Made by a program: the position numbers and the translations under genes. Shown here in pieces: positions 1 through 64,000 of a DNA stretch of 64,000 nt. How positions within the stretch are numbered: position 1 is the first letter of the stretch; the number at the start of each line of letters is the position of its first letter. The notes below the pieces were generated by a model that worked only from the letters and a program-made list of their open reading frames with translations, ran no database searches and was not told the origin of the DNA. This DNA comes from Labilibacter sediminis (GTDB lineage Bacteria; Bacteroidota; Bacteroidia; Bacteroidales; Marinilabiliaceae). Where the stretch lies: positions 62,001 through 126,000 of the forward strand of contig NZ_VCHY01000018.1 of NCBI RefSeq assembly GCF_005877885.1, given 5' to 3'.

Positions 1-321
1 GTTCTTTAATTCCGAACGCGACGATATAATAAAATCAGACAAGGTTTGATCCTTATTTACAGTCGCATAAGCTTTTAATACATTACTCACCCTGTGCGTA
101 ACAGACATTAAATCTAATCTGCATAAGTTTTTATTACCGGCTGTTTTCGATGGTATACCATCTACCTTGGTAACCAATGTAGCAACATTGTTAATTAAGG
201 CAGTAAACTCTTTTACTGCATCTACCAAAACAGTTACACTTTTATATTCCTCCTTAAATTTTTCAAGAATTCTCGCCACCTGTTGGTTGGCATAATGTCT
301 GGCTTCAAGACTTTTTCTCAT
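1..321 (-). CDS. Hypothetical protein, 3' end cut by window edge
   Basis: An open reading frame of 107 codons starts at an ATG at 319-321 and runs leftward off the window without a stop, so only the N-terminal part is visible. It begins MRKSLEARHYANQQ and is predicted to be mostly alpha-helical, soluble and without a signal peptide or membrane segment. I recognise no catalytic motif. It lies beside a 1.7-kb repeat-rich gap, and imperfect 21-bp repeats in that gap also read as an open frame on the same strand (see 825-951). It could belong to a lineage-restricted Bacteroidetes family, but I cannot name one. Confidence 0.6.
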   Translation of the reverse strand, partial: MRKSLEARHYANQQVARILEKFKEEYKSVTVLVDAVKEFTALINNVATLVTKVDGIPSKTAGNKNLCRLDLMSVTHRVSNVLKAYATVNKDQTLSDFIISSRSELKN

Positions 322-824
322 AATTTTCAAAATAATTAAACGTGGTTAAATCGTCACTAAATTAAAATTATATAAAACATACCATCTGTAAAAATATTTT
401 AACATTAATTAATATAATATTCACACCGAATACTACCAGCATTATCCTCTCATAATCACACCTCTTTCATAGCTCCCACAAAACACTCATATAATGACAC
501 AAACACCAATCCCACTCACTCTGATCACCCAACAATTCATCTGACCAAGCTTACAATAACACTAACATAAACTTCTTACCAACTTACATCTCTGTTGAAC
601 AGCATAACCACCTCTACTCTTTAGCTCACTCCAGCAATCAGACACATTCCCTGTTCAATTCACAACGCAACGCTCCCTTCATTTTATCATCCGATGCCTA
701 TGTTATCACACGACGCCTCTTTCGTAACAACTTCCCTGTCTTTCTTTTCTTCTAACGGCTCTTATAAGGTGCAGTTCAGCCCATTCTTGTCACACTACGT
801 GGTTATTGTCAACAGCATCCGTGC

Positions 825-951
825 CTTATGAATTTCATTCCGGGTCTTCTGAAAGAGCTTCACACCCTTCTGAAATATCGATCAACGCTTCTGAATTTGG
901 TACCGCCTCTTTCGCACCAGCCATCAACCCTTTTGAAAGAACTAACATATT
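825..951. repeat. Imperfect tandem repeat, period 21 bp, about six units
   Basis: The motif CTTCTGA or a close variant recurs at 825, 846, 867, 888, (909, degenerate) and 930, which is a strict 21-bp period. On the minus strand the repeats lie in one open frame that ends at a stop at 835-837. They read as heptads such as ALIDISE and GCEALSE, so a coiled-coil or TPR-like coding relic is possible. No credible start codon or full-length gene accompanies it. Confidence 0.6.
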
Positions 952-1089
952 CACGATGGAATAAATTCCATCGCTTGATTTAGTCGTCCATTCAGGACGC
1001 TTTGCCACACATATCCTGTCCTGAAAGGACAGCTGAACCTAACGATGGGATTCATCCCGTCGTTAAAAAGCGTAAGCCAGTTCAAACCC
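952..1089 (+). repeat. Family A multi-hairpin repeat, copy 1
   Basis: This element chains several small palindromes: CGATGGAAT/ATTCCATCG, CGTCC/GGACG, TGTCCT/AGGACA and AACGATGGGAT/ATCCCGTCGTT, followed by a conserved tail AAGCGTAAGCCAGTTCAAA. Related copies are at 1244, 1606, 1885, 3952 and (partial) 4367. No ORF is carried. The structure is typical of REP- or MITE-like non-autonomous elements; mobilisation by an IS200/RAYT-type transposase is only a guess. Confidence 0.75.
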
Positions 1090-1138
1090 AAAGGATTCAA
1101 TCCGTCAAGTTCAGCAAACATTATTCATCATGTAAATC

Positions 1139-1213
1139 AACTCTCCTCCTTACCAAAAAAGGAGTACGGTGAGGCACGAGCCGGGAGGTGGTTTTATAAC
1201 ATATAACGATAGA
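1139..1213 (+). repeat. Family B repeat, copy 1
   Basis: The copy starts with CTCTCCTCCTTACC, has the complementary GGAGGA-type arm shortly after, and continues GGTGAGGCACGAGCCGGGAGG before a GTGGTTTTATAAC tail. It is nearly identical to the copy at 1776-1849, and an inverted copy lies at 4254-4312. It always sits next to a family A element, which suggests the two families form a composite unit. Confidence 0.7.
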
Positions 1214-1243
1214 TTCTACCTTTCAAATCATCCACTTTTTTTC

Positions 1244-1375
1244 CACGATGGAATAAATTCCATCGCTCAATTTAGTCGCCCCTACAGGACGACCTAACAC
1301 TTATTCCCTGTCCTGAAAGGACAGCTCAACCCAACGATGGGATTCATCACGTCGTTAAAAGCGTAGGCCAGAACC
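1244..1375 (+). repeat. Family A multi-hairpin repeat, copy 2
   Basis: This copy has the same chained palindromes as the one at 952, ending in the conserved AAAAGCGTAGGCCAG tail. One mismatch breaks the last palindrome (CATCACGTCG instead of CATCCCGTCG). Confidence 0.75.
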
Positions 1376-1424
1376 AAATCCAATTTCGAACTCTTAAGTA
1401 TACCATATAATTTCAATCATTCAC

Positions 1425-1584
1425 AGTGCGCTGGCCAGTTCAATTGGCCCGGGCCGGAGCTAGAGTGACGCAGTCGAATGCGGGAGATTAAGGCCAATGC
1501 GAAGGCAAAAATTCGACAAGGAAGAGCGCTGAAGGATGAATTGAACTAGACATTTTGTTTCTTTTAGGGCAATGCTAAAAGAAA
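1425..1584. repeat. GC-rich element bounded by AGTTCAATT/AATTGAACT, with adjacent hairpin
   Basis: A GC-rich segment, out of character for its AT-rich surroundings, is flanked by AGTTCAATT near 1438 and its complement AATTGAACT near 1549. Directly after it comes a perfect 10-bp hairpin, TTTCTTTTAG at 1558-1567 and CTAAAAGAAA at 1575-1584, that looks like a bidirectional terminator. No ORF is carried. It may be another repeat family with only one copy here, or a fragment of an acquired element. Confidence 0.5.
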
Positions 1585-1605
1585 ACCCGTCTGTTAACAC
1601 ATAGC

Positions 1606-1726
1606 CACGCCAGAATAAATTCCGTCCCTTCAGAACGATCTACCACCTACCCAATGTCCTGGAAGGACAAGTCAACCCAACGATGGGATTCATCCCGTCG
1701 TTAAAAAACATAAGCAAGTTCAAACC
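1606..1726 (+). repeat. Family A multi-hairpin repeat, copy 3 (diverged left end)
   Basis: The left palindrome is degraded (CCAGAATAAATTCCGTCC), while the AACGATGGGAT/ATCCCGTCGTT palindrome and the tail are intact. Confidence 0.7.
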
Positions 1727-1775
1727 AAAAATCTCATCCCGAAGTGTTTAGCAAACAATATTCATCAAGGAAATC

Positions 1776-1849
1776 ATCTCTCCTCCTTACCAAGGAGGAG
1801 TCCGGTGAGGCACGAGCCGGGAGGTGGTTTTATAACATATAACGATAGG
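1776..1849 (+). repeat. Family B repeat, copy 2
   Basis: This is a near-identical copy of 1139-1213, with a perfect CTCCTCCTT-ACC-AAGGAGGAG palindrome at its left end and the same GGTGAGGCACGAGCCGGGAGG stretch. Confidence 0.7.
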
Positions 1850-1884
1850 TTTTCATGTTCAAATCATCCATATTCTCTTCTTTC

Positions 1885-2002
1885 CACGACGGAATAAATT
1901 CCGCCGCTTTATTTAGTCGTCCCGTCAGGACGATAACTTTACACCCCACTGTCCTGAAAGGACATATCACCTTATCGATGGGATTGATCCCATCGACTAT
2001 CA
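1885..2002 (+). repeat. Family A multi-hairpin repeat, copy 4
   Basis: This is a full copy with compensatory changes that keep the palindromes paired (CGACGGAAT/ATTCCGCCG; TCGATGGGAT/ATCCCATCGA). Paired substitutions suggest that the folded form matters. It abuts the 3' end of the permease gene and may act as its terminator. Confidence 0.7.
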
Positions 2003-2015
2003 CGTAAAACTAATT

Positions 2016-3866
2016 CTACACCCCTCTCTGTTTCCATAACGAAAGAATAATACCTCGTAAAGCGTTATCTCCTCCGGCGTTTAACCATCGCTCCTCAAAA
2101 TCCTCCACCTCGGCAATTTCAACTATCCACGAAAGTGCATGAAACTGAAAATTCCACTCATCAGGAGAATACACCATTACAAAGGCGGCATAAACAGGAT
2201 TCTCAGGATCAGAGAAAACAATACCATTACGATCACGAATTAAAATTATCCCAAACTTATTATGCCCTTGAATCGGTATTGGCAAACAAGCCACTCCTGA
2301 ATTTATGATGACCTCAGGCTCCTTTTCTCGTGTTAATATTTTCTTTAAGAGACTTTTGTAGCTTAAATTTAACTCAATAGCCAAAGCATCTGCTACCGAA
2401 TCAGCAATTTCCTCAGCCGATAAGTCTGTGTCATAATTTAATACCGGACAAGTTTTAATTTGGTTGACAAACCTTTCTTCACTTACATTATCTCTTTCTA
2501 CCAGTATCTCCCTTAATTCCTCATCCAAAAGCTGATCAGTCTGTTGAATACCCGTAATCCTCTCAACAATATGTAGCAAAGCATATTCACGCTTAATTTT
2601 ACCCTTGGCATAAATTAAATACCAAATTAAGGAACCCAGTGCAAACAAACCCACAAGCGTTAACGGAAACTTTCCCATTTGAAGAAAAAGAAAAGAATAA
2701 ACCACTATTCCTATAATCTGAATCCAGGGATATAGCGGAGACTTATAAGAAGGACGATAGTGTTTTACATTACTTTCGCGCATAAATATTAAAGCCACAT
2801 TGGCTATAATAAACAGCAATAACTTTAAGGCTGAAGCTGTTTTAACAAAATTTTCCAGGTCAAGGAACAAAATCACCACAATCATAAACAAAGTGGTAAA
2901 AACAATGGAAACCCACGGGGTACCGTATTTCGAAATTTTGCCAAACACAGGAGGCACAAGATCTTCCTTACCCATGGCCATAGGATCGCGTGAGGCTGCC
3001 AGCAAACCTGCATTTCCGGTGGAGACAAATGCCAGCAAAGCAGCAATAGTCATCAACACCAGTCCAAACTGCCCCATTAGCAAATCTCCGCCTATTGAAA
3101 TGGGTATAAAAGTAGATAACAAAACATCAGAAGGAACAACACCAACAGTAATAAAAACAACCAATACATACAATACCGAAACAATGCCCCACGAATAAAA
3201 TATACCAAGTGGCAGGTTACGCCGCGGATTTTTCACCTCTCCGGCTATAGCCGCAATTTTAGTAGTGCCTGAATAAGAGATAAAGATAAAACCAGCTGTG
3301 ATAAAAATTGAATTCAAACCTTTAGGCGCAAAAGGCACATAACTTGCCATGTCGACAGAAAAGAAACCAACAATAACATACACAATAAGCACAGCCACAA
3401 GGATAACAACAATGATTACCTGAAATTTCCCTGCAATCTTCACCCCTAACACATTTACCAAACTAAAAAGCAAACAGCAAGCCACTGCAATAAGTTTTAT
3501 TTCCAACTCAGAAACACCGGGATTAAACAGCAAAACAAAAATACCTATGGCCAGCAACGAAAATGCCGATTTAAAGGCCAAAGAAAACCAGGCTATCAAG
3601 CCGGCCAAAGTACCCATCATCGGGCCCATGCTTCTATCGGTAAAGAAAAAAATACCTCCTGTTTTAGGCATGGCTGTCACCAACTCTGCTTTGGTAAAAA
3701 TGGTTGGGATAATAATTAAACAACCAATAAGATAGGATAAAACCACAGCAGGTCCTGTTTTGGCAAAAGCCAGAGATGGCAATATAAAAAGCCCGGAGCT
3801 AATCATTACGCCCGCCGAAACGCAGATTACCTCAATCAGATTCAGATCTTTTTTAAGTTTTGCCAT
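2016..3866 (-). CDS. APC superfamily amino-acid permease with C-terminal soluble domain
   Basis: A 616-aa inner-membrane protein with about 12 hydrophobic segments in residues 10-430 and the APC-type first helix containing VSAGVMISSGLFILPS, the glycine-rich break used in amino-acid binding in this superfamily. It is expected to carry amino acids across the cytoplasmic membrane by proton symport or antiport. The last ~180 residues are hydrophilic and probably a cytosolic regulatory domain; I do not recognise its family. I start at the ATG at 3866 (MAKLKKDLNL), not the upstream in-frame TTG at 3887. The gene stands alone between repeat clusters. Substrate cannot be assigned. Confidence 0.85.
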   Translation of the reverse strand: MAKLKKDLNLIEVICVSAGVMISSGLFILPSLAFAKTGPAVVLSYLIGCLIIIPTIFTKAELVTAMPKTGGIFFFTDRSMGPMMGTLAGLIAWFSLAFKSAFSLLAIGIFVLLFNPGVSELEIKLIAVACCLLFSLVNVLGVKIAGKFQVIIVVILVAVLIVYVIVGFFSVDMASYVPFAPKGLNSIFITAGFIFISYSGTTKIAAIAGEVKNPRRNLPLGIFYSWGIVSVLYVLVVFITVGVVPSDVLLSTFIPISIGGDLLMGQFGLVLMTIAALLAFVSTGNAGLLAASRDPMAMGKEDLVPPVFGKISKYGTPWVSIVFTTLFMIVVILFLDLENFVKTASALKLLLFIIANVALIFMRESNVKHYRPSYKSPLYPWIQIIGIVVYSFLFLQMGKFPLTLVGLFALGSLIWYLIYAKGKIKREYALLHIVERITGIQQTDQLLDEELREILVERDNVSEERFVNQIKTCPVLNYDTDLSAEEIADSVADALAIELNLSYKSLLKKILTREKEPEVIINSGVACLPIPIQGHNKFGIILIRDRNGIVFSDPENPVYAAFVMVYSPDEWNFQFHALSWIVEIAEVEDFEERWLNAGGDNALRGIILSLWKQRGV

Positions 3867-3951
3867 AATAGCAAGTTTTAAAACCAAGCTGTATTAGAAA
3901 GGTATTGACAAAACAGAAAAAATAAAAATGACCAACTACTTTTTTTGCTGT

Positions 3952-4082
3952 AAAAGAATAAATTCCGCCGTTTTATTATGCCTTCCCTTCGCGACGATCT
4001 ACCACCTACACACAGTCCTAAAAGGACAGATCAACCCAACGATGGGATTTATCCCGTCGTTAAAAAGCGTAGGCCGGTTCAC
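3952..4082 (+). repeat. Family A multi-hairpin repeat, copy 5
   Basis: The AACGATGGGAT/ATCCCGTCGTT and GTCCT/AGGAC palindromes and the AAAAGCGTAGGCC tail are conserved. The left palindrome is partly lost. Confidence 0.65.
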
Positions 4083-4158
4083 ATCGATGGGATATCTCTT
4101 TAGTGTTCGAGAAGTTAAAAACATACACGAATACAATGTTTTATGATATGTAAATCGA

Positions 4159-4312
4159 CTCTCCTCCTTTTAAAGGAGGAGTACCTCGACGAAGAAGAGG
4201 GGAGGTAGTTTAAACCTTTGTAATACCTTACATAGTTAATGGAGTTGTAGAATTATAAAACCACCTCCCGGCTCGTGCCTCACCGGACTCCTCCTTCTTA
4301 AGGAGGAGAGCT
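4159..4312. repeat. Two family B repeats in inverted orientation
   Basis: A diverged forward copy begins at 4159 (CTCTCCTCCTTTT-AAAGGAGGAG) and a reverse copy with the intact CCACCTCCCGGCTCGTGCC segment ends near 4312. Together they could fold into a long cruciform of about 150 bp. No coding content. Confidence 0.6.
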
Positions 4313-4366
4313 GACTCCCTTGATATAATGTGGTTTACAATTAAAAAAAATCTTTTCGAACACTCA

Positions 4367-4406
4367 AGGAATTCATCCCATCGTTAAAAGCACAGGCCAG
4401 TTCAAA
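4367..4406 (+). repeat. Family A repeat fragment, copy 6
   Basis: Only the right end is left: GGAATTCATCCCATCGTT plus the AAAAGCACAGGCCAGTTCAAA tail. Confidence 0.5.
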
Positions 4407-4466
4407 TCAAAAATATTCGTCTCATCGATAACAAGGATAGCATGAGTAAACATCCGTAATACCTTC

Positions 4467-5144
4467 CTACAACTCCCTCACCACAACCATGGCTTTATAA
4501 TCCTCTAAATCAATAGGTCTTTGTGTATGCGGATAAGGCAATAAGTCCACAAAAGAAAAACTATATCCCGGTACAAGTGTATCCTGAGTCCCTGTCGGTA
4601 TTTCCAAAACCAATGGATCTTGCTGATCAATATTAACAGTAAATTTGGCTACGGCCTCGCCCGGCCAAACACAAACCACATCCTCAGGACACCTTGAATC
4701 AGAAATTAAAGAATCAAAACAAACACTTAAATTATTTTTTTCATCTTTCAGGCACTCTTTATATCCTATTTCAATTGTGTCATTGTACACTATTCCTTTG
4801 TAATAAGTATAATCCTCTACATACACATTTTTGTATGGGTAAGATGGATACAAAGTAATACAAAGCTTCACCTCCTCTTCCTTCGCTTTTCTTACATTTA
4901 GCTTTAACCACTGACCAATTTCAAAATCGTTTTTATCCAAATTACAGGCATGATAAAAACCTCTAACACTCTCCCCAAAATCATTAACCACACGCTGAGA
5001 ATCATCAGCAAAGGATATAACACAAGTAGAACAATTTAAATCATAATCTACTATTTTAGCCATGTACTGAAAGTGTGTATCATGCTCCTTTTCGCATCCA
5101 ACAAACACAATCATCAAAATACCAAACAAGATTTTATTCATCAT
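4467..5144 (-). CDS. Hypothetical lipoprotein
   Basis: A 225-aa protein with a short hydrophobic leader and a lipobox ending VFVGC (Cys16), so it is probably anchored in an outer or inner membrane after SPII cleavage. The C-terminal half contains ISDSRCPEDVVCVWPGEA, a Cys-containing pattern (DSRCPxxxxCxWxGEA) that I know from small Bacteroidetes lipoproteins of unknown role. The N-terminal half contains CSTC and further cysteines. It stands alone; repeats lie on both sides. I do not assign a function. Confidence 0.7.
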   Translation of the reverse strand: MMNKILFGILMIVFVGCEKEHDTHFQYMAKIVDYDLNCSTCVISFADDSQRVVNDFGESVRGFYHACNLDKNDFEIGQWLKLNVRKAKEEEVKLCITLYPSYPYKNVYVEDYTYYKGIVYNDTIEIGYKECLKDEKNNLSVCFDSLISDSRCPEDVVCVWPGEAVAKFTVNIDQQDPLVLEIPTGTQDTLVPGYSFSFVDLLPYPHTQRPIDLEDYKAMVVVREL

Positions 5145-5198
5145 ACTAACACTTTTTTATAAAAGATGATAAGAATTTACTTTGGTTGCGTTAAGTAT

Positions 5199-5238
5199 TA
5201 ACCTTCTATCTAACAAACCATCGTTAGATAGAAGGTTA
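5199..5238. terminator. Perfect 16-bp hairpin upstream of the lipoprotein gene
   Basis: TAACCTTCTATCTAAC at 5199-5214 and its exact complement at 5223-5238 enclose an 8-nt loop. There is no long T tract after either arm. It lies about 55 bp upstream of the lipoprotein start, so it may be an operator or an RNA hairpin instead of a terminator. Confidence 0.5.
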
Positions 5239-5350
5239 TTAATATACTTTGTTGTCCGACAAAAAACGAAATTGCATCTATAAAGTTCTCAAGATTATAC
5301 AGATGCAAGACTATGCGACAAGAGGGGGTAACTAATCCGCCTTCATGTAA

Positions 5351-5540
5351 AAGCGTTAAGAAAATCAGGAAACGTAGCGTTAAAAAGAAAAGCTGTTTGA
5401 GCGTAGTGAGTTCTTTTCTTTTAGCGAAGAGAATTGATTTTTAGCTTTTTCATGTCAGCGGCGGCTCTTTTTGTTTACTTTTTAGAGCTGCAGCAAAAAA
5501 GTAAAAGCCCGTCGGCTAGAGACAAAAAGAAAATATTATA
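5351..5540. repeat. Non-coding element with two strong hairpins
   Basis: Two perfect 10-bp stems are visible: AAAAGAAAAG (5383-5392) with CTTTTCTTTT (5413-5422), and TTTACTTTTT (5474-5483) with AAAAAGTAAA near 5496-5505. The overall sequence is the kind of repeated intergenic element seen in many Bacteroidetes genomes (from memory, not checked). No ORF. The rest of the 5145-5743 gap shows nothing further except AT-rich sequence leading to the next gene. Confidence 0.55.
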
Positions 5541-5743
5541 GATGAAATGGATTTTTACCGGACAATAGTGATTAATATACTATCAATCATATTGTTTTAC
5601 AAACAACCCTGATCAGACGCACTGCATATTCAATTCTAATGCCAATATTTTTTTACTATTTATTTCCTCCTACAAAGCTATCGAATTATAATTTTTTTTA
5701 TATTCGTCCAATCCCAATACAAACCAACTACTAACTATTCATT

Positions 5744-6436
5744 ATGAAGGAAACATTAGAAGCATCCTTTTCCATTGTAAACATCATCCCTACTACACTT
5801 TTTATTTTAATATTACTTTATTGGATAACCGTCATTTTCGGCGTTTTTAACGTGGATAGTTTTGATGTAGACGCTGATGCAGACGTTGATTTTGACCTGG
5901 ATACCGATGTTGATATTGACACTGATGCTGATATAGATGCCGATGCAGATACCAATGTGGATGCAGGCAGCTCTTTGATATGGCTTAACTCAGCCCTGTC
6001 GTTTTTTAACCTGGGCAAAATACCCTTGATGGTCATCCTTAGCTTTTTTGTACTTAGCTTATGGGTTATTTCCCTGTTAATGAATTACTACCTAAACAAC
6101 AACTCAATGTTGTTATCATTGGTATACCTTATCCCCAATATATTAGCCAGTGCATTTGTAGCTAAATTCTTTACTACCCCATTTGTTAAAGTCTTTGCTA
6201 TTTCTGATGAAGAATCCATGACTAACAAAAAGCTGACAGGAAAAATGTGCACTGTTACCATGGCAGCAACTCACAATAAAATGGGGCAGGCCGAAATCAT
6301 GATAGACGGATCTTCTTTTATAGTCAACGTGCTGGCTACCGAAGAACAATATAACTTACACAAAGGCGAATCGTGCCTTGTGATTGATTATATCCCGGAG
6401 AAAAAAATTTATTTAATTGAACCATATAAAAACTAA
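5744..6436 (+). CDS. Asp-rich membrane protein with C-terminal NfeD/YqiJ-like OB domain
   Basis: A 230-aa protein with a hydrophobic segment at about residues 12-35, an acidic linker at about 42-76 made of alternating Asp-x dipeptides, two further hydrophobic segments around 90-145, and a C-terminal beta-rich domain (about 163-230). The domain starts LTGKMCTVT and ends IPEKKIYLIEPY, as in NfeD/YqiJ OB-folds. NfeD-type proteins are the usual membrane partners of flotillins, and the flotillin gene follows after only 3 bp, so the two are certainly co-expressed. The Asp-x linker is unusual and could bind divalent cations. Function in the complex is unknown. Confidence 0.8.
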   Translation: MKETLEASFSIVNIIPTTLFILILLYWITVIFGVFNVDSFDVDADADVDFDLDTDVDIDTDADIDADADTNVDAGSSLIWLNSALSFFNLGKIPLMVILSFFVLSLWVISLLMNYYLNNNSMLLSLVYLIPNILASAFVAKFFTTPFVKVFAISDEESMTNKKLTGKMCTVTMAATHNKMGQAEIMIDGSSFIVNVLATEEQYNLHKGESCLVIDYIPEKKIYLIEPYKN

Positions 6437-6439
6437 AAC

Positions 6440-8548
6440 ATGTTAGAAGGAATCACGCAAATTGGATTGATTGCAATTGTTGTTATTTTCGTTGGTTTTA
6501 TCATTATTGTTGTTAAAACCTATCGCAAGGCAACACAAGGACAAGCATTAGTACGTACCGGACAGGGGGGTACTAAAGTTAGATTTGGAGGTATCTTTGT
6601 AATACCCGTTATCCATAAAATGGAAATCATGGATATCACCCTTAAAACCGTAGTTATTTCACGCTCAGGTAAAGAAGGATTAATTTGTAAGGATAACTTA
6701 AGAGCCGACATTAAAGTAAACTTTTTTGTCAGGGTAAATAAAACTTCAGAAGATGTGATTCAGGTGGCACAATCTATTGGTTGTTCCAGAGCTTCGGATA
6801 TTGAATCATTGGTTGATCTTTTTGATGCTAAATTCTCTGAAGCCTTAAAAACTGTAGGTAAGCAATTCGATTTTGTAGAATTATATAACTCTCGTGAACA
6901 GTTTAAATTAGAAATTCTGCGAACCATAGGTACCGATTTAAATGGTTACGTATTGGATGACTGTGCCATCGATTACCTGGAGCAAACTCCTATAGAAGAA
7001 TTATCTCCGGATAACATCTTGGATGTTGAGGGTATTAAAAAGATTACAAAAATCACTTCCGAACAACAAATATTATCCAACCAAATACGCAGAGATAAAG
7101 AGAAGACGGTTACTAAGCAAGATGTAGAAGCAAAGGAAACAGTACTTCAATTAGAGAAGCAGTTGGCTGAAACCGAAGAAAAACAAAAAAGAGAAATTGC
7201 CAATATTAAATCGCGCGAAGGAGCTGAAATCGCCAAGGTTGAGCAGGAACAAAAATTAATTAGCGAGAATGCTCGTCTTGCCACAGAAGAAGAAGTTCAG
7301 GTTGCAGAAGAAAACAAACAACGTCAGGTGATTGTGGCCCGTAAAAACAAAGAACGTACGGAAGCTATAGAAAACGAAAGCGTGTTAAAAGATCAGCAAA
7401 TTGAAGAAAACGAGCGTGAAAAACTGGTAAGCTTAGCTCGTTTAGAAAAAGAAAAAGCATTAGAAGCTGAGCAAAAGAAAATGCAGGAGGTAATCAGAGA
7501 GCGCATTGAAGTAGAAAAATCCGTAGTTGCTGAAGAGGAGAAAATAAAAGATACCAAAGCACAGGCAGAAGCTGAAAGAACCAAGTTAGTTGCCATTAAA
7601 GCAGCTGAGAAAGAAGCAGAAACCAATCTGGTAACTGAAATTAAAAGCGCTGAGGCTAACCGTAAGGCTGCTGAATATAAAACTGAGCAACGCATTCTGG
7701 AAGCAAAAGCCGCTCAGGAAGCTGCAGATAAAGAAGCCAATGCCACTAAAATATTAGCAGAAGCTAAAGCGGCCGAGGCTGCTGCCATAGGTATTTCTGA
7801 AGCACAAGTAATTGAGGCCAAAGCGGAGGCTAAAGAAAAAGAAGGTACGGTACAAGCGACTATCATAACAGCTACCTCTAAAGCAGAGGCTGAGGCGATT
7901 CAACAAAAAGGTATGGCAGAGGCTACTGTTACCGAAGCTAAAGCTACAGCAACCGAAAAAGAAGGAATGGCAGTTAATCGAGTGAATAGCGAAAAATTCA
8001 CGGTAGAGGCTAAAGGGATAGAAGAAAAAGCTGCTGCCATGAAAAAGCTTGACGGTGTAGGAAAAGAGCACGAAGAATTTAAGTTAAAACTGAACAAGGA
8101 TAAAGAAATTGAACTGGCAAAAATCAATATTCAAAAAGATATTACCTCAGCACAGGCCAAAGTTATCAGCGAAGCACTAAAAGCTGCCAACATCGATATT
8201 GTAGGTGGAGAAACCATGTTCTTCAACCAGATTATGGGTGCTATTTCAAATGGTAAAAGCGTTGATAAGGTTGTTGGTAACAGCGAAGTTTTAACACAAA
8301 TAAAAGATACTTTCTTCTCCTCTGAAGATGGTCAATCATTTAAAACCAACATCCAAAAATTTGTTCAGCAGTTTGGCATGTCATCCGACGACCTAAAAAA
8401 CCTGAGCTTATCTAACTTATTGTTCAAATTAAGTAACGAAGCCAGCAGCGACAGCGATAAAAACTCCATTTTTAATCTGTTAGACGTAGCAAAAACCTTA
8501 GGCGTATCAAACAAAACTGCTAAGGAAATCGGTATTGATCCGTTTTAA
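6440..8548 (+). CDS. Flotillin family SPFH/band 7 protein (YqiK-like)
   Basis: A 702-aa protein with one N-terminal membrane helix (about residues 6-27), an SPFH/band 7 domain (about 30-200), then some 380 residues of Ala/Glu/Lys-rich coiled coil (about 205-590) and a ~110-residue C-terminal tail. Flotillins assemble into membrane microdomain scaffolds facing the cytoplasm. The partner membrane protein lies 3 bp upstream and the AAA ATPase gene 205 bp downstream. It is longer than E. coli YqiK (~550 aa), mostly through its coiled coil. Cargo or client is unknown. Confidence 0.9.
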   Translation: MLEGITQIGLIAIVVIFVGFIIIVVKTYRKATQGQALVRTGQGGTKVRFGGIFVIPVIHKMEIMDITLKTVVISRSGKEGLICKDNLRADIKVNFFVRVNKTSEDVIQVAQSIGCSRASDIESLVDLFDAKFSEALKTVGKQFDFVELYNSREQFKLEILRTIGTDLNGYVLDDCAIDYLEQTPIEELSPDNILDVEGIKKITKITSEQQILSNQIRRDKEKTVTKQDVEAKETVLQLEKQLAETEEKQKREIANIKSREGAEIAKVEQEQKLISENARLATEEEVQVAEENKQRQVIVARKNKERTEAIENESVLKDQQIEENEREKLVSLARLEKEKALEAEQKKMQEVIRERIEVEKSVVAEEEKIKDTKAQAEAERTKLVAIKAAEKEAETNLVTEIKSAEANRKAAEYKTEQRILEAKAAQEAADKEANATKILAEAKAAEAAAIGISEAQVIEAKAEAKEKEGTVQATIITATSKAEAEAIQQKGMAEATVTEAKATATEKEGMAVNRVNSEKFTVEAKGIEEKAAAMKKLDGVGKEHEEFKLKLNKDKEIELAKINIQKDITSAQAKVISEALKAANIDIVGGETMFFNQIMGAISNGKSVDKVVGNSEVLTQIKDTFFSSEDGQSFKTNIQKFVQQFGMSSDDLKNLSLSNLLFKLSNEASSDSDKNSIFNLLDVAKTLGVSNKTAKEIGIDPF

Positions 8549-8753
8549 GGATTAGACACAAGACATAAGTATAAAGACAAAAGACACATACAAGGCCAAC
8601 TAGCAATAAATAGTATAGCATTTATTGCTGGCCTTATTTGTTGTTTCAATGGTGCTTATACCATCAATTCTAGTCTTTATACTTTCGTCTTTATACTTTT
8701 TGTCTACCCTCATATCTTTTGTCTCCATCAAAAACCTTTATTGAATCAACATC
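8549..8753. repeat. Intergenic spacer with nested inverted repeats
   Basis: The spacer between the flotillin and ATPase genes has outer arms rich in AAGTATAAAGACAAAAGAC and its complement (GTCTTTATACTTTCGTC and related) and an inner hairpin at 8592-8635, AAGGCCA..GCAATAAAT pairing with ATTTATTGCTGGCCTT with a 4-nt bulge. It could attenuate transcription between the two genes or set different expression levels. It also looks like a dispersed Bacteroidetes intergenic repeat. Confidence 0.5.
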
Positions 8754-11700
8754 ATGGCAAATACCACTCCTGACAATATCGAAAATAAAAACACTGAAAC
8801 CCAGCTGGAGCAAGGAACCTACGAAATCATTAGAAACAGGTTAGTCCAACACGGTAAAGATCTACAGGGTCGCTTAAACACCTTAAACGACGAACGTAAA
8901 AGTGTTTTCGGGTCCATTGAAACGACATTAATTGGTAACGAGCGTATTACTACTTCCAACAATTGTATTCCGGTAGATATGGTAACCATTGGTAATTCAT
9001 TTGTATTTGGTTATAACGTTCTTATCGGCTTAAAAAAAGAAGTTGATGTTGCTGATGTTTTTAGTGTTTATGCCTACAATGCCACCGAGCATAACTTTCA
9101 GGAAAATGCTCTTGACCTGCTCCTCTCCGGTGACTTTGTTAAAGACTTTAAAAACCTTTACAAATACTACAAGGAAACCCAATTTATCAAGTTTGCCAAA
9201 ATTGGTACTTCACTGTTTTTAGTCTTTAAAACCGGAAAGGGTAAATTCGATATTAAAACCTTTAAATTTATAGTTCAGGGGGAACAGATAGCTTACGTTG
9301 ATAACCGCAGCGATCACGAATTTGTTTTTCCCGACCAGCATGAGTTTAAATGGACACGCACCACACGTGATCAACATGTAAAAGGACAGTTCCCGCATAT
9401 CTCCATCGAAGATCAAATATTTGTGGAGACTACCGAAGGTGACCTGACCATTAAAATAGAGAACAACACAGATAGCGGATTGGGTATATATGCCGAAGAA
9501 GTGGAGCACAAAACCCAAACCCTCGATGATGCAGAGTTTTACTATTCTATCATTGACAACCTTATTGTATTAAAAATAAAACCCTATCAGGAAGAAGACT
9601 TCCGATACATCGTATACAACAAAAAAATACAGGAAGCCATTCGCATCGATTCTCTGGAAGACTCATGCGTTCTACTTCCGGATAGCCATGGTCTTATTTT
9701 TGCCAACGGTTATTATCTGCAAACAGGTGAGATGAAAATCTTTGATAACGAACTCACTGAAATGCTTTACCTTCGTCGTATTCCTTCACCCAATGGCGAA
9801 GATTACCTGTACATATTTTATAACCAAACCAACGGTGAATATGTACTACTCTCATACAACCTCATCGCTCAACAGGTAGAAACACCAATCATATGCCATG
9901 GTTATTCCTTATTCGAAAATGGAGAACTATGCTACTTTAAAACAGATGGAACACCTAAAAAACATCATGCCCTTCAAATCTGGCGCACGCCTTATTTAGA
10001 TAGTAACTATCAAAGTGAAATTGAATCAAACCAAACATCTAAACTCTATAAAATAGGCAATAAGGACATCGTTAGGGGAATGTCTGAATGTAATGAAATA
10101 CTTAAGCTTATTCAAAAGGAAGATAGCTATGCCAATTTGTATTTCGACATTCAGAAAACAGCCAATGACATACTGGATACTTATTACTGGATTGGTGATA
10201 AGGAAACAGCTAACCTTAAAGATCCACTTCAAAATATTAAAGATACTGCTGCTAATGCCATAGAAGAATACGAGAAGGTAGTTAGCATTAAAAAGAATAG
10301 TCGCGAAGAAGTGGAGAGGGTGATGCAACTGACATATGCCATTACACTCAAAATTAAAGAAACTTCTTTTGCCAACATCAATGAATATGTAACAGTTCTG
10401 GCCGACCTCAGGACTCTTCGCGGAGAAACGGTATCGCTAAAAGAATTGCGTTATGTCGACATAGAGCATATCCAGAATGAAGAAGAGAAACTCGATGGAT
10501 TTAATCAGGAAATTTCCAATAACTGCGTCAAATTCCTGTTGCAAAAAGAGGCTTTAGAACCATACTACAACAAGGTAGAAGAACTAAAAAACAGTATTCA
10601 GGAGGTTAAAAAGGTTGTAGATGCCAATAAAATTGAAGATGAGCTCAATCAAACTTCCGCAGAGTTAGAAATGCTGATTGAAATTATTAGCAATCTTAAA
10701 ATTGATGATGCCACAGAAACAACACGTATTATCGATACCATTTCTACTATTTACTCCAGCTTTAACCAAATAAACGCCGCTTTAAAACGTAAGCGTAAAG
10801 AACTCTTAAGCATTGAAGGAACCGCTGAATTTAATGCACAGATAAAACTAATAAGCCAAGGTTTAACCAACTACATAGAACTTGCCGATTCCCCTGAAAA
10901 ATGTATTGAGTTTCAAACCAAACTTATGGTACAGATTGAAGAGCTGGAAGGAAAGTTTTCGGAGTTTGATGATTTTATCGACAAGATTACCACCAAGCGC
11001 GAAGAGATATACAACTCCTTCGAATCGAAAAAAATAAGCCTGGTAGAGTCTCGAAACAAAAGAGCCAATACTCTTTTTCAATCATCAGAAAGGATATTAA
11101 AAGCCATACGAAACAGGGTATCTAAATTTAATGAGGTGAGCGAAATCAATGGTTATTACGCCTCCGACCTTATGATAGAAAAGTTGCGCAACATTGTTAG
11201 CGAACTGATAGAACTTGAAGATTCTGTTAAAGCCGACTCTATACAAAGCCAGCTAAAAACCATTAAAGAAGAAGCCATCAGGCAACTTAAAGACAAAACA
11301 GAATTGTTTGTCGATGGTAAGAACATCATTAAATTCGGAACACACCATTTTTCGGTAAACACCCAACCATGCGAACTAACCATGGTATTTAAAGATGATG
11401 ACATGTACTTTCATCTTACCGGAACAAACTTTTATGAAAAAGTAGAGAGTAAAGACTTTGTGAGTTACAAAGACCTGTGGGACCAGAGTATTCCATCCGA
11501 AAACCAGGAGGTATACCGTGCCGAGTATCTGGCCTACAAAGTGTTTGAAAAAGCTCAACAAAAACTCAATGGAAGCCTGCATACCTTAAAAGATGAAGAA
11601 GCATTAAATTACATTCGTGACTTTATGAGCCTTCGGTATAACGAAGGATACGTAAAAGGAGTACACGATATGGATGCACTCATCATTTTTAAGGAATTAC

Positions 11701-13670
11701 TCGAATTAATAAAAACAGCAGGCTTACTCAAGTACTCAACACAAGCACGTGCCTGTGCTAATTGGTTCTGGAATAAGTTTGTTTCTGAGGATGTGCGACT
11801 CAATTACCATAAACAGCTTAAAGGAGTGGGTGCATTATTACAAGTTTTCCCGGATGCGCAGGAATTCCATTATATCATTGAAGAATTAAAAGACAAGCTT
11901 AAACACTTCATTAACGAAACTGAGCTTTTCGATCCAATACACATACCGGAAGCATCCGAATATTTATTTCATGAGGTAGTGAAGGATGATGAATTTGTAG
12001 TTGATAATGAAGCGGCCCGGCTACATGAATCTTTTATGGCCTTCTTAAAGGATAAATCAGCTTTGGCTCACTACCAAAAATCTGTAGCAGAACTTCAAGA
12101 CACCCCTGTTGCTCAGTTCAAACTTATTCAAAAGTGGATTAAGGCGTATCTGGCCAACGAAAATGCGGATAATAAAGAACAATACATCAATGAAGTTTCT
12201 GTTTTATTAATGCTCAACAGCTTAAATAAGAAGAATATAATTAAAGCACAACTATACAAAAAACTTGAGCAGTTTCAAGGCACACACTCTGTTCTTGAAG
12301 AAGGTAATTATGCCTTCGATTACAACAAGTTTATTTTTAAATTAAAGGATTACGAGAAAAACACCGCACTACGCTTCAACGAATTAACGGCATTAAAAAA
12401 GGAATTAATTCAAGACTTTGAAGATAACCTTCGCCTACAAGAATTCAAACCGCGCGTACTATCATCCTTTGTTCGAAATAAACTAATAGATAAAGTTTAC
12501 CTGCCACTAATAGGCGATAACCTGGCCAAACAATTGGGTACTGCAGGTGAAGGTAAACGCACCGATTTAATGGGCATGCTGCTTCTTATATCTCCTCCGG
12601 GATATGGAAAAACAACCCTTATGGAATATATTGCCAGTCGCTTAGGCATCATCTTTATGAAGATCAACGGCCCGGCCATCGGACACAGCGTCACATCTTT
12701 AGACCCCGCAGAAGCAGGAAATGCAAGTGCTCGTGAGGAGCTAAACAAGCTAAATCTTTCCTTTGAGATGGGCGACAATGTAATGATATACCTGGATGAC
12801 ATCCAGCATTGCAACCCGGAGTTGCTTCAAAAATTCATTTCACTTTGTGATGCCCAACGAAAAATAGAAGGTGTATACAAAGGCAAAAGCAAAACCTATG
12901 ATTTTCGTGGACGAAAAGTATGTGTGGTCATGGCAGGTAACCCATATACCGAAAGTGGCGATAAATTTCAGATTCCGGACATGCTTGCCAACCGTGCCGA
13001 TATTTATAACCTGGGCGATATACTTGGAGACACTGCTGATGTTTTCAACATGAGTTACATCGAAAACTCCCTTACTTCAAATCAGGTATTGAATCAGCTG
13101 GCTGCCAAAAGCCACAACGACATTTACCCTATGCTTAAACTTGCTGAAAGTGGCGATAAAGATGGCTTGGAGTTTGAAGCCAATCATACTCCCGGGCAGA
13201 TTAACGACTATGTGAATGTCATTAAAAAGCTGTCAACAATTCGCGATGTAATCTCAAAGGTAAACCAACAATATATTTTCTCAGCAGCACAAGCTGATGA
13301 ATACCGAACAGAACCAGCTTTTAAACTCCAGGGATCGTATCGTAATATGAATAAGATAACAGAAAAAATTGTCTCTATTATGAATGAAGATGAACTGGAA
13401 ACGCTTATCATGTCGCACTACGAAGGGGAATCACAAACACTAACCTCCGGCGCTGAAGCCAATATGCTAAAGTTTAAAGAGATTGTTAATAAGATGACGG
13501 ACGAAGAGGCTCAACGCTGGGAAGATATTAAAACAACCTTTGTGAAAAACCAAAAACTAAAAGCGGGAGGAAACAACCAAACAGCACAAGTGATGGAAGG
13601 TATTGAGAAAATGACAGATAGTATCAACAATGTTTCTCATACCCTGAAAAAATGCATTTGGAATGGATAG
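8754..13670 (+). CDS. Giant DUF3686/AAA 'DNA repair ATPase'
   Basis: A 1638-aa cytosolic protein. The N-terminal part (for example TYEIIRNRLVQHGKDL, then SVFGSIETTLIGNERI and NNCIPVDMVTIGN) matches the DUF3686 family annotated as 'ATPase involved in DNA repair'. A helical coiled-coil middle (about 480-870) follows. Near the C terminus is an AAA module with Walker A SPPGYGKTT (1280-1288), Walker B IYLDDIQ (about 1345-1351) and a sensor-1-like VVMAGNP. The DNA-repair label is a family name, not shown experimentally as far as I know. The flotillin gene upstream and TerB-like gene downstream suggest it works at the membrane in a stress-response complex. Confidence 0.85.
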   Translation: MANTTPDNIENKNTETQLEQGTYEIIRNRLVQHGKDLQGRLNTLNDERKSVFGSIETTLIGNERITTSNNCIPVDMVTIGNSFVFGYNVLIGLKKEVDVADVFSVYAYNATEHNFQENALDLLLSGDFVKDFKNLYKYYKETQFIKFAKIGTSLFLVFKTGKGKFDIKTFKFIVQGEQIAYVDNRSDHEFVFPDQHEFKWTRTTRDQHVKGQFPHISIEDQIFVETTEGDLTIKIENNTDSGLGIYAEEVEHKTQTLDDAEFYYSIIDNLIVLKIKPYQEEDFRYIVYNKKIQEAIRIDSLEDSCVLLPDSHGLIFANGYYLQTGEMKIFDNELTEMLYLRRIPSPNGEDYLYIFYNQTNGEYVLLSYNLIAQQVETPIICHGYSLFENGELCYFKTDGTPKKHHALQIWRTPYLDSNYQSEIESNQTSKLYKIGNKDIVRGMSECNEILKLIQKEDSYANLYFDIQKTANDILDTYYWIGDKETANLKDPLQNIKDTAANAIEEYEKVVSIKKNSREEVERVMQLTYAITLKIKETSFANINEYVTVLADLRTLRGETVSLKELRYVDIEHIQNEEEKLDGFNQEISNNCVKFLLQKEALEPYYNKVEELKNSIQEVKKVVDANKIEDELNQTSAELEMLIEIISNLKIDDATETTRIIDTISTIYSSFNQINAALKRKRKELLSIEGTAEFNAQIKLISQGLTNYIELADSPEKCIEFQTKLMVQIEELEGKFSEFDDFIDKITTKREEIYNSFESKKISLVESRNKRANTLFQSSERILKAIRNRVSKFNEVSEINGYYASDLMIEKLRNIVSELIELEDSVKADSIQSQLKTIKEEAIRQLKDKTELFVDGKNIIKFGTHHFSVNTQPCELTMVFKDDDMYFHLTGTNFYEKVESKDFVSYKDLWDQSIPSENQEVYRAEYLAYKVFEKAQQKLNGSLHTLKDEEALNYIRDFMSLRYNEGYVKGVHDMDALIIFKELLELIKTAGLLKYSTQARACANWFWNKFVSEDVRLNYHKQLKGVGALLQVFPDAQEFHYIIEELKDKLKHFINETELFDPIHIPEASEYLFHEVVKDDEFVVDNEAARLHESFMAFLKDKSALAHYQKSVAELQDTPVAQFKLIQKWIKAYLANENADNKEQYINEVSVLLMLNSLNKKNIIKAQLYKKLEQFQGTHSVLEEGNYAFDYNKFIFKLKDYEKNTALRFNELTALKKELIQDFEDNLRLQEFKPRVLSSFVRNKLIDKVYLPLIGDNLAKQLGTAGEGKRTDLMGMLLLISPPGYGKTTLMEYIASRLGIIFMKINGPAIGHSVTSLDPAEAGNASAREELNKLNLSFEMGDNVMIYLDDIQHCNPELLQKFISLCDAQRKIEGVYKGKSKTYDFRGRKVCVVMAGNPYTESGDKFQIPDMLANRADIYNLGDILGDTADVFNMSYIENSLTSNQVLNQLAAKSHNDIYPMLKLAESGDKDGLEFEANHTPGQINDYVNVIKKLSTIRDVISKVNQQYIFSAAQADEYRTEPAFKLQGSYRNMNKITEKIVSIMNEDELETLIMSHYEGESQTLTSGAEANMLKFKEIVNKMTDEEAQRWEDIKTTFVKNQKLKAGGNNQTAQVMEGIEKMTDSINNVSHTLKKCIWNG

Positions 13671-13766
13671 AATCAATTAAAAATTTAACAATTATGAATT
13701 ACGAACTTTAAGTCACATACAACAATATTCGTAATTCTTAATTTATAACCCGTAATTCTAAAGCTT
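13671..13766. repeat. Spacer with degenerate ATTACGAATT-type inverted repeat
   Basis: The 96-bp gap contains AATTATGAATTACGAA and its near-complement ATTCGTAATTCTTAATTTAT, followed by CCCGTAATTC. Such spacers are common intergenic repeats in Bacteroidetes. No terminator T tract is visible, so read-through into the TerB-like gene is plausible. Confidence 0.4.
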
Positions 13767-14177
13767 ATGATTTCAATAAACAACTATTTCGATTCAGAGA
13801 AGGCACAGTTAGCCGTATTAATTAAAATGGCTAAGGCCGATGGACAAGTAAAAGGTTCGGAAGATATGTTTTTACGCCTGATGGCACGCAAATTAAATAT
13901 CTCCATTTCCGATTTTGAGGAGATTTATGAAAATGCCGATAAGTACACATACATCCCTCCTGCCAATCAGGAAGATCGTTTTGTGATGTTTTACATGATC
14001 ATCCAAATGATGAAAATGGATTTATCCGTTGACGTTGAAGAAATCGATTTTTGCAAAGAACTGGGCAAAAAACTGGAAATAAGCGACGAAAAAGTAGAAG
14101 CAATCATCAAAGTATCCATCCTTAAAAACAAAGAGGTAGTTGGTTATGATGAGATAAGAGAGTTATTGGTAGGGTAA
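13767..14177 (+). CDS. TerB-like (tellurite resistance family) protein
   Basis: A 136-aa all-helical protein. The segment AQLAVLIKMAKADGQVKGSEDMF fits the N-terminal helices of TerB-like domains, including the acidic/Gly turn ADGxV that in TerB contributes to metal binding, and the pattern is loosely repeated in the second half. It has no signal peptide or membrane helix. It is the fourth gene of the flotillin/DUF3686 group, 96 bp after the ATPase. TerB domains occur in systems linked to membrane stress and phage or metal response. The precise role here is inferred from context only. Confidence 0.75.
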   Translation: MISINNYFDSEKAQLAVLIKMAKADGQVKGSEDMFLRLMARKLNISISDFEEIYENADKYTYIPPANQEDRFVMFYMIIQMMKMDLSVDVEEIDFCKELGKKLEISDEKVEAIIKVSILKNKEVVGYDEIRELLVG

Positions 14178-14235
14178 GCAATTTTTAATATTCAATTCTG
14201 CATGCATGTAAGATTTGCTGCCTAATAACTAATCT

Positions 14236-14916
14236 TTACTTGCAATACTCATTCAAATATTTTTCAGAAAGATTATATCCCAGTAGTAAGGCTTGTTTCC
14301 AATCGTTGCAAGCCTCTTCTTTTCTACCCTGCATATAATAACACATAGCTCTGTTATTTAGAGCCGCGGCAAAATCAGATTTAAGTTTCAGGGCATAATT
14401 ATAATCTGCTATAGCACCATCATACATTTCCATCTGAAAAAAGCAATTACCCCGATTTAAGTAGTAATAATGAACCAGATAAAAATCCTCACCATTTCGC
14501 TTAGCGTAATTTGTAGCATTGGTATATTCTAAAACGGCCTCAGGAAGTTGATATTTATGCCGGTAAATTTCTGCTCTGTAAAAGCAAAGTTCATCATCAT
14601 CAGTAAAAATGCGTTTACCCTTATCCATAGCACATACAACTGTATCAGTATAGGATTTATCTTTCAGCCAGGCCTGATAAATCAACAAATATGTTTCACG
14701 TAACAACGAATCTATCGATAAAGAATGTAATAATTCATCAAATGCATTATTAACACTACCCTCTTCTAAATTTTTCTTAGCTGTTTTATTCAAGTCTATG
14801 GCTTCGTTTCTACTATCAATTTCCACCTCATACAAACTCTGACCTCCAACCGCCTGAACAAGCACTAACAATACAAATGCAATAACAAAAGATATTTTGC
14901 TAAGATTCTTTACCAT
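14236..14916 (-). CDS. Secreted TPR-repeat protein
   Basis: A 226-aa protein with a signal peptide (residues 1-25, ending QAVGGQS) and several TPR-like helix pairs; the clearest are YLNRGNCFFQMEMYDGAIADYNYALKL and ALNNRAMCYYMQGRKEEACNDW. It is likely periplasmic and mediates protein contacts. I start at the ATG at 14916 because it gives a clean signal peptide; an upstream in-frame ATG at 14991 would add 25 residues. It is convergent with the TerB-like gene and has no operon partner. Confidence 0.75.
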   Translation of the reverse strand: MVKNLSKISFVIAFVLLVLVQAVGGQSLYEVEIDSRNEAIDLNKTAKKNLEEGSVNNAFDELLHSLSIDSLLRETYLLIYQAWLKDKSYTDTVVCAMDKGKRIFTDDDELCFYRAEIYRHKYQLPEAVLEYTNATNYAKRNGEDFYLVHYYYLNRGNCFFQMEMYDGAIADYNYALKLKSDFAAALNNRAMCYYMQGRKEEACNDWKQALLLGYNLSEKYLNEYCK

Positions 14917-15031
14917 GTTATTTTCATTTAGAATTAAGCTGCAAACAATATCACAACCGTATAAGATAATGTCTAATACATTTTTAATCAATAGTTAATT
15001 TGATCTGTTTAAATTTATTTTTCAATGGTCA

Positions 15032-15117
15032 GATGCCTGTCAGCCGACAGGCCGGGAACTCGCCAAAGTTAATCATCCTCCCTTATGAAAAGCACGCTCT
15101 CATGGCTCGTTTCATAA
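15032..15117. repeat. Two small hairpins upstream of the ergothioneine genes
   Basis: GCCTGTC-AGCC-GACAGGC lies at about 15032-15050, and TTATGAAAAGC pairs with GCTCGTTTCATAA across 15083-15117. They fall in the divergent gap between the TPR gene and the rhodanese gene, 120-200 bp upstream of the latter. Either could be an operator or an intergenic repeat; nothing here decides. Confidence 0.45.
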
Positions 15118-15237
15118 AACCTCATCCAGATAATTTCTTTAACTCATCACTTAATCAGGCAAACACATTACCGCATTAATAATTAGGTCTTTAATCTGTT
15201 TTTTCCTTATATTGAATAGAAACAATAACTTTTTTCT

Positions 15238-16554
15238 ATGAGATCCATTAAAATTGTTTCAACCCGTGAACTAACTTCTCTTATTCTTCAATCCAAAACA
15301 AAACTTCTCGATATCAGACCCATTGATGCTTATAATGGCTGGAAAATGGAGGGAGAACAAAAAGGCGGACATATACAGGGAGCCAAATCACTTCCTTATA
15401 AATGGACACTGTATATAGATTGGATCGAAATTGTCAGATCAAAAAACATACTTATTTCAGATAAAATAATTATTTACGGCTATTCTCCTGAAGAAAGCGA
15501 TTATACTGCACAACTCTTTCTAAAAGCGGGATATGAAGACGTATCAATATATCAGGAATTTTTAAACGAATGGATTCCTCAGAATCTACCCATGCAAACA
15601 CTGGCTCGGTACAAATATTTAGTACCTGCTCAATGGGTAAAAGAAATTGTTGACGGCAAGATTCCAGAAACACACTCAGGAGGTAAAACTGTAATTTGCC
15701 ATGCGCACTACAGAAACCGGGAAGCCTACCTTAGCGGCCATATTCCCGGAGCAATTGATATGGATACCTTAGCGCTTGAAGCTCCTGAAACATGGAACAG
15801 AAGATCGCCCGAAGAATTAAAAAAGGCCTTGGAGGAACATGGCATTACGAGTGATACAACCGTTATTATTTATGGTAAATTTATGTGGCCCGATAATAAG
15901 GACGATTTTCCGGGAAGTGCTGCCGGTCATATAGGCGCCATTAGAAATGCTTTTATCATGTTATATGCCGGCGTTAAAGATGTTCGTGTACTAAACGGAG
16001 GGTTTCAGAGCTGGAAAGATGCGGGCTATGAAATCAGTATTGCTGATGAACCAAAACAACTGGTGACTGATTTTGGTGCTAATATCCCTATGCAGCCGCA
16101 TTTAGCCGTTGATGTACCCAAAGCCAAACATATGATAGCCTCTAAAAATGCAGATATTGTTTGTGTTAGGAGTTATCCGGAATATACGGGAGAAGTTAGC
16201 GGATACAATTACATTGAGAAAAAAGGACGAATTCCTGGCGCTATTTTCGGCCATTGTGGTTCCGATGCCTATCATATGGAAAACTATAGAAATGTTGATC
16301 ATACCATTAGAGAATACCATGAAGTTGAAGAAAAGTGGGAAGCTTCAGGTATTACCCCTGATAAACATTTGGCATTTTATTGTGGAACCGGATGGCGCGG
16401 AAGCGAAGCTTTTTTTAATGCATGGCTAATGGGATGGCCTAAAGTTTCTGTTTTTGACGGAGGTTGGTTCGAGTGGAGTAATGATCCGGCTAACCCTTAC
16501 GAAACAGGAATACCTAAAGAACAGATGGTTTCAATTGCCAATCATTTCCATTAA
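15238..16554 (+). CDS. eanB: Multi-domain rhodanese, anaerobic ergothioneine synthase EanB-like
   Basis: A 438-aa protein with three rhodanese-like modules (about 1-120, 130-275, 285-430). Only the last carries a catalytic Cys, Cys382 in FYCGTGWRG; the equivalent loops of the first two (IYGYSPEE, IYGKFMWPD) have none. In EanB of Chlorobium limicola a single C-terminal rhodanese Cys forms a persulfide and inserts sulfur into the hercynine imidazole, giving ergothioneine without oxygen. The next gene, 14 bp downstream, encodes the histidine methyltransferase that makes hercynine, which strongly supports EanB over an ordinary thiosulfate sulfurtransferase. Function is inferred from family and context. 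Confidence 0.78.
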   Translation: MRSIKIVSTRELTSLILQSKTKLLDIRPIDAYNGWKMEGEQKGGHIQGAKSLPYKWTLYIDWIEIVRSKNILISDKIIIYGYSPEESDYTAQLFLKAGYEDVSIYQEFLNEWIPQNLPMQTLARYKYLVPAQWVKEIVDGKIPETHSGGKTVICHAHYRNREAYLSGHIPGAIDMDTLALEAPETWNRRSPEELKKALEEHGITSDTTVIIYGKFMWPDNKDDFPGSAAGHIGAIRNAFIMLYAGVKDVRVLNGGFQSWKDAGYEISIADEPKQLVTDFGANIPMQPHLAVDVPKAKHMIASKNADIVCVRSYPEYTGEVSGYNYIEKKGRIPGAIFGHCGSDAYHMENYRNVDHTIREYHEVEEKWEASGITPDKHLAFYCGTGWRGSEAFFNAWLMGWPKVSVFDGGWFEWSNDPANPYETGIPKEQMVSIANHFH

Positions 16555-16568
16555 TTTTAAAAGCTTTA

Positions 16569-17570
16569 GTGATGAATTACACAAATGATGATATAACTGT
16601 AAAGGAAAAGCTTAAACTGGTAAATTACCTGCCCGAAATTGGCATCAAGCGCATTCAAAAAGAAATTATAACCGGACTGCAATCAACGCCAAAATATATT
16701 TCGCCTAAGTTTTTTTACGATGAAGCAGGTTCTAAACTATTTAAAGAAATCACACAGCTAAAAGAGTACTATCCTACCAGAACGGAAAAAACAATCATTA
16801 CCAATATCTATCCCAAACTGAACCTTAATGTTTCAAAATTAAACATTGTTGAACTAGGCAGTGGCGATCATTCAAAAATCAGTTTATTTTTAAAGCAAAT
16901 TCCTGAAAATACACATGAACACATAACCTATTACCCCATAGATATTAGCCAGTCATCCATTAAGGATGCATCATTTCAACTTCATAAAGAATTTCCTCTA
17001 ATCCATATTTCAGGTATTGTAGCAGACTTTATACACCAATTAAAGTCACTTTCTTTTGAAGGCCCGTGTTTGTTTTGTTTTTTTGGTAGTACTATTGGAA
17101 ACTTATCTCCATACGAAGTAAAAGAATTTATGGATGATTTAAGTTCCATCATGAAGCCAGATGATCATCTGTTAATGGGTATGGATTTAGAAAAGGATAT
17201 TCAAACTCTTGAAAAAGCCTATAACGATACACAAAACACCACCTCATCTTTTAACAAGAATATATTAAACGTTGTAAACTCATTAACCGGAAGCACTTTT
17301 AATACAAATCACTTTAACCATCATGCTTTTTATAACAGCTATCATCGTAGAATAGAAATGCATTTGATTGCGAAAAAATACATGCTAATTAATATTCCTT
17401 CCACTGAACCTATTTCTATTGCTATGGGCGAAAGCATATTAACAGAATACTCGCATAAATTTCATCCTGATTCCATTGAGCAGATCGGAAAGGCAGCACA
17501 ACTAAAACTAAATAAAATCCATACAGACGATAAGGAATGGTTTAGTCTTGTGCATTTTACCAAAAAATAA
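16569..17570 (+). CDS. eanA: L-histidine N-alpha-methyltransferase (EgtD/EanA)
   Basis: A 333-aa cytosolic SAM-dependent enzyme that trimethylates histidine to hercynine. Family marks visible are FFYDEAGSKLFKEIT with EYYPTRTE near the N terminus, the SAM motif VELGSGD, YPIDIS for the adenosine site, FFGSTIGNLSP, and the C-terminal MGESILTEYSHKF with the Glu and Ser that hold the histidine imidazole and amino groups in EgtD. Length is normal for EgtD (~320 aa). It starts 14 bp after eanB, and no oxygen-dependent EgtB-type sulfoxide synthase gene is in the window, so the pair fits the anaerobic two-enzyme ergothioneine route. Confidence 0.9.
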   Translation: MMNYTNDDITVKEKLKLVNYLPEIGIKRIQKEIITGLQSTPKYISPKFFYDEAGSKLFKEITQLKEYYPTRTEKTIITNIYPKLNLNVSKLNIVELGSGDHSKISLFLKQIPENTHEHITYYPIDISQSSIKDASFQLHKEFPLIHISGIVADFIHQLKSLSFEGPCLFCFFGSTIGNLSPYEVKEFMDDLSSIMKPDDHLLMGMDLEKDIQTLEKAYNDTQNTTSSFNKNILNVVNSLTGSTFNTNHFNHHAFYNSYHRRIEMHLIAKKYMLINIPSTEPISIAMGESILTEYSHKFHPDSIEQIGKAAQLKLNKIHTDDKEWFSLVHFTKK

Positions 17571-17573
17571 GTT

Positions 17574-17610
17574 AGCACGAAGAACCTTAAACATCAATCT
17601 TCGTGCTTTT
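17574..17610 (+). terminator. Rho-independent terminator after eanBA
   Basis: AGCACGAAGA pairs with TCTTCGTGCT, followed by a short T run. It lies between the convergent eanA and malic enzyme genes. Confidence 0.8.
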
Positions 17611-17619
17611 ACCTTTCAT

Positions 17620-19905
17620 CTACTTATTCAGTTCTCTTATTTGCGCATCGATAGTGGCTATAGTTATCATGTTAAGAACCTCACGAACAGAACTCCCCAG
17701 TTGCAATATATGAACAGGTTTCTTCATTCCTAAAACAATAGGCCCAATGGCCTCTGCGCTTTTCATAACCTGTAAAAGTTTATAGGCTATATTGGCCGAT
17801 GTTAAAGTAGGAAACACCAATACATTAGGTTCATTATCGATTAAATCTGAAAATGGATAATTTTCTTTTAGCTCGTTCTGGTTAAAAGCGAAATTAGCCT
17901 GCACCTCTCCGTCTGAAATAATTTCAGGATGTTTTTCTTTCATCATAGCTGCCGCATTGCGCACCATTTTAGGTTCTGCATCGTCGGAAGATCCAAAATT
18001 TGAATAAGCCAGAAAAGCTACTTTAGGCTCAATATTCATCATTTTTTGAACTGTTGTGGCCGCCTGGTATGCAATATCAACCAACTCCTCTGAGCTAGGA
18101 TTAGGAATCATGGTAGTATCCGTAAAGAATAAAGGTCCACGCTTTGTAAGCATTAAATACATACTCGACACTTTACGACCGGGTTTATCCGTACCTATAA
18201 TTTGTAAGGCAGGTTTAATAGTATTTACATACTTACGACTAATACCCGAGATAATAGCGTCAGCTTCACCCATCTCTACCATCATACATCCAAAATAGTT
18301 TCTTTTACCCATTGCATTGTGGGCTTCATATAAGTTATAACCGCGCCGCTGTCGCTTTTCAAAAAACACCTTGGCATAACGATCAACCATACTCTTTGAT
18401 TCCTTACTTGATGGATTGATGATCATCGTATCGCCCAAATCGAGTTTATGCTTTTGTATTAGCGAATTTATATTATCCTCATCTCCCAACAAAATAGGAA
18501 TGGCAATTCCTTCATCCATGGCTATCTGTGCTGCTTTAAGCACTCTGTAATCTTCAGCCTCGGCAAATACGATTCGTTTTGGACTATGACGGGCTTTATT
18601 GGACAATCGCCTGATAATTTGATCATCTTTACCCAAACGTTTAACCAGCTCCGTTTTATATTCTTCCCAATCGTGTATTGGCTTTTTTGCCACCCCGCTA
18701 TCCATGGCTGCCTTAGCCACTGCCGGTGCAACTACTGTAAGTAAACGAGGGTCTAATGGTTTAGGGATAATATAATCCCTGCCAAAGGAAATGGTTTCTT
18801 TGTTATAAGCTTTTATTACAACATCAGGTACGGGCTGTTGAGCCAGTTCGGCAATAGCCTGTACTGCTGCCAGCTTCATGGCTTCATTAATTTCCGTAGC
18901 CCTAACATCCAATGCTCCTCTAAAAATAAAGGGAAACCCAAGTACATTATTTACCTGGTTGGGATGATCTGATCTTCCGGTTGCCATGAGAACATCCTTA
19001 CGGGTACGCATGGCCAAATCATAAGCAATTTCAGGATCAGGATTTGCCAAGGCAAAAACAACAGGATCCGGAGCCATAGTTTTTAACATTTCGGGTGTTA
19101 ATACATTACCCTGAGACAAACCCAAAAAAACATCAGCTCCAACTATGGCATCTTCTAAATGGTATAAATCTTTATCTGTAGCAAACAAACGTTTACTGGA
19201 TACAAGATTTTCACGATCGGAACGAATAACACCCTTAGAATCACATACCACGATATTCTTTTTATCCACCCCAAGCTCTATAAAAATTTTCATACAGGAA
19301 ATAGCAGAAGCTCCTGCTCCGGAAACCACCACCTTTACTTTTGACACATCCTTTTGAAGCACCTTAAGTGCATTAATTAAACCGGCTCCTGATATAATAG
19401 CAGTACCATGCTGATCATCGTGCATAATAGGAATATTCAGTTCCTCTTTTAACCTGCTCTCTATTTCAAAACAATCCGGGGCTTTAATATCTTCAAGATT
19501 TATCCCTCCAAATGTGGGTTCCAGGGCCTTCACCACTGTAATAAACTCTTCTATACTGGTGGTATTTAATTCAAGATCGAATACATCAATACCTGCAAAA
19601 ATTTTAAATAACAAACCCTTCCCTTCCATCACGGGCTTTGAAGCTTCAGGACCGATATTACCTAAACCCAGAACTGCAGTTCCATTTGAAATTACTGCTA
19701 CCAAATTACCTTTAGCCGTATACTTATACACATCCTCAACATTATCGGCTATTTCCCGGCAAGGCTCTGCTACTCCCGGAGAATACGCCAAAGCTAAATC
19801 GCGCTGTGTTTTAGTAGCCTTTGTTGGAATTACTTCTATCTTTCCCGGGCTTCCTTTAGTATGATAATCCAATGCATCCTGAACTCTGATTTTAGATTTT
19901 GCCAT
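17620..19905 (-). CDS. maeB: NADP-dependent malic enzyme with phosphotransacetylase-like domain (MaeB)
   Basis: A 761-aa cytosolic enzyme. The malic enzyme part (about 1-415) has YSPGVAEPC, NGTAVLGLGNIGPEASKPVMEG, the catalytic/metal region LEDIKAPDCFEIE and the nucleotide-binding VSGAGASAISC. A phosphotransacetylase-like domain follows (about 430-761), typical of the MaeB class, where it senses acetyl-CoA and usually lacks transferase activity. It converts malate to pyruvate and CO2, linking the C4 branch of fermentation to pyruvate. It is monocistronic, convergent with eanBA, and has no paired regulator. Confidence 0.93.
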   Translation of the reverse strand: MAKSKIRVQDALDYHTKGSPGKIEVIPTKATKTQRDLALAYSPGVAEPCREIADNVEDVYKYTAKGNLVAVISNGTAVLGLGNIGPEASKPVMEGKGLLFKIFAGIDVFDLELNTTSIEEFITVVKALEPTFGGINLEDIKAPDCFEIESRLKEELNIPIMHDDQHGTAIISGAGLINALKVLQKDVSKVKVVVSGAGASAISCMKIFIELGVDKKNIVVCDSKGVIRSDRENLVSSKRLFATDKDLYHLEDAIVGADVFLGLSQGNVLTPEMLKTMAPDPVVFALANPDPEIAYDLAMRTRKDVLMATGRSDHPNQVNNVLGFPFIFRGALDVRATEINEAMKLAAVQAIAELAQQPVPDVVIKAYNKETISFGRDYIIPKPLDPRLLTVVAPAVAKAAMDSGVAKKPIHDWEEYKTELVKRLGKDDQIIRRLSNKARHSPKRIVFAEAEDYRVLKAAQIAMDEGIAIPILLGDEDNINSLIQKHKLDLGDTMIINPSSKESKSMVDRYAKVFFEKRQRRGYNLYEAHNAMGKRNYFGCMMVEMGEADAIISGISRKYVNTIKPALQIIGTDKPGRKVSSMYLMLTKRGPLFFTDTTMIPNPSSEELVDIAYQAATTVQKMMNIEPKVAFLAYSNFGSSDDAEPKMVRNAAAMMKEKHPEIISDGEVQANFAFNQNELKENYPFSDLIDNEPNVLVFPTLTSANIAYKLLQVMKSAEAIGPIVLGMKKPVHILQLGSSVREVLNMITIATIDAQIRELNK

Positions 19906-20291
19906 AATAGATTGGTTTTTAGGGTAGAACTTGAAATGCTTTTCTTAAATGTACGGAATAAATTTTTGTTCTTAAATGATACTTTCCTTTCAATTCACTT
20001 ATTGCTTAATTTAATCCGTTTATATCATCCACATAAACAAGCTACCCGGGTAATAGTTTAAACATCAAAAACCTAAATCGCCTCATAACAAAATAATAAA
20101 ATCAACTCCAACCATAATTAACAAAGAATTCCAATATCTATTTTTAACAATTCTATCAACATTCGCAAACTTTTGTTAAAGCCTGTTAACAAAGCTATTA
20201 CATACCAATCGTGGCACAATATTTATAAATCTAATTACTCGAATAGAGAATGATATAAAATATCAAAAACATAATTTAAAAATACTGTAAA
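19906..20291. other. Intergenic region between divergent maeB and a secreted protein gene
   Basis: 386 bp of AT-rich sequence that must hold both promoters. I found no perfect TAnnTTTG box on either strand and no riboswitch-like fold. A weak dyad TTTGTTAA..TTAACAAA lies at about 20172-20193. Confidence 0.4.
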
Positions 20292-20894
20292 ATGAAAAAG
20301 TTAATGTTAGGAGTAGTTGCACTCCTTATTGCCTTAAGCGCACAAGCAAACGGAAAAATTGAAGTATCATACAACAAACAAATTGATAAACAAGTTATCT
20401 CGGTTATCAATACTGATATGCAATACGAAGAGATGGTGATAACCAATATGAATTCAGGTAAAATTGTATTAACCAGAAAAATTGCTGAACTACCCAGTTT
20501 TCATGAGGCAGTCAAACACTCCTCCTTTGGTACTGAATCGTACGTGATTGAAATAAAAGGAAAAAACGACGTGGTTTCGAAAAAGGTTACGATTGCCAAT
20601 GGCAACATTATTCACCATGAAACTAATGTGAATACAGATCATTCCAACGACATGAAATTCTTTGTACTGGATGAAGGTAACACTCTACTGATCAGCTTTA
20701 TTAATAAAAATTCAGAAACGCTTAATATGGAAATTGTTGACGTTGATGCTGAAAAGAGAGTTAAAAAGAGCTATATCGGAAGTAAAGCCGCTTACTCAGG
20801 TAAATTTAATATTGCCAAATTAAAAAGTGGCACCAACTACAGAGCTGCCCTATATGCAGGCAATACTGCTTATTACTATGAGTTTACCAAATAA
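20292..20894 (+). CDS. Secreted protein of unknown function
   Basis: A 200-aa protein with a clean signal peptide (MKKLMLGVVALLIALSAQANG) and no lipobox, so a periplasmic or secreted product. The mature part looks beta-rich, with alternating hydrophobic and polar stretches (KIEVSYNKQIDKQVISVIN, TLLISFINKNSETLNMEIVD) that suggest two Ig-like or similar sandwich units. No catalytic motif is recognisable. It is followed directly by a strong bidirectional terminator. Confidence 0.7.
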   Translation: MKKLMLGVVALLIALSAQANGKIEVSYNKQIDKQVISVINTDMQYEEMVITNMNSGKIVLTRKIAELPSFHEAVKHSSFGTESYVIEIKGKNDVVSKKVTIANGNIIHHETNVNTDHSNDMKFFVLDEGNTLLISFINKNSETLNMEIVDVDAEKRVKKSYIGSKAAYSGKFNIAKLKSGTNYRAALYAGNTAYYYEFTK

Positions 20895-20912
20895 AAGTTC
20901 AAATAATATTAT

Positions 20913-20950
20913 ACAAAAAAAGACTACCCGATATGAGTAGTCTTTTTTTT
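20913..20950. terminator. Bidirectional terminator between the secreted protein gene and hydG
   Basis: AAAAAAAGACTAC pairs with GTAGTCTTTTTTT around a 9-nt loop. T tracts on both strands serve both converging genes. Confidence 0.9.
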
Positions 20951-20951
20951 G

Positions 20952-22385
20952 CTAGAAATATAAATCTCTTTTTCCTTCTTTGATCTTTTCTAATCGTTCC
21001 ACTAATTTATTCTTAAAACGAAGATCCTCATAGTTCTTTAATTCATCTTCAATGAGCTTATAACCTTTTTCTTTTGTGGCTAAAGGCGCGTAATCCTCAA
21101 GGTACTCGGCCAAAGTTAGTATGGCATTAGGTTGGCAGAAGCGTTTAATAAAACCCGGTACCGAAAACTCCATAAAGTGTTCTCCAGTTCTATCTAAGCG
21201 ATAACACGCTGTACAAAATGATGGTATAAATCCATTACCCACCAGCTCTTCCATCACCTCATTTAAAGAGCGATCATCTTTAATTTCAAATTGCTCCTGA
21301 TCAATATCCTGCTCTTCCTCATCCTGAGTGTAGCCTTTCATTTCAATATTGGTACCTCCGTCTATTTGAGAAACACCATACTGAAGCACCTCATCGCGAA
21401 TTTCGGCAGGTTCACGTGCTGTTAGTATTAAACCGGTATACGGAACAGCCAAACGAAGAATAGCCACCAATTTGGTGAAATCCTCATCCGACACCATCCA
21501 CTTTTTATCTACCTCAATACCTGATGCCTCCTGAATACGAGGGAATGAAATGGTATGAGGTCCGATATTAAATACTGATTCAAAGTGATTCACATGGCGA
21601 AGTAATCCCATTACCTCAAAACGCCAATCGTAAAGTCCCAGAAGCGCCCCAATTCCTAAATCATCTATACCACCTTCCATGGCTCTGTCTAGTCCGGTTA
21701 TACGCCAATCGTAGTCTCTTTTTAAACCACTTTTATGTACTTTCAGGTATGTTTCGCGATGATAAGTCTCCTGAAAAATCTGGTAAGTCCCTATTCCGGC
21801 TTCTTTTACTGTTTTAAAACCTTCAACATCTAAAGGAGCAGCATTGATATTTACCCGGCGTATTTCACCATTCTTATGCTTAACCCCGTAAACTGTTTTT
21901 ACAGACTCGGCTATAAACTTAGCATTATAACGAGGATGCTCACCATAAACCAAAATTAAACGTTTATGACCTGCATCTTCTAGAGCTTTAACCTCATCCT
22001 TTAAATCTTCCGTTGTTAGCGTTGTTCTTTTCTGTGCTTTATTTTCATTTCTAAAACCACAATAAGTACAATTGTTTATGCACAAATTGCCAATATATAA
22101 AGGCGCAAAAAGCACTATTCTACGTCCGTAAACACGTTCTTTTAGTTTTCGGGCAGCATCTTTAATCTCCTGAACAAGCTCTGGTTCGTTGGCATTAATC
22201 AATATGGCCGTTTCTTGTAATGAAAGTCTGTTTTTATCCAAAGACTTTTTTATCACCTCACGAACTTGTTCTTTGGTCGGATTTTCTGCTTGCTTTAACA
22301 TTTCATTGATTTCGTCGGTATCAATGAAATTTTCCATAGAGCGATCTTCTAACTTATATTTTTGTGGATGATAAATTATTGCCAT
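20952..22385 (-). CDS. hydG: [FeFe]-hydrogenase H-cluster maturase HydG
   Basis: A 477-aa radical SAM tyrosine lyase. It has the SAM cluster motif CINNCTYC (Cys102, Cys106, Cys109) and the HydG-specific C-terminal CX2CX22C (Cys391, Cys394, Cys417) that binds the auxiliary dangler cluster and separates it from ThiH, which lacks it. HydG cleaves tyrosine to make CO and CN ligands for the H-cluster. The AAGGA sequence 9 bp upstream supports the chosen start. HydE, HydF and the hydrogenase are not in the window, so the gene is unlinked here. It implies H2 metabolism in this organism. Confidence 0.93.
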   Translation of the reverse strand: MAIIYHPQKYKLEDRSMENFIDTDEINEMLKQAENPTKEQVREVIKKSLDKNRLSLQETAILINANEPELVQEIKDAARKLKERVYGRRIVLFAPLYIGNLCINNCTYCGFRNENKAQKRTTLTTEDLKDEVKALEDAGHKRLILVYGEHPRYNAKFIAESVKTVYGVKHKNGEIRRVNINAAPLDVEGFKTVKEAGIGTYQIFQETYHRETYLKVHKSGLKRDYDWRITGLDRAMEGGIDDLGIGALLGLYDWRFEVMGLLRHVNHFESVFNIGPHTISFPRIQEASGIEVDKKWMVSDEDFTKLVAILRLAVPYTGLILTAREPAEIRDEVLQYGVSQIDGGTNIEMKGYTQDEEEQDIDQEQFEIKDDRSLNEVMEELVGNGFIPSFCTACYRLDRTGEHFMEFSVPGFIKRFCQPNAILTLAEYLEDYAPLATKEKGYKLIEDELKNYEDLRFKNKLVERLEKIKEGKRDLYF

Positions 22386-22552
22386 TCGTTTTTCCTTCTT
22401 TAAAAGTGCAAAATTAATGGCTTTTATGGATAAATAGGTATTTGTATACCAAATTTATTTAATATCAGGTAAAAAGAGTTCTCAAACTTCTCCAAAACAC
22501 GAGAACACACGCAAGGTACACAAGATTTAAAAAACATTATAAATCAATAGGT

Positions 22553-22590
22553 ATAAAAAAACCGTCAAACAAAATTGCCTGACGGTTACT
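22553..22590 (-). terminator. Terminator of the BlaI/BlaR-like operon
   Basis: AACCGTCA and TGACGGTT form an 8-bp stem; on the minus strand the stem is followed by a run of T, right after the M56 peptidase gene. Confidence 0.85.
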
Positions 22591-22603
22591 AAGAAATTTT
22601 GTT

Positions 22604-24103
22604 TTACTTATATCCAACCACATGTACACCTTCCATCTCTTTACTTTGGGATTTTGATGTTTCAGCATCCGATTTCAAAGAGATTTGCACAACTCCATTT
22701 TTACCTCTGTCACCATACTGCTTGATGGCAGCCTCCTTTTTAAAAACACTAACCGAATGAATCAAATCAGGAGATATCTTACTCATTTTCTCTTTAGAAA
22801 TTTCCTTGCCATCAACAAAAATCAATGCATCTTTTAAATTGGACGGATTAAATGTTTCTTTGACATTCTTCCCTTCCAAAGTAAAATTAATAGGAATAGT
22901 ATATTCCACATCCACATACTCTCCTTTATGCATACCTGGTGTCCATTTAGGCATAGATGAAATAACACGAATAGCTTCTGCATCTAAGGTTTCATGCACG
23001 CCTCTCACCACCTTGACATTGGTAACCTTACCTAAATCGTTAACTACAAATTTCACATAAACTCTTCCCTGAACACCCAGTTTCTGAGCTTCAACGGGAT
23101 ATTTTACATTCTGTGCAATAAATTTTCTGAGCTCCTTTTCACCGCCCGGATATTGTGGCATCACTTCAACAACCTTATACGCAGCCTCTTCTATTTCTGC
23201 TCCTTTTAGATTTTGATCCGTTATTTCATTCGGATCTTCATTATCGCAAGCAAAAAAGAGTCCTACACCTACAATTAACGCAAGTGCTGTAATTATTTTA
23301 AAGACTGAATTATTTTTCAACTTATTATTTGTCATCATTTTAAATCTTTTTTTCGTTATGGACTGATTAAAGTTATTGACCGGCAGCAGACGGGCACCTG
23401 TAGCCTGAAACAACAATAACTCTTTATACTCACCAACAGAAGTTCCATCACTAAGTACTTTTCTATCGGCCTGAAACTCGTGTAATTCTTTTAGCAAATG
23501 CCTAATAAGCCATGCAAAAGGATTAAACCATTGAACAATTAGCAACAACTCTATTATTAAAACATCAACAGAGTGTTTAAAACGAATATGCGCCTTTTCA
23601 TGAACCAGTATTTTATTCAAATCGTTATTTGAATAGAGCGAACGGTTAATAAAAATGATATGAAAGAATGAAAATGGATTAAAACGACCGGGCAAGTCTG
23701 CAATTTTAAATCCACTATGTGATTGCCAAACAGCTTTACGTGATAATCCGCCCAATCGGATTATACCGGTCACTAATCTGGTAAATAATACTATTGTACC
23801 AAGTAAGTACAGCCATCTAAATAAACTGTTATCCATTATTATGGGAACAACTACCTGATGAACCTCGCCTGCATAAACATTTACCGAATCCAGTAAAACT
23901 GAAAAACCGGTATTGTCGGCTGAAACACTTTGTTCCAAAGAGATATGAATAAGAGGTATTACCGTGGCTAACAAAAGCGAAACCAACAGGTAAAACCGAT
24001 TAAACTTAAAAAAAGGTTCCAGGTGCAACACAACCTTATAAAATAAGGTTAGTACACCTAAAATTAAAGACGACTCTATAAGATAACTTACTATATTTTC
24101 CAT
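22604..24103 (-). CDS. M56 (BlaR1/MecR1-type) membrane peptidase fused to TonB C-terminal domain
   Basis: A 499-aa inner-membrane protein. The N-terminal part has several helices and the zinc-protease motif HEKAH (168-172) with a downstream ELHEFQAD; a further membrane helix is at about 268-286. The periplasmic tail holds a TonB C-terminal domain (about 315-405, with YPVEAQKLGVQGRVYVKF) and then a segment (about 410-480) ending KNGVVQISLK that resembles a TonB-receptor plug fragment. In BlaR1/MecR1 the peptidase turns a signal into loss of the BlaI/MecI repressor, whose gene lies 46 bp upstream. No penicillin-binding sensor domain is present, so the signal is unlikely to be beta-lactam. Confidence 0.88.
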   Translation of the reverse strand: MENIVSYLIESSLILGVLTLFYKVVLHLEPFFKFNRFYLLVSLLLATVIPLIHISLEQSVSADNTGFSVLLDSVNVYAGEVHQVVVPIIMDNSLFRWLYLLGTIVLFTRLVTGIIRLGGLSRKAVWQSHSGFKIADLPGRFNPFSFFHIIFINRSLYSNNDLNKILVHEKAHIRFKHSVDVLIIELLLIVQWFNPFAWLIRHLLKELHEFQADRKVLSDGTSVGEYKELLLFQATGARLLPVNNFNQSITKKRFKMMTNNKLKNNSVFKIITALALIVGVGLFFACDNEDPNEITDQNLKGAEIEEAAYKVVEVMPQYPGGEKELRKFIAQNVKYPVEAQKLGVQGRVYVKFVVNDLGKVTNVKVVRGVHETLDAEAIRVISSMPKWTPGMHKGEYVDVEYTIPINFTLEGKNVKETFNPSNLKDALIFVDGKEISKEKMSKISPDLIHSVSVFKKEAAIKQYGDRGKNGVVQISLKSDAETSKSQSKEMEGVHVVGYK

Positions 24104-24149
24104 GTTGATGAAATTAAGGTTTGCTCACAGCTAATGAATACATCCAATT

Positions 24150-24542
24150 TTAATTATCCGAACCAGCATTATCGGTTTGCTTATTCAATTCACTTTTAAC
24201 ATCATTCATTAATTCTTCAAAATCACTCATATCCATTTTGTCTTCTTTGGCAAAAAAGGATACCAACTCTTTTAATGAACCTTGAAAATAATTGCTCATA
24301 AATCGTTTCATGAACGCCTTTTTATAAATCTCTTTTGATACAATAGGAAAATACACATACCCCTTGCCCACCTTTTTGTGATCAACAAACCCTTTGGTTT
24401 CGAGAATACGAATAATGGTAGATATGGTATTATATGCCGGTTTGGGTTCCGGCAGTTTTTCAATAATGCTTTTAACATTGGTTTCGCCCAAATTCCAAAG
24501 TTGATGCATTACTTGTTCTTCTGCTTTTGTTAATTCTTTCAT
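24150..24542 (-). CDS. BlaI/MecI-family transcriptional repressor
   Basis: A 130-aa protein with a winged helix-turn-helix in the first ~75 residues (LTKAEEQVMHQLWNLGETNVKSI, then PAYNTISTIIRILETKGFVDHKK) and a helical dimerisation tail, as usual for BlaI/MecI/CopY repressors. The first gene of an operon with the M56 peptidase 46 bp downstream. Palindromes of the form AACTAA-N4-TTAGTT around its promoter are the likely binding sites, so it probably represses itself; the same sites occur at the promoter of the TPR gene at 30050. Confidence 0.92.
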   Translation of the reverse strand: MKELTKAEEQVMHQLWNLGETNVKSIIEKLPEPKPAYNTISTIIRILETKGFVDHKKVGKGYVYFPIVSKEIYKKAFMKRFMSNYFQGSLKELVSFFAKEDKMDMSDFEELMNDVKSELNKQTDNAGSDN

Positions 24543-24694
24543 GTGTCTACAATTTGACTTTATTTACCACATAGAACTCGCCGAAAAAACAACCATCCCC
24601 GTTTATGAGAACTTTAATTCAAGACTCGTTTCATGTCGCAATAATTAATTGATGTGAAATCAACAGCTAACTGATTTCCTCAATAATTCGTTTC

Positions 24695-24764
24695 AACTAA
24701 ATTATTAGTTCAAATATATAACTAATTATTTAGTTGAACAAGCTATTGAACTATTTTTTTAGTT
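24695..24764 (-). promoter_or_regulatory. Autoregulated blaI-type promoter with three operator palindromes
   Basis: On the minus strand the box TATATTTG (24711-24718) fits the Bacteroidetes -7 consensus TAnnTTTG, with a CTTG 20 bp further upstream as a -33 element. Operator 1, AACTAA-ATTA-TTAGTT (24695-24710), directly abuts the -7 box on the start-site side. Operator 2, AACTAA-TTAT-TTAGTT (24720-24735), lies between -33 and -7. A third, one-mismatch site is at 24749-24764. Binding there would block RNA polymerase. The binding protein is inferred to be the BlaI-like repressor. Confidence 0.75.
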
Positions 24765-24938
24765 TAACCCGAATTATGCATTAGATCTTCGTTATGAACA
24801 TTGAAAATACAATAAAACAAACACTTGCTGAAACGAAGCATGGCATCGCTACGGTGAGTTGAAGCAAGTGAGTAAAACGATTTGTTTTAAAGTAGCTTCA
24901 ATGTGTAATAGATTAGCTAATGCATATTTCGGGTTAAA
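24763..24938. mobile_element. MITE-like long imperfect hairpin with 22-bp terminal inverted repeats
   Basis: The ends read TTTAACCCGAATTATGCATT-AG and, inverted, TTTAACCCGAAATATGCATT-AG (one mismatch). Inside, further paired blocks occur in mirrored order: ACATTGAA with TTCAATGT, AAAACAAA with TTTGTTTT, and CACTTGCT with AGCAAGTG, so the whole 176 bp folds back on itself. There is no ORF. It sits in the 467-bp gap upstream of the BlaI operon, touching the third operator. Structure fits a non-autonomous element; no target-site duplication is obvious. Confidence 0.65.
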
Positions 24939-24956
24939 GACATAAGGGTACAAAAA

Positions 24957-24986
24957 AAGCCTTCTTTGATCCCGCAAAGAAGGCTT
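24957..24986 (-). terminator. Terminator after the GH13 gene
   Basis: AAGCCTTCTTTG pairs with CAAAGAAGGCTT over a 6-nt loop; the A run before it becomes a U tract in the minus-strand transcript. Confidence 0.88.
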
Positions 24987-25009
24987 AAATAGATTAATTC
25001 TAAAACCTA

Positions 25010-26866
25010 TTATTCAATTTTAAAAATATATGATTGAAGAGGTTGTAGACTAAATTTCACTGATGCCGCTCCGCTGTTTACGTTTAAAACAAACTCTTGA
25101 CCATACAGTTGGTCTATCAGATTAACATCTTCTTTTAGTTTCCATTTTTGAGCTATTGCCTCAGGCAATTTTAAATCAAGCTCAGAACTTTTAACAGGGT
25201 CAAAATTAGAAATAATAATTAGTTTTTCATTACTATTCCAACGTACAAACGAATACACCTTACCCGAATACCCTTTGGTGTGCTGTCTGTTATAAGCATG
25301 AATATCTGCATATTCACCCATTAAGGCCTCGCTCGAAATACTAAAAGTAAGCAGGCGTTGGTAAAAATCTCTCAGATCTTTTTCATCAGCAGACAACTGT
25401 CCTCCGTCAAAATTCCCATTATTCATCCAGCGTTGATGATGCGGAACACCTATATAGTCGAATATTGAAGTACGTGAATTGGTTCCAAATCCGGCATCTT
25501 CAGCACCCGGCTCTCCCACTTCCTGTCCGAAATAAACCATGGTTGGGGCTGTACTTAAAGTGGTTGAAACAACCATTGCCGGCATGCCCTTCTTAGCATC
25601 TCCTGCAAACTCAGGTGATGCAATACGCTGCTCATCATGGTTCTCAAGAAAGTGTAACATTTGGTGTTCAATATCGGCCAAACCTGTTTGTATTGGCGCT
25701 ATATTATCGGTAGAACCATACCCTTGCATCACATGTTTTAAGGTATCATAAAGCTCCACTTTATCGTACAGATAATCCATTTTACCTTTAAGTATGTAAT
25801 CTCGATAAAGATGCGGTTGATAAACCTCAGCCAATAAAAAGGCTTCTGGATTTTTGTTTTTGATAGATGAATTTAAGAAACTCCAAAACTCAACAGGAAC
25901 CATTTCAGCCATATCGTACCTAAACCCATCTACCCCCATATCAATCCAGTAAAAAGCGATATCTCTGAACTTTATCCATGAATCAGGCACATTTTTATTT
26001 TGCCAAAAGGCATAATGATCAGCATGAGATTTTAACTCATATCCTTCAGGCAATAAGTCAAAATCAAAGCTACCATCAGGCTTAACACCGTAGTTAATCT
26101 TAACAGTTTCGTACCAATCGTGATGATGTGGTTGAGCCAGTCTGGAACCATTGCCCGTCCATTTAGCCGGATTTTCATCAAAGTGTCCATCGCTCATTGC
26201 ATGTGCCTCTCCGCCCAGAGGTTTATATCCACCTAAAGGCTCAGGAACATGAAAACTACTACCCGGTATATAATAAAAGTTGTTATCTCGGGCATATTCC
26301 ACAGAAGTATCGTCCTCTGCACCAAAATCTTTTACGCCTTCAGGATTGTTTTTCCCTTCGTAATGACGTGCTACGTGATTTGGCACAATATCAATAATCA
26401 CCTTCATATTGTGTTTATGTGTGCGATCAATTAATGCTTTAAACTCCTCTAAACGATTAGCTGGATCAACAGCCATATCCGGATCAACCTGGTAATAATC
26501 TTTAACTGCATATGGCGAACCTGCTCTTCCCTTCACTACGTCCGGATCGTCGTTGGAAATACCATAAGCTGTATAATCGGTAATGGTCGCATGATGCGGA
26601 ACACCGGTATACCAAATATGGGTCACACCCAAATCTTTAATCTCGCTAAGCGCCTTATCGGTAAAGTCATTAAATTTACCTACTCCATTTTCTTCAATAC
26701 TTCCCCAGGGTTTATTATTGGTATTCTGGTTTCCAAATAAACGAGTAAATACCTGGTAAACCACCGCCTTGGTTTCTTTTGATTCTTGCTTCTTATTTTC
26801 CCGGGTTGGCACACATGCCAATATACCTAGTGTTATGGCTATTATTAAACTATAAATTACTTTCAT
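25010..26866 (-). CDS. GH13 alpha-amylase family lipoprotein
   Basis: A 618-aa protein with an SPII leader (lipobox GILAC, Cys18), so membrane-anchored, likely on the outer membrane or in the periplasm. The TIM barrel carries the GH13 regions VIIDIVPNH (157-164), GFRYDMAE with the nucleophile Asp318, LLAEVYQ with the acid/base Glu347, and ENHDEQR with Asp411. It should cleave alpha-1,4-glucans. The GH31 alpha-glucosidase gene lies just upstream in the same direction (20-bp gap), forming a two-step starch or glycogen degradation pair: endo cleavage, then release of glucose. Exact product profile is not predictable. Confidence 0.92.
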   Translation of the reverse strand: MKVIYSLIIAITLGILACVPTRENKKQESKETKAVVYQVFTRLFGNQNTNNKPWGSIEENGVGKFNDFTDKALSEIKDLGVTHIWYTGVPHHATITDYTAYGISNDDPDVVKGRAGSPYAVKDYYQVDPDMAVDPANRLEEFKALIDRTHKHNMKVIIDIVPNHVARHYEGKNNPEGVKDFGAEDDTSVEYARDNNFYYIPGSSFHVPEPLGGYKPLGGEAHAMSDGHFDENPAKWTGNGSRLAQPHHHDWYETVKINYGVKPDGSFDFDLLPEGYELKSHADHYAFWQNKNVPDSWIKFRDIAFYWIDMGVDGFRYDMAEMVPVEFWSFLNSSIKNKNPEAFLLAEVYQPHLYRDYILKGKMDYLYDKVELYDTLKHVMQGYGSTDNIAPIQTGLADIEHQMLHFLENHDEQRIASPEFAGDAKKGMPAMVVSTTLSTAPTMVYFGQEVGEPGAEDAGFGTNSRTSIFDYIGVPHHQRWMNNGNFDGGQLSADEKDLRDFYQRLLTFSISSEALMGEYADIHAYNRQHTKGYSGKVYSFVRWNSNEKLIIISNFDPVKSSELDLKLPEAIAQKWKLKEDVNLIDQLYGQEFVLNVNSGAASVKFSLQPLQSYIFKIE

Positions 26867-26886
26867 CGTGACTATTTTTTTTACGG

Positions 26887-29280
26887 TTATCTAATAATAA
26901 ACTCAAGTTTTTTACCTTTCATTGAGGTATTAACCACTACCTGATTTTTACTTTTTACATATTTAAATTCTGCGGAAGCATTGTTGACTTTTACCATTTC
27001 CGGCTTTTCTGAAACATTATGAATTACTAAGGATATTTTGCGAATTTCCGGCTGACCGGGATAATCAAAACCTGTTCTGTCAATTTTAATCTTTAAACCT
27101 TCACTTTGTTGAAGAGAAGATGAAAATTGAAGTTTTTCGAACTGATTATTTTTCCAGCTATTATTGGTATGCCCATCATCTTCATACATCATACCCTCTG
27201 CCTGATTTACCTCTTCATCATGATAATAATGAATCATTAGTTTTTGAGTATTGTAATCTTCCATGTTTTTAAACTCCGGAACCATAGGAATAAACGATCC
27301 TCCCTTAACAAAAACCGGAATATCATTGATATCTACAGGCACCATAACCTTTTTCCCTCCTAAATATTTTTCTCCTGTAAAAAAATTATACCAGTTACTT
27401 CCTTTTGGTAATGTTACTTCCCACGACTTGGCTCCTTTATCAGTAACAGGTGCTACTAAAAAGTTATCACCCCACATGTAAGAGTTGGTTTCGTTAATTA
27501 GTTCAGGATTATCATCTATATAAAACAACGGTCGCATTAAAGGTGTACCTTGTGTAGAATTTTGATAAACCATGGTGTACAAGTACGGCGTTAACGCATA
27601 ACGTAACTTTATGTATCGGCGTGTTATATCTTTTGTTTGCTTATCCCAATAGACAGGTTCCGGTGGCACGTCCTCCTGTGCATGAGTACGATATACAGGC
27701 TGAAACACTCCATACTGCAGCCAACGGGTATACAATTCGGCATCTTCGTAACTTCCGGCAAAACCACCTAAATCGGAGTGCATATATGCTAAGCCCTGCA
27801 TTCCCATTTGCAGCGAGATTTCCACCTGCGGTTTTAGTCCTCCCCATGATCTGCTGACATCTCCTGTCCATGGTATCATTCCATAACGTTGCGAACCTGC
27901 AAAACCAGCACGCATTAATATTACGGGTCGTTTATTCGAAAAATCTCTGGCAAAGCCCTGATAAACCGTTTTGGCCCACTCATGCCCATAGGCATTGTGC
28001 ACCGTATTAGCGGCACCATTTACATGCTGCAAATCATCAGGATGAACTTCCGGCTCACCTAAATCGCCCCACCAGCCTTCTACTCCACTAAGGGTATGTT
28101 TTTTATAAATATCCCAAAACCACTCTTTGGTTTCCGGTTTAAAAATATCAAGCAAAGCTGTTGTTCCAAAATAAAAATCGAATATATATGGTTGTCCCAA
28201 AGAATCTGTTCCTAACAAATTTTGCTCTTCACATTCCTTATACTTTCCGCTATTTTTAAGAATAAAAGGTTCTGTAATCAATACCGTTTTTACACCTTTA
28301 TCTTTTATCTTCTTCATCATTTTTTCGGGCTGGGGAAAAGCTTTTTTGTCCCACTCCAGGTTACCCATGTGGCCCTGAACATCTGGTCCAAACCAATATA
28401 AATCCAGCACCAATCCGTCCAACGGAAAATCTTCTTTTAAATATAAATCCACCACATCTTCTACCTGCTTTTGGTTTCGATAACCCATGCGTGATGTTAT
28501 ATTACCCAAAGCCCAACGCGGTGGCATAGGCTGATAACCGGTAATTTCAGTATAATTTTCGGTTAATTCCGACCACTTATCTCCTGCCACCAACACATAA
28601 CTCATTCGTCCGCCAACAGCTTCAAACTGTAGGATATTTTCTTCCGATGCACCTAAATCCATAAATCCATCAGCAGTGTTATCAAAAAGCAGCATATATT
28701 TATTCGACGAAATAACGACAGGCAAGGAATAGTACATCAGGTCAGCATGCGTTTCATATCCATAGCTTGCCTTATTATACAAACGAAGCCTGTTACCACG
28801 TCTGTCCATACCAAGCACACGCTCGCCTCCTCCCAATAGTTTTTCCTGCGGTGTTAAATTCAACCTGAATCCTTTTAAGGTATCATTATCGAAGAAACCT
28901 TTTTCTTCAGAAAGCAATGTTTTACTCTTATATAAGTAGGAAATATTAAACGGGCATTTGGTAATTTTTACCGTTAAGTCCTCTGTGGCAAACAACACCT
29001 CTTTTCTATTCTCGGTAAACGTTCCTGCCACAGGTATTAATGTTTCATCGATGCTGTACGAAGGAACATATTTTTCACCTTCTGTAACAAACTGTACCTC
29101 CACAGCCTGGTTGCTTAAGGCTTTTAAATGAATTTCTCCGTCATTGGTAGTTACAGTAATTCCTTTTTCGGTTTGATGCACCGATTTAAACTGTCGACCT
29201 TCGCTATTACAACTACATCCGTAAAACAGTATGGAGAGTAATAAAAAGAACCCGAAGGTTAAGTTGAACTTGTTGAGCAT
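26887..29280 (-). CDS. GH31 alpha-glucosidase lipoprotein
   Basis: A 797-aa protein with a lipobox-like leader (LFYGCSC, Cys22). It shows the GH31 N-terminal beta domain, the barrel segment LDLYWFGPDVQG, the nucleophile region GWWGDLGEPEVH (Asp406) and the acid/base region WTGDVSRSWGGL (Asp474). It should release glucose from non-reducing ends of alpha-glucans or oligosaccharides. It is the first gene of an operon with the GH13 amylase 20 bp downstream. A related SusR-like regulator gene is 2 kb away, but no SusC/D pair is adjacent, which is unusual for a glucan locus. Confidence 0.92.
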   Translation of the reverse strand: MLNKFNLTFGFFLLLSILFYGCSCNSEGRQFKSVHQTEKGITVTTNDGEIHLKALSNQAVEVQFVTEGEKYVPSYSIDETLIPVAGTFTENRKEVLFATEDLTVKITKCPFNISYLYKSKTLLSEEKGFFDNDTLKGFRLNLTPQEKLLGGGERVLGMDRRGNRLRLYNKASYGYETHADLMYYSLPVVISSNKYMLLFDNTADGFMDLGASEENILQFEAVGGRMSYVLVAGDKWSELTENYTEITGYQPMPPRWALGNITSRMGYRNQKQVEDVVDLYLKEDFPLDGLVLDLYWFGPDVQGHMGNLEWDKKAFPQPEKMMKKIKDKGVKTVLITEPFILKNSGKYKECEEQNLLGTDSLGQPYIFDFYFGTTALLDIFKPETKEWFWDIYKKHTLSGVEGWWGDLGEPEVHPDDLQHVNGAANTVHNAYGHEWAKTVYQGFARDFSNKRPVILMRAGFAGSQRYGMIPWTGDVSRSWGGLKPQVEISLQMGMQGLAYMHSDLGGFAGSYEDAELYTRWLQYGVFQPVYRTHAQEDVPPEPVYWDKQTKDITRRYIKLRYALTPYLYTMVYQNSTQGTPLMRPLFYIDDNPELINETNSYMWGDNFLVAPVTDKGAKSWEVTLPKGSNWYNFFTGEKYLGGKKVMVPVDINDIPVFVKGGSFIPMVPEFKNMEDYNTQKLMIHYYHDEEVNQAEGMMYEDDGHTNNSWKNNQFEKLQFSSSLQQSEGLKIKIDRTGFDYPGQPEIRKISLVIHNVSEKPEMVKVNNASAEFKYVKSKNQVVVNTSMKGKKLEFIIR

Positions 29281-30049
29281 ATCCTTTTTTTTAATTCTTA
29301 ATCATGTTTTTGATGCCATCTAGGATTATTTACCCTATTAGCTTATGCAATTTCCTGCTTTTTACTACCTAAAGCAAAATATATAAACAAAATATAGACA
29401 TACACACTGTATACCAACACATTAGACAATAGCTCTAATTAAAAAATATAGATGAAATATGAGCGAATTAAGGGAGTTTTTAAGAGAGCAATGCTTCTTT
29501 AAGCTAATTATTAAAGCCTGTTTAAAACAGAAGGAGCACTTGTTACCAATTGACAAAACCACTTAAAAAACAAGATTATCCATTATTAGATAAATGATAA
29601 TTCTTTTAGATTATTATTAAGAGATAAGTTAATACTTCTTTGCTTACTATAGGTTTTCATCTTCATATAATGCACATTTAAGCAATCTTTCTATATTTTA
29701 TTTTCAACTTTCTGATTTTTTATTGTAGCATTCTATATTTTATTTTTAATACTACTTTATATTATTAGATTTATACAAATTATTTTCAGAATACTTAAAT
29801 AACTTATTAGAGTTTCATTATATTAATTAAGATACAATCAATTTAATTAAAGATAACTGTAATCTATTAACAGAACTAAGTATAACACGAAAGTATACTA
29901 CAGAATTAAACCAGATAGAAGCCGAATGAATCACATCTACGTTCATCATTCAACACTTCAAGTATTCAACTAAAATATTAGTTAAATATTTGCCGACGGA
30001 AAACATTTTTATTAAATTTGAACTAAATCTTTAGTTAAGAATAAAAACC
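29281..30049. other. Long divergent intergenic region
   Basis: 769 bp of AT-rich sequence between the GH31 gene and the TPR gene. The right end holds the promoter and operators listed at 29968-30036. No further ORF, RNA-like fold or repeat was seen in the rest; the GH31 promoter must lie at the left but has no perfect TAnnTTTG box. Confidence 0.5.
29968..30036 (+). promoter_or_regulatory. Consensus Bacteroidetes promoter framed by two BlaI-type operators
   Basis: TTTG at 29989-29992 and TAAATTTG at 30013-30020, 20 bp apart, give a perfect -33/-7 match. Palindrome AACTAA-AATA-TTAGTT (29968-29983) lies just upstream of -33, and AACTAA-ATCT-TTAGTT (30021-30036) directly abuts the -7 box, exactly as operator 1 does at the blaI promoter. 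The downstream gene starts at 30050. The shared layout strongly suggests control by the BlaI-like repressor 5.5 kb away. Confidence 0.78.
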
Positions 30050-31318
30050 ATGCATTTCCATACTACTACTTTCACCCTTTTTCTTGTTACATTATCTCTG
30101 AGTTTTACTTTAAATGCCAGCAGTAACAAAGCTTGTTTCTATTTAATTAACGACAGTACGCAAAACATATCGGCAAAAGAATACAACCTACTCTTAGCTC
30201 AGGCAAAAGAGCTTACCCATTTATTTAAAATGGACAGTGCCATATATATTTATGAAAAACTATATGGTTGTGATACCTCCAAAATTGAAATTGTAAAAGA
30301 ACTTGAAACACTTTACACCAAAACTTCGCAGTACAGAAAAGCACTTGAATACAACAATAAAATATTATTCGACTCCCCCAGCAACCGTCATTATCAGGTT
30401 AAAAGAGGTTTACTCCTGAAAAAGTTAAACGAAAATAAAGAGGCACTTCAGGTGTTTAAAACCACCCTTTTAACCGATAGCACCAACTCCTACATACTTA
30501 ACCAAATTGCTGATATTTACAGAAGTATGAACAAGGTGGATAGCGCTCTTTATTATTACAGCAAAGTGAGTAATCTAAAACCGTTAACACAAAACCTGAT
30601 TAAAGCTACAGACATATTGCATAAGCATAAAATGAATAAAGAAGCGTTAGTGTTTATGCAGAAATATTACGATCCGGAAAAACATCACAGCCAGTTATTA
30701 AATCGTCTTTTTGGTAAAATATGGTATACAAACGACAGTACTTACAAAGCTTACAGTATTTTTACTGACTTATACAAACAAGGAGATTCATCAAAAGTAA
30801 CCACTAAATATTTAGGTTTATGTTGCTGGAAAAATGCATATTATCCCAAAGGAGAAGAGGCTTTAAGAAATTACGTTAGCAAAGACACTACTGATTATTT
30901 AGCTTATTATGTGTTAGGCATTTGCTGTAAACACACGAACAAACTAAAAGAAAGTCAAGCCTTTTTAAGCAAATCACTGGAATTGTATTTACCCGATATA
31001 AAAACCTTAAATATGCTGCATAAAGGCAAAGCTGAAGTTTTTGAACAACAAGGACGTTTTAACCAAGCCATTGCTCAATACAAAATCATCTCAAAAAACG
31101 ACCCCAATAACTTTTACGCAGATTATAAAATTGCCACGATTTATGAGTTTTATATTAAAGATAAATCCAAAGCTCTAAAGTGTTACCAGGACCTTTACAA
31201 CCGAATTGATAAAGCTAATCCGGAGGGAGATTATATAATTAAAGATTACTGCAAGATGCGAATTGATGCAATCAATAAAGAAATGTTTTGGATACAGGGT
31301 AAGGAATTAAAAAATTAA
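30050..31318 (+). CDS. Secreted TPR protein, predicted BlaI-type regulon member
   Basis: A 422-aa protein with a signal peptide (about residues 1-23, ending LNASSNKA) followed by 8-10 TPR-like repeats, for example ALEYNNKILFDSPSNRHYQVKRG and ALYYYSKVSNLKP. Expected in the periplasm as a protein-binding scaffold. No enzymatic motif. Its promoter carries two copies of the palindrome found at the blaI-like promoter. The 3' end overlaps that of the convergent SusR-like gene by 4 bp. Which protein it binds is unknown; a role with the M56-TonB protein of the same putative regulon is an inference. Confidence 0.75.
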   Translation: MHFHTTTFTLFLVTLSLSFTLNASSNKACFYLINDSTQNISAKEYNLLLAQAKELTHLFKMDSAIYIYEKLYGCDTSKIEIVKELETLYTKTSQYRKALEYNNKILFDSPSNRHYQVKRGLLLKKLNENKEALQVFKTTLLTDSTNSYILNQIADIYRSMNKVDSALYYYSKVSNLKPLTQNLIKATDILHKHKMNKEALVFMQKYYDPEKHHSQLLNRLFGKIWYTNDSTYKAYSIFTDLYKQGDSSKVTTKYLGLCCWKNAYYPKGEEALRNYVSKDTTDYLAYYVLGICCKHTNKLKESQAFLSKSLELYLPDIKTLNMLHKGKAEVFEQQGRFNQAIAQYKIISKNDPNNFYADYKIATIYEFYIKDKSKALKCYQDLYNRIDKANPEGDYIIKDYCKMRIDAINKEMFWIQGKELKN

Positions 31319-32916
31319 TTTGATTTTATATTATTCAGTCTGTTAAAAAACTCTTCTGTTGAAAGTAGGGAGCGGTTTTTTGCTTTGGTTTTATAGGTAT
31401 AAATGGTGTTAATGGATACCCCTAATACCTGCGCCATGGTTTCATTGTCTTCAATACCTAAACGAATTAAGGCCAAAATACGAAGCTCGGTATTTAACAA
31501 CTGACCGGATTTTAAAACATACTTTTCTTCGGGTTGATTTAACGCCTCTACCTCACTGATAAACGTGGGGAAAATACTTAAAAACACCTCATCAAAATTA
31601 TGAAAAAGCTGATCGCGCTCTTTTTTCGGATTGATTTCTTTAAGAACCGTTTTTAATTTGTTGGGATTATTAGATACCAGTAAATTATTCACCGACTTGG
31701 ATATGGAATCAAGCTTATGAATAAACATTGAACTTGTATTGAAAAAATGACCTATATACTTCTCCTTAATTTTATTGGCCTCCTTTAACTTACCATTTAA
31801 AACAACCAGCTCTTTATTATTCTTTTTAATGGCTACCCAAATCTTGCGTAGATTAAACAGCTGACGATAAACAACTACCAAAAAGAATAAAACCAACAAT
31901 ACAAGTCCCGAGATTATCCATATATATTTAATGGCCTCTTCTTTCTTTCGCTCTTCGAGTAATAATTTAGCCCCCTCTATAACAGGAAAAATTTCGGCCA
32001 CCTGCAATTTTCGTTGTCTGGAACCAAAATAATTGGCATCTCTCTGTGCTTTTAAGATATAATTGTACGCACGCTGTACATCTCCCTGTTCAAATAAAAA
32101 ACGTGCCAATACCATAAGCGACATGGCTTCTTTGGTTGAGGTTTTTATATCAGCAATGGCCGATTTTATTAGGTGTTCTTTGCCTCTAACATTATCGCCA
32201 TTGGTTATATCAATAAAACCTAAACATGAATGCACAACCGCCTGTTCATGCAAAGTTAATGACAACTCCTTTTCTGCATATCCATAAAGAAAAGCGGCTG
32301 AATCAGGACTCCATTCTACCAGGTAGCGAAGCGCCTCTGTAATAACGGGCTGAACTGTACCTTCAACTCTATACTTTAGCACCGAATCTACATATGCGTC
32401 AGCTTGCAAGCGATAAGCAGGCGCGTAATAATCATCCTTTATATAATCCGCCAAATCATAATAAGCTCTCACTAAATAACTAAAATGATTTTGCACCAAC
32501 TCACCCGACAAATCATCCACATTCACCTTATGAAGCGTATCAATGGCTTCTTTATAAAAACCTACAGAAACCAATAGGTGGCCAAATTTAGATTGTGAAT
32601 ATGCAATGGCTTCCTTATGGTCCATCTCATATGCCATAGCAATTGCACCACGGTAATAGTGCATAGCCGAATCAAAAACAAATGTAGAATATTCAGAAGC
32701 TATTTGCTGATACAATTGATACTGCTCCCACTCTTTTCCCTTGGTTTGATATTGAGCAACCACATTTTTTAAAGAATCGAGCTTTTGTTCTTTTTGCAGA
32801 TTATGAACATGTTCGGTTACTATAAGCTCATCTAGTTCGGCAAATAAATTATCGTTTTGCGCAAAACTTATTGCACAGCATTGTAACACCAACAATAGAT
32901 TTAAAAATCTAATCAT
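31315..32916 (-). CDS. SusR-like membrane regulator (TPR, TM, C-terminal HTH; DUF6377 type)
   Basis: A 533-aa protein with a signal peptide (ending AISFAQ), a periplasmic TPR region (about 20-300), one membrane helix (about 328-348, IWIISGLVLLVLFFLVVVY), a coiled coil and a cytosolic C-terminal LuxR-like HTH (GIEDNETMAQVLGVSINTIYTYKTKAKNRS). This layout matches Bacteroides SusR-type sensors that activate starch genes on binding maltooligosaccharides. The GH31-GH13 pair 2 kb away is a plausible target. I start at the ATG at 32916 because it gives a proper signal peptide; an earlier in-frame start would add 16 residues and overlap the divergent gene's leader. Confidence 0.8.
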   Translation of the reverse strand: MIRFLNLLLVLQCCAISFAQNDNLFAELDELIVTEHVHNLQKEQKLDSLKNVVAQYQTKGKEWEQYQLYQQIASEYSTFVFDSAMHYYRGAIAMAYEMDHKEAIAYSQSKFGHLLVSVGFYKEAIDTLHKVNVDDLSGELVQNHFSYLVRAYYDLADYIKDDYYAPAYRLQADAYVDSVLKYRVEGTVQPVITEALRYLVEWSPDSAAFLYGYAEKELSLTLHEQAVVHSCLGFIDITNGDNVRGKEHLIKSAIADIKTSTKEAMSLMVLARFLFEQGDVQRAYNYILKAQRDANYFGSRQRKLQVAEIFPVIEGAKLLLEERKKEEAIKYIWIISGLVLLVLFFLVVVYRQLFNLRKIWVAIKKNNKELVVLNGKLKEANKIKEKYIGHFFNTSSMFIHKLDSISKSVNNLLVSNNPNKLKTVLKEINPKKERDQLFHNFDEVFLSIFPTFISEVEALNQPEEKYVLKSGQLLNTELRILALIRLGIEDNETMAQVLGVSINTIYTYKTKAKNRSLLSTEEFFNRLNNIKSN

Positions 32917-33019
32917 ATTTTTCTGAAGGATATTGAATTTGAAATCGAGAACTAAAGTAATCAAAACTTCATACTTTTATCTTTCCACTTTTTATTTATT
33001 TTGGCATAAAATAAAAATC

Positions 33020-33682
33020 ATGACAGTAAATATTGAACCCGGTTGGCAATCCCTATTGCACGATGAATTTGCAAAACCTTACTTTTCAGAGTTGTTAGAA
33101 TTTGTAAGCGATGAATATGATACACAAACCATTTTTCCGCCTAAGGAGCAGGTTTTTAATGCCTTTAATCTTTGTCCTTTAGCTGATACACGCGTGGTGA
33201 TTCTTGGTCAGGACCCATATCACGACGACAATCAGGCACATGGTCTTTGCTTTTCCGTGAATGAAGGCATAAAAACACCGCCTTCATTGGTCAATATCTA
33301 TAAAGAAATAGAAAACGATCTTGGTATTCCTCGACCAGAAAGCGGAAACCTCGAACGATGGGCCAAACAGGGAGTTCTTTTGCTCAATGCTACCCTCACC
33401 GTTAGGGCGCACAAAGCCGGTTCGCATCAAAAAAAGGGATGGGAAAAATTTACGGATAGTGTCATTAAACATTTAGCCAGCGAAAAAGAAAACATTGTGT
33501 TTTTACTTTGGGGTGCTTATGCTGGCAAAAAAGATTCTTTAATAGATTCTACAAAACATTGTATTTTAAAATCTACACACCCTTCTCCTCTTTCGGCATA
33601 CCGCGGTTTTTTAGGCAACAAACACTTTAGCAAAACCAACGATTATTTAAGCAGTAATGGGTTGCCTGAAATCAAATGGTAA
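33020..33682 (+). CDS. ung: Uracil-DNA glycosylase, family 1
   Basis: A 220-aa cytosolic base-excision repair enzyme that removes uracil from DNA. It has the water-activating motif GQDPYHD, the uracil-binding stretch GLCFSV, and the DNA-intercalation motif HPSPLSAYRGF. I start at ATG 33020 (MTVNIEPGWQ), which fits normal UNG length; the open frame extends 87 bp upstream but without family similarity. The gene is divergent from the SusR-like regulator, about 100 bp apart. Confidence 0.96.
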   Translation: MTVNIEPGWQSLLHDEFAKPYFSELLEFVSDEYDTQTIFPPKEQVFNAFNLCPLADTRVVILGQDPYHDDNQAHGLCFSVNEGIKTPPSLVNIYKEIENDLGIPRPESGNLERWAKQGVLLLNATLTVRAHKAGSHQKKGWEKFTDSVIKHLASEKENIVFLLWGAYAGKKDSLIDSTKHCILKSTHPSPLSAYRGFLGNKHFSKTNDYLSSNGLPEIKW

Positions 33683-33773
33683 GCTGTCTGATATTAAACA
33701 ACAACAATCCATTAACATATCAAACAGAGATAAATACATTCGCTATTATTTACTAACCTAATCATTTAATCAC

Positions 33774-34256
33774 ATGCTAAGATTTAAAATAATCTTTGTC
33801 TTTTTATTGACGACTTCAATGAGCGTATTGTATGCTCAATACCAAACAGACTCCATTCAGATAACAAAAAAATTGGGGACAGTTTATACACAAAACGGTC
33901 AAAACTTAACTCCTCGACAACTGTTGGAAATAACCCAAAGTAATCCGGATGCATACAAAGCCATGAAACTGGCGAAAATCAATTATGATACCGGACTTGT
34001 ATTTGGATTTTTAGGAGGTGGATTAATTGGTTTTCCTATTGGATCTTCACTGGGAGGCGGTGACCCAAACTGGACTTTAGCTGCAGTTGGAGCAGGTTTA
34101 ATTGCAATATCAATCCCTTTAAGTTCTGCATATAACATGCACGCAAAAACAGCTGTTTCCATATACAACAGCGGGCTTAATAATTCAACCAAAGAGAGTC
34201 CTCGTTTAAACTTATTTTCCAGCTCAAACAGCATTGGTCTCAGGCTCACATTTTAA
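33774..34256 (+). CDS. Small secreted protein with glycine-rich hydrophobic core
   Basis: A 160-aa protein with a signal peptide (ending VLYAQ), then a polar stretch with TPRQLLEITQSNPDAYKAM, and two hydrophobic, Gly-rich segments (FGFLGGGLIGFPIGSSLGGG and LAAVGAGLIAISIPLS) that could insert in a membrane as a glycine-zipper hairpin. It resembles small periplasmic or envelope proteins of Bacteroidetes; no function is known to me. It is followed by a terminator, so probably monocistronic. Confidence 0.7.
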   Translation: MLRFKIIFVFLLTTSMSVLYAQYQTDSIQITKKLGTVYTQNGQNLTPRQLLEITQSNPDAYKAMKLAKINYDTGLVFGFLGGGLIGFPIGSSLGGGDPNWTLAAVGAGLIAISIPLSSAYNMHAKTAVSIYNSGLNNSTKESPRLNLFSSSNSIGLRLTF

Positions 34257-34278
34257 TTTAGTAAAGAACGTATTGCAT

Positions 34279-34310
34279 AAGGGGATCTCCGATTTTAGTG
34301 ATCCCCTTAT
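34279..34310 (+). terminator. Terminator after the glycine-rich protein gene
   Basis: AAGGGGATC pairs with GATCCCCTT around a 12-nt loop, followed by a T-rich stretch. Confidence 0.85.
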
Positions 34311-34421
34311 CATTTTTGCGACATAAAATTTATAACCTAATAATTATCACCATTTTTATCATCTTCATATAATAATTTTACACCAATGGATATAGCATTT
34401 TTTACCTATAAAGTTTGAATT

Positions 34422-35348
34422 ATGAATCAATCTACTTCTCATATCTTTCTTGTTCGACCGGCTAACTTTAACTTCAATACTGATACTGCAGAATCCAATG
34501 CCTTTCAGCACAAAGTCAATTTGAGTCCGGAACAAATTAAACAAAAAGTACACGAAGAGTTTGACGGATATGTTTCCAGACTTAAAGAAAATGGTGTAGA
34601 AGTATTAGTCATCGACGATTCCTTAACACCGGTTAAACCTGATGCTATTTTCCCTAACAATTGGGGATCATTTCATGCCGACGGAACAGTAATCTTATAC
34701 CCTATGGCAGCCCCCAACAGAAGAACTGAAAAGCGTGCTGAAGTAATCCAAACAATACAACGCGATTACGAAATAAGAGAACTTATAGACCTCTCGAAAT
34801 ACGAAAATGAAAACCGTTTTTTAGAAGGAACTGGTAGTATTATTTTCGATCATATTCATAAAATTGCCTATGCTTGTCTTTCTCCACGTACCGATAAAGA
34901 TATTTTAATAGAAGTTTGCAATCTTATTGATTACACACCAAAATATTTTACTTCAACCGACAAAAATGGAAAAGAAATATACCACACCAATGTAATGATG
35001 TGTGTGAGCAAAAATTTTTCTGTGATTTGCCTGGAAAGCATTAAAAATGAAAAGGAAAGAAAAATGATAATTGAATCCTTAAACAATACAGGTCATGATA
35101 TTATCGACATCTCTCTCGAACAGGTCAATCATTTTGCAGGAAACATGTTATCAGTAAAAAACAACCAACACAAAGAGTTACTGGTGATGTCACAAAGTGC
35201 ATATGATATTCTCACCGAAACACAGCGCAAGAAACTTCAAAATTACTGCCAGTTGCTTCCTGTACATATTAATACCATAGAAACTATTGGAGGAGGAAGT
35301 GCAAGATGTATGATATCAGAAATCTTCTTAAAAAAGTTCAAACCCTAA
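34422..35348 (+). CDS. ctlX: CtlX-like citrulline/arginine-deiminase-superfamily hydrolase
   Basis: A 308-aa cytosolic enzyme of the guanidino-group modifying superfamily. Visible marks are PDAIFPNNW, the substrate-binding ENRFLEGTGS, the catalytic His in YHTNVMMCV and the catalytic Cys near the C terminus in GGSARCMISEIF. CtlX proteins are annotated as citrulline-utilisation hydrolases; arginine deiminase or dimethylarginine hydrolase activity is an alternative. There are no arginine or citrulline pathway genes nearby, so the substrate is uncertain. It is monocistronic by spacing. Confidence 0.82.
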   Translation: MNQSTSHIFLVRPANFNFNTDTAESNAFQHKVNLSPEQIKQKVHEEFDGYVSRLKENGVEVLVIDDSLTPVKPDAIFPNNWGSFHADGTVILYPMAAPNRRTEKRAEVIQTIQRDYEIRELIDLSKYENENRFLEGTGSIIFDHIHKIAYACLSPRTDKDILIEVCNLIDYTPKYFTSTDKNGKEIYHTNVMMCVSKNFSVICLESIKNEKERKMIIESLNNTGHDIIDISLEQVNHFAGNMLSVKNNQHKELLVMSQSAYDILTETQRKKLQNYCQLLPVHINTIETIGGGSARCMISEIFLKKFKP

Positions 35349-35506
35349 CTAATCAATATCTGCCGGTTACACTTATTTTTTTGATTAATCAATTTTAAAC
35401 CATTATTAAGCTACAGGACAAGCTCATTATTTATACCTATTTTTGGGTTAATTGTACGAATAAGACCATTGCTCATTTGTTACAAAAAAACATAGGTTAT
35501 AAATTA

Positions 35507-36199
35507 ATGAAACACCTGATTTACATTTTCTTCATTTCGTTTTTTTTATTTAGCTGTAATAATAAAAAGACGAAGAAAACAGCATTACCTGAACAAGGTG
35601 TTATTTCGTATGCCATAGAATACCCAAATGAAATATCCCAAGCACCTACAGCATCGCTAATGCCCCAAACCATGAAGTTCTCCTTCAAAAAGCAAAAAAT
35701 AGCATATTATTTAAAAGGTAGTTTTAATATTTTCTCTCTTAACTTTATCTCCCATTCGCCCACTGATTCTTGCACTACAATTTTCAGATTTATTGACAGA
35801 AATCTGGAAAGTAGCACTCCTCCTGATAAAAGGATTTTTTTATTTAATACTAAAGAAACTCCCAAAATTATATACCTGAATAATCATACCAAAGTAATCG
35901 CAGGTTTTAACTGCCGTAAAGCATTAGTTACCTTTAAAGAAACTGAACCTTTTTACGTTTACTATACCAACGAAATAAACCTAATCAACCCTAATCGAAA
36001 TTCAATCTTAGGCGATATTAAAGGTGTACTAATGGAGTTTTTTATTGATTTTAACGGAGTTAGATTTCACTTTACAGCGGAAAATTTTGATTCCTCTAAT
36101 CCTCCCCGCTCAGAATTTAAAATACCAAGAAAAACAGAACCCAGTACTCAGGAAGAAATTGAAGCTTTGATTATAACCTTAATCAATAACTTTCAATAA
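35507..36199 (+). CDS. Hypothetical lipoprotein (GLPGLI-like features)
   Basis: A 230-aa protein with a leader and lipobox (FLFSC) just after an N-terminal hydrophobic stretch, so membrane-anchored. The mature part begins VISYAIEYPNE and later has TKVIAGFNCRKALVTF, similar to the pattern in the GLPGLI group of Bacteroidetes secreted proteins (TKxIAGYxCxKA). No enzyme motif. I start at the ATG at 35507 (MKHLIYIFF) instead of 10 codons earlier, because it gives a standard signal peptide. A TATTTTTG box at 35438-35445 could be its -7 element. Confidence 0.68.
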   Translation: MKHLIYIFFISFFLFSCNNKKTKKTALPEQGVISYAIEYPNEISQAPTASLMPQTMKFSFKKQKIAYYLKGSFNIFSLNFISHSPTDSCTTIFRFIDRNLESSTPPDKRIFLFNTKETPKIIYLNNHTKVIAGFNCRKALVTFKETEPFYVYYTNEINLINPNRNSILGDIKGVLMEFFIDFNGVRFHFTAENFDSSNPPRSEFKIPRKTEPSTQEEIEALIITLINNFQ

Positions 36200-36269
36200 T
36201 AATATTATTCGGAATTCGTTTTTACACGAAAAGAATTCGTTTTTTATATAAAAAAGGAAGTGCATTTAT

Positions 36270-36277
36270 TATTTTTG
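36270..36277 (+). promoter_or_regulatory. Possible -7 box for ftsK
   Basis: TATTTTTG matches TAnnTTTG and lies 38 bp upstream of the ftsK start. No good -33 TTTG is found 19-21 bp further upstream, so support is limited. Confidence 0.35.
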
Positions 36278-36314
36278 TCTCCACAACAGAATTGTTGCTA
36301 ACTAAAAAATTCTA

Positions 36315-38762
36315 ATGGCCTCAAAAGCAAAAAAATCAAAAACAAAGAACAAAACAAACCTAATTTCTACCTTTAAAGAAAAGATTTACGATTTTAGAGT
36401 TAGATTTTTCTCCGGACTTTTTCTAATGGTATATGCCATATTTTTATTTGTGGCTTTTCTGTCTTTTATATTTACCGGAGGAGCCGACCATAGCAAATTC
36501 AACATCAATTTTTTCGAATTCATTACCGATTCAGATATCAACGTTGAAAACTGGACAGGAAAAATTGGAGCCTACTTTGCTGATGTTTTTATTAATTCGG
36601 GTATCGGTATTGCGGCCTTTGTTTTGGTTGTTGCCTTTTTTGTGATTGCCTTTCGAATGATAAACGTAAAATTAGCTCCCTTAAAGAAAACCTTAATTCA
36701 TTGCTTTTTTATTGGGGCGTGGTTATCCATTTTAATGGGCTACATTTTTAACTCTTCGGTAAATGACCATTACATGTTACTCGGAGGTGAAATGGGGTAT
36801 TTTATGAGCAAGTGGTTGGTATCGGCTATTGGAAATGTAGGTATCATTTTGTTCTTGTTATTCACTTTGCTGATATACCTAACCTTTTCCTTTGATCAGT
36901 TTATCGATATTCTTAAAAAACCATTTACTACTACAGAAGAAACCCGGGAAGATCAATGGTATGACAATACGCTTGTTCCGGAAGAACAACCTGTTGCTGA
37001 ACCAACAATTGAAGAAACAACTTTTCAGCCAGAACCAGTTCCTGTATCCATAACAACAAAAGAACCTTCTGAAGAATTTGTTGTAGTACAAAAAACAGAA
37101 ACTGCACCTGTTGATTTAATACCGGAAAAATCTGAGATTGAACTTGATATTACGGCAAATGAAGGTACACTAGCTACCGAAGAAGACGAAAACTTCACCA
37201 TTGAAAAAATAGAAGAGGAAGCAACTTTTGAAGTCACTGAAAACCTTCCTCAGGGAGATTATGACCCAACGCTGGATCTTTCTTCATATCAGCTACCGAC
37301 CATTGATCTACTGGAAGATCACCATATGGGTAATGAAACGGTTTCTGATGAAGAACTTAACTCCAATAAAGACAAGATTGTAAATACGCTAATCGATTAT
37401 AAAATTGAGATTAAAAGCATTAAAGCAACAGTAGGACCTACAGTTACACTGTACGAAATTGTGCCTGCTCCCGGTGTGCGTATCTCAAAAATTAAAAACC
37501 TGGAAGATGATATTGCCCTATCGCTGGCAGCCTTAGGTATTCGTATTATTGCGCCTATCCCGGGTAAGGGAACCATTGGTATTGAGGTTCCAAACAGTGA
37601 TCCGGAAGTGGTTTCGATGAAGGCCATCATTGGCGCTAAAAAGTTTCAGACTACCAAATACGAACTGCCTATTGCATTGGGGAAAACCATTTCCAACGAA
37701 ACCTTTGTGATTGATTTAGCCAAAGCACCACACATGCTGGTTGCCGGTGCTACCGGACAAGGTAAATCGGTTGGGTTAAATGCCATTATCACCTCTTTAC
37801 TGTACAAGAAACATCCATCGCAACTTAAGTTTGTTTTGGTTGACCCTAAAAAGGTAGAGCTTAATATTTACAGTAAAATTGAACGTCACTTTTTAGCCAA
37901 GCTACCGGAAGAAGATGATGAAGCTATTATTACAGATGTGCAAAAGGTTGTAACTACCTTAAACTCCTTAACCATTGAGATGGATACAAGGTATGACTTA
38001 TTGAAAAAAGCGCACGCCAGAAATATAAAGGAATACAACCATAAATTTGTAAAACGATCATTAAATCCGGAAAACGGACACCGCTTTTTACCATATATAG
38101 TTGTGGTGATTGATGAATTTGCTGACTTAATTATGACAGCAGGTAAAGAAGTAGAAATGCCAATTGCCCGTATTGCTCAGCTGGCGCGTGCCGTTGGTAT
38201 ACATATGATTGTAGCCACTCAACGCCCGTCAACCAATATTATTACAGGTGTAATTAAAGCCAACTTCCCTACAAGGGTAGCCTTTAAAGTGGCCTCTATG
38301 ATAGACTCCAGAACAATTCTTGACTCTCCGGGAGCAAACCAACTTATTGGTCGTGGTGATATGCTTATATCACAGGGCAGCGACTTGGTGCGTGTACAAT
38401 GTGCCTTTGTTGATACTCCTGAGGTAGAGAAAATAAATGATTTCATTGGCTCTCAAAAAGGATATCCTAGCGCTCTATTATTACCTGAATACGTTGGCGA
38501 ATCATCAAGCAATGAAGCTGGTGAGGTAGATATGAGCAATAAAGATGCTTTCTTTGAAGAGGCAGCAAGGGTTGTTGTTGCCAATCAAAGTGGAAGTACT
38601 TCTTTAATTCAACGTCGCTTCTCCATTGGCTATAACAGAGCTGGTAGAATAATTGATCAGCTGGAAGCTGCAGGAATTGTTGGTCCGTTTGAAGGTAGTA
38701 AAGCCCGCCAGGTTTTGGTTCCTGATGAAATGTCATTAGAACACGTATTAAACGGTCTCTAA
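36315..38762 (+). CDS. ftsK: DNA translocase FtsK/SpoIIIE
   Basis: An 815-aa septal DNA pump that segregates chromosome ends at division. It has four hydrophobic helices in residues ~25-200, an acidic Pro/Glu/Thr-rich linker (~205-330), and the motor: Walker A GATGQGKS (478-485), Walker B VVVIDEFADLIM and IVATQRPS. The C-terminal gamma winged helix (SLIQRRFSIGYNRAGRIIDQLE) reads polar KOPS-like DNA sequences. Its length is near the Bacteroidetes norm (~800 aa). The LolA-like gene follows 83 bp downstream, an arrangement also common in this phylum. Confidence 0.96.
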   Translation: MASKAKKSKTKNKTNLISTFKEKIYDFRVRFFSGLFLMVYAIFLFVAFLSFIFTGGADHSKFNINFFEFITDSDINVENWTGKIGAYFADVFINSGIGIAAFVLVVAFFVIAFRMINVKLAPLKKTLIHCFFIGAWLSILMGYIFNSSVNDHYMLLGGEMGYFMSKWLVSAIGNVGIILFLLFTLLIYLTFSFDQFIDILKKPFTTTEETREDQWYDNTLVPEEQPVAEPTIEETTFQPEPVPVSITTKEPSEEFVVVQKTETAPVDLIPEKSEIELDITANEGTLATEEDENFTIEKIEEEATFEVTENLPQGDYDPTLDLSSYQLPTIDLLEDHHMGNETVSDEELNSNKDKIVNTLIDYKIEIKSIKATVGPTVTLYEIVPAPGVRISKIKNLEDDIALSLAALGIRIIAPIPGKGTIGIEVPNSDPEVVSMKAIIGAKKFQTTKYELPIALGKTISNETFVIDLAKAPHMLVAGATGQGKSVGLNAIITSLLYKKHPSQLKFVLVDPKKVELNIYSKIERHFLAKLPEEDDEAIITDVQKVVTTLNSLTIEMDTRYDLLKKAHARNIKEYNHKFVKRSLNPENGHRFLPYIVVVIDEFADLIMTAGKEVEMPIARIAQLARAVGIHMIVATQRPSTNIITGVIKANFPTRVAFKVASMIDSRTILDSPGANQLIGRGDMLISQGSDLVRVQCAFVDTPEVEKINDFIGSQKGYPSALLLPEYVGESSSNEAGEVDMSNKDAFFEEAARVVVANQSGSTSLIQRRFSIGYNRAGRIIDQLEAAGIVGPFEGSKARQVLVPDEMSLEHVLNGL

Positions 38763-38845
38763 ATTTTGGTATTGTTTTTGAACAATCCACATACGCGCAA
38801 ACAAAACTAATGCGCCAATTTTCTTGAACTTAATAAACGATAAAT

Positions 38846-39484
38846 ATGAAGAAATTACTTTTACTTATAGCATTAGCTCCGGCATTTTTAACTGCCCAAA
38901 ATCCTGAAAAAGCCAAAGAAATTCTTGATCAGGTAACCGAAAAAACAAAAACATACAAAACCATAAAAGCAGACTTTTCATTTAGCATGGAAAATTTGCA
39001 GGAAGATATTAATGAGGTATACGAAGGAACCATATCAATAAAAGGTGATAAGTATAAAGCCAACCTTATGGATGTAGATACCTACTTTGACGGCAAAACA
39101 CAATGGACACATATGATTGATGCCGAAGAAGTAAATGTTGATGAACCTGATCCGGAAGATGAAGAAACATTAAATCCTGCCTCTATTTTTACCATTTATC
39201 AGTCCGGCTTTAAATATGCATACCTTGGCGAAACAGAAGTTAACGGCGTAGTTGTTTACGGTATTGACCTCTATCCTGTTAACCGAGACAAACCTTATTC
39301 AAGAATTAAGCTTGAGATTAGAAAAGACAACTTACAATTACACACCATTAAGCAAATTGGAAAGGATGGTAACAACTATACTATTTTAGTTAAAAAAATG
39401 ACTACTAATGATTCTATGGACGATGGTATGTTTGTATTTAATGAAGCTGCCAATCCTAATGTTGATGTAATTGATATGAGATAA
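38846..39484 (+). CDS. LolA-like outer-membrane lipoprotein carrier
   Basis: A 212-aa periplasmic protein with a signal peptide (MKKLLLLIALAPAFLTAQ). The mature part begins NPEKAKEILDQVTEKTKTYKTIKADFSF, the typical LolA/LolB-fold opening, and repeats beta strands such as YEGTISIKGDKYKANL. Such proteins ferry lipoproteins across the periplasm, fitting the many lipoproteins in this genome. It lies directly after ftsK and is probably co-transcribed; a terminator follows. Confidence 0.85.
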   Translation: MKKLLLLIALAPAFLTAQNPEKAKEILDQVTEKTKTYKTIKADFSFSMENLQEDINEVYEGTISIKGDKYKANLMDVDTYFDGKTQWTHMIDAEEVNVDEPDPEDEETLNPASIFTIYQSGFKYAYLGETEVNGVVVYGIDLYPVNRDKPYSRIKLEIRKDNLQLHTIKQIGKDGNNYTILVKKMTTNDSMDDGMFVFNEAANPNVDVIDMR

Positions 39485-39512
39485 AAAATATACATATCCA
39501 TATTTTTAGATA

Positions 39513-39539
39513 AATCCCCTGTATTGGGGATTTTTTTTT
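39513..39539 (+). terminator. Terminator after the ftsK-lolA pair
   Basis: AATCCCC and GGGGATT form a short stem, followed by a run of nine T. Confidence 0.88.
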
Positions 39540-39598
39540 GCCTCAAAAACTATTTAATTTGCCATTTGTTTTATAATTGATCACCGAAAAAAAAAAAT

Positions 39599-40942
39599 AT
39601 GATTCAGTTTTTTATTCAATTCATATCTGAGCTGTTTTACCTGCTTAACGCCATGTCACCATACCTGCTACTTGGTTTCTTTTTTGCAGGTGTCCTTAAA
39701 GTATGGTTTCCTCAAAAATGGATTGATCGTTATATGGGGAAAAGCAATGTACGTTCTGCTATAAACACTGCGCTTATTGGAATACCACTCCCATTATGCT
39801 CTTGTGGTGTAATTCCGACAGGAATTTCATTTTATAAAAACGGAGCTTCAAAGGGATCCAGTGTTTCTTTTTTGATTTCAACACCTCAAACAGGAGTAGA
39901 TAGCGTATTGGTTACTTACTCATTACTAGGATTACCCTTTGCTTTGATCAGAGTTGTGGTTGCCTTGGTTACAGGTGTTATTGGCGGAGTATTTACAAAT
40001 TTAACAGGTAAAAATGATGAAAATGTAACAACTAAGAATCCTGAGCCTTCATGTTGTTCTTCATCTCCCTCCACTTCATCAAAATCCATCACAAGAGTAC
40101 TAAAATATGGTTTCCACGAATTTTTAATGGATATTGCCAAATGGCTAATCATTGGGATTTTAATAGCTGCAGGTTTGTCTGCCGTTATTCCTGATGATTT
40201 CTTCAGCTTATATCTCGATAACGAATTACTTAGTATGCTTACCATTTTATTGGCCTCAGTTCCCTTATATTTATGTGCTACTGCATCGGTACCTATTGCT
40301 GCGGTTTTAATGATGAAAGGGTTATCTCCCGGCGCAGCTCTGATACTTCTGATGGCCGGACCCGCTACAAATGCAGCTACGATTACTATCATTAAAAAAA
40401 TATTTGGCTCAAAAACATTATTTAGCTACTTAATATCAATTATCGGAGGAGCTATAGTATTTGGACTGGCTATTAACCATTTTTTACCTGCCCAATGGTT
40501 TCAAATGATCGATAGTTCACACCTACATCATCAACATGAGTTGTTACCACAATGGTTTAAGATTTTATCATCTGTTATTTTGGTATCATTAATTATCTAT
40601 GGTTATATCAAAAAACACCTTGACCTAAAGAAAACAAAAAGTCAGCCAACCATAAAAACTGTACTTGCAAATAACACTAACCTACAACAGCCGCTAAGTT
40701 TTTCTGCTACTCAGTTTTCATTTGCAGGCATTCTTAAAACAGAAGCTTTTAAAGTAGAAGGTATGACTTGTAGTCACTGTAAAGCAAGTGTAGAAACTAA
40801 CCTAAAAAAGCTTGACGGAATAAATACTGTAAATGCCAATCCTGCACTCAACAAGGTGGAGGTTTCCGGTTCTGAAATAAATCAAATAAAAATAGAAGAA
40901 GTCATTAACTCATTAGGATACAATTTTAAAGGTAAGCTTTAG
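39599..40942 (+). CDS. SO_0444-type metal permease with C-terminal HMA domain
   Basis: A 447-aa inner-membrane protein. Two permease halves, each with 4-5 helices (about 5-145 and 180-345), contain the signature PLCSCGVIPTG and, in the second half, PLYLCATASVPIAAVLMMKG, as in ArsP/DUF318 efflux permeases. A Cys/Ser-rich loop (PSCCSSSPS) lies between them. The C-terminal heavy-metal-associated domain has GMTCSHC (Cys391, Cys394). The SO_0444 group is annotated as a Cu/Zn efflux family. It is separated from cobT by a terminator, so it is not part of the cobalamin operon. Confidence 0.85.
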   Translation: MIQFFIQFISELFYLLNAMSPYLLLGFFFAGVLKVWFPQKWIDRYMGKSNVRSAINTALIGIPLPLCSCGVIPTGISFYKNGASKGSSVSFLISTPQTGVDSVLVTYSLLGLPFALIRVVVALVTGVIGGVFTNLTGKNDENVTTKNPEPSCCSSSPSTSSKSITRVLKYGFHEFLMDIAKWLIIGILIAAGLSAVIPDDFFSLYLDNELLSMLTILLASVPLYLCATASVPIAAVLMMKGLSPGAALILLMAGPATNAATITIIKKIFGSKTLFSYLISIIGGAIVFGLAINHFLPAQWFQMIDSSHLHHQHELLPQWFKILSSVILVSLIIYGYIKKHLDLKKTKSQPTIKTVLANNTNLQQPLSFSATQFSFAGILKTEAFKVEGMTCSHCKASVETNLKKLDGINTVNANPALNKVEVSGSEINQIKIEEVINSLGYNFKGKL

Positions 40943-41005
40943 GTATAGGAACGAATTTAAATAAAAAGATTTTACTATTCTCAGGAATATAAAAAGTTTA
41001 ATTTT

Positions 41006-41035
41006 ACAGGCGCTTAAGTATTAGGCGCCTGTTTT
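41006..41035 (+). terminator. Terminator between the permease and cobT
   Basis: ACAGGCGC pairs with GCGCCTGT around an 11-nt loop, followed by a T run. Confidence 0.88.
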
Positions 41036-41053
41036 AATTTTTAAACCATAGTA

Positions 41054-42088
41054 ATGAAATTTAATATTGAAGCCGTAAACGGTAACTTAACTGAACAACT
41101 TACACATAAAATCAACACAAAAACAAAACCTCTGGGATCCTTAGGTAAACTTGAGGAAATTGCACTTAAAATAGGACAAATTCAGAACACCCTTAATCCA
41201 GAATTAAGCAATCCGGCCATTGTGGTTTGCGCAGGTGATCACGGGATTACGGAAGAAGGTGTTAGTCCTTTCCCTCAGGAGGTAACGTTTCAAATGGTCA
41301 TGAACTTTTTAGGTGGTGGTGCAGCTATTAATGTTTTTACCAGACAAAATAATATTAAACTTCTGGTTGCCGACGCAGGTGTTAATTTCGATTTTGAGTC
41401 TAACGGAAAGCTTATTGATATAAAAGTGGCCAAGGGTACTAAAAGCTTTGCCAATGGCGCAGCCATGACTATTGATGAATGTAATAAAGCCATGGAGAAT
41501 GGAGCCGGTCTGGTAGAAAACCTGCATAAAGAAGGCTCAAACATTATCGGTTTTGGCGAAATGGGAATCGGCAACACTACATCTGCCTCTGCCCTACTGT
41601 GTGCTTTCACAAAGTGCAGTGCTACTGAAGCAACAGGAGCTGGAACCGGATTAGATGCACAAGGCATAGCCCGGAAAGCCAGCGTAATTGAAAATGCTTT
41701 AAAATTACACAAAGACATTACGGATCCTACTGAAATACTGGCAACTTTTGGAGGTTATGAAATTGCCACTATCACAGGAGCCATGTTAAAAGCCGCTGAA
41801 TTAAAAATGACCATATTGGTAGATGGCTTTATTGTTACATCTGCTTTACTTGCTGCCTACCACATGAACAAAACAGTTCTTGATTATTGTCTTTTCTCTC
41901 ATAAATCTAATGAAAAAGGACACGAAGTAATGCTCAACTATTTAAATGCGAACCCTGTACTGGACATTCAAATGCGACTAGGAGAAGGAACCGGAAGTGC
42001 GGTAGCTTATCCTATTATTAAAAGTGCGGTAGACTTTTTAAATGAGATGAGTTCGTTTGAAGATGCAGGTGTTTCGGATAAGGAATAG
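41054..42088 (+). CDS. cobT: Nicotinate-nucleotide-dimethylbenzimidazole phosphoribosyltransferase
   Basis: A 344-aa enzyme that makes alpha-ribazole phosphate from dimethylbenzimidazole (or another lower-ligand base) and nicotinate mononucleotide in the nucleotide-loop branch of cobalamin synthesis. Family marks: TKPLGSLGKLE near the N terminus, VVCAGDHGI, GFGEMGIGNTT, and the C-terminal RLGEGTGSAVAYP with the catalytic Glu at about 311. First gene of the cobTSCU cluster, starting 19 bp after a terminator. I see no cobalamin riboswitch in front of it. Confidence 0.95.
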   Translation: MKFNIEAVNGNLTEQLTHKINTKTKPLGSLGKLEEIALKIGQIQNTLNPELSNPAIVVCAGDHGITEEGVSPFPQEVTFQMVMNFLGGGAAINVFTRQNNIKLLVADAGVNFDFESNGKLIDIKVAKGTKSFANGAAMTIDECNKAMENGAGLVENLHKEGSNIIGFGEMGIGNTTSASALLCAFTKCSATEATGAGTGLDAQGIARKASVIENALKLHKDITDPTEILATFGGYEIATITGAMLKAAELKMTILVDGFIVTSALLAAYHMNKTVLDYCLFSHKSNEKGHEVMLNYLNANPVLDIQMRLGEGTGSAVAYPIIKSAVDFLNEMSSFEDAGVSDKE

Positions 42089-42099
42089 TCGTTTTTTTT

Positions 42100-42287
42100 T
42101 ACCACTAAGAACACGAAGTACATTCACCAAGGAGCACTAAGAAAACTCTTTGTGTTACTTCGTGATTATACTTTGCGCTACTTTGTGGTTTGTTTTTTAC
42201 CAAGAAGAACACGAAGTACTTTCACTAAGGTGCACTAAGAAAACTTTGAGTTACTTTGTGAATATCCTTTGCGTAACTTTGTGGTTA
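42100..42287. repeat. Two copies of the CACGAAG inverted repeat
   Basis: Copies 1 (42100-42191) and 2 (42197-42287) of a ~90-bp imperfect palindrome. Each starts ACCACTAAGAACACGAAGTA or a variant and ends CTTTGTGGTT. The ends are roughly complementary, so each can form a long stem. They fill the whole cobT-cobS gap. Confidence 0.8.
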
Positions 42288-42320
42288 ATACCATAACAAA
42301 CATACTACTACCATAAGATA

Positions 42321-43094
42321 ATGAATCAGATAAAACTATTTTTTACGGCCCTCATGTTTATAACCCGCATTCCTGTTCCTAAATGGGTGGGATATTCTGA
42401 GGAAAACCTGAATAAATGTAACAGGTATTTTCCTTTAGTGGGAATTATTATTGGATTGTTTGGTGCTTTAGTTTATTGGTGTATGCATTTTATTTTCCCC
42501 AATAACATCTCCGTTCTTTTATCTATGATAGCCACTATTTTGCTTACCGGAGGCTTTCATGAAGATGGTTTTGCCGATGTTTGCGATGGCTTTGGAGGTG
42601 GTTGGACTAAGGAAAAGATTCTGGAGATCATGAAAGATTCAAGAGTTGGAGCGTATGGCATGATCGGAACCATATTGCTTTTACTTTTGAAATTCCTGGC
42701 CATTTGCTCTATTCCGGAATCTTTAATTATACCTGCACTAATAGCCGCACATAGTATAAGCCGTACTTTTGCCGTTTCTACCATGTTTACCTTGCCATAT
42801 GTTAGAGAAGATGAGTTGAGTAAATCAAAACCGGTCACTAAAAACCTGCATAAATCTGATTTTTGGATCGCTACTATCACTGGTATTGCCACCTTGCTTA
42901 TTTTTAATAACTGGAAAATATACTTTACTATTATTCCTCTTATTATTACCAAGGTTTGGCTCGATAAATATTTTAAAAAATGGATTGGTGGTTATGTGGG
43001 TGATTGTTTAGGCACCATTCAGCAGCTTACAGAAGTGGTATTTTATTTAAGCATTATAGCTCTGGCACGCATATTGGAAATGGGGTTGTTTTAA
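42321..43094 (+). CDS. cobS: Adenosylcobinamide-GDP ribazoletransferase
   Basis: A 257-aa integral membrane enzyme with about six helices that joins adenosylcobinamide-GDP and alpha-ribazole (phosphate) in the last steps of cobalamin assembly. The family motif GGFHEDGFADVCDGFGGGW (about 76-94), with metal-binding Asp residues, is complete, as is the later KDSRVGAYG. Length is normal. It is separated from cobT by 230 bp of repeats and from cobC by the GxxExxY gene and more repeats. Confidence 0.95.
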   Translation: MNQIKLFFTALMFITRIPVPKWVGYSEENLNKCNRYFPLVGIIIGLFGALVYWCMHFIFPNNISVLLSMIATILLTGGFHEDGFADVCDGFGGGWTKEKILEIMKDSRVGAYGMIGTILLLLLKFLAICSIPESLIIPALIAAHSISRTFAVSTMFTLPYVREDELSKSKPVTKNLHKSDFWIATITGIATLLIFNNWKIYFTIIPLIITKVWLDKYFKKWIGGYVGDCLGTIQQLTEVVFYLSIIALARILEMGLF

Positions 43095-43132
43095 ACCTTA
43101 ATTTACCACTAAGAAATATTTTAAAGTTTATA

Positions 43133-43403
43133 TTTACCACGAAGAGCACTAAGTACATTCACAAAGGAGCGCTAAGAAAATACTTTGTGTGACTTCGTGA
43201 ATAACCTTTGAGTTACCTTGTGGTTAATCTTTTACCACTAAGAGCACGAAGTACATTCACGAAGACGCACGAAGTAAAACTCTTTGTGTTACTTTGTGGT
43301 TAATTTTTACCGCGAAGAGCACTAAGTACGATCACAAAGGAGCACTAAGAAAATACTTTGTGTGACTTTATGAATATCCTTTGAGTGGCTTTACGGTGAA
43401 TCT
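43133..43403. repeat. Three copies of the CACGAAG inverted repeat
   Basis: Copies 3 (43133-43227), 4 (43230-43303, shortened) and 5 (43306-43403), plus a stub at 43102-43118. All run in the same orientation as copies 1-2 and share the core AAGTACATTCACAAAGG..GC. They fill the gap between cobS and the GxxExxY gene. Confidence 0.8.
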
Positions 43404-43460
43404 TTTTCTACAAAATACTTTACTATATTTAGTACTAATTAAAACCCAACACTAACCATT

Positions 43461-43832
43461 ATGAGTATTGAAAATACATTCAAAACAATTTTAGATTGTG
43501 CCTTTAACATCCATTCTGATTTGGGACCTGGACTACTTGAAAGTGCTTATGAAGAATGCCTATTTTATGAACTTAAACAGGCTGGTTTAAAAGTAGAGAA
43601 ACAAAAAGCACTTCCATTAGTTTACAAAGATGTAATCCTAGATGCAGGATATCGTGTTGACTTGCTTGTTGAAGACAAAATAATCATTGAGTTAAAAGCA
43701 GTTGAGGCTCTTGCTGATATTCATCTGGCACAGATATTAACTTATATGAAGTTAGCAGATTGCCATTTAGGTTTACTTGTCAATTTCAATGTTAAACACT
43801 TAAAACAAGGAATAAAAAGAGTCATACTTTAA
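43461..43832 (+). CDS. GxxExxY protein (PD-(D/E)XK nuclease-like)
   Basis: A 123-aa cytosolic protein with the naming motif GLLESAY (Gly24, Glu27, Tyr30) and a nuclease-like core YRVDLLV-EDKIIIELKA, in which Asp67, Glu77 and Lys79 fit the D-(D/E)xK catalytic pattern of the PDDEXK_3 superfamily. Members often occur in many copies per genome and have no established role. It interrupts the cobalamin cluster between cobS and cobC, and repeat copies 5 and 6 flank it, so it may belong to the repeat element and not to cobalamin metabolism. Confidence 0.85.
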   Translation: MSIENTFKTILDCAFNIHSDLGPGLLESAYEECLFYELKQAGLKVEKQKALPLVYKDVILDAGYRVDLLVEDKIIIELKAVEALADIHLAQILTYMKLADCHLGLLVNFNVKHLKQGIKRVIL

Positions 43833-43986
43833 CCACGTAGAGCACTAAGAAAATACTTTGTGTGACTTCGTGAATAACCTTTGAGTTACTTTGTGGTTAA
43901 TCTTTTACCACTAAGAGCACGAAGTGCGTTCACTAAGGCGCACGAAGAAAAATACTTTGTATTACCTTTGAGGTTTATGCGGTAAA
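43830..43986. repeat. Two copies of the CACGAAG inverted repeat
   Basis: Copies 6 (43830-43900, internal part missing) and 7 (43903-43986) fill the space between the GxxExxY gene and cobC. Copy 6 begins right at the stop codon of the GxxExxY gene, and copy 7 runs to 9 bp before the cobC start. Confidence 0.78.
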
Positions 43987-43995
43987 ATTATAATA

Positions 43996-44565
43996 ATGAT
44001 AGAAGTTTATTTAATTCGACATACAACTCCTGATATTGACCAAGGTTTATGCTATGGTGCATCAGATATAGATGTTACATCCGACTTTAAAAAGGAAGCA
44101 GCACATATAAAAGCAACCATCAATAATTTCGATCCTGAGCATATTTATACAAGCCCTTTGATTCGTTGTAAAAAGCTTGCTGATGATTTATATCCGCAAA
44201 AGCAAATAAGTCAGGATGCACGTTTAATGGAAATGAATTTTGGTGATTGGGAATTACAACAGTGGAAGGAAATTAACAACGAAACCATTGAGCATTGGAG
44301 TAATGATTTTGTAAATTTACCTACACCTAATGGTGAAAACTTTAAAGACTTAAACACCAGAAGTCTTGAATTTTGGAAAGATAAAATCCAAGTTCTCCCA
44401 TCCAGTTCAAAAGTAGCTATAGTAACTCACTCCGGTGTTATGCGCTGCCTGTTATCGAAGTTCTTGCACATTCCCTTAGATAAAATTTTCAGACTTAAAC
44501 TAAACTATGGTGCGGTAATAAAAATAACTTTGTACCCGGATTTTGAAGAAGTCGAAATTATTTAA
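43996..44565 (+). CDS. cobC: Alpha-ribazole phosphatase, histidine phosphatase family
   Basis: A 189-aa cytosolic phosphatase with the phospho-histidine motif LIRHTTPDID at the N terminus (RHT in place of RHG), YGASDIDVT, TSPLIRCKKLAD and the second catalytic His in VTHSGVMR. Such enzymes remove phosphate from alpha-ribazole 5'-phosphate or adenosylcobalamin phosphate. The position between cobS and cobU supports the CobC assignment over a generic phosphoglycerate mutase-like enzyme. Confidence 0.88.
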   Translation: MIEVYLIRHTTPDIDQGLCYGASDIDVTSDFKKEAAHIKATINNFDPEHIYTSPLIRCKKLADDLYPQKQISQDARLMEMNFGDWELQQWKEINNETIEHWSNDFVNLPTPNGENFKDLNTRSLEFWKDKIQVLPSSSKVAIVTHSGVMRCLLSKFLHIPLDKIFRLKLNYGAVIKITLYPDFEEVEII

Positions 44566-44571
44566 AACAAA

Positions 44572-44733
44572 ATTAACCACTAAGGAACACTAAGTACATT
44601 CACTAAGGCGCACGAAGAAAAATACTTGGTGTAACTTCGTGAATATCCTTTGAGGTCTTTGTGGTAAAAGTTAACCACTAAGAGTACGAAGTACATTCTC
44701 TAAGGCGCACGAAGAAAAAACATTGCGGTAAAA
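44572..44733. repeat. Two copies of the CACGAAG inverted repeat
   Basis: Copies 8 (44572-44667) and 9 (44670-44733) fill the cobC-cobU gap. The last copy runs to 12 bp before the cobU start. Confidence 0.78.
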
Positions 44734-44745
44734 CCTAAAAATATA

Positions 44746-45255
44746 ATGACAAAAATAACACTAATAACAGGAGGTCAGCGATCAGGTAAAAGCTCATATG
44801 CCCAAGAACTGGCATTAAAACTAAACAATAACCCTGTATACCTGGCGACATCCCGGATATGGGATAAAGAGCATCAAAAACGTATTGAAAGACACAAAGC
44901 GGATAGAGATGGCAGGTGGACCAATATTGAAGAAGAAAAATACATTTCCAAGCACGATTTTAATAACAGAGTGGTGCTTATTGACTGTGTTACACTTTGG
45001 CTTACCAACTTTTTTTTCGATAATAAAAGCGATATAGACCAGTCACTTCAGGAAGCAAAAACAGAGTTTGAGAAACTCTTACAGAAAGATGCTCATTTTA
45101 TATTTGTGACCAATGAAATAGGATTAGGCGGCATGCCTGAAAATGAAGTACAACGTAAATTCACAGATCTGCAAGGCTGGATGAATCAATATATTGCCCA
45201 ACAAGCTGCTGAAGTTACTTTAATGGTGAGCGGCATCCCTGTTAAAGTAAAATAG
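44746..45255 (+). CDS. cobU: Adenosylcobinamide kinase / guanylyltransferase
   Basis: A 169-aa bifunctional enzyme that phosphorylates adenosylcobinamide and then adds GMP. It has the P-loop GGQRSGKS (9-16), the arm with the guanylylated His (KRIERHKADRDGRW, His about 53), VLIDCVTLWLTN and VTNEIGLGGMPENEVQRKFTDLQGWMNQ, all typical of CobU/CobP. Last gene of the cluster. Corrin-ring genes are absent from the window, so only nucleotide-loop assembly (salvage or final steps) is shown here. Confidence 0.93.
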   Translation: MTKITLITGGQRSGKSSYAQELALKLNNNPVYLATSRIWDKEHQKRIERHKADRDGRWTNIEEEKYISKHDFNNRVVLIDCVTLWLTNFFFDNKSDIDQSLQEAKTEFEKLLQKDAHFIFVTNEIGLGGMPENEVQRKFTDLQGWMNQYIAQQAAEVTLMVSGIPVKVK

Positions 45256-45301
45256 CATTAAACAAGATAATCTCTTTTACAAAGTTCTACACACTTAATA
45301 A

Positions 45302-45385
45302 AAAAGAAAGGGCAGACTCTAACGAATCTGCCCCCACTCACACAACTAAACCTTTAATCTATGTGTCCCACCACAGCTTAGTTGT
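45302..45385 (-). terminator. 3' tail and terminator of SusCD operon 1, with SusD fossil codons
   Basis: The operon ends in GGGCAGA..TCTGCCC, a strong stem with a T tract on the minus strand. Upstream in the transcript, the segment 45361-45385 reads in one frame as T-K-L-W-W-D-T-stop, the usual end of SusD proteins, though no SusD gene ends here. The 84-bp tail matches 52205-52288 at 82 of 84 positions by my alignment. Confidence 0.8.
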
Positions 45386-45401
45386 AAAAGGTTGAATATT
45401 A

Positions 45402-45947
45402 TTAATGTGGTTCATCCTCAAGGAAACCAGACTTACGATATCCTGCTACAGTAAACACGTCATCTTCATCAAAATATGCTCCACCCCCAACATCTTGCAA
45501 ATCTTCAAACCACAACTCAAAGTAAATACTATCAGCCTTAACACCAGAAGGTAGTTCTACTACATTATGTATTATCTTTCCATTATTAACGATAACTTTT
45601 ATTTCATAATCTTCAACGACATTAATTACTGTATCAGCACTACCAAAAGTCAAATTATCTAAATTAACTGGAATTTTCACTTTGTAATCCCAAAAATGGC
45701 CTTCATCTGCAATCCATATTTCCTTGCCATTATCCACTGAAGTATTAAAGGCTATAATCTTATTAAATCCAGCACCAAAAGGGTCTTCTCCTAATTTCTC
45801 TTGATCATAACGTACATAATACTCTCCTGATGCTTCAACTGTAGATGAGTTTATTTGTACATACTTTTCCTTTTCATCACATGACACCTGTAGCACAACT
45901 ACAAGTACAAGTATAATAGAGTTTATAATATTTTTCATATTTTTCAT
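45402..45947 (-). CDS. Lipid_bd-like (PF12888 type) lipoprotein, SusCD operon 1
   Basis: A 181-aa lipoprotein (lipobox LQVSC, Cys23) with mostly beta content. The C-terminal end, AGYRKSGFLEDEPH, corresponds to SGHRYTGFPEDDYH of the paralogue at 52307, a conserved end that I associate with the 'lipid-binding putative hydrolase' group found downstream of SusC/D genes. It is the last gene of a four-gene operon (susC-susD-Ig-like-this). In related four-component importers the extra lipoproteins sit on the cell surface over the SusC pore. No catalytic residues are evident. Confidence 0.72.
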   Translation of the reverse strand: MKNMKNIINSIILVLVVVLQVSCDEKEKYVQINSSTVEASGEYYVRYDQEKLGEDPFGAGFNKIIAFNTSVDNGKEIWIADEGHFWDYKVKIPVNLDNLTFGSADTVINVVEDYEIKVIVNNGKIIHNVVELPSGVKADSIYFELWFEDLQDVGGGAYFDEDDVFTVAGYRKSGFLEDEPH

Positions 45948-45955
45948 ATTTTTAT

Positions 45956-46591
45956 TTATTCAGACACATATGCAAATACATAATTCCAACCTGTACTAAA
46001 AGTTATATCAAATGTTCTACTTACTGGATCATATATACCTTCTGCACCATTAACATCAGCATAATCCCATGGTTGTTCTACAATATTCATATCATCTCCA
46101 TTCATCTCAAAATACACCGGAAGAATTCCACTCCCTCCCATATCAGTACAATACCACATATTACTAGTACCTGCAACTAAACTTATCTCACCATTACGGC
46201 CTGCTGTAGTAGGTTCATGAGCTATATCATAAATTTTTCCGGCCACATCAGCACCTGAGCCATTAGGATTATGCACAATAACTAACTGAGTTACCGAACC
46301 AGTGTAACCATCAGAATTAACTGCACTATATCCTACCTCATACACACCAATCGTATTAACGTCCACATCTTCAGCTCCAGTAATTATTACTTCTAGCTCA
46401 ACTCCTGCTTCTGTTGCAGTTGCAGAAGCAGTATAGCTCCCTCCTTTTTCAACGATAACTACAGGATCGTATTCTATATCCGCGTAATATGTAACTTTCG
46501 TTATAAAGTTTTCATAATCCTTCTCACAACTCGAAAGAACCAGAAAACAACAAGCAAGTATTGCTGTATATTTAAATATTTTAATTTTCAT
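45956..46591 (-). CDS. DUF5011/Ig-like surface lipoprotein, SusCD operon 1
   Basis: A 211-aa lipoprotein (lipobox LSSC, Cys22). The first ~100 mature residues look like a DUF5011/5012 Ig-like domain (VNTIGVYEVGYSAVNSDGYTGSVTQLVIV), and the rest is a beta-rich domain ending GIYDPVSRTFDITFSTGWNYVFAYV. It is paralogous to the protein at 53030. Start set at the ATG at 46591, because the longer frame would overlap the susD-like gene's end. It probably lies on the surface, capping or feeding the SusC channel. Confidence 0.75.
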   Translation of the reverse strand: MKIKIFKYTAILACCFLVLSSCEKDYENFITKVTYYADIEYDPVVIVEKGGSYTASATATEAGVELEVIITGAEDVDVNTIGVYEVGYSAVNSDGYTGSVTQLVIVHNPNGSGADVAGKIYDIAHEPTTAGRNGEISLVAGTSNMWYCTDMGGSGILPVYFEMNGDDMNIVEQPWDYADVNGAEGIYDPVSRTFDITFSTGWNYVFAYVSE

Positions 46592-46602
46592 AATTTTTCG
46601 AT

Positions 46603-48129
46603 TTATTTGTTCCACCAAACCTTTGATAACATTACATCAGCATCTGCTAAATCTTTATACTCAGCAGCATTTGAATTAAAATTCAGCTCTGAATCAGCAT
46701 AAGGCAATCTTATCGGAAATACACCTCCTGTGGTTCCTCTTTTACTGTAAATCAGCGTACCCGGAACGTAACTAGCCGGAACTTCATATCCCTCTTCCAC
46801 TTCATCACTCACCTCTGATTCCTTCGGATATCCTGTTCTCATTCTTTCAATATGAGCTTCCATTCCTCTACCTCCATCGGCAGCGTCCACCCATTTTTGC
46901 ATAATAATGGCTTCTAGCTTGTCATCAAAAACTCCTGCAGGATATGCATATACCCCTGTCAACAAACTACCTACAGAAGCACCCATTCTGTTAAACGATT
47001 CAGTAACACCTAATTCATAAAACTCTTTCGCTTTAGCATCATTACCTTCTCGTAAATATGCCTCCGCTATAAGCAAATCTGATTCAGCCTTTGTCATCCA
47101 GTAAACTGGCATTAAAGGAGTAAGGAATGGGCGAGATATAATATCTGGCGCTTCAAACTCTGTAGAAGGAACATTATATGAACCTGTTACCATACCAAGA
47201 ATATCATTATCAACCACCTCAAATAACTTATACAATCGAGTATCGATATTAGTACTTAAATAAGAAACTAAAGTGACATTTGCCCTAATGTTATTTGTTG
47301 TATTTAGTTGTCTTTGATCAGATTCGTACAATGGGTTTGATTTACTATCAGCATCTTCAAAATTTGAAACTACCGCATCTTTCGATAAGAAAGAAATGGT
47401 GCCTGCCTCAAAATCTGCTAACATTTTTGAAATTTCAGCAGAAGCAAATGCCGTATTAGCATCATACTGCCTAATTAAGATCCTTAGCTTCAATGAGTTT
47501 GCGAAACCCACCCAATCAATTGTCTCTCCATTAAAGAGCATATCTGTTTTCTCATATGGCTCCTTAACAAAACCTGATAGATCTTTAGACAATGCTCTGT
47601 TCAATAGAGAATAAATTGAGTCATAAACATCCTTGCCGCTATTAATGACAGGATTTAGATTACCATTTAAACCTTGAAATGCCTCATTATATGGCACATT
47701 ATCATATAAATCAACTAAATATTGAAATCCATATGCTTTAATAGTTGCTCCCATTAAATATGCACCCCAATTTTCAGCATTTTCAACTTTCTTTAGGAAA
47801 ATCTCATTATCACTTAACCCTCCTTCATATAATTCTCTATAAGACCTATCCACCACATTTGAATTACTACTTAAAGCATATGACTCGTAAGTCTTATATT
47901 GTGATGAAGTATTGTTTTGAGCCCAATGCTGAGACCAGTACGATCCTAATAATCCGTAATCTGCACAATGCACATTAGTCACTGATGAAATTGCAGCAGA
48001 AACTAACAGATCCTCAGTAACATCTAAGGGGAAGTTAGGATTTTCATTTATGTCCAAAAAATCCGTACATGACGAAAGCATTAGGACAATAACACTTATT
48101 ATAGTTAGTATTTTTTTCATATTACGCAT
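46603..48129 (-). CDS. SusD/RagB-family nutrient-binding lipoprotein, operon 1
   Basis: A 508-aa surface lipoprotein (lipobox MLSSC, Cys21, followed by TDFLDINENPN, the usual SusD opening) with TPR-like helices and the family C terminus KVWWNK. It binds the nutrient at the surface and hands it to the SusC partner, whose gene is 3 bp upstream. This SusD-2/SusD-like subtype goes with two extra lipoproteins, as in the B. thetaiotaomicron BT2264-2261 complex, in which bound oligopeptides were seen. A peptide substrate is therefore an inference by analogy. Confidence 0.9.
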   Translation of the reverse strand: MRNMKKILTIISVIVLMLSSCTDFLDINENPNFPLDVTEDLLVSAAISSVTNVHCADYGLLGSYWSQHWAQNNTSSQYKTYESYALSSNSNVVDRSYRELYEGGLSDNEIFLKKVENAENWGAYLMGATIKAYGFQYLVDLYDNVPYNEAFQGLNGNLNPVINSGKDVYDSIYSLLNRALSKDLSGFVKEPYEKTDMLFNGETIDWVGFANSLKLRILIRQYDANTAFASAEISKMLADFEAGTISFLSKDAVVSNFEDADSKSNPLYESDQRQLNTTNNIRANVTLVSYLSTNIDTRLYKLFEVVDNDILGMVTGSYNVPSTEFEAPDIISRPFLTPLMPVYWMTKAESDLLIAEAYLREGNDAKAKEFYELGVTESFNRMGASVGSLLTGVYAYPAGVFDDKLEAIIMQKWVDAADGGRGMEAHIERMRTGYPKESEVSDEVEEGYEVPASYVPGTLIYSKRGTTGGVFPIRLPYADSELNFNSNAAEYKDLADADVMLSKVWWNK

Positions 48130-48132
48130 AAT

Positions 48133-51100
48133 TTAAAATGTAACATCCAATTTGATACCATACGTTCTTACGGCAGGAGCACCATTAAATTCTCCAAACA
48201 ATCCTTGAATATCATTATCCCAAGTTGTAGTTTCCGGATCCACATAACTGTTATCAGCAGGGGTCCATAAAAATAAGTTTCTTCCGAATAATGATACGTT
48301 AGCGGATGAAAGGAAAGTCGATTGTAACGCAGACTGAGGAACTCTATAAGATAAAGAGGCCTCCCTTAATTTAATAAACGTTTTATCTATAATACGCTCA
48401 CTCTCTATTGGTTTATTTGTATTGCTTGAATAATACTCATGCCAGTTATCAACAACTGGAGTAGAGTTTTCCTGGTAGCCAGTTACATTACCTTCCGCGT
48501 CTTTTATTTCTGTAACCGTGTTAGGAATTAACCAAGGTCTTCTGTCATTGGTTGTAGATTGTTCATTATTACCTGACCAAAATGTTGCTCCTGCAGTTTG
48601 CGAATACATTTTACCACCAAAAGATGAATCAAATAAGAATGAAAAACGAATGCCTTTATAAGAGAATGTATTGGTTAAACCCATTGAAAAGTCAGGTACT
48701 GAAGAACCTACTAACTTTTTATCTCCTTCTACTGGTAATCCATTATCTCCTACAATAATTTCTCCATCTGGAGAATATTTGTAATCAGGGATTCTATACA
48801 TTCCTAGTTGTTCTCCAGGAATCGCAACAAACTCAGCTTCATAAGCATCGTTTATTAAATATTCACTTACCCCAAGTTCTTCATTCAACTCATTAAGAAT
48901 TGTGTTGGACTGATTGAAAACATAAGTTACCTCCCATCTAAAATCTTTTGTTTTTACGGCAGTTGCATCCAATAACAATTCAATACCATCATTGGTGATT
49001 TTACCTAGATTAGATGTTTGTTCTCTATAACCAGAAGATGCAGCAATATTTGCTGTTAAAATAAGATCAGTAGTTACCTTGTTATAGTATGCAAAATCCA
49101 AGCGCAATCTATTATTTAAGAAACGTAAATCTGCCCCAATCTCAAATTCTTTTGATAACTCAGGCTTAAGATTTGGATTACCCAATCTACGCGATTTTTC
49201 ATACGCCGGAACACCACCAATAGGGTAATTTGAAGCACCAAAACCTCCGGCTCTTACAATAGCGGGAGCAAAGAAATCGCCTGTTTGATATGGATCAGCA
49301 TCATTACCTGCAAATGCATAACTAAGTCGTAATTTACCATAAGATAAAATACTATTGTCCGGCATTAAATCCGTAAATACAAAACCAAGTGTTGCTCCAG
49401 GATAGAAAAAAGAATTATCATTAATAGGAAGCGTTGAGGACCAATCATTACGCGCTTGTAAGGTTAAGAATAAATAATCATTAAACTCTAATCCTAACTG
49501 AGCGTACATACCCACAAGTCTTCTTTTAGATTCACGAGTATAAACTTCTGCTGATCCACTAATATTCCCAACATTGTAATATTCAGGAACAACAAGACCT
49601 TTTGAAACAACATTTAGTCTTTTGAATTCTCTTTGGTTTATATTGTTTCCCAATAAGGCATTATACTTTAACACTCCACCACCTAAACTAATTTCATTTC
49701 TGTAGGTTACAATTAAATCACTATTAAGTGAAGTATGATATCTTCCTTCCTCCTTAACTGCTCCTTGAACATCATTAATTGTTGCGTAATTATTTGAACC
49801 TGGAGTTACTTTTGCTATCGCACCATGAACTTTTGAGAAACGAGAATAAGAATCCAAACCTCCCGTAAAAGCAATATCTAAACCTGGCAATATATTATGG
49901 GTAATATTAAGATTAGCCATATACCTATTCTGCTTAGCTTCTCCACCTGTTTCATTTATGGTAAAATAAGGGTTTTGAGCATAACCATTAAAGTAATTAT
50001 CCAGATTATCAAATTTATCTTTGTAATTTCTATAATCAGGCAAATAATGGTTAACTGGTTGGTATAAGATATCAGCATATAGCACAGCACCTGTACCAGC
50101 ATCATCACCCTGTCCTGTCGGTATTGTAGTTATGTTCTTATTAATATAAGTGGCTCCAAAATTGAATTTTGTTTTTTCATTTCCTCCATTACCTTGAAAA
50201 GATAATGTATTACGATCCAACACATCAACATCTCCAGGTAATATACCATCAGTCTTAGAATTAGCTGCTGATATACGCCACCCCATAAATTCATTACCTC
50301 CAGAAACTGAAGCTGAATTATTTAAAGAATAACCATACTCATAAAAGTCACGAATACCATTCTCTTTATACGAAAATGGGGCAATACGTTGGGAGTTATC
50401 AACTACATAACCTGTAAGTCTGTCACTTCCATCCATAACTGGTCCCCAACTACCATTCTCTTTTGAATCATATGTACCACTCCAACCTTGTCCAAATCTA
50501 TCTTGAAAATAAGGTAAACGTCCAACTTCCATTAAAGCAGATGAACTTGAGAATGTAACTTGTAGATCTTTATTTTTAGAACCCTTAACTGTTGTAATCA
50601 AGATAACTCCATTTGCAGCTCTCGATCCATATAAGTTTGTAGCTGCAGCACCTTTAAGAATAGAAACAGTTTCTATATCTTCCGGGTTAATATCCGAAGC
50701 TGCATTACCAAAGTCAACTTTAGCACTTACATTCATTGAATTCTCAGTTGCATTACCACTCGCAAAGGAATTATCAATAGGTACACCATCCACAACATAT
50801 AACGGTTGGTTACTACCTGTAATGGTTGAAAGCCCTCTTACGATAACTCTAGTAGAAGCGCCAGGAGCACCAGAACCGGAAGAAATTGAAACACCAGCAA
50901 CTTTACCTTGCAATGCTTTTGTTGCATCGGTAACACCAACATTTTCCATATCTTCCTTTTTGAACTCCGTTACAGAATAACCAAGAGCTTTCTTCTCCCT
51001 CTTAATACCTAACGCAGTAACCACAACTTCATCCAGATCTTCCGTATCTGACTGCATGGTTACATTAATAACAGACTGTTCTGTAATAAGAACCTCCTGA

Positions 51101-51339
51101 GTTACCATTCCCACAAACGAAAAAACTAAATGGGTTGCATTTTCTGGCACACTTAATTCATATACCCCATCGTATCGGGTTATGGTCCCAATTGTTGTAC
51201 CCTTAACAATAATAGATACGCCTGGAATAGCCTCGCCAAGATCGTCGACAACTTTCCCATTAATAGCTTTTGTTTGGGCATTCATAGTCGTCAATCCCAC
51301 CAATAGGACCAGCGACAACAGTAAAGCAATTTTTTGCAT
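48133..51339 (-). CDS. SusC/RagA-family TonB-dependent transporter, operon 1
   Basis: A 1068-aa outer-membrane protein with a signal peptide (ending TTMNAQ), an N-terminal carboxypeptidase-D-like beta domain (about 25-105, GKVVDDLGEAIPGVSIIVKGT), a TonB box region around EVVVTALGI, the plug (about 115-240, with LQGKVAGVSI, PLYVVDGVPID, LKGAAATNLYGSRAANGVI) and a 22-strand barrel ending DVTF. It imports the ligand held by the SusD lid, using TonB energy. It starts operon 1. Its first ~115 residues are very close to those of the operon 2 transporter, pointing to duplication. Confidence 0.94.
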   Translation of the reverse strand: MQKIALLLSLVLLVGLTTMNAQTKAINGKVVDDLGEAIPGVSIIVKGTTIGTITRYDGVYELSVPENATHLVFSFVGMVTQEVLITEQSVINVTMQSDTEDLDEVVVTALGIKREKKALGYSVTEFKKEDMENVGVTDATKALQGKVAGVSISSGSGAPGASTRVIVRGLSTITGSNQPLYVVDGVPIDNSFASGNATENSMNVSAKVDFGNAASDINPEDIETVSILKGAAATNLYGSRAANGVILITTVKGSKNKDLQVTFSSSSALMEVGRLPYFQDRFGQGWSGTYDSKENGSWGPVMDGSDRLTGYVVDNSQRIAPFSYKENGIRDFYEYGYSLNNSASVSGGNEFMGWRISAANSKTDGILPGDVDVLDRNTLSFQGNGGNEKTKFNFGATYINKNITTIPTGQGDDAGTGAVLYADILYQPVNHYLPDYRNYKDKFDNLDNYFNGYAQNPYFTINETGGEAKQNRYMANLNITHNILPGLDIAFTGGLDSYSRFSKVHGAIAKVTPGSNNYATINDVQGAVKEEGRYHTSLNSDLIVTYRNEISLGGGVLKYNALLGNNINQREFKRLNVVSKGLVVPEYYNVGNISGSAEVYTRESKRRLVGMYAQLGLEFNDYLFLTLQARNDWSSTLPINDNSFFYPGATLGFVFTDLMPDNSILSYGKLRLSYAFAGNDADPYQTGDFFAPAIVRAGGFGASNYPIGGVPAYEKSRRLGNPNLKPELSKEFEIGADLRFLNNRLRLDFAYYNKVTTDLILTANIAASSGYREQTSNLGKITNDGIELLLDATAVKTKDFRWEVTYVFNQSNTILNELNEELGVSEYLINDAYEAEFVAIPGEQLGMYRIPDYKYSPDGEIIVGDNGLPVEGDKKLVGSSVPDFSMGLTNTFSYKGIRFSFLFDSSFGGKMYSQTAGATFWSGNNEQSTTNDRRPWLIPNTVTEIKDAEGNVTGYQENSTPVVDNWHEYYSSNTNKPIESERIIDKTFIKLREASLSYRVPQSALQSTFLSSANVSLFGRNLFLWTPADNSYVDPETTTWDNDIQGLFGEFNGAPAVRTYGIKLDVTF

Positions 51340-52204
51340 AAAACAAAAGTTTAAGTTAATAGATAACTAATTTTTGTATATACAAAAGATTAAAAGACTA
51401 AAAGACAGACAGTATATACAAAAAACTAAAAGACAGATAGTATATAGGTAACAGTTTCATTTTAACAGATCAAGATCCACCTCTTAACGGGACAATGATA
51501 CGTAAGCCAAAATTAAATAATGTAACCTGTTATTCTAAGAAAAGTTTTCAGAACACAAAAACTCCAACACCCCCTAACATTCAATATATCAATCCCCACA
51601 CCCAATCCTTCCAAAACATTTCATTAAAACTTCATTCAATTTATTTATATATTTTAACAATTGCAATGTTTTTTTATTCTTTTTTTAACATTTGACAGAT
51701 AATAGACACCCATCTTATATTTTTTTTATCAGAACAAGCTTTTTTTAATAAATTCAACCTAATACACTTAAAAATAATTAGATAGGATTTTTACTTTAAA
51801 ATTTTAATATAATTAGGCTTCTTAGAGATAAGATACTGTATTACAATCACTGTAGATTTAATCTATGATGATCGCAAGATAAAAGAATGGTTTATTTTCA
51901 CTCATACCGAGGCCGTATTTGTAGACATCATAAACCATTATAACAAAACAAAATTACGTAAAGACTGAACTAATTAAATAAGAATAGAGAGAAGTAAAAA
52001 ATAAATTTACCCAATAAATAGAAAAGAGATTATCACATAATCATAGATAGCCTAAAAACGACTAACACCTATCCTAACGACAAAGGATTTAGTGAATTTA
52101 AAATATTCCAAATACCGTTTCCCATAAACTTAATATGATTCGTTTTCAGCTCTTGAATAGACAAAACTCATATTAAACAATGAGGTTGTAATAATATTTA
52201 CAAA
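51340..52204. other. Long AT-rich intergenic region upstream of SusCD operon 1
   Basis: Close to the susC start lie a perfect 16-bp palindrome TTTTGTAT-ATACAAAA (51372-51387) and two direct repeats, ACTAAAAGACAG-A-C/T-AGTATATA, at 51397-51418 and 51425-51446 (28-bp spacing). These look like regulator-binding sites. A TAATTTTG box (minus strand, 51508-51515) could be a -7 element, but no -33 supports it. From 51550 to 52200 I see no gene, RNA fold or repeat; an open frame at 51495-51695 is not credible. Confidence 0.5.
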
Positions 52205-52288
52205 AAAAGAAAGGGCAGATTCTTACGAATCTGCCCCCACTCACACAACTAAACCTTTAATCTATGTGTCCCACCACAGCTTAGTTGT
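52205..52288 (-). terminator. 3' tail and terminator of SusCD operon 2, with SusD fossil codons
   Basis: It has the same structure as 45302-45385: GGGCAGA and TCTGCCC form the stem, and the last coding-like codons K-L-W-W-D-T-stop lie at about 52266-52286 on the minus strand. It is followed by a T tract on that strand. Confidence 0.8.
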
Positions 52289-52306
52289 TTTTTTTAGTAT
52301 CATAAA

Positions 52307-52981
52307 TTAATGATAATCATCTTCCGGGAAACCTGTATATCTATGTCCTGAAAAATAGATAGTTGTATCCATTGATGCATCATGAGATAAAGTCTGTGCC
52401 TTCCAAGCAAACTCTTCAACTTCTGGATTTTCTCTATCTTCCGGATCAAGTAGATAACTAACAAAACCTACGTCACCTCCCATAAACTTAACTTTTAAGT
52501 ATAAGCTATCACATATGTTTCCACCTATACTCGTCGCAGCCTTTAAGAGTATTTTTCCCTCTTCTATACCTGCTTTTATAAATTCACGTTTTTCACTAGT
52601 AACCTCACCCAATCCGGTTGGAGGAGTATCTGGAAGTGTTATTGCAGGAGTATTTTCACCTACATTAGCAAAATCTAAACTTTTCGATGTAAACGAGGCA
52701 CTGCTACCATTTACAAATGACTTAAACTTAACATCAAAAAAATCTCCCCTTTCATGCGAGAGCTCAACAAAAAATTCATTTTCTACATTATTAGCGGTAT
52801 TATAGATATTGAATTCTCTATGAGTGATATCTGTCACTTCCTCTGCTTCATTAATTACATCTGTGATATACCGTCCAGCGTAATCAAGAGTAGCGCTATC
52901 CCAAATCTCTAATTCTTCTTCACAAGAAGAAAGAAAGGATAAAACACATAACACTGATATATAAAACTTTATATTTTTCAT
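52307..52981 (-). CDS. Lipid_bd-like (PF12888 type) lipoprotein, SusCD operon 2
   Basis: A 224-aa lipoprotein (lipobox FLSSC, Cys20). It is beta-rich, with the C-terminal SGHRYTGFPEDDYH shared with its operon 1 counterpart. The mature start EEELEIWDS and a central Thr/Pro-rich stretch (ITLPDTPPTGLGE) are visible. Start placed at the ATG at 52981, since the 13 preceding codons are a Lys-rich stretch before a second, better signal peptide. Last gene of operon 2; function in the importer is unknown. Confidence 0.73.
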   Translation of the reverse strand: MKNIKFYISVLCVLSFLSSCEEELEIWDSATLDYAGRYITDVINEAEEVTDITHREFNIYNTANNVENEFFVELSHERGDFFDVKFKSFVNGSSASFTSKSLDFANVGENTPAITLPDTPPTGLGEVTSEKREFIKAGIEEGKILLKAATSIGGNICDSLYLKVKFMGGDVGFVSYLLDPEDRENPEVEEFAWKAQTLSHDASMDTTIYFSGHRYTGFPEDDYH

Positions 52982-53029
52982 GCTTTTCTTTTTAATTATC
53001 TTTTCATTTACTTTTCGCATAGAAGAACA

Positions 53030-53728
53030 TTAGTCTTCCTCAGGAATTAATGTTAATGCACCATCAAAACTAAATCCACTTGGATGAGTAATCGTATGCG
53101 TCATTTTCTTAATGGTCGGATCGTATACTCCATTAGAGATAATCCAAGGCCCCCAAGGTGTATCATTTTCAAATACAGTGTAGGTATTATCAGTATTAAG
53201 CTTAAACAAAGCATACATTACATATGCTCCGCCTATTTTCCTACCCTCTGTATAATGTCCACAAAAGAAATCTGTCGCTTCAAAAACTCCAGGTGCAAGT
53301 TTTGTAATTTTACACACTTCTTTAGTTGGAGGAAATGCTCCATAGGATGAAGAATATCCATTGTAACCACCAGTTAAGTCAATATCTGAAACTTCCCCCT
53401 CAACTACAATCACTTTTCTAACAACACTAGATGCAAAACCATCTTTACTTACAGCAGAATACTTTACTTCATAAAGTCCTTCTGCCCCTGTATCTACATC
53501 TTCTAAACCAGAAACTTCAACAGTTTCATTTACTTCAACACCATTATCTGTAGCTGTAAATCCGGGATCAACAAACGGCTCGCCAAATTCCCAGACAAGA
53601 ATATCTCCTCCGGTTAATTCTATTTTAGTCAGATAAACTAAACTAGATATACCTTCAGTATCTTTATCTCCACACCCGGTAAAAACAAATGCGAAGGCTA
53701 TAATTAATATATATAATAACTTCTTCAT
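53030..53728 (-). CDS. DUF5011/Ig-like surface lipoprotein, SusCD operon 2
   Basis: A 232-aa lipoprotein (lipobox FTGCG, Cys19). An Ig-like DUF5011/5012 domain covers about residues 35-112 (FGEPFVDPGFTATDNGVEV, GLYEVKYSAVSKDGFASS), followed by a beta-rich domain with GGYNGYSSSYG. It has the same architecture as the protein at 45956. It is third in the order susC-susD-this-Lipid_bd, so it probably assembles on the extracellular side of the transporter. Confidence 0.78.
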   Translation of the reverse strand: MKKLLYILIIAFAFVFTGCGDKDTEGISSLVYLTKIELTGGDILVWEFGEPFVDPGFTATDNGVEVNETVEVSGLEDVDTGAEGLYEVKYSAVSKDGFASSVVRKVIVVEGEVSDIDLTGGYNGYSSSYGAFPPTKEVCKITKLAPGVFEATDFFCGHYTEGRKIGGAYVMYALFKLNTDNTYTVFENDTPWGPWIISNGVYDPTIKKMTHTITHPSGFSFDGALTLIPEED

Positions 53729-53789
53729 ATTTTTATTTTTTAAAAATGGAATCTTCCATAATTTATTAGGAATATAAGTACATTAAGAA

Positions 53790-55340
53790 TTACTTACCTA
53801 CTTTTTTATCCCACCATACTTTTTCAAGAAGATCAGTCTTTTGACCTGGTGCATTAATATTTCTGGTTAAAACCTCTTGTGGGTAAATTGGTGATGAAGG
53901 CAATTTCGCATTTGTCTTAGTTCGCCCATTAACAGAAACTGTTAAGTAACCAACTGGAAAATTATCCCAAACACCAGTTCTATCAGCTTTAACATCAACA
54001 TCATCAACCGGAGGATACTTTGTCCTGTTTCTCTCCAAAAATGCTTCAATATGTTGGTAGTTGGCATACGCTACCCACTTTTGCATGGCAACTTGCTTTA
54101 TACCTTCCTCTGGGGTTGCTATATCAACCCATTTAGCTGCACCATCATCACCTGTATAATCAAACGAAGCAATCTCAGCATCTGAATATCCATGAAGTTT
54201 TAATGATGAGGCCACAGCTCTATCGTAATATTTTTTTGCATTAGCATTATCCATTGCTCTGGCGTAAACTTCTGCAATATAAAAATCTACTTCAAAAGTT
54301 GACATTACCACTAAACTTGTCTCATTAATAAATAATGATTCACTATACTCTTCATCATCATCAGCTGTTCCATTCCCGTCTGAATCTGCTTTTGAATCAA
54401 AGTCTCCAAAAAACGCACCCTTATGACCCGAATCAGGAGCTTCAAATAACTTATCTGTTCGTGGATCTCCCAAAGATTCTAGATAATCCAAAAATGTTTT
54501 ACACGCTATAACGTTAGTTGAGCGGTAACCTGCTCCTCCTTCTTCAAATTCTAACATTGGGTGTCTCTTTCCTTCTTTTTCTTCCCAAACGGAGCCTTTG
54601 ATTCTTGCATGCTTCTCCAACAAATCATTATTCTCAATAAAATTAAGAACGTCAGCATTGTTATAACCCGAAGTCTCAGATAACCTTAACATCAACTTCA
54701 GCTTAACTGAATTTGCGAACTTTTTCCAATGCTCAAGATTTCCGGCATAATAAAAGTCATATTTCTCTTCTAAATAACCTTCTGATAAATCAATTTCAGT
54801 TAATGCATTAATTCTAGCTAAAAGATCAGTATAAATATCCTCTCCTTCATCAAATTTCGGAGAATCTATTCCTTCATCACCCTTTAAAGCTTCTGAATAA
54901 GGGATATCACCCCATACATCAGTCATTACCTGCCAGGTAAAAATGGATAATACTTCAGCTACATAATAAGGTGCTTTATTATCATTATCACCAGATAAAG
55001 TCTTTATCCTTTTTAAATCATTTAAAACTCCTGCGGTTAAATCTTGATAAGCGTCATCAAACTCAGTCTCTTGATATTCACAGAGAGTCTTAAATTGAGA
55101 AGCCGTATAACTTTGAGTCCAGTACTCCACCCAGTAAGCTCCACCAAAACCGAAATCCCATCCCATAAGTTGATTTCCAAGACCAACTTGCGCAGCAGGA
55201 AGTAATACAACTGGATCCGGAATATCTGAAAGCACATTCGGATCCTGATTGACATCTAAATAATCGTCACATCCCCAGGTAAATACGACCATTAGGGAAA
55301 GTGCAACTGCTAATATTTTATTCTTCATAATATACTTCAT
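53790..55340 (-). CDS. SusD/RagB-family nutrient-binding lipoprotein, operon 2
   Basis: A 516-aa surface lipoprotein (lipobox FTWGC, Cys24, then DDYLDVNQDPNVLSD) with the helical SusD fold and C-terminal EKVWWDKKVGK. Its SusC partner gene lies 6 bp upstream. It shares subtype and gene neighbourhood with operon 1's SusD but is clearly diverged from it (different loops, for example DADGNGTADDDEEY-like acidic inserts), so the two importers probably take different ligands of a similar kind. Confidence 0.9.
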   Translation of the reverse strand: MKYIMKNKILAVALSLMVVFTWGCDDYLDVNQDPNVLSDIPDPVVLLPAAQVGLGNQLMGWDFGFGGAYWVEYWTQSYTASQFKTLCEYQETEFDDAYQDLTAGVLNDLKRIKTLSGDNDNKAPYYVAEVLSIFTWQVMTDVWGDIPYSEALKGDEGIDSPKFDEGEDIYTDLLARINALTEIDLSEGYLEEKYDFYYAGNLEHWKKFANSVKLKLMLRLSETSGYNNADVLNFIENNDLLEKHARIKGSVWEEKEGKRHPMLEFEEGGAGYRSTNVIACKTFLDYLESLGDPRTDKLFEAPDSGHKGAFFGDFDSKADSDGNGTADDDEEYSESLFINETSLVVMSTFEVDFYIAEVYARAMDNANAKKYYDRAVASSLKLHGYSDAEIASFDYTGDDGAAKWVDIATPEEGIKQVAMQKWVAYANYQHIEAFLERNRTKYPPVDDVDVKADRTGVWDNFPVGYLTVSVNGRTKTNAKLPSSPIYPQEVLTRNINAPGQKTDLLEKVWWDKKVGK

Positions 55341-55346
55341 AAATAA

Positions 55347-58300
55347 TTACAAACTAAATGTTAAGCCAAAAGTATAAAACTCGTTAGTTGGGCTAGAACC
55401 AAACTCACCAAATTTAGCATCAATATTGTTTCCGAAAGTAGTCGTTTCCGGATCAATATATGGATTTTCAGCAGGCGTCCATAAAAGGATATTACTTGCA
55501 TTAAAAGACACTGCAATATTACTCATCTTCACCTTATTGCTAACACTTTTAGGAAGGTTATATGATAAACTTAAGTTACGTAACTTTAAGTATGATCGAT
55601 CAATAATCGAATAATCCTCAGCATCAAATCCACCTCTACTATAAAAGGTATGTAAAGCTGTTGGATCAACTGGTACAGTATTTTCACTATAAGTACCATC
55701 TCCATTATCCACAACTGAATTTGGAACAATAAATGTTTTACGATCATTTAAAACACTTTCTGGCGAGCTACCAGTCCAATGCATATAATCTTTTGTATAA
55801 GAGAACATGTGTCCTCCTGATCTCCAATCTAATGTACCACTTAAAGTAATACCCTTGTATGAGAATGTATTCACTAATCCCATTCTAAAGTCTTCATTAA
55901 CATCTTTCCCTAGCCACTCTTGATCTGGAGTTGGCTGTGGCATACCACTACCATCAACAACAGTATACTTATCCCCATCAATATCCACTTTTTTGGCCAT
56001 TGGGAATTTAAATTGACCCATTGCCTCTCCTTCTACAGCATATATACCTCCAGTTCCAAAGCCAGATAAATATACTTCTCCAACATCTAGTTTCTCAACC
56101 TTATTTTCATTTGTTGCAAAGTTCCAAGAAACATGCCAGGTAAAATCTCCTTTAAAAGGGTAACCATCTACCACTAATTCTATTCCCTTATTTCTTACGT
56201 CACCTAAATTTGCACGTTGTGTGGTATAACCACTTGAAGGGTCTTTAGGTAATGAAGCAATAAGTCCATCTGTAAATCTATCGTAATAAGAAAAGTCAAA
56301 TCCTATTCTATTTTTTAAAAATCTCATTTCAGCACCAATCTCAAATTCGGTGGTGATCTCTGGTTTTAAATCCGGATTACCTAAACGATTAGAGGCCATA
56401 TATGAATTAACTCCTCCAAGTGGGAATTCTAAATCATCAATATCAGGATATCCTGGATTACTTGAAAATGCAGAGACATATCGGTCATATACGAAGTATG
56501 GGTCAGTATCGTTACCTGTTTGACCATAAGCCAATCTAAGTTTAGCAAAACTTACAGGTCCTGTACTAATTCCTTGATTCTCCATAAAATCCTTAACTAA
56601 GAAACTGACTGTAGCTCCAGGGTAAAAGAACGAATTATTATCGATTGGTAAAGTAGAAGACCAATCGTTTCTAGCTGTTAAAGTCAAATACAGATAGTTC
56701 TTATAACTTAAGTCAACATTTCCATATAAACCAACTAACCTTCTTTTCTCAAAATACTGATCTGATATCGATGGAGAATTACTATTCCATAACTTATATG
56801 TTCCAGGGATATCAACATTTGTTATTTCCCCTTGCAACCAATCATATTTACGTTCATTAATATTAACACCTGCAATAACGTTTACATTAAGGTCTTTTGT
56901 CAAAGACTTAGTGAAACTTGCCATGATATCCTGATTCAACTGCGTTCTTGTTCTTTTAACATGTTCATATGCTCCGGTTGTTGCAGCACTTGATCCATGA
57001 TTAGGTGCTCCTGGTGTAAAAGCAATTATGGCAGTATGCTTCTCAGAGTCAGTCATTTCAAGATCCGCCCCAAAACGATAGGTTAGTTTTAATGACTCAA
57101 ACAAATCATAATCTAATTGAAATTTACCAAAAATCTTATTTCTGACAGAATTTGCACCATCATTATTTAACACATAATATGGGTTAACTCCATATGGGGT
57201 AAAATAATTATCCAAGTTATTGAATGGATTATTTAAATCTTCTAAATCAACAACAGATATATCTTCTGCGATTTCATAAAGTGATCTAAACACGGACGTA
57301 CCTTGTCCTGAAGGAATTGCTGATTGGTTTTCTGTACTGAAATTAACAGATGTACTTACTGTTAAATCTCCAGCTTTATGAGATCCTCTTGTAGATATTG
57401 TATAACGATCATACGAATCATTATCTGTTGGATAAACTCCATCCTGACTATTTTGAGATAAGGACAAGAAATACTGAGTATTTTCATTACCACCACTTAA
57501 TGATAAGGAATTCTTAAAGTTTTCTCCATAATCAAAAAAGTCCCTTACTCTATTCTCTAAAAAAACGTAAGGTTTTACTTGTTGGCTATAATCTACAATA
57601 TTACCCCACACTCTGTCTTTACCATCATATGCAGGTCCCCAGTTACCATTTTCATCCAAAGCTCTGTCTCCACTCCAGCCTTGTCCAAATTGATCTTGAA
57701 CCTCAGGAAGTCGTCCAACTCTTGAAATAGTATAAGAGCCACTGTAATTAACTTTCACTTTTCCTCCGGTATCCTTACCTGATTTCGTAGTGATCATTAT
57801 AACACCATTGGCAGCTCTAGATCCATACAGAGCAGTTGCAGCAGCGCCTTTTAAAATGGTCATATCTTCAATATCATCGGGATTTAAAGCATTAATACCT
57901 GAACCAAAATCCACTTGAGAATTTAAATTATCTCCTCCACGAGATTGTTCATTTGTAATAGGTACCCCATCAACAATATAAAGTGGTTGAACATTACCAA
58001 AAGAACTTGTTCCTCGAATAATAACGTTTTGCGTCGCCCCTGGACCAGCTCCAGTGGAAACCTCGACTCCTGCAACCTTACCTTGAATAGCATTCATCGG
58101 GTTTACAACTTGAGATTTAGCAATGTCATCCCCACCGATTGATGTAGCTGCATATCCTATTGCTTTCTTTTCTCTTGAAACTCCTAAAGCTGTAACAATT
58201 ACTTCATCGAGATCTTCAGTATCCGATTGCATGGTTACATTTATAGTAGATTGCCCTGCAATTAGGACATCCTGTGTTTCCATTCCAACGAATGTAAAAA

Positions 58301-58514
58301 CTAAATTTGTTGCATCTTCAGGTACACTTAGTGAATATGTACCGTCGGGACGGGATATTGTCCCAATTGTGGTGCCCTTAACAACAATGGATACTCCAGG
58401 TACTGCTTCGCCAAGATCATCGACTACTTTTCCTGTAATATCTTTTGTCTGAGCTGTCATAGTCTGTAATCCTATAAAAAGGACCATAGACAGAAATAAT
58501 GCTAATTTCCGCAT
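55347..58514 (-). CDS. SusC/RagA-family TonB-dependent transporter, operon 2
   Basis: A 1055-aa outer-membrane transporter with a signal peptide (ending QTMTAQ), carboxypeptidase-D-like domain (GKVVDDLGEAVPGVSIVVKGT), TonB box region EVIVTALGV, plug (IQGKVAGVEVSTG, PLYIVDGVPIT, LKGAAATALYGSRAANGVI) and a barrel ending in FTFGLTFSL. First gene of operon 2. Its N-terminal ~115 residues almost match those of the operon 1 transporter, while the barrels differ. Confidence 0.94.
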   Translation of the reverse strand: MRKLALFLSMVLFIGLQTMTAQTKDITGKVVDDLGEAVPGVSIVVKGTTIGTISRPDGTYSLSVPEDATNLVFTFVGMETQDVLIAGQSTINVTMQSDTEDLDEVIVTALGVSREKKAIGYAATSIGGDDIAKSQVVNPMNAIQGKVAGVEVSTGAGPGATQNVIIRGTSSFGNVQPLYIVDGVPITNEQSRGGDNLNSQVDFGSGINALNPDDIEDMTILKGAAATALYGSRAANGVIMITTKSGKDTGGKVKVNYSGSYTISRVGRLPEVQDQFGQGWSGDRALDENGNWGPAYDGKDRVWGNIVDYSQQVKPYVFLENRVRDFFDYGENFKNSLSLSGGNENTQYFLSLSQNSQDGVYPTDNDSYDRYTISTRGSHKAGDLTVSTSVNFSTENQSAIPSGQGTSVFRSLYEIAEDISVVDLEDLNNPFNNLDNYFTPYGVNPYYVLNNDGANSVRNKIFGKFQLDYDLFESLKLTYRFGADLEMTDSEKHTAIIAFTPGAPNHGSSAATTGAYEHVKRTRTQLNQDIMASFTKSLTKDLNVNVIAGVNINERKYDWLQGEITNVDIPGTYKLWNSNSPSISDQYFEKRRLVGLYGNVDLSYKNYLYLTLTARNDWSSTLPIDNNSFFYPGATVSFLVKDFMENQGISTGPVSFAKLRLAYGQTGNDTDPYFVYDRYVSAFSSNPGYPDIDDLEFPLGGVNSYMASNRLGNPDLKPEITTEFEIGAEMRFLKNRIGFDFSYYDRFTDGLIASLPKDPSSGYTTQRANLGDVRNKGIELVVDGYPFKGDFTWHVSWNFATNENKVEKLDVGEVYLSGFGTGGIYAVEGEAMGQFKFPMAKKVDIDGDKYTVVDGSGMPQPTPDQEWLGKDVNEDFRMGLVNTFSYKGITLSGTLDWRSGGHMFSYTKDYMHWTGSSPESVLNDRKTFIVPNSVVDNGDGTYSENTVPVDPTALHTFYSRGGFDAEDYSIIDRSYLKLRNLSLSYNLPKSVSNKVKMSNIAVSFNASNILLWTPAENPYIDPETTTFGNNIDAKFGEFGSSPTNEFYTFGLTFSL

Positions 58515-59357
58515 AAAACAAAAGGTTTAAATTAATAATTGTGTATTTAATAAAAAGACAATGCAAAATGAGAGACACAATATAGCACACTATATTGCAA
58601 GTAGAATAGTACACATCATACCCATTAAAAGGGCATAACTTTTCCTAGAGATTCGATTAATCCCTAATTCCGTAAAAATTCTTGAGTAATATTTCTGAAA
58701 TTCATTAGATCAAAGGTTTTTGTAATTGTGGTAAATAAATTATGTGAGTTTTTAATTCGTTTACAAAAGTGGGGGAACACTTATAATTTGTAAACGTTTC
58801 GACAAATATATAATAAAATTCTAAAATACACCATTTTTAATAAAACACTTTTTAACAATCAACACTTAACACCCTAAATAAAATCAACATCCTAATCATC
58901 TAACTTCTCCATTATCAGACTAATAATTAACAATTAGCAATTAAACATGCAATCAGTAAAATCTCAAAAGAAAACAAAAAAATACATCAATACACCCATT
59001 AAAAAAACACCTTAAGACAGAACTGGTGTGTAAAATTTATTTTCACCCCCATTAAATTACACATCTCAATTAAAATTATGAGTATTGATATTTTATCTTG
59101 AGTAAACCAAAGCTATTAATTACACATATCTAAATAGCTGCATACAAATTTATGAAGATATTTTACAATTGCAAATAGTTATATCTTTTTGTTAATTTTT
59201 GTTAATTACACTTAAAGCCAACATCCATAAAGCTATAACAGGAGCATTTACAACTACCAAACGACCATACTACATGAAATCTAAAAATTAAAAACTATGT
59301 TAGAAACAAAACACTTGTTATTTAACAACCATAATCAAATCAATTGGGTACAAAAAA
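58515..59357. other. Long intergenic region upstream of SusCD operon 2
   Basis: It holds a short perfect palindrome CAATATAG-CACA-CTATATTG (58578-58597) near the susC start and the promoter/operator candidate at 58758-58810. The rest, up to the mmdB terminator, is AT-rich with no ORF, RNA-like fold or repeat that I can support. Confidence 0.5.
58758..58810 (-). promoter_or_regulatory. Candidate promoter and operator of SusCD operon 2
   Basis: TATATTTG (minus strand, 58803-58810) matches the -7 consensus TAnnTTTG. Just downstream of it, over the expected start site, lies an inverted repeat CGTTTACAAA (58758-58767) and TTTGTAAACG (58787-58796) with a 19-nt spacer. The -33 element is weak. The 5' leader to susC would be about 280 nt. 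The regulator is unknown; no sigma/anti-sigma pair is adjacent. Confidence 0.5.
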
Positions 59358-59384
59358 AAGGCTGCCCAACCGGACAGCCCTTAA
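59357..59384 (-). terminator. Terminator of the methylmalonyl-CoA decarboxylase operon
   Basis: GGCTGCCC and GGACAGCC form a stem around AACC with one mismatch; the preceding A run gives a U tract on the minus strand. Confidence 0.82.
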
Positions 59385-59410
59385 TTTCTTCCTATAGTAT
59401 AATGTATATC

Positions 59411-60691
59411 TTATAATAAAAAACTTAGCATAATACCTGCTGCAACTGCTGAACCTATTACACCAGAAACATTAGGTGCCATAGCATGCATTAACAGGTG
59501 ATTATTAGGGTCTGTTTTTAATCCTTCCTGTTGAACAACCCTTGCAGAATCCGGCACAGCAGAAACACCTGCAGCACCAATCAATGGATTAATCTTATTA
59601 TCCTTACTTAGGAATATATTTAATACGCGAGCAAATAATAAACCACCGGCAGTTGCTACTATAAATGATAGAGCCCCTAAACCAAATATCTTTAAAGAAT
59701 CTGTTGTTAAAAACACATTGGCTTGCGTTGACGCACCTACAGTAACTCCTAACAATATTGTTACAATATTAATCATAGAATTACGTGCAGTATCTGCTAA
59801 TCGCTCAGTAACACCAGACTCTTTTAATAAGTTACCAAAAAACAACATACCCAATAAAGGTAAAGCTGATGGAGAAATAAAAGTCGTTAATAACAATGCA
59901 ATTAGTGGAAACAATATTTTCTCTGTCTTCGTAACTGCTCTTGGTGGCTTCATCTTAATAGCTCGTTCTTTCTTTGGTATTATCAATCGCATAATTGGCG
60001 GCTGTATAACCGGCACTAGAGCCATATACGAGTATGCCGCAATTGCAATCGCACCCATTAAATGAGGAGCTAACTTTGATGATAAGAAGATAGCCGTAGG
60101 ACCATCCGCTCCACCAATAATACCAATAGCCCCTGCTTCCTGCGGCGTAAAACCAAGTGCAGACGCGCCTAAAAATGTAGCAAATATTCCAATTTGGGCA
60201 GCCGCTCCTAAAATCATGAGCTTTGGATTTGATATTAATGACGAAAAATCTGTCATTGCACCAATACCCAGGAAAATAAGAGGCGGATAAATACCTTTTG
60301 AAACTCCAAAGTACAAATACTCAAGTACAGAAGGGCTTACCTGATCAGCTTCTAATTGACCATTGGCTACCAAGGAAAGTAAATAATCTTTTGCATAAAC
60401 ACCATACGCATCCGCTCCGGGTATATTACCCAGTAAAATACCAGCACCTATAGGAATTAAAAGCAATGGCTCATAGTCATATTTAATGGCTAAAAATATA
60501 AAGAACAAGCCAACTCCAATCATTATCAGGTTATGATAATCCACATTTGCAAAACCGGTAAAATTCCACAAAGTAGACAGGCCATCCATTGCACCAACCG
60601 ATTCAGTAGCAGCACTAACATCTGTACCAAAAACTATTTGAAAGCAAAATAATAATGCTAACACACTATATGCTGTTATAAACTTTCTCAT
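59411..60691 (-). CDS. mmdB: Na+-translocating decarboxylase beta subunit
   Basis: A 426-aa inner-membrane subunit with about nine helices that decarboxylates carboxybiotin and moves Na+ outward. It contains the conserved GIIGGADGPTAIF (Asp196 in the position of the Na+-binding Asp203 of Klebsiella OadB) and the downstream GVSAVPDSARVVQ. An N-terminal signal-like extension (~30 residues) precedes the first helix, as is common in Bacteroidetes. It is the last gene of the operon, 2 bp after the biotin subunit gene. Confidence 0.94.
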   Translation of the reverse strand: MRKFITAYSVLALLFCFQIVFGTDVSAATESVGAMDGLSTLWNFTGFANVDYHNLIMIGVGLFFIFLAIKYDYEPLLLIPIGAGILLGNIPGADAYGVYAKDYLLSLVANGQLEADQVSPSVLEYLYFGVSKGIYPPLIFLGIGAMTDFSSLISNPKLMILGAAAQIGIFATFLGASALGFTPQEAGAIGIIGGADGPTAIFLSSKLAPHLMGAIAIAAYSYMALVPVIQPPIMRLIIPKKERAIKMKPPRAVTKTEKILFPLIALLLTTFISPSALPLLGMLFFGNLLKESGVTERLADTARNSMINIVTILLGVTVGASTQANVFLTTDSLKIFGLGALSFIVATAGGLLFARVLNIFLSKDNKINPLIGAAGVSAVPDSARVVQQEGLKTDPNNHLLMHAMAPNVSGVIGSAVAAGIMLSFLL

Positions 60692-60693
60692 AG

Positions 60694-61119
60694 CTATTCA
60701 AAATCAATTAAAATATCATTTTGCAATACAGCATCACCTAATCCTACCTTAATTGATTTAACAACTCCATCCTTCTCTGCCAAGACATTATTCTCCATTT
60801 TCATGGCTTCCATTACAATCAGTACATCTCCTTTAGAAACACTATCACCAACTGCTACCTCTATCTTAAAGATATTTCCAGGAAGTGGAGCTTTAATAGC
60901 ACCAGCTCCTGTTGCTTTTTGAGGCACTGCACCTTCTCCTGGCTCTCGAGTAACAGCCTTACGCACTAATTTTGGCGTCTTTGATACTGTTTTCTTATCT
61001 TGATGAACTTCAACTTCGTACACTGTTCCATTTACTGAAACTGTTGCAATCGAATCTTCAAAGTCCTTTATTTCTACACTATATTTATTTCCTGCTACGG
61101 AAAAATCAAACTTTTTCAT
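60694..61119 (-). CDS. mmdC: Biotin carboxyl carrier (gamma) subunit
   Basis: A 141-aa cytosolic biotin carrier. An N-terminal beta domain (1-40) is joined by a basic, Pro/Ala linker (45-75) to a biotinyl domain (76-141) with the biotin-acceptor motif EAMKMEN (Lys107). It shuttles CO2 as carboxybiotin from MmdA to MmdB. I start at the ATG at 61119 (MKKFDFSVAGNKY); the frame is open 18 codons further upstream but does not resemble the family. The spacing of about 185 bp to the upstream small subunit gene is the largest gap in the operon. Confidence 0.93.
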   Translation of the reverse strand: MKKFDFSVAGNKYSVEIKDFEDSIATVSVNGTVYEVEVHQDKKTVSKTPKLVRKAVTREPGEGAVPQKATGAGAIKAPLPGNIFKIEVAVGDSVSKGDVLIVMEAMKMENNVLAEKDGVVKSIKVGLGDAVLQNDILIDFE

Positions 61120-61304
61120 ATGTTTAAATTTTCTTCCATTTGTCATATGGAACTCCCAAGAAAATTTAATCATTCCCCTGTGTGGAAAACTGATTGATTA
61201 AATTTTACATGTTCGTTTCATGTGTCTAAATTTTGTTTCATATCAATCACCCGGAGGATGATTAAATGAAAATTAAACTAGTTATCGCCGGATAAAAGGG
61301 CAAA

Positions 61305-61688
61305 TTACCCCCGACTGTAACGATTTTGCTTAGAAACATTATGTGGAAATCCATAATTTGTCATTCCATATAACTTCGAACTCCATGGTGAATAACGTTT
61401 TTTTACCTGCTTAATGGTAATTACATTACTCTCATCATCGTGGCTCTCGTTAAAAAACAGATGCAATGCGGTCGCAATAACCGCATTGGTTTCACCAGAA
61501 ATATCGTTATAACTCTTAACGACCTCTTGTCCATTTTCAACGACTTTAATCTTTCTGTTTGATGCCCATCGAATTAACTTAGGGACAGTTAGAAATATGA
61601 TTACTAAAAAAAGTAAAGCGATAAAAACTATTGCCCAACCTAATATAGTAATCGTCCAAGTACTTGATTCAACACTTAGTAAAGTCAT
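61305..61688 (-). CDS. mmdD: OadG-family small membrane subunit
   Basis: A 127-aa protein with one N-terminal membrane helix (about 13-35, ILGWAIVFIALLFLVIIFLTV) and a cytosolic tail rich in basic and Asn residues, typical of OadG/MmdD, which holds the carboxyltransferase and beta subunit together and helps assembly. Position between mmdA and mmdC is canonical. Confidence 0.85.
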   Translation of the reverse strand: MTLLSVESSTWTITILGWAIVFIALLFLVIIFLTVPKLIRWASNRKIKVVENGQEVVKSYNDISGETNAVIATALHLFFNESHDDESNVITIKQVKKRYSPWSSKLYGMTNYGFPHNVSKQNRYSRG

Positions 61689-61704
61689 ATCTGTTAGTTA
61701 ATTA

Positions 61705-63264
61705 TTACAATGGAATATTTCCATGCTTTTTAGGTGGCATACTCACCTTTTTCGTTTGAAGAACCTGTAAACCTCTGATTACTCGGAAACGAGTATTTCT
61801 TGGCTCAATTACATCGTCAATATAACCATAAGCAGCTGCATTATAAGGGTTAGAGAACTTCTCAGTATACTCTGCTTCTTTGTTTGCTGCATATTGTGCC
61901 TTTTCTTCAGGATCTTCAATTTTTGACATTGCACGACCTTCAAGAACTTCAATAGCTCCTTTAGCTCCCATTACCGCAATTTCTGCAGATGGCCATGCAT
62001 AGTTAAGATCACCTTTAAGTTGCTTACAACTCATTACATCGTGTGCTCCACCATATGACTTACGCAAAGTAACAGTTATTTTAGGAACTGTAGCTTCACC
62101 ATAAGCAAACATCAATTTAGCACCATGAGTAATAATACCGGCATATTCCTGTCCACTTCCCGGAAGGAATCCTGGAACATCAACTAAAGTTAACAATGGA
62201 ATATTAAAGGCATCACAAAAACGTACAAAACGAGCTGCTTTACGTGATGCATCACAATCTAATACCCCTGCAAGGAAATTTGGCTGGTTGGCTACAACTC
62301 CTACAGACTGACCTCCCATACGGCAAAATCCTACTAAAATATTCTTAGCATAGTTTCTATGCACTTCTAAGAATTCAGAATCATCAGCCAAAGTATGGAT
62401 AACCTCTTTCATGTCGTAAGGCATGTTTGGATTATCTGGAATGATTGTATTTAATACATCATCCATTCTATCAATAGGATCAGAAACTTCTAATAACGGA
62501 GCCTCCTCAAGGTTATTTTGAGGCATGTAAGAAAGTAACTTTCTAATCAATAGAAGTCCTTCTTCTTCGTTCTCTAATTCAAAATGAGAAACACCTGATT
62601 TAGTTGCATGAACATGCGCACCACCTAAATCTTCCACAGAAATATCCTCACCTGTTACAGTTTTCACAACCTTAGGACCAGTTACGAACATATAAGCGTT
62701 CTCCTCAGTCATCATAATGAAATCTGTTAAGGCTGGAGAATATACATCACCACCCGCACAAGGACCGAAAATAGCAGATATTTGAGGAATTACTCCAGAA
62801 GCTTCAATGTTACGTTGGAAAATCTCAGCATAACCGGCTAAAGCAGTTACTCCTTCCTGAATACGAGCACCACCCGAATCATTTATACCGATAATAGGAG
62901 CCCCGGCTTTCATGGCCATATCCATAATTTTACAGATTTTGCCCGCCATTGTTTCTGACAATGATCCACCTAAAACTGTAAAATCTTTAGAGAAAACATA
63001 AACAACACGACCGTCAATAGTTCCATGTCCGGTTACTACACCATCACCCATGAACTTTTTCTTAGCCATACCAAAGTTTGTACAACGGTGCGTAACAAAC
63101 ATATCAAACTCCTCAAAACTCCCATCATCCAAAAGCGCTTCAATACGCTCACGAGCGGTCATCTTTCCTTTTGCATGCTGGCCGTCTATTCTTTTTTGAC
63201 CTCCACCTAACTTAGCCTCACTTCTAAGGTCTATAAGCTTTTTAATTTTATCTTGACTTGACAT
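61705..63264 (-). CDS. mmdA: Methylmalonyl-CoA carboxyltransferase alpha subunit
   Basis: A 519-aa cytosolic enzyme that transfers CO2 from (S)-methylmalonyl-CoA to biotin, releasing propionyl-CoA. Typical sections are [21 protein letters not shown] at the N terminus, [33 protein letters not shown], the acyl-CoA site [12 protein letters not shown] and the C-terminal YGGAHDVM. It could be a propionyl-CoA carboxylase beta subunit, but the linked OadG, biotin and beta membrane subunits show the decarboxylase (Na+ pump) form. Confidence 0.94.
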
Positions 63265-63285
63265 GAAATAAAATATTACTATTTA

Positions 63286-63696
63286 TTATTTAGAAGGATC
63301 TTCGCACAATTCTGTTAAAACTCCAAAAGTTGATTTTGGATGCAAGAAACCAATATTTAATCCTTCAGCACCCTTACGAGGAGTCTTGTCAATTACTTTA
63401 ACACCTGCTTCTTGAATTGAAACTAACTTTTCAGCTAAATTTTCAACAGCAAATGCAACATGATGAACACCTTCTCCTTTTTTCTCAATGAATTTACCTA
63501 CCGGTCCTTCTGGATCAGTTGACTCTAACAACTCAATTTTAGTTTCTCCTACTTTAAAAAAAGCAGTTTTTACTTTTTGCTCTGCTACTTCTTCGATAGC
63601 GTAACACTCTAATCCAAATACTTTTTCATAAAAAGGAATAGCCTCGTCTAAACTTTTAACTGCAATTCCTAAGTGCTCAATGTGCGATGGTTTCAT
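63286..63696 (-). CDS. mce: Methylmalonyl-CoA epimerase
   Basis: A 136-aa VOC-fold enzyme with the metal-binding opening HIEHLGIAV, IELLE, the HHVAFAV strand and GVLTELCE at the end. It interconverts (R)- and (S)-methylmalonyl-CoA, so methylmalonyl-CoA made by the mutase can feed MmdA. First gene of the operon, 21 bp before mmdA. Mutase genes are not in the window. Confidence 0.94.
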   Translation of the reverse strand: MKPSHIEHLGIAVKSLDEAIPFYEKVFGLECYAIEEVAEQKVKTAFFKVGETKIELLESTDPEGPVGKFIEKKGEGVHHVAFAVENLAEKLVSIQEAGVKVIDKTPRKGAEGLNIGFLHPKSTFGVLTELCEDPSK

Positions 63697-64000
63697 ATTA
63701 ATTTTGTTTTAATTATTTAACTTACCTATAATTTTTCCACAAAAGTAAGACTTAAAATGTCCTTTTCAGAATTTTACCCCCAAAAAAATAATTGTTTTAC
63801 AACATAACAAACGGCTGTGACAAGTTAAATATCAATAATTTATGACAGCATTCTTTGGTACATTCCAGTCCTGAATTTATTAAAGAATTATTTCTTTAAT
63901 TGTTAATCTTCAGTGTTTTAGAATTATGAACAAGGCCATCTAATTTCAATTTAATAAGACATTTCTCATATGATTTAATCAGGAATAAAAAATCATTATC
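63697..64000. other. Upstream region of the mce-mmd operon, to window end
   Basis: A minus-strand TACTTTTG (63740-63747) fits the -7 consensus, with a 3-of-4 TCTG at 63767-63770 (19-bp spacing), so it is a fair candidate promoter about 44 bp upstream of mce. A perfect 9-bp palindrome ATTAAAGAA-TTAT-TTCTTTAAT lies at 63879-63900. No gene is seen. Confidence 0.45.

What the first reader, a model, noticed from the sequence alone, without database searches (positions are those of the whole stretch)
5744..14177. Four-gene flotillin / DUF3686-AAA / TerB module: candidate membrane stress system
The sequence shows four co-directional genes: an Asp-rich NfeD/YqiJ-like membrane protein, a 702-aa YqiK-like flotillin (3-bp gap), a 1638-aa DUF3686/AAA ATPase and a TerB-like protein. 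NfeD-flotillin pairs are known and DUF3686 is labelled 'DNA repair ATPase', but as far as I know no activity has been shown for the four-part set. A large ATPase docked on a flotillin raft through a TerB/metal-sensing adaptor is a testable model, possibly for DNA damage, membrane damage or phage stress.
Basis: partly seen in the sequence, partly recalled or inferred. Interest (0 to 1): 0.8.

Follow-up and report, generated by a model that had tools for sequence, protein, structure and literature searches.

The report
Flotillin–ATPase arm of Psp system
Four neighbouring bacterial genes encode a membrane scaffold, a giant ATP-driven motor and a small TerB protein; most of the set is a short form of a published, untested membrane-stress operon, while the TerB partner looks like a clade-specific addition.

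Summary
The four genes exist exactly as described. Three of them (YqiJ/NfeD-like 3TM protein, YqiK-type flotillin, β-propeller/coiled-coil/AAA+ ATPase = DUF3686) are not a new set: Ravi et al. 2024 (PMC11237479, section 19) describe this triad, with and without a CesT/Tir–PspA pair, as a Psp-type operon. In nine of nine other carriers of a 395-genome phylum sample the full order XRE/CesT/PspA/YqiJ/flotillin/ATPase is intact. The window holds the abbreviated form; its genome carries CesT–PspA in a second, polyamine-type operon. Among 61 relatives all 10 ATPase carriers have PspA versus 6 of 51 non-carriers, but 12 of 35 further carriers without linked PspA have no PspA match. New here: a TerB subfamily that tracks the module (6 of 10 carriers, two unlinked; no intact copy in 51 non-carriers), and a probable deletion scar with only a TerB tail left. 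No defence-island enrichment seen. Most likely job: ATP-driven remodelling of membrane protein assemblies at a flotillin cage; the ATPase core most resembles MoxR-family NorQ/CbbQ. DNA repair is unsupported.

The parts
5744..6436 (+). YqiJ/YuaF/NfeD2-like membrane protein, 230 aa; hydrophobic segments about 19-37, 95-113, 122-140; Asp-rich segment about 41-75 between the first two
   Evidence: sub-threshold YqiJ_N; hydropathy; homology to DUF1449 protein; conserved position in 71 of 77 loci
6440..8548 (+). YqiK-type SPFH/flotillin, 702 aa, one N-terminal hydrophobic segment (7-25), long Ala/Glu-rich region
   Evidence: homologue hits Band_7 9.3e-11; present in 78 of 80 loci
8549..8753 (.). 205-bp gap with a strong hairpin (8555-8703), short parts of which recur elsewhere in the genome
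   Evidence: (z -7.4)
8754..13670 (+). 1638-aa ATPase: DUF3686 beta-propeller (about residues 54-413), helical/coiled-coil middle with DUF7902 (599-683), C-terminal MoxR-like AAA+ (about 1239-1580) with Walker A SPPGYGKT 1280-1287, Walker B YLDDIQH 1346-1352, conserved N1396 and R1414
13671..13766 (.). 96-bp gap with a modest hairpin
   Evidence: z -3.0
13767..14177 (+). TerB-domain protein, 136 aa, member of a module-associated TerB subfamily; D25/E32 and D85/E92 invariant in six module TerBs

Best explanation
The locus is the short (PspA-less) form of the YqiJ–flotillin–β-propeller-AAA+ envelope-stress operon, with an added TerB gene. Inferred mechanism: YqiJ and flotillin build a membrane-attached cage; the giant MoxR-type AAA+ ATPase is recruited to it through its β-propeller/coiled-coil part and uses ATP to assemble or take apart protein assemblies at the inner membrane. 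In this clade the clients probably include PspA polymers made from the separate CesT–PspA operon. TerB, which keeps two acidic D-x6-E pairs (recalled as the kind of metal site TerB has), would be a metal-responsive adaptor or regulator. Shown here: gene content, conservation, domain models, co-occurrence with PspA and TerB. Inferred: physical contact, client, direction of action, role of TerB.
Confidence: 0.55

Rival explanations
1. PspA-independent membrane machine: the conserved unit is only flotillin plus ATPase (plus YqiJ), acting like HflKC–FtsH or prohibitin–m-AAA, i.e. an SPFH cage that confines an AAA+ unfoldase for membrane protein quality control; PspA is a clade-specific partner.
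For: 12 of 35 genomes with an ATPase locus lacking PspA have no PspA match; flotillin is the most constant partner (78 of 80). SPFH–AAA pairing is an established theme (recalled; FtsH link mentioned in passages of PMC2636767).
Against: Strong PspA coupling in the window's phylum; no protease domain in the ATPase and no recurrent one among 36 downstream proteins (single Peptidase_S8 and Peptidase_M20 hits; 25 of 50 families shown).
Confidence: 0.25
2. Anti-phage or toxin defence system that senses envelope damage during infection.
For: PA3728-PA3732 of P. aeruginosa up in all samples infected with two phages (passage, PMC12041424); patchy distribution, 10 of 61 relatives; 12 matches in the plasmid collection.
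Against: No PADLOC model hit; flanks not enriched: 19 PADLOC families, each matched by 1 of 100 flank proteins, vs 14, each matched by 1 of 100 control proteins; no match in the phage collection. Induction by phage is expected of any Psp-type response.
Confidence: 0.1
3. DNA-repair machine, as the database label says.
For: Pfam description 'ATPase involved in DNA repair'; short RuvB_N match around Walker A, E 1.8e-4 over 45 residues; RuvB among Foldseek rows.
Against: The constant partner is a membrane flotillin; among 36 downstream proteins no repair family recurs in the 25 of 50 families listed; the AAA core ranks closest to MoxR proteins.
Confidence: 0.03
4. TerB is a passenger: a chance neighbour in a few lineages.
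For: Only 6 of 89 loci have it; not beside the module in same-genus G004 (L015), where only a weak match elsewhere was found.
Against: The adjacent TerBs of the window's family and of two Flavobacteriales MAGs, and the unlinked copy in carrier G052, are closer to each other than to the other TerB paralogues tested; unlinked copies were found only in carriers (G016, G052) and none intact in 51 non-carriers; the gene starts 0-36 bp after the ATPase in L069, L016 and L107.
Confidence: 0.2

Closest known systems
Ravi et al. 2024 group 1: CesT/Tir–PspA + band-7/flotillin + β-propeller AAA+ + YqiJ/YuaF (PMC11237479, section 19)
   Same: Same three core proteins; the 'abbreviated operon' without PspA is described there and suggested to work with PspA encoded elsewhere
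   Different: TerB is not mentioned (0 occurrences in the main text); the window's genome supplies CesT–PspA from an operon like their group 2 (polyamine, DUF350, DUF4178)
P. aeruginosa bac operon, bacA-F (PA3732-PA3729 plus PA14_16190 and PA14_16200; PMC2587700, PMC10948618)
   Same: bacA DUF2170/YjfI, bacB PspA, a 23-kDa TM protein, an SPFH protein (PA14_16180), and PA3728 listed as 'ATPase' (PMC8190622): same order. That PA3728 is DUF3686 is inferred from order, not tested here
   Different: Putative sigma-54 site and linked PspA; no TerB seen in the passages read
E. coli yqiJ–yqiK and B. subtilis yuaF–yuaG (NfeD2–SPFH2, PMC2636767)
   Same: Membrane partner plus flotillin pair
   Different: No DUF3686 ATPase: 0 of 14 control genomes, which include E. 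coli and B. subtilis (named)
MoxR-family AAA+ (NorQ, CbbQ)
   Different: Embedded in a 1638-aa protein with propeller and coiled coil; no VWA domain in the four proteins
ESCRT-III/Vps4
   Same: PspA-type filament protein plus AAA+ ATPase at a membrane (analogy, also drawn by Ravi et al.)
   Different: No MIT domain hit and a MoxR-like rather than Vps4-like best match

Membership tests
Ravi group-1 Psp operon (abbreviated form) | TM + SPFH + coiled-coil flotillin | tested here: met
   38-44% identity to three annotated flotillin/SPFH proteins, one of which hits Band_7 9.3e-11; hydrophobic segment 7-25; coiled coil judged from composition only
Ravi group-1 Psp operon (abbreviated form) | AAA+ ATPase with N-terminal β-propeller and coiled coil | tested here: met
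Ravi group-1 Psp operon (abbreviated form) | 3TM YqiJ/YuaF-like partner | tested here: met
   three hydrophobic segments, DUF1449 homologue; YqiJ_N only E 0.0066
Ravi group-1 Psp operon (full form) | linked CesT/Tir–PspA pair | tested here: not met
   absent within 8.7 kb upstream and 9.3 kb downstream in the window; the genome's one PspA is at G000:C321
Psp-type envelope stress response | induced by or protecting against envelope stress | not testable with these tools
   only reports on the look-alike P. aeruginosa operon
MoxR AAA+ family | MoxR-type AAA+ core | tested here: inconclusive
TerB | PF05099 domain over gathering score | tested here: met
   40.2 bits vs 24.4
TerB metal binding | conserved acidic ligands | tested here: inconclusive
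   D25/E32 and D85/E92 invariant in 6 module TerBs; metal role of such residues is recalled
Known anti-phage defence system | match to a PADLOC model or defence-island setting | tested here: not met
DNA repair ATPase | role in DNA repair | not testable with these tools
   label only

The most novel reading that the evidence does not exclude
A bacterial ESCRT-like machine of non-Vps4 origin: a flotillin cage confines a propeller-bearing MoxR-type AAA+ motor that remodels PspA (ESCRT-III-fold) polymers supplied in trans by a polyamine-linked operon, with a dedicated metal-sensing TerB subunit that gates the motor in some lineages.
Probability: 0.2. Interest if true: 0.8.

Novelty: new variant of a known kind. 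Interest (0 to 1): 0.45.

Why it matters
How PspA-type membrane repair is powered and reset without Vps4 is open; Ravi et al. write that it is unknown how PspA homologues without an associated AAA ATPase regulate assembly (passage). This ATPase is very large, conserved from Bacteroidota to Streptomyces, labelled 'DNA repair ATPase' without support found here, and the string 'DUF3686' occurs in no paper of the held library. The co-occurrence data turn a published guess (PspA supplied in trans) into a testable dependency in one clade and show where it fails, and they nominate a TerB subfamily as an extra part.

Tried and rejected
Defence-island idea: 100 of 707 flank proteins and 100 of 212 control proteins scanned against PADLOC at E<=1e-10: 19 vs 14 families, each matched by one protein, no enrichment. 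The listing does not say which protein matched, so the number of proteins is not known beyond that; control regions were 15 arbitrary stretches of eight genomes, only partly the same groups as the flanks.

Phage carriage: no match in the 'phages' collection. Plasmids: 12 records, several of which (4-12 Mb) look like mis-filed chromosomes. A shared sigma-54-like or other promoter pattern upstream of the triad and of the unlinked PspA operons in four genus members: none common to all was seen (simple patterns and eye). Recurrent downstream partner other than TerB: 36 downstream proteins scanned, only GyrI-like/Cass2 recurred (3 of 36); 25 of 50 matched families were shown, so a single further TerB cannot be excluded. 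Solved structures by sequence: none for the flotillin at E<=0.01; TerB best E 0.15; for the ATPase profile only stretches around Walker A of RuvB/p97-type proteins.

Universal PspA dependence: rejected. Confirming PA3728 as DUF3686 by sequence: no named P. aeruginosa genome was reached (one search failed). Foldseek TM-scores of both models to single PDB chains are low (0.10-0.25 by query length in the rows shown), so only the fold class is claimed.
Full report
What is there. The window carries four + strand genes: 5744-6436 (230 aa), 6440-8548 (702 aa), 8754-13670 (1638 aa) and 13767-14177 (136 aa), with gaps of 3, 205 and 96 bp. The nearest neighbours on both sides lie on the other strand (an unmatched 225-aa protein; a TPR protein); further out are an amino-acid permease, rhodanese, a histidine methyltransferase and malic enzyme. 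The ATPase hits DUF3686 (6.3e-185), DUF7902 and AAA; the last gene hits TerB (4.8e-10); the first only sub-threshold YqiJ_N; the flotillin nothing in Pfam. Homology to annotated proteins settles the latter two: 38% over 597 aa to the pQBR103 SPFH protein, which itself hits Band_7 (9.3e-11), 42-44% to two Streptomyces 'flotillin family' proteins, and 46% over 156 aa of the first protein to a DUF1449 protein. Four of the six homologues scanned as partners had no Pfam hit either and one only a chance-level one, so these families are poorly covered by Pfam.

Conservation. Together with 9 plasmid-collection loci (9 of 12 hits fetched), 9 relatives and the window, 99 loci were examined; 97 have an ATPase frame over 1000 residues (L017 is cut by a contig end, L081 is broken in frame). 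Using loci with enough flank, flotillin lies within 4 kb in 78 of 80 (misses L052, L058), NfeD within 4.5 kb upstream in 71 of 77, PspA in 28 of 74, CesT/YjfI in 27 of 74, TerB directly downstream in 6 of 89, PspA downstream in 2 of 89. Of 28 loci with PspA upstream, 27 have CesT/YjfI (miss L041) and 26 a divergent XRE gene (misses L031, L041); of the 46 without PspA none has either, by the profiles built here. So a regulator–CesT–PspA cassette comes or goes as a block. In the nine carriers of the phylum sample besides the window the order XRE | CesT–PspA–NfeD–flotillin–ATPase is complete in all nine. On pQBR103 the genes sit in one run with YjfI, PspA, DUF2491, DUF350, DUF1190 and a glutathionylspermidine synthase relative.

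PspA in trans. The window's genome has one PspA match, on another contig, in a run CesT–PspA–DUF4178–(no hit)–DUF350–spermine synthase–AdoMet decarboxylase–ion channel/TrkA, which fits Ravi et al.'s second group. Among 61 relatives, PspA (E<=1e-3) is in 10 of 10 DUF3686 carriers and 6 of 51 others (of the six, G002 holds a stop, G051 is below the cut-off, G047 is partial; G003, G027 and G034 are strong): Fisher 8.9e-8; with only the 8 carriers whose PspA is not beside the ATPase, 1.4e-6 (some are short-contig drafts); genus only, 4 of 4 vs 2 of 5, p 0.12. In the 395-genome phylum sample DUF3686 is in 10 and PspA in 164, including all ten; of the 15 rows marked own or same class with a PspA match, the ten with E<1e-30 are the ten DUF3686 carriers. 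Against this: of 35 genomes from the scan whose ATPase locus shows no PspA (34 with at least 6.5 kb upstream, plus L042), only 23 have PspA at E<=1e-3 and 19 over the cut-off; completeness of these 35 is not told. PspA is thus a clade-dependent, not obligatory, partner.

TerB. P0004 was sought in the same 61 genomes. Matches: four adjacent to the module (G000, G005, G008, G033), two in carriers but elsewhere in the assembly (G016 C416, 5.9e-27; G052 C346, 3.3e-8), a weak match in carrier G004 (8.8e-4, 246-aa frame, not counted), and a 37-residue piece in non-carrier G003. That is 6 of 10 carriers against 0 of 51 intact copies in non-carriers (p 3.8e-6; 2.5e-5 if the G003 piece is counted). Two Flavobacteriales MAG loci, L069 (which also has XRE–CesT–PspA) and L107, have TerB right after the ATPase. 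The adjacent TerBs are closer to each other than to the TerB paralogues tested from G000, G002, G003, G005, G006 and G007; the G052 copy ranks about level with L069. In G003 the two genes that precede the module in G005 (one of them also in G004) are present in the same order, followed at once by the TerB tail; genes after the tail do not match those after the module in G005, G004, G008 or the window (E<=1e-15). The simplest reading is that an ancestral module at this site was deleted, leaving its last 38 codons. One draft genome only. TerB therefore looks like a genuine but lineage-limited part. Ravi et al.'s main text has no 'TerB'. Of the paper search listings, one search gave one paper holding TerB, flotillin, PspA and ATPase: a tellurite study of Paenibacillus whose passages name only the terBCDE genes of E. 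coli but report PspA, LiaH and a flotillin among the proteins most raised by tellurite (PMC8453073, passages), 12 of 96 papers were listed and none of the 12 holds both TerB and flotillin.

Literature seen. Ravi et al. 2024, PMC11237479: passages and section 19 in full; it describes the triad and the abbreviated operons and suggests PspA elsewhere. PMC2587700, PMC10948618, PMC13086221, PMC8190622, PMC12041424, PMC8926400, PMC2636767, PMC10936438, PMC8453073: passages only. From these: loss of PA3731 (PspA-like) impairs biofilm, swarming and rhamnolipids, and the protein rises on osmotic shock; bacA-F are co-transcribed; deletion of paFlo3 = PA14_16180 has little effect; PA3728 is listed as 'ATPase'; PA3728-PA3732 are up in all phage-infected samples. 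Gene order suggests PA3728 is the DUF3686 protein; this is inferred. 'DUF3686' returns no paper in the held library.

Mechanism. Best reading: YqiJ and flotillin form a membrane cage (by analogy with published SPFH cages; start of abstracts), the MoxR-type motor docks on it and remodels membrane-associated assemblies, in PspA-bearing hosts probably PspA polymers; TerB adds metal-dependent control in some lineages. Steps shown: gene linkage, domain make-up, co-occurrence. Steps inferred: docking, client, direction, TerB role. Rivals are a PspA-independent membrane quality-control machine (the best rival, given), a phage-defence role (no genomic support), DNA repair (label only), and TerB as passenger.

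Verdict. The added value is the test of PspA in trans, its limits, and the TerB subfamily.

Noticed in passing
window 5196-5241: Near-perfect 19-bp inverted repeat upstream of the module; its 32-base core with the same loop occurs at three places in the genome (contigs C66, C88, C321) and folds strongly (z -8.6).
   Followed up: partly
window 8560-8698: Hairpin in the flotillin–ATPase gap whose 24-29-nt end pieces recur at 11 other places in the genome, like a small interspersed repeat.
   Followed up: partly
L174 9554-9667 (G003 C22 about 79553): TerB remnant directly after the two genes that precede the module in G005: a probable deletion scar of the whole module.
   Followed up: yes
L057, L111: PspA directly downstream of the ATPase instead of upstream, in Anaerohalosphaeraceae/Phycisphaerae MAGs.
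   Followed up: no
L012 1020-1673; L175 3-4319: Genes that begin like kinases next to the ATPase in one relative and near the unlinked TerB in another; judged by eye, not scanned.
   Followed up: no
L013 17282-19900: A large ORF near the module in G016 that begins like a Cas9 (judged by eye).
   Followed up: no
L081 8920-14241: ATPase of a Rubripirellula MAG is split over three frames; real decay or assembly error not distinguished.
   Followed up: no
L142, L143 (G046, G053): XRE–CesT–PspA (and in G046 NfeD and flotillin) lie on a different contig from the ATPase, suggesting split modules or assembly breaks.
   Followed up: no
window 5864-5968: The Asp-rich stretch of the NfeD-like protein between its first two hydrophobic segments is also visible at the start of several relatives' proteins, so it may be a functional acidic loop.
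   Followed up: no
PMC8453073 (passages): In Paenibacillus pabuli tellurite raised PspA, LiaH and a flotillin most of all: a hint that tellurite, the classical Ter stress, and Psp/flotillin responses overlap.
   Followed up: no
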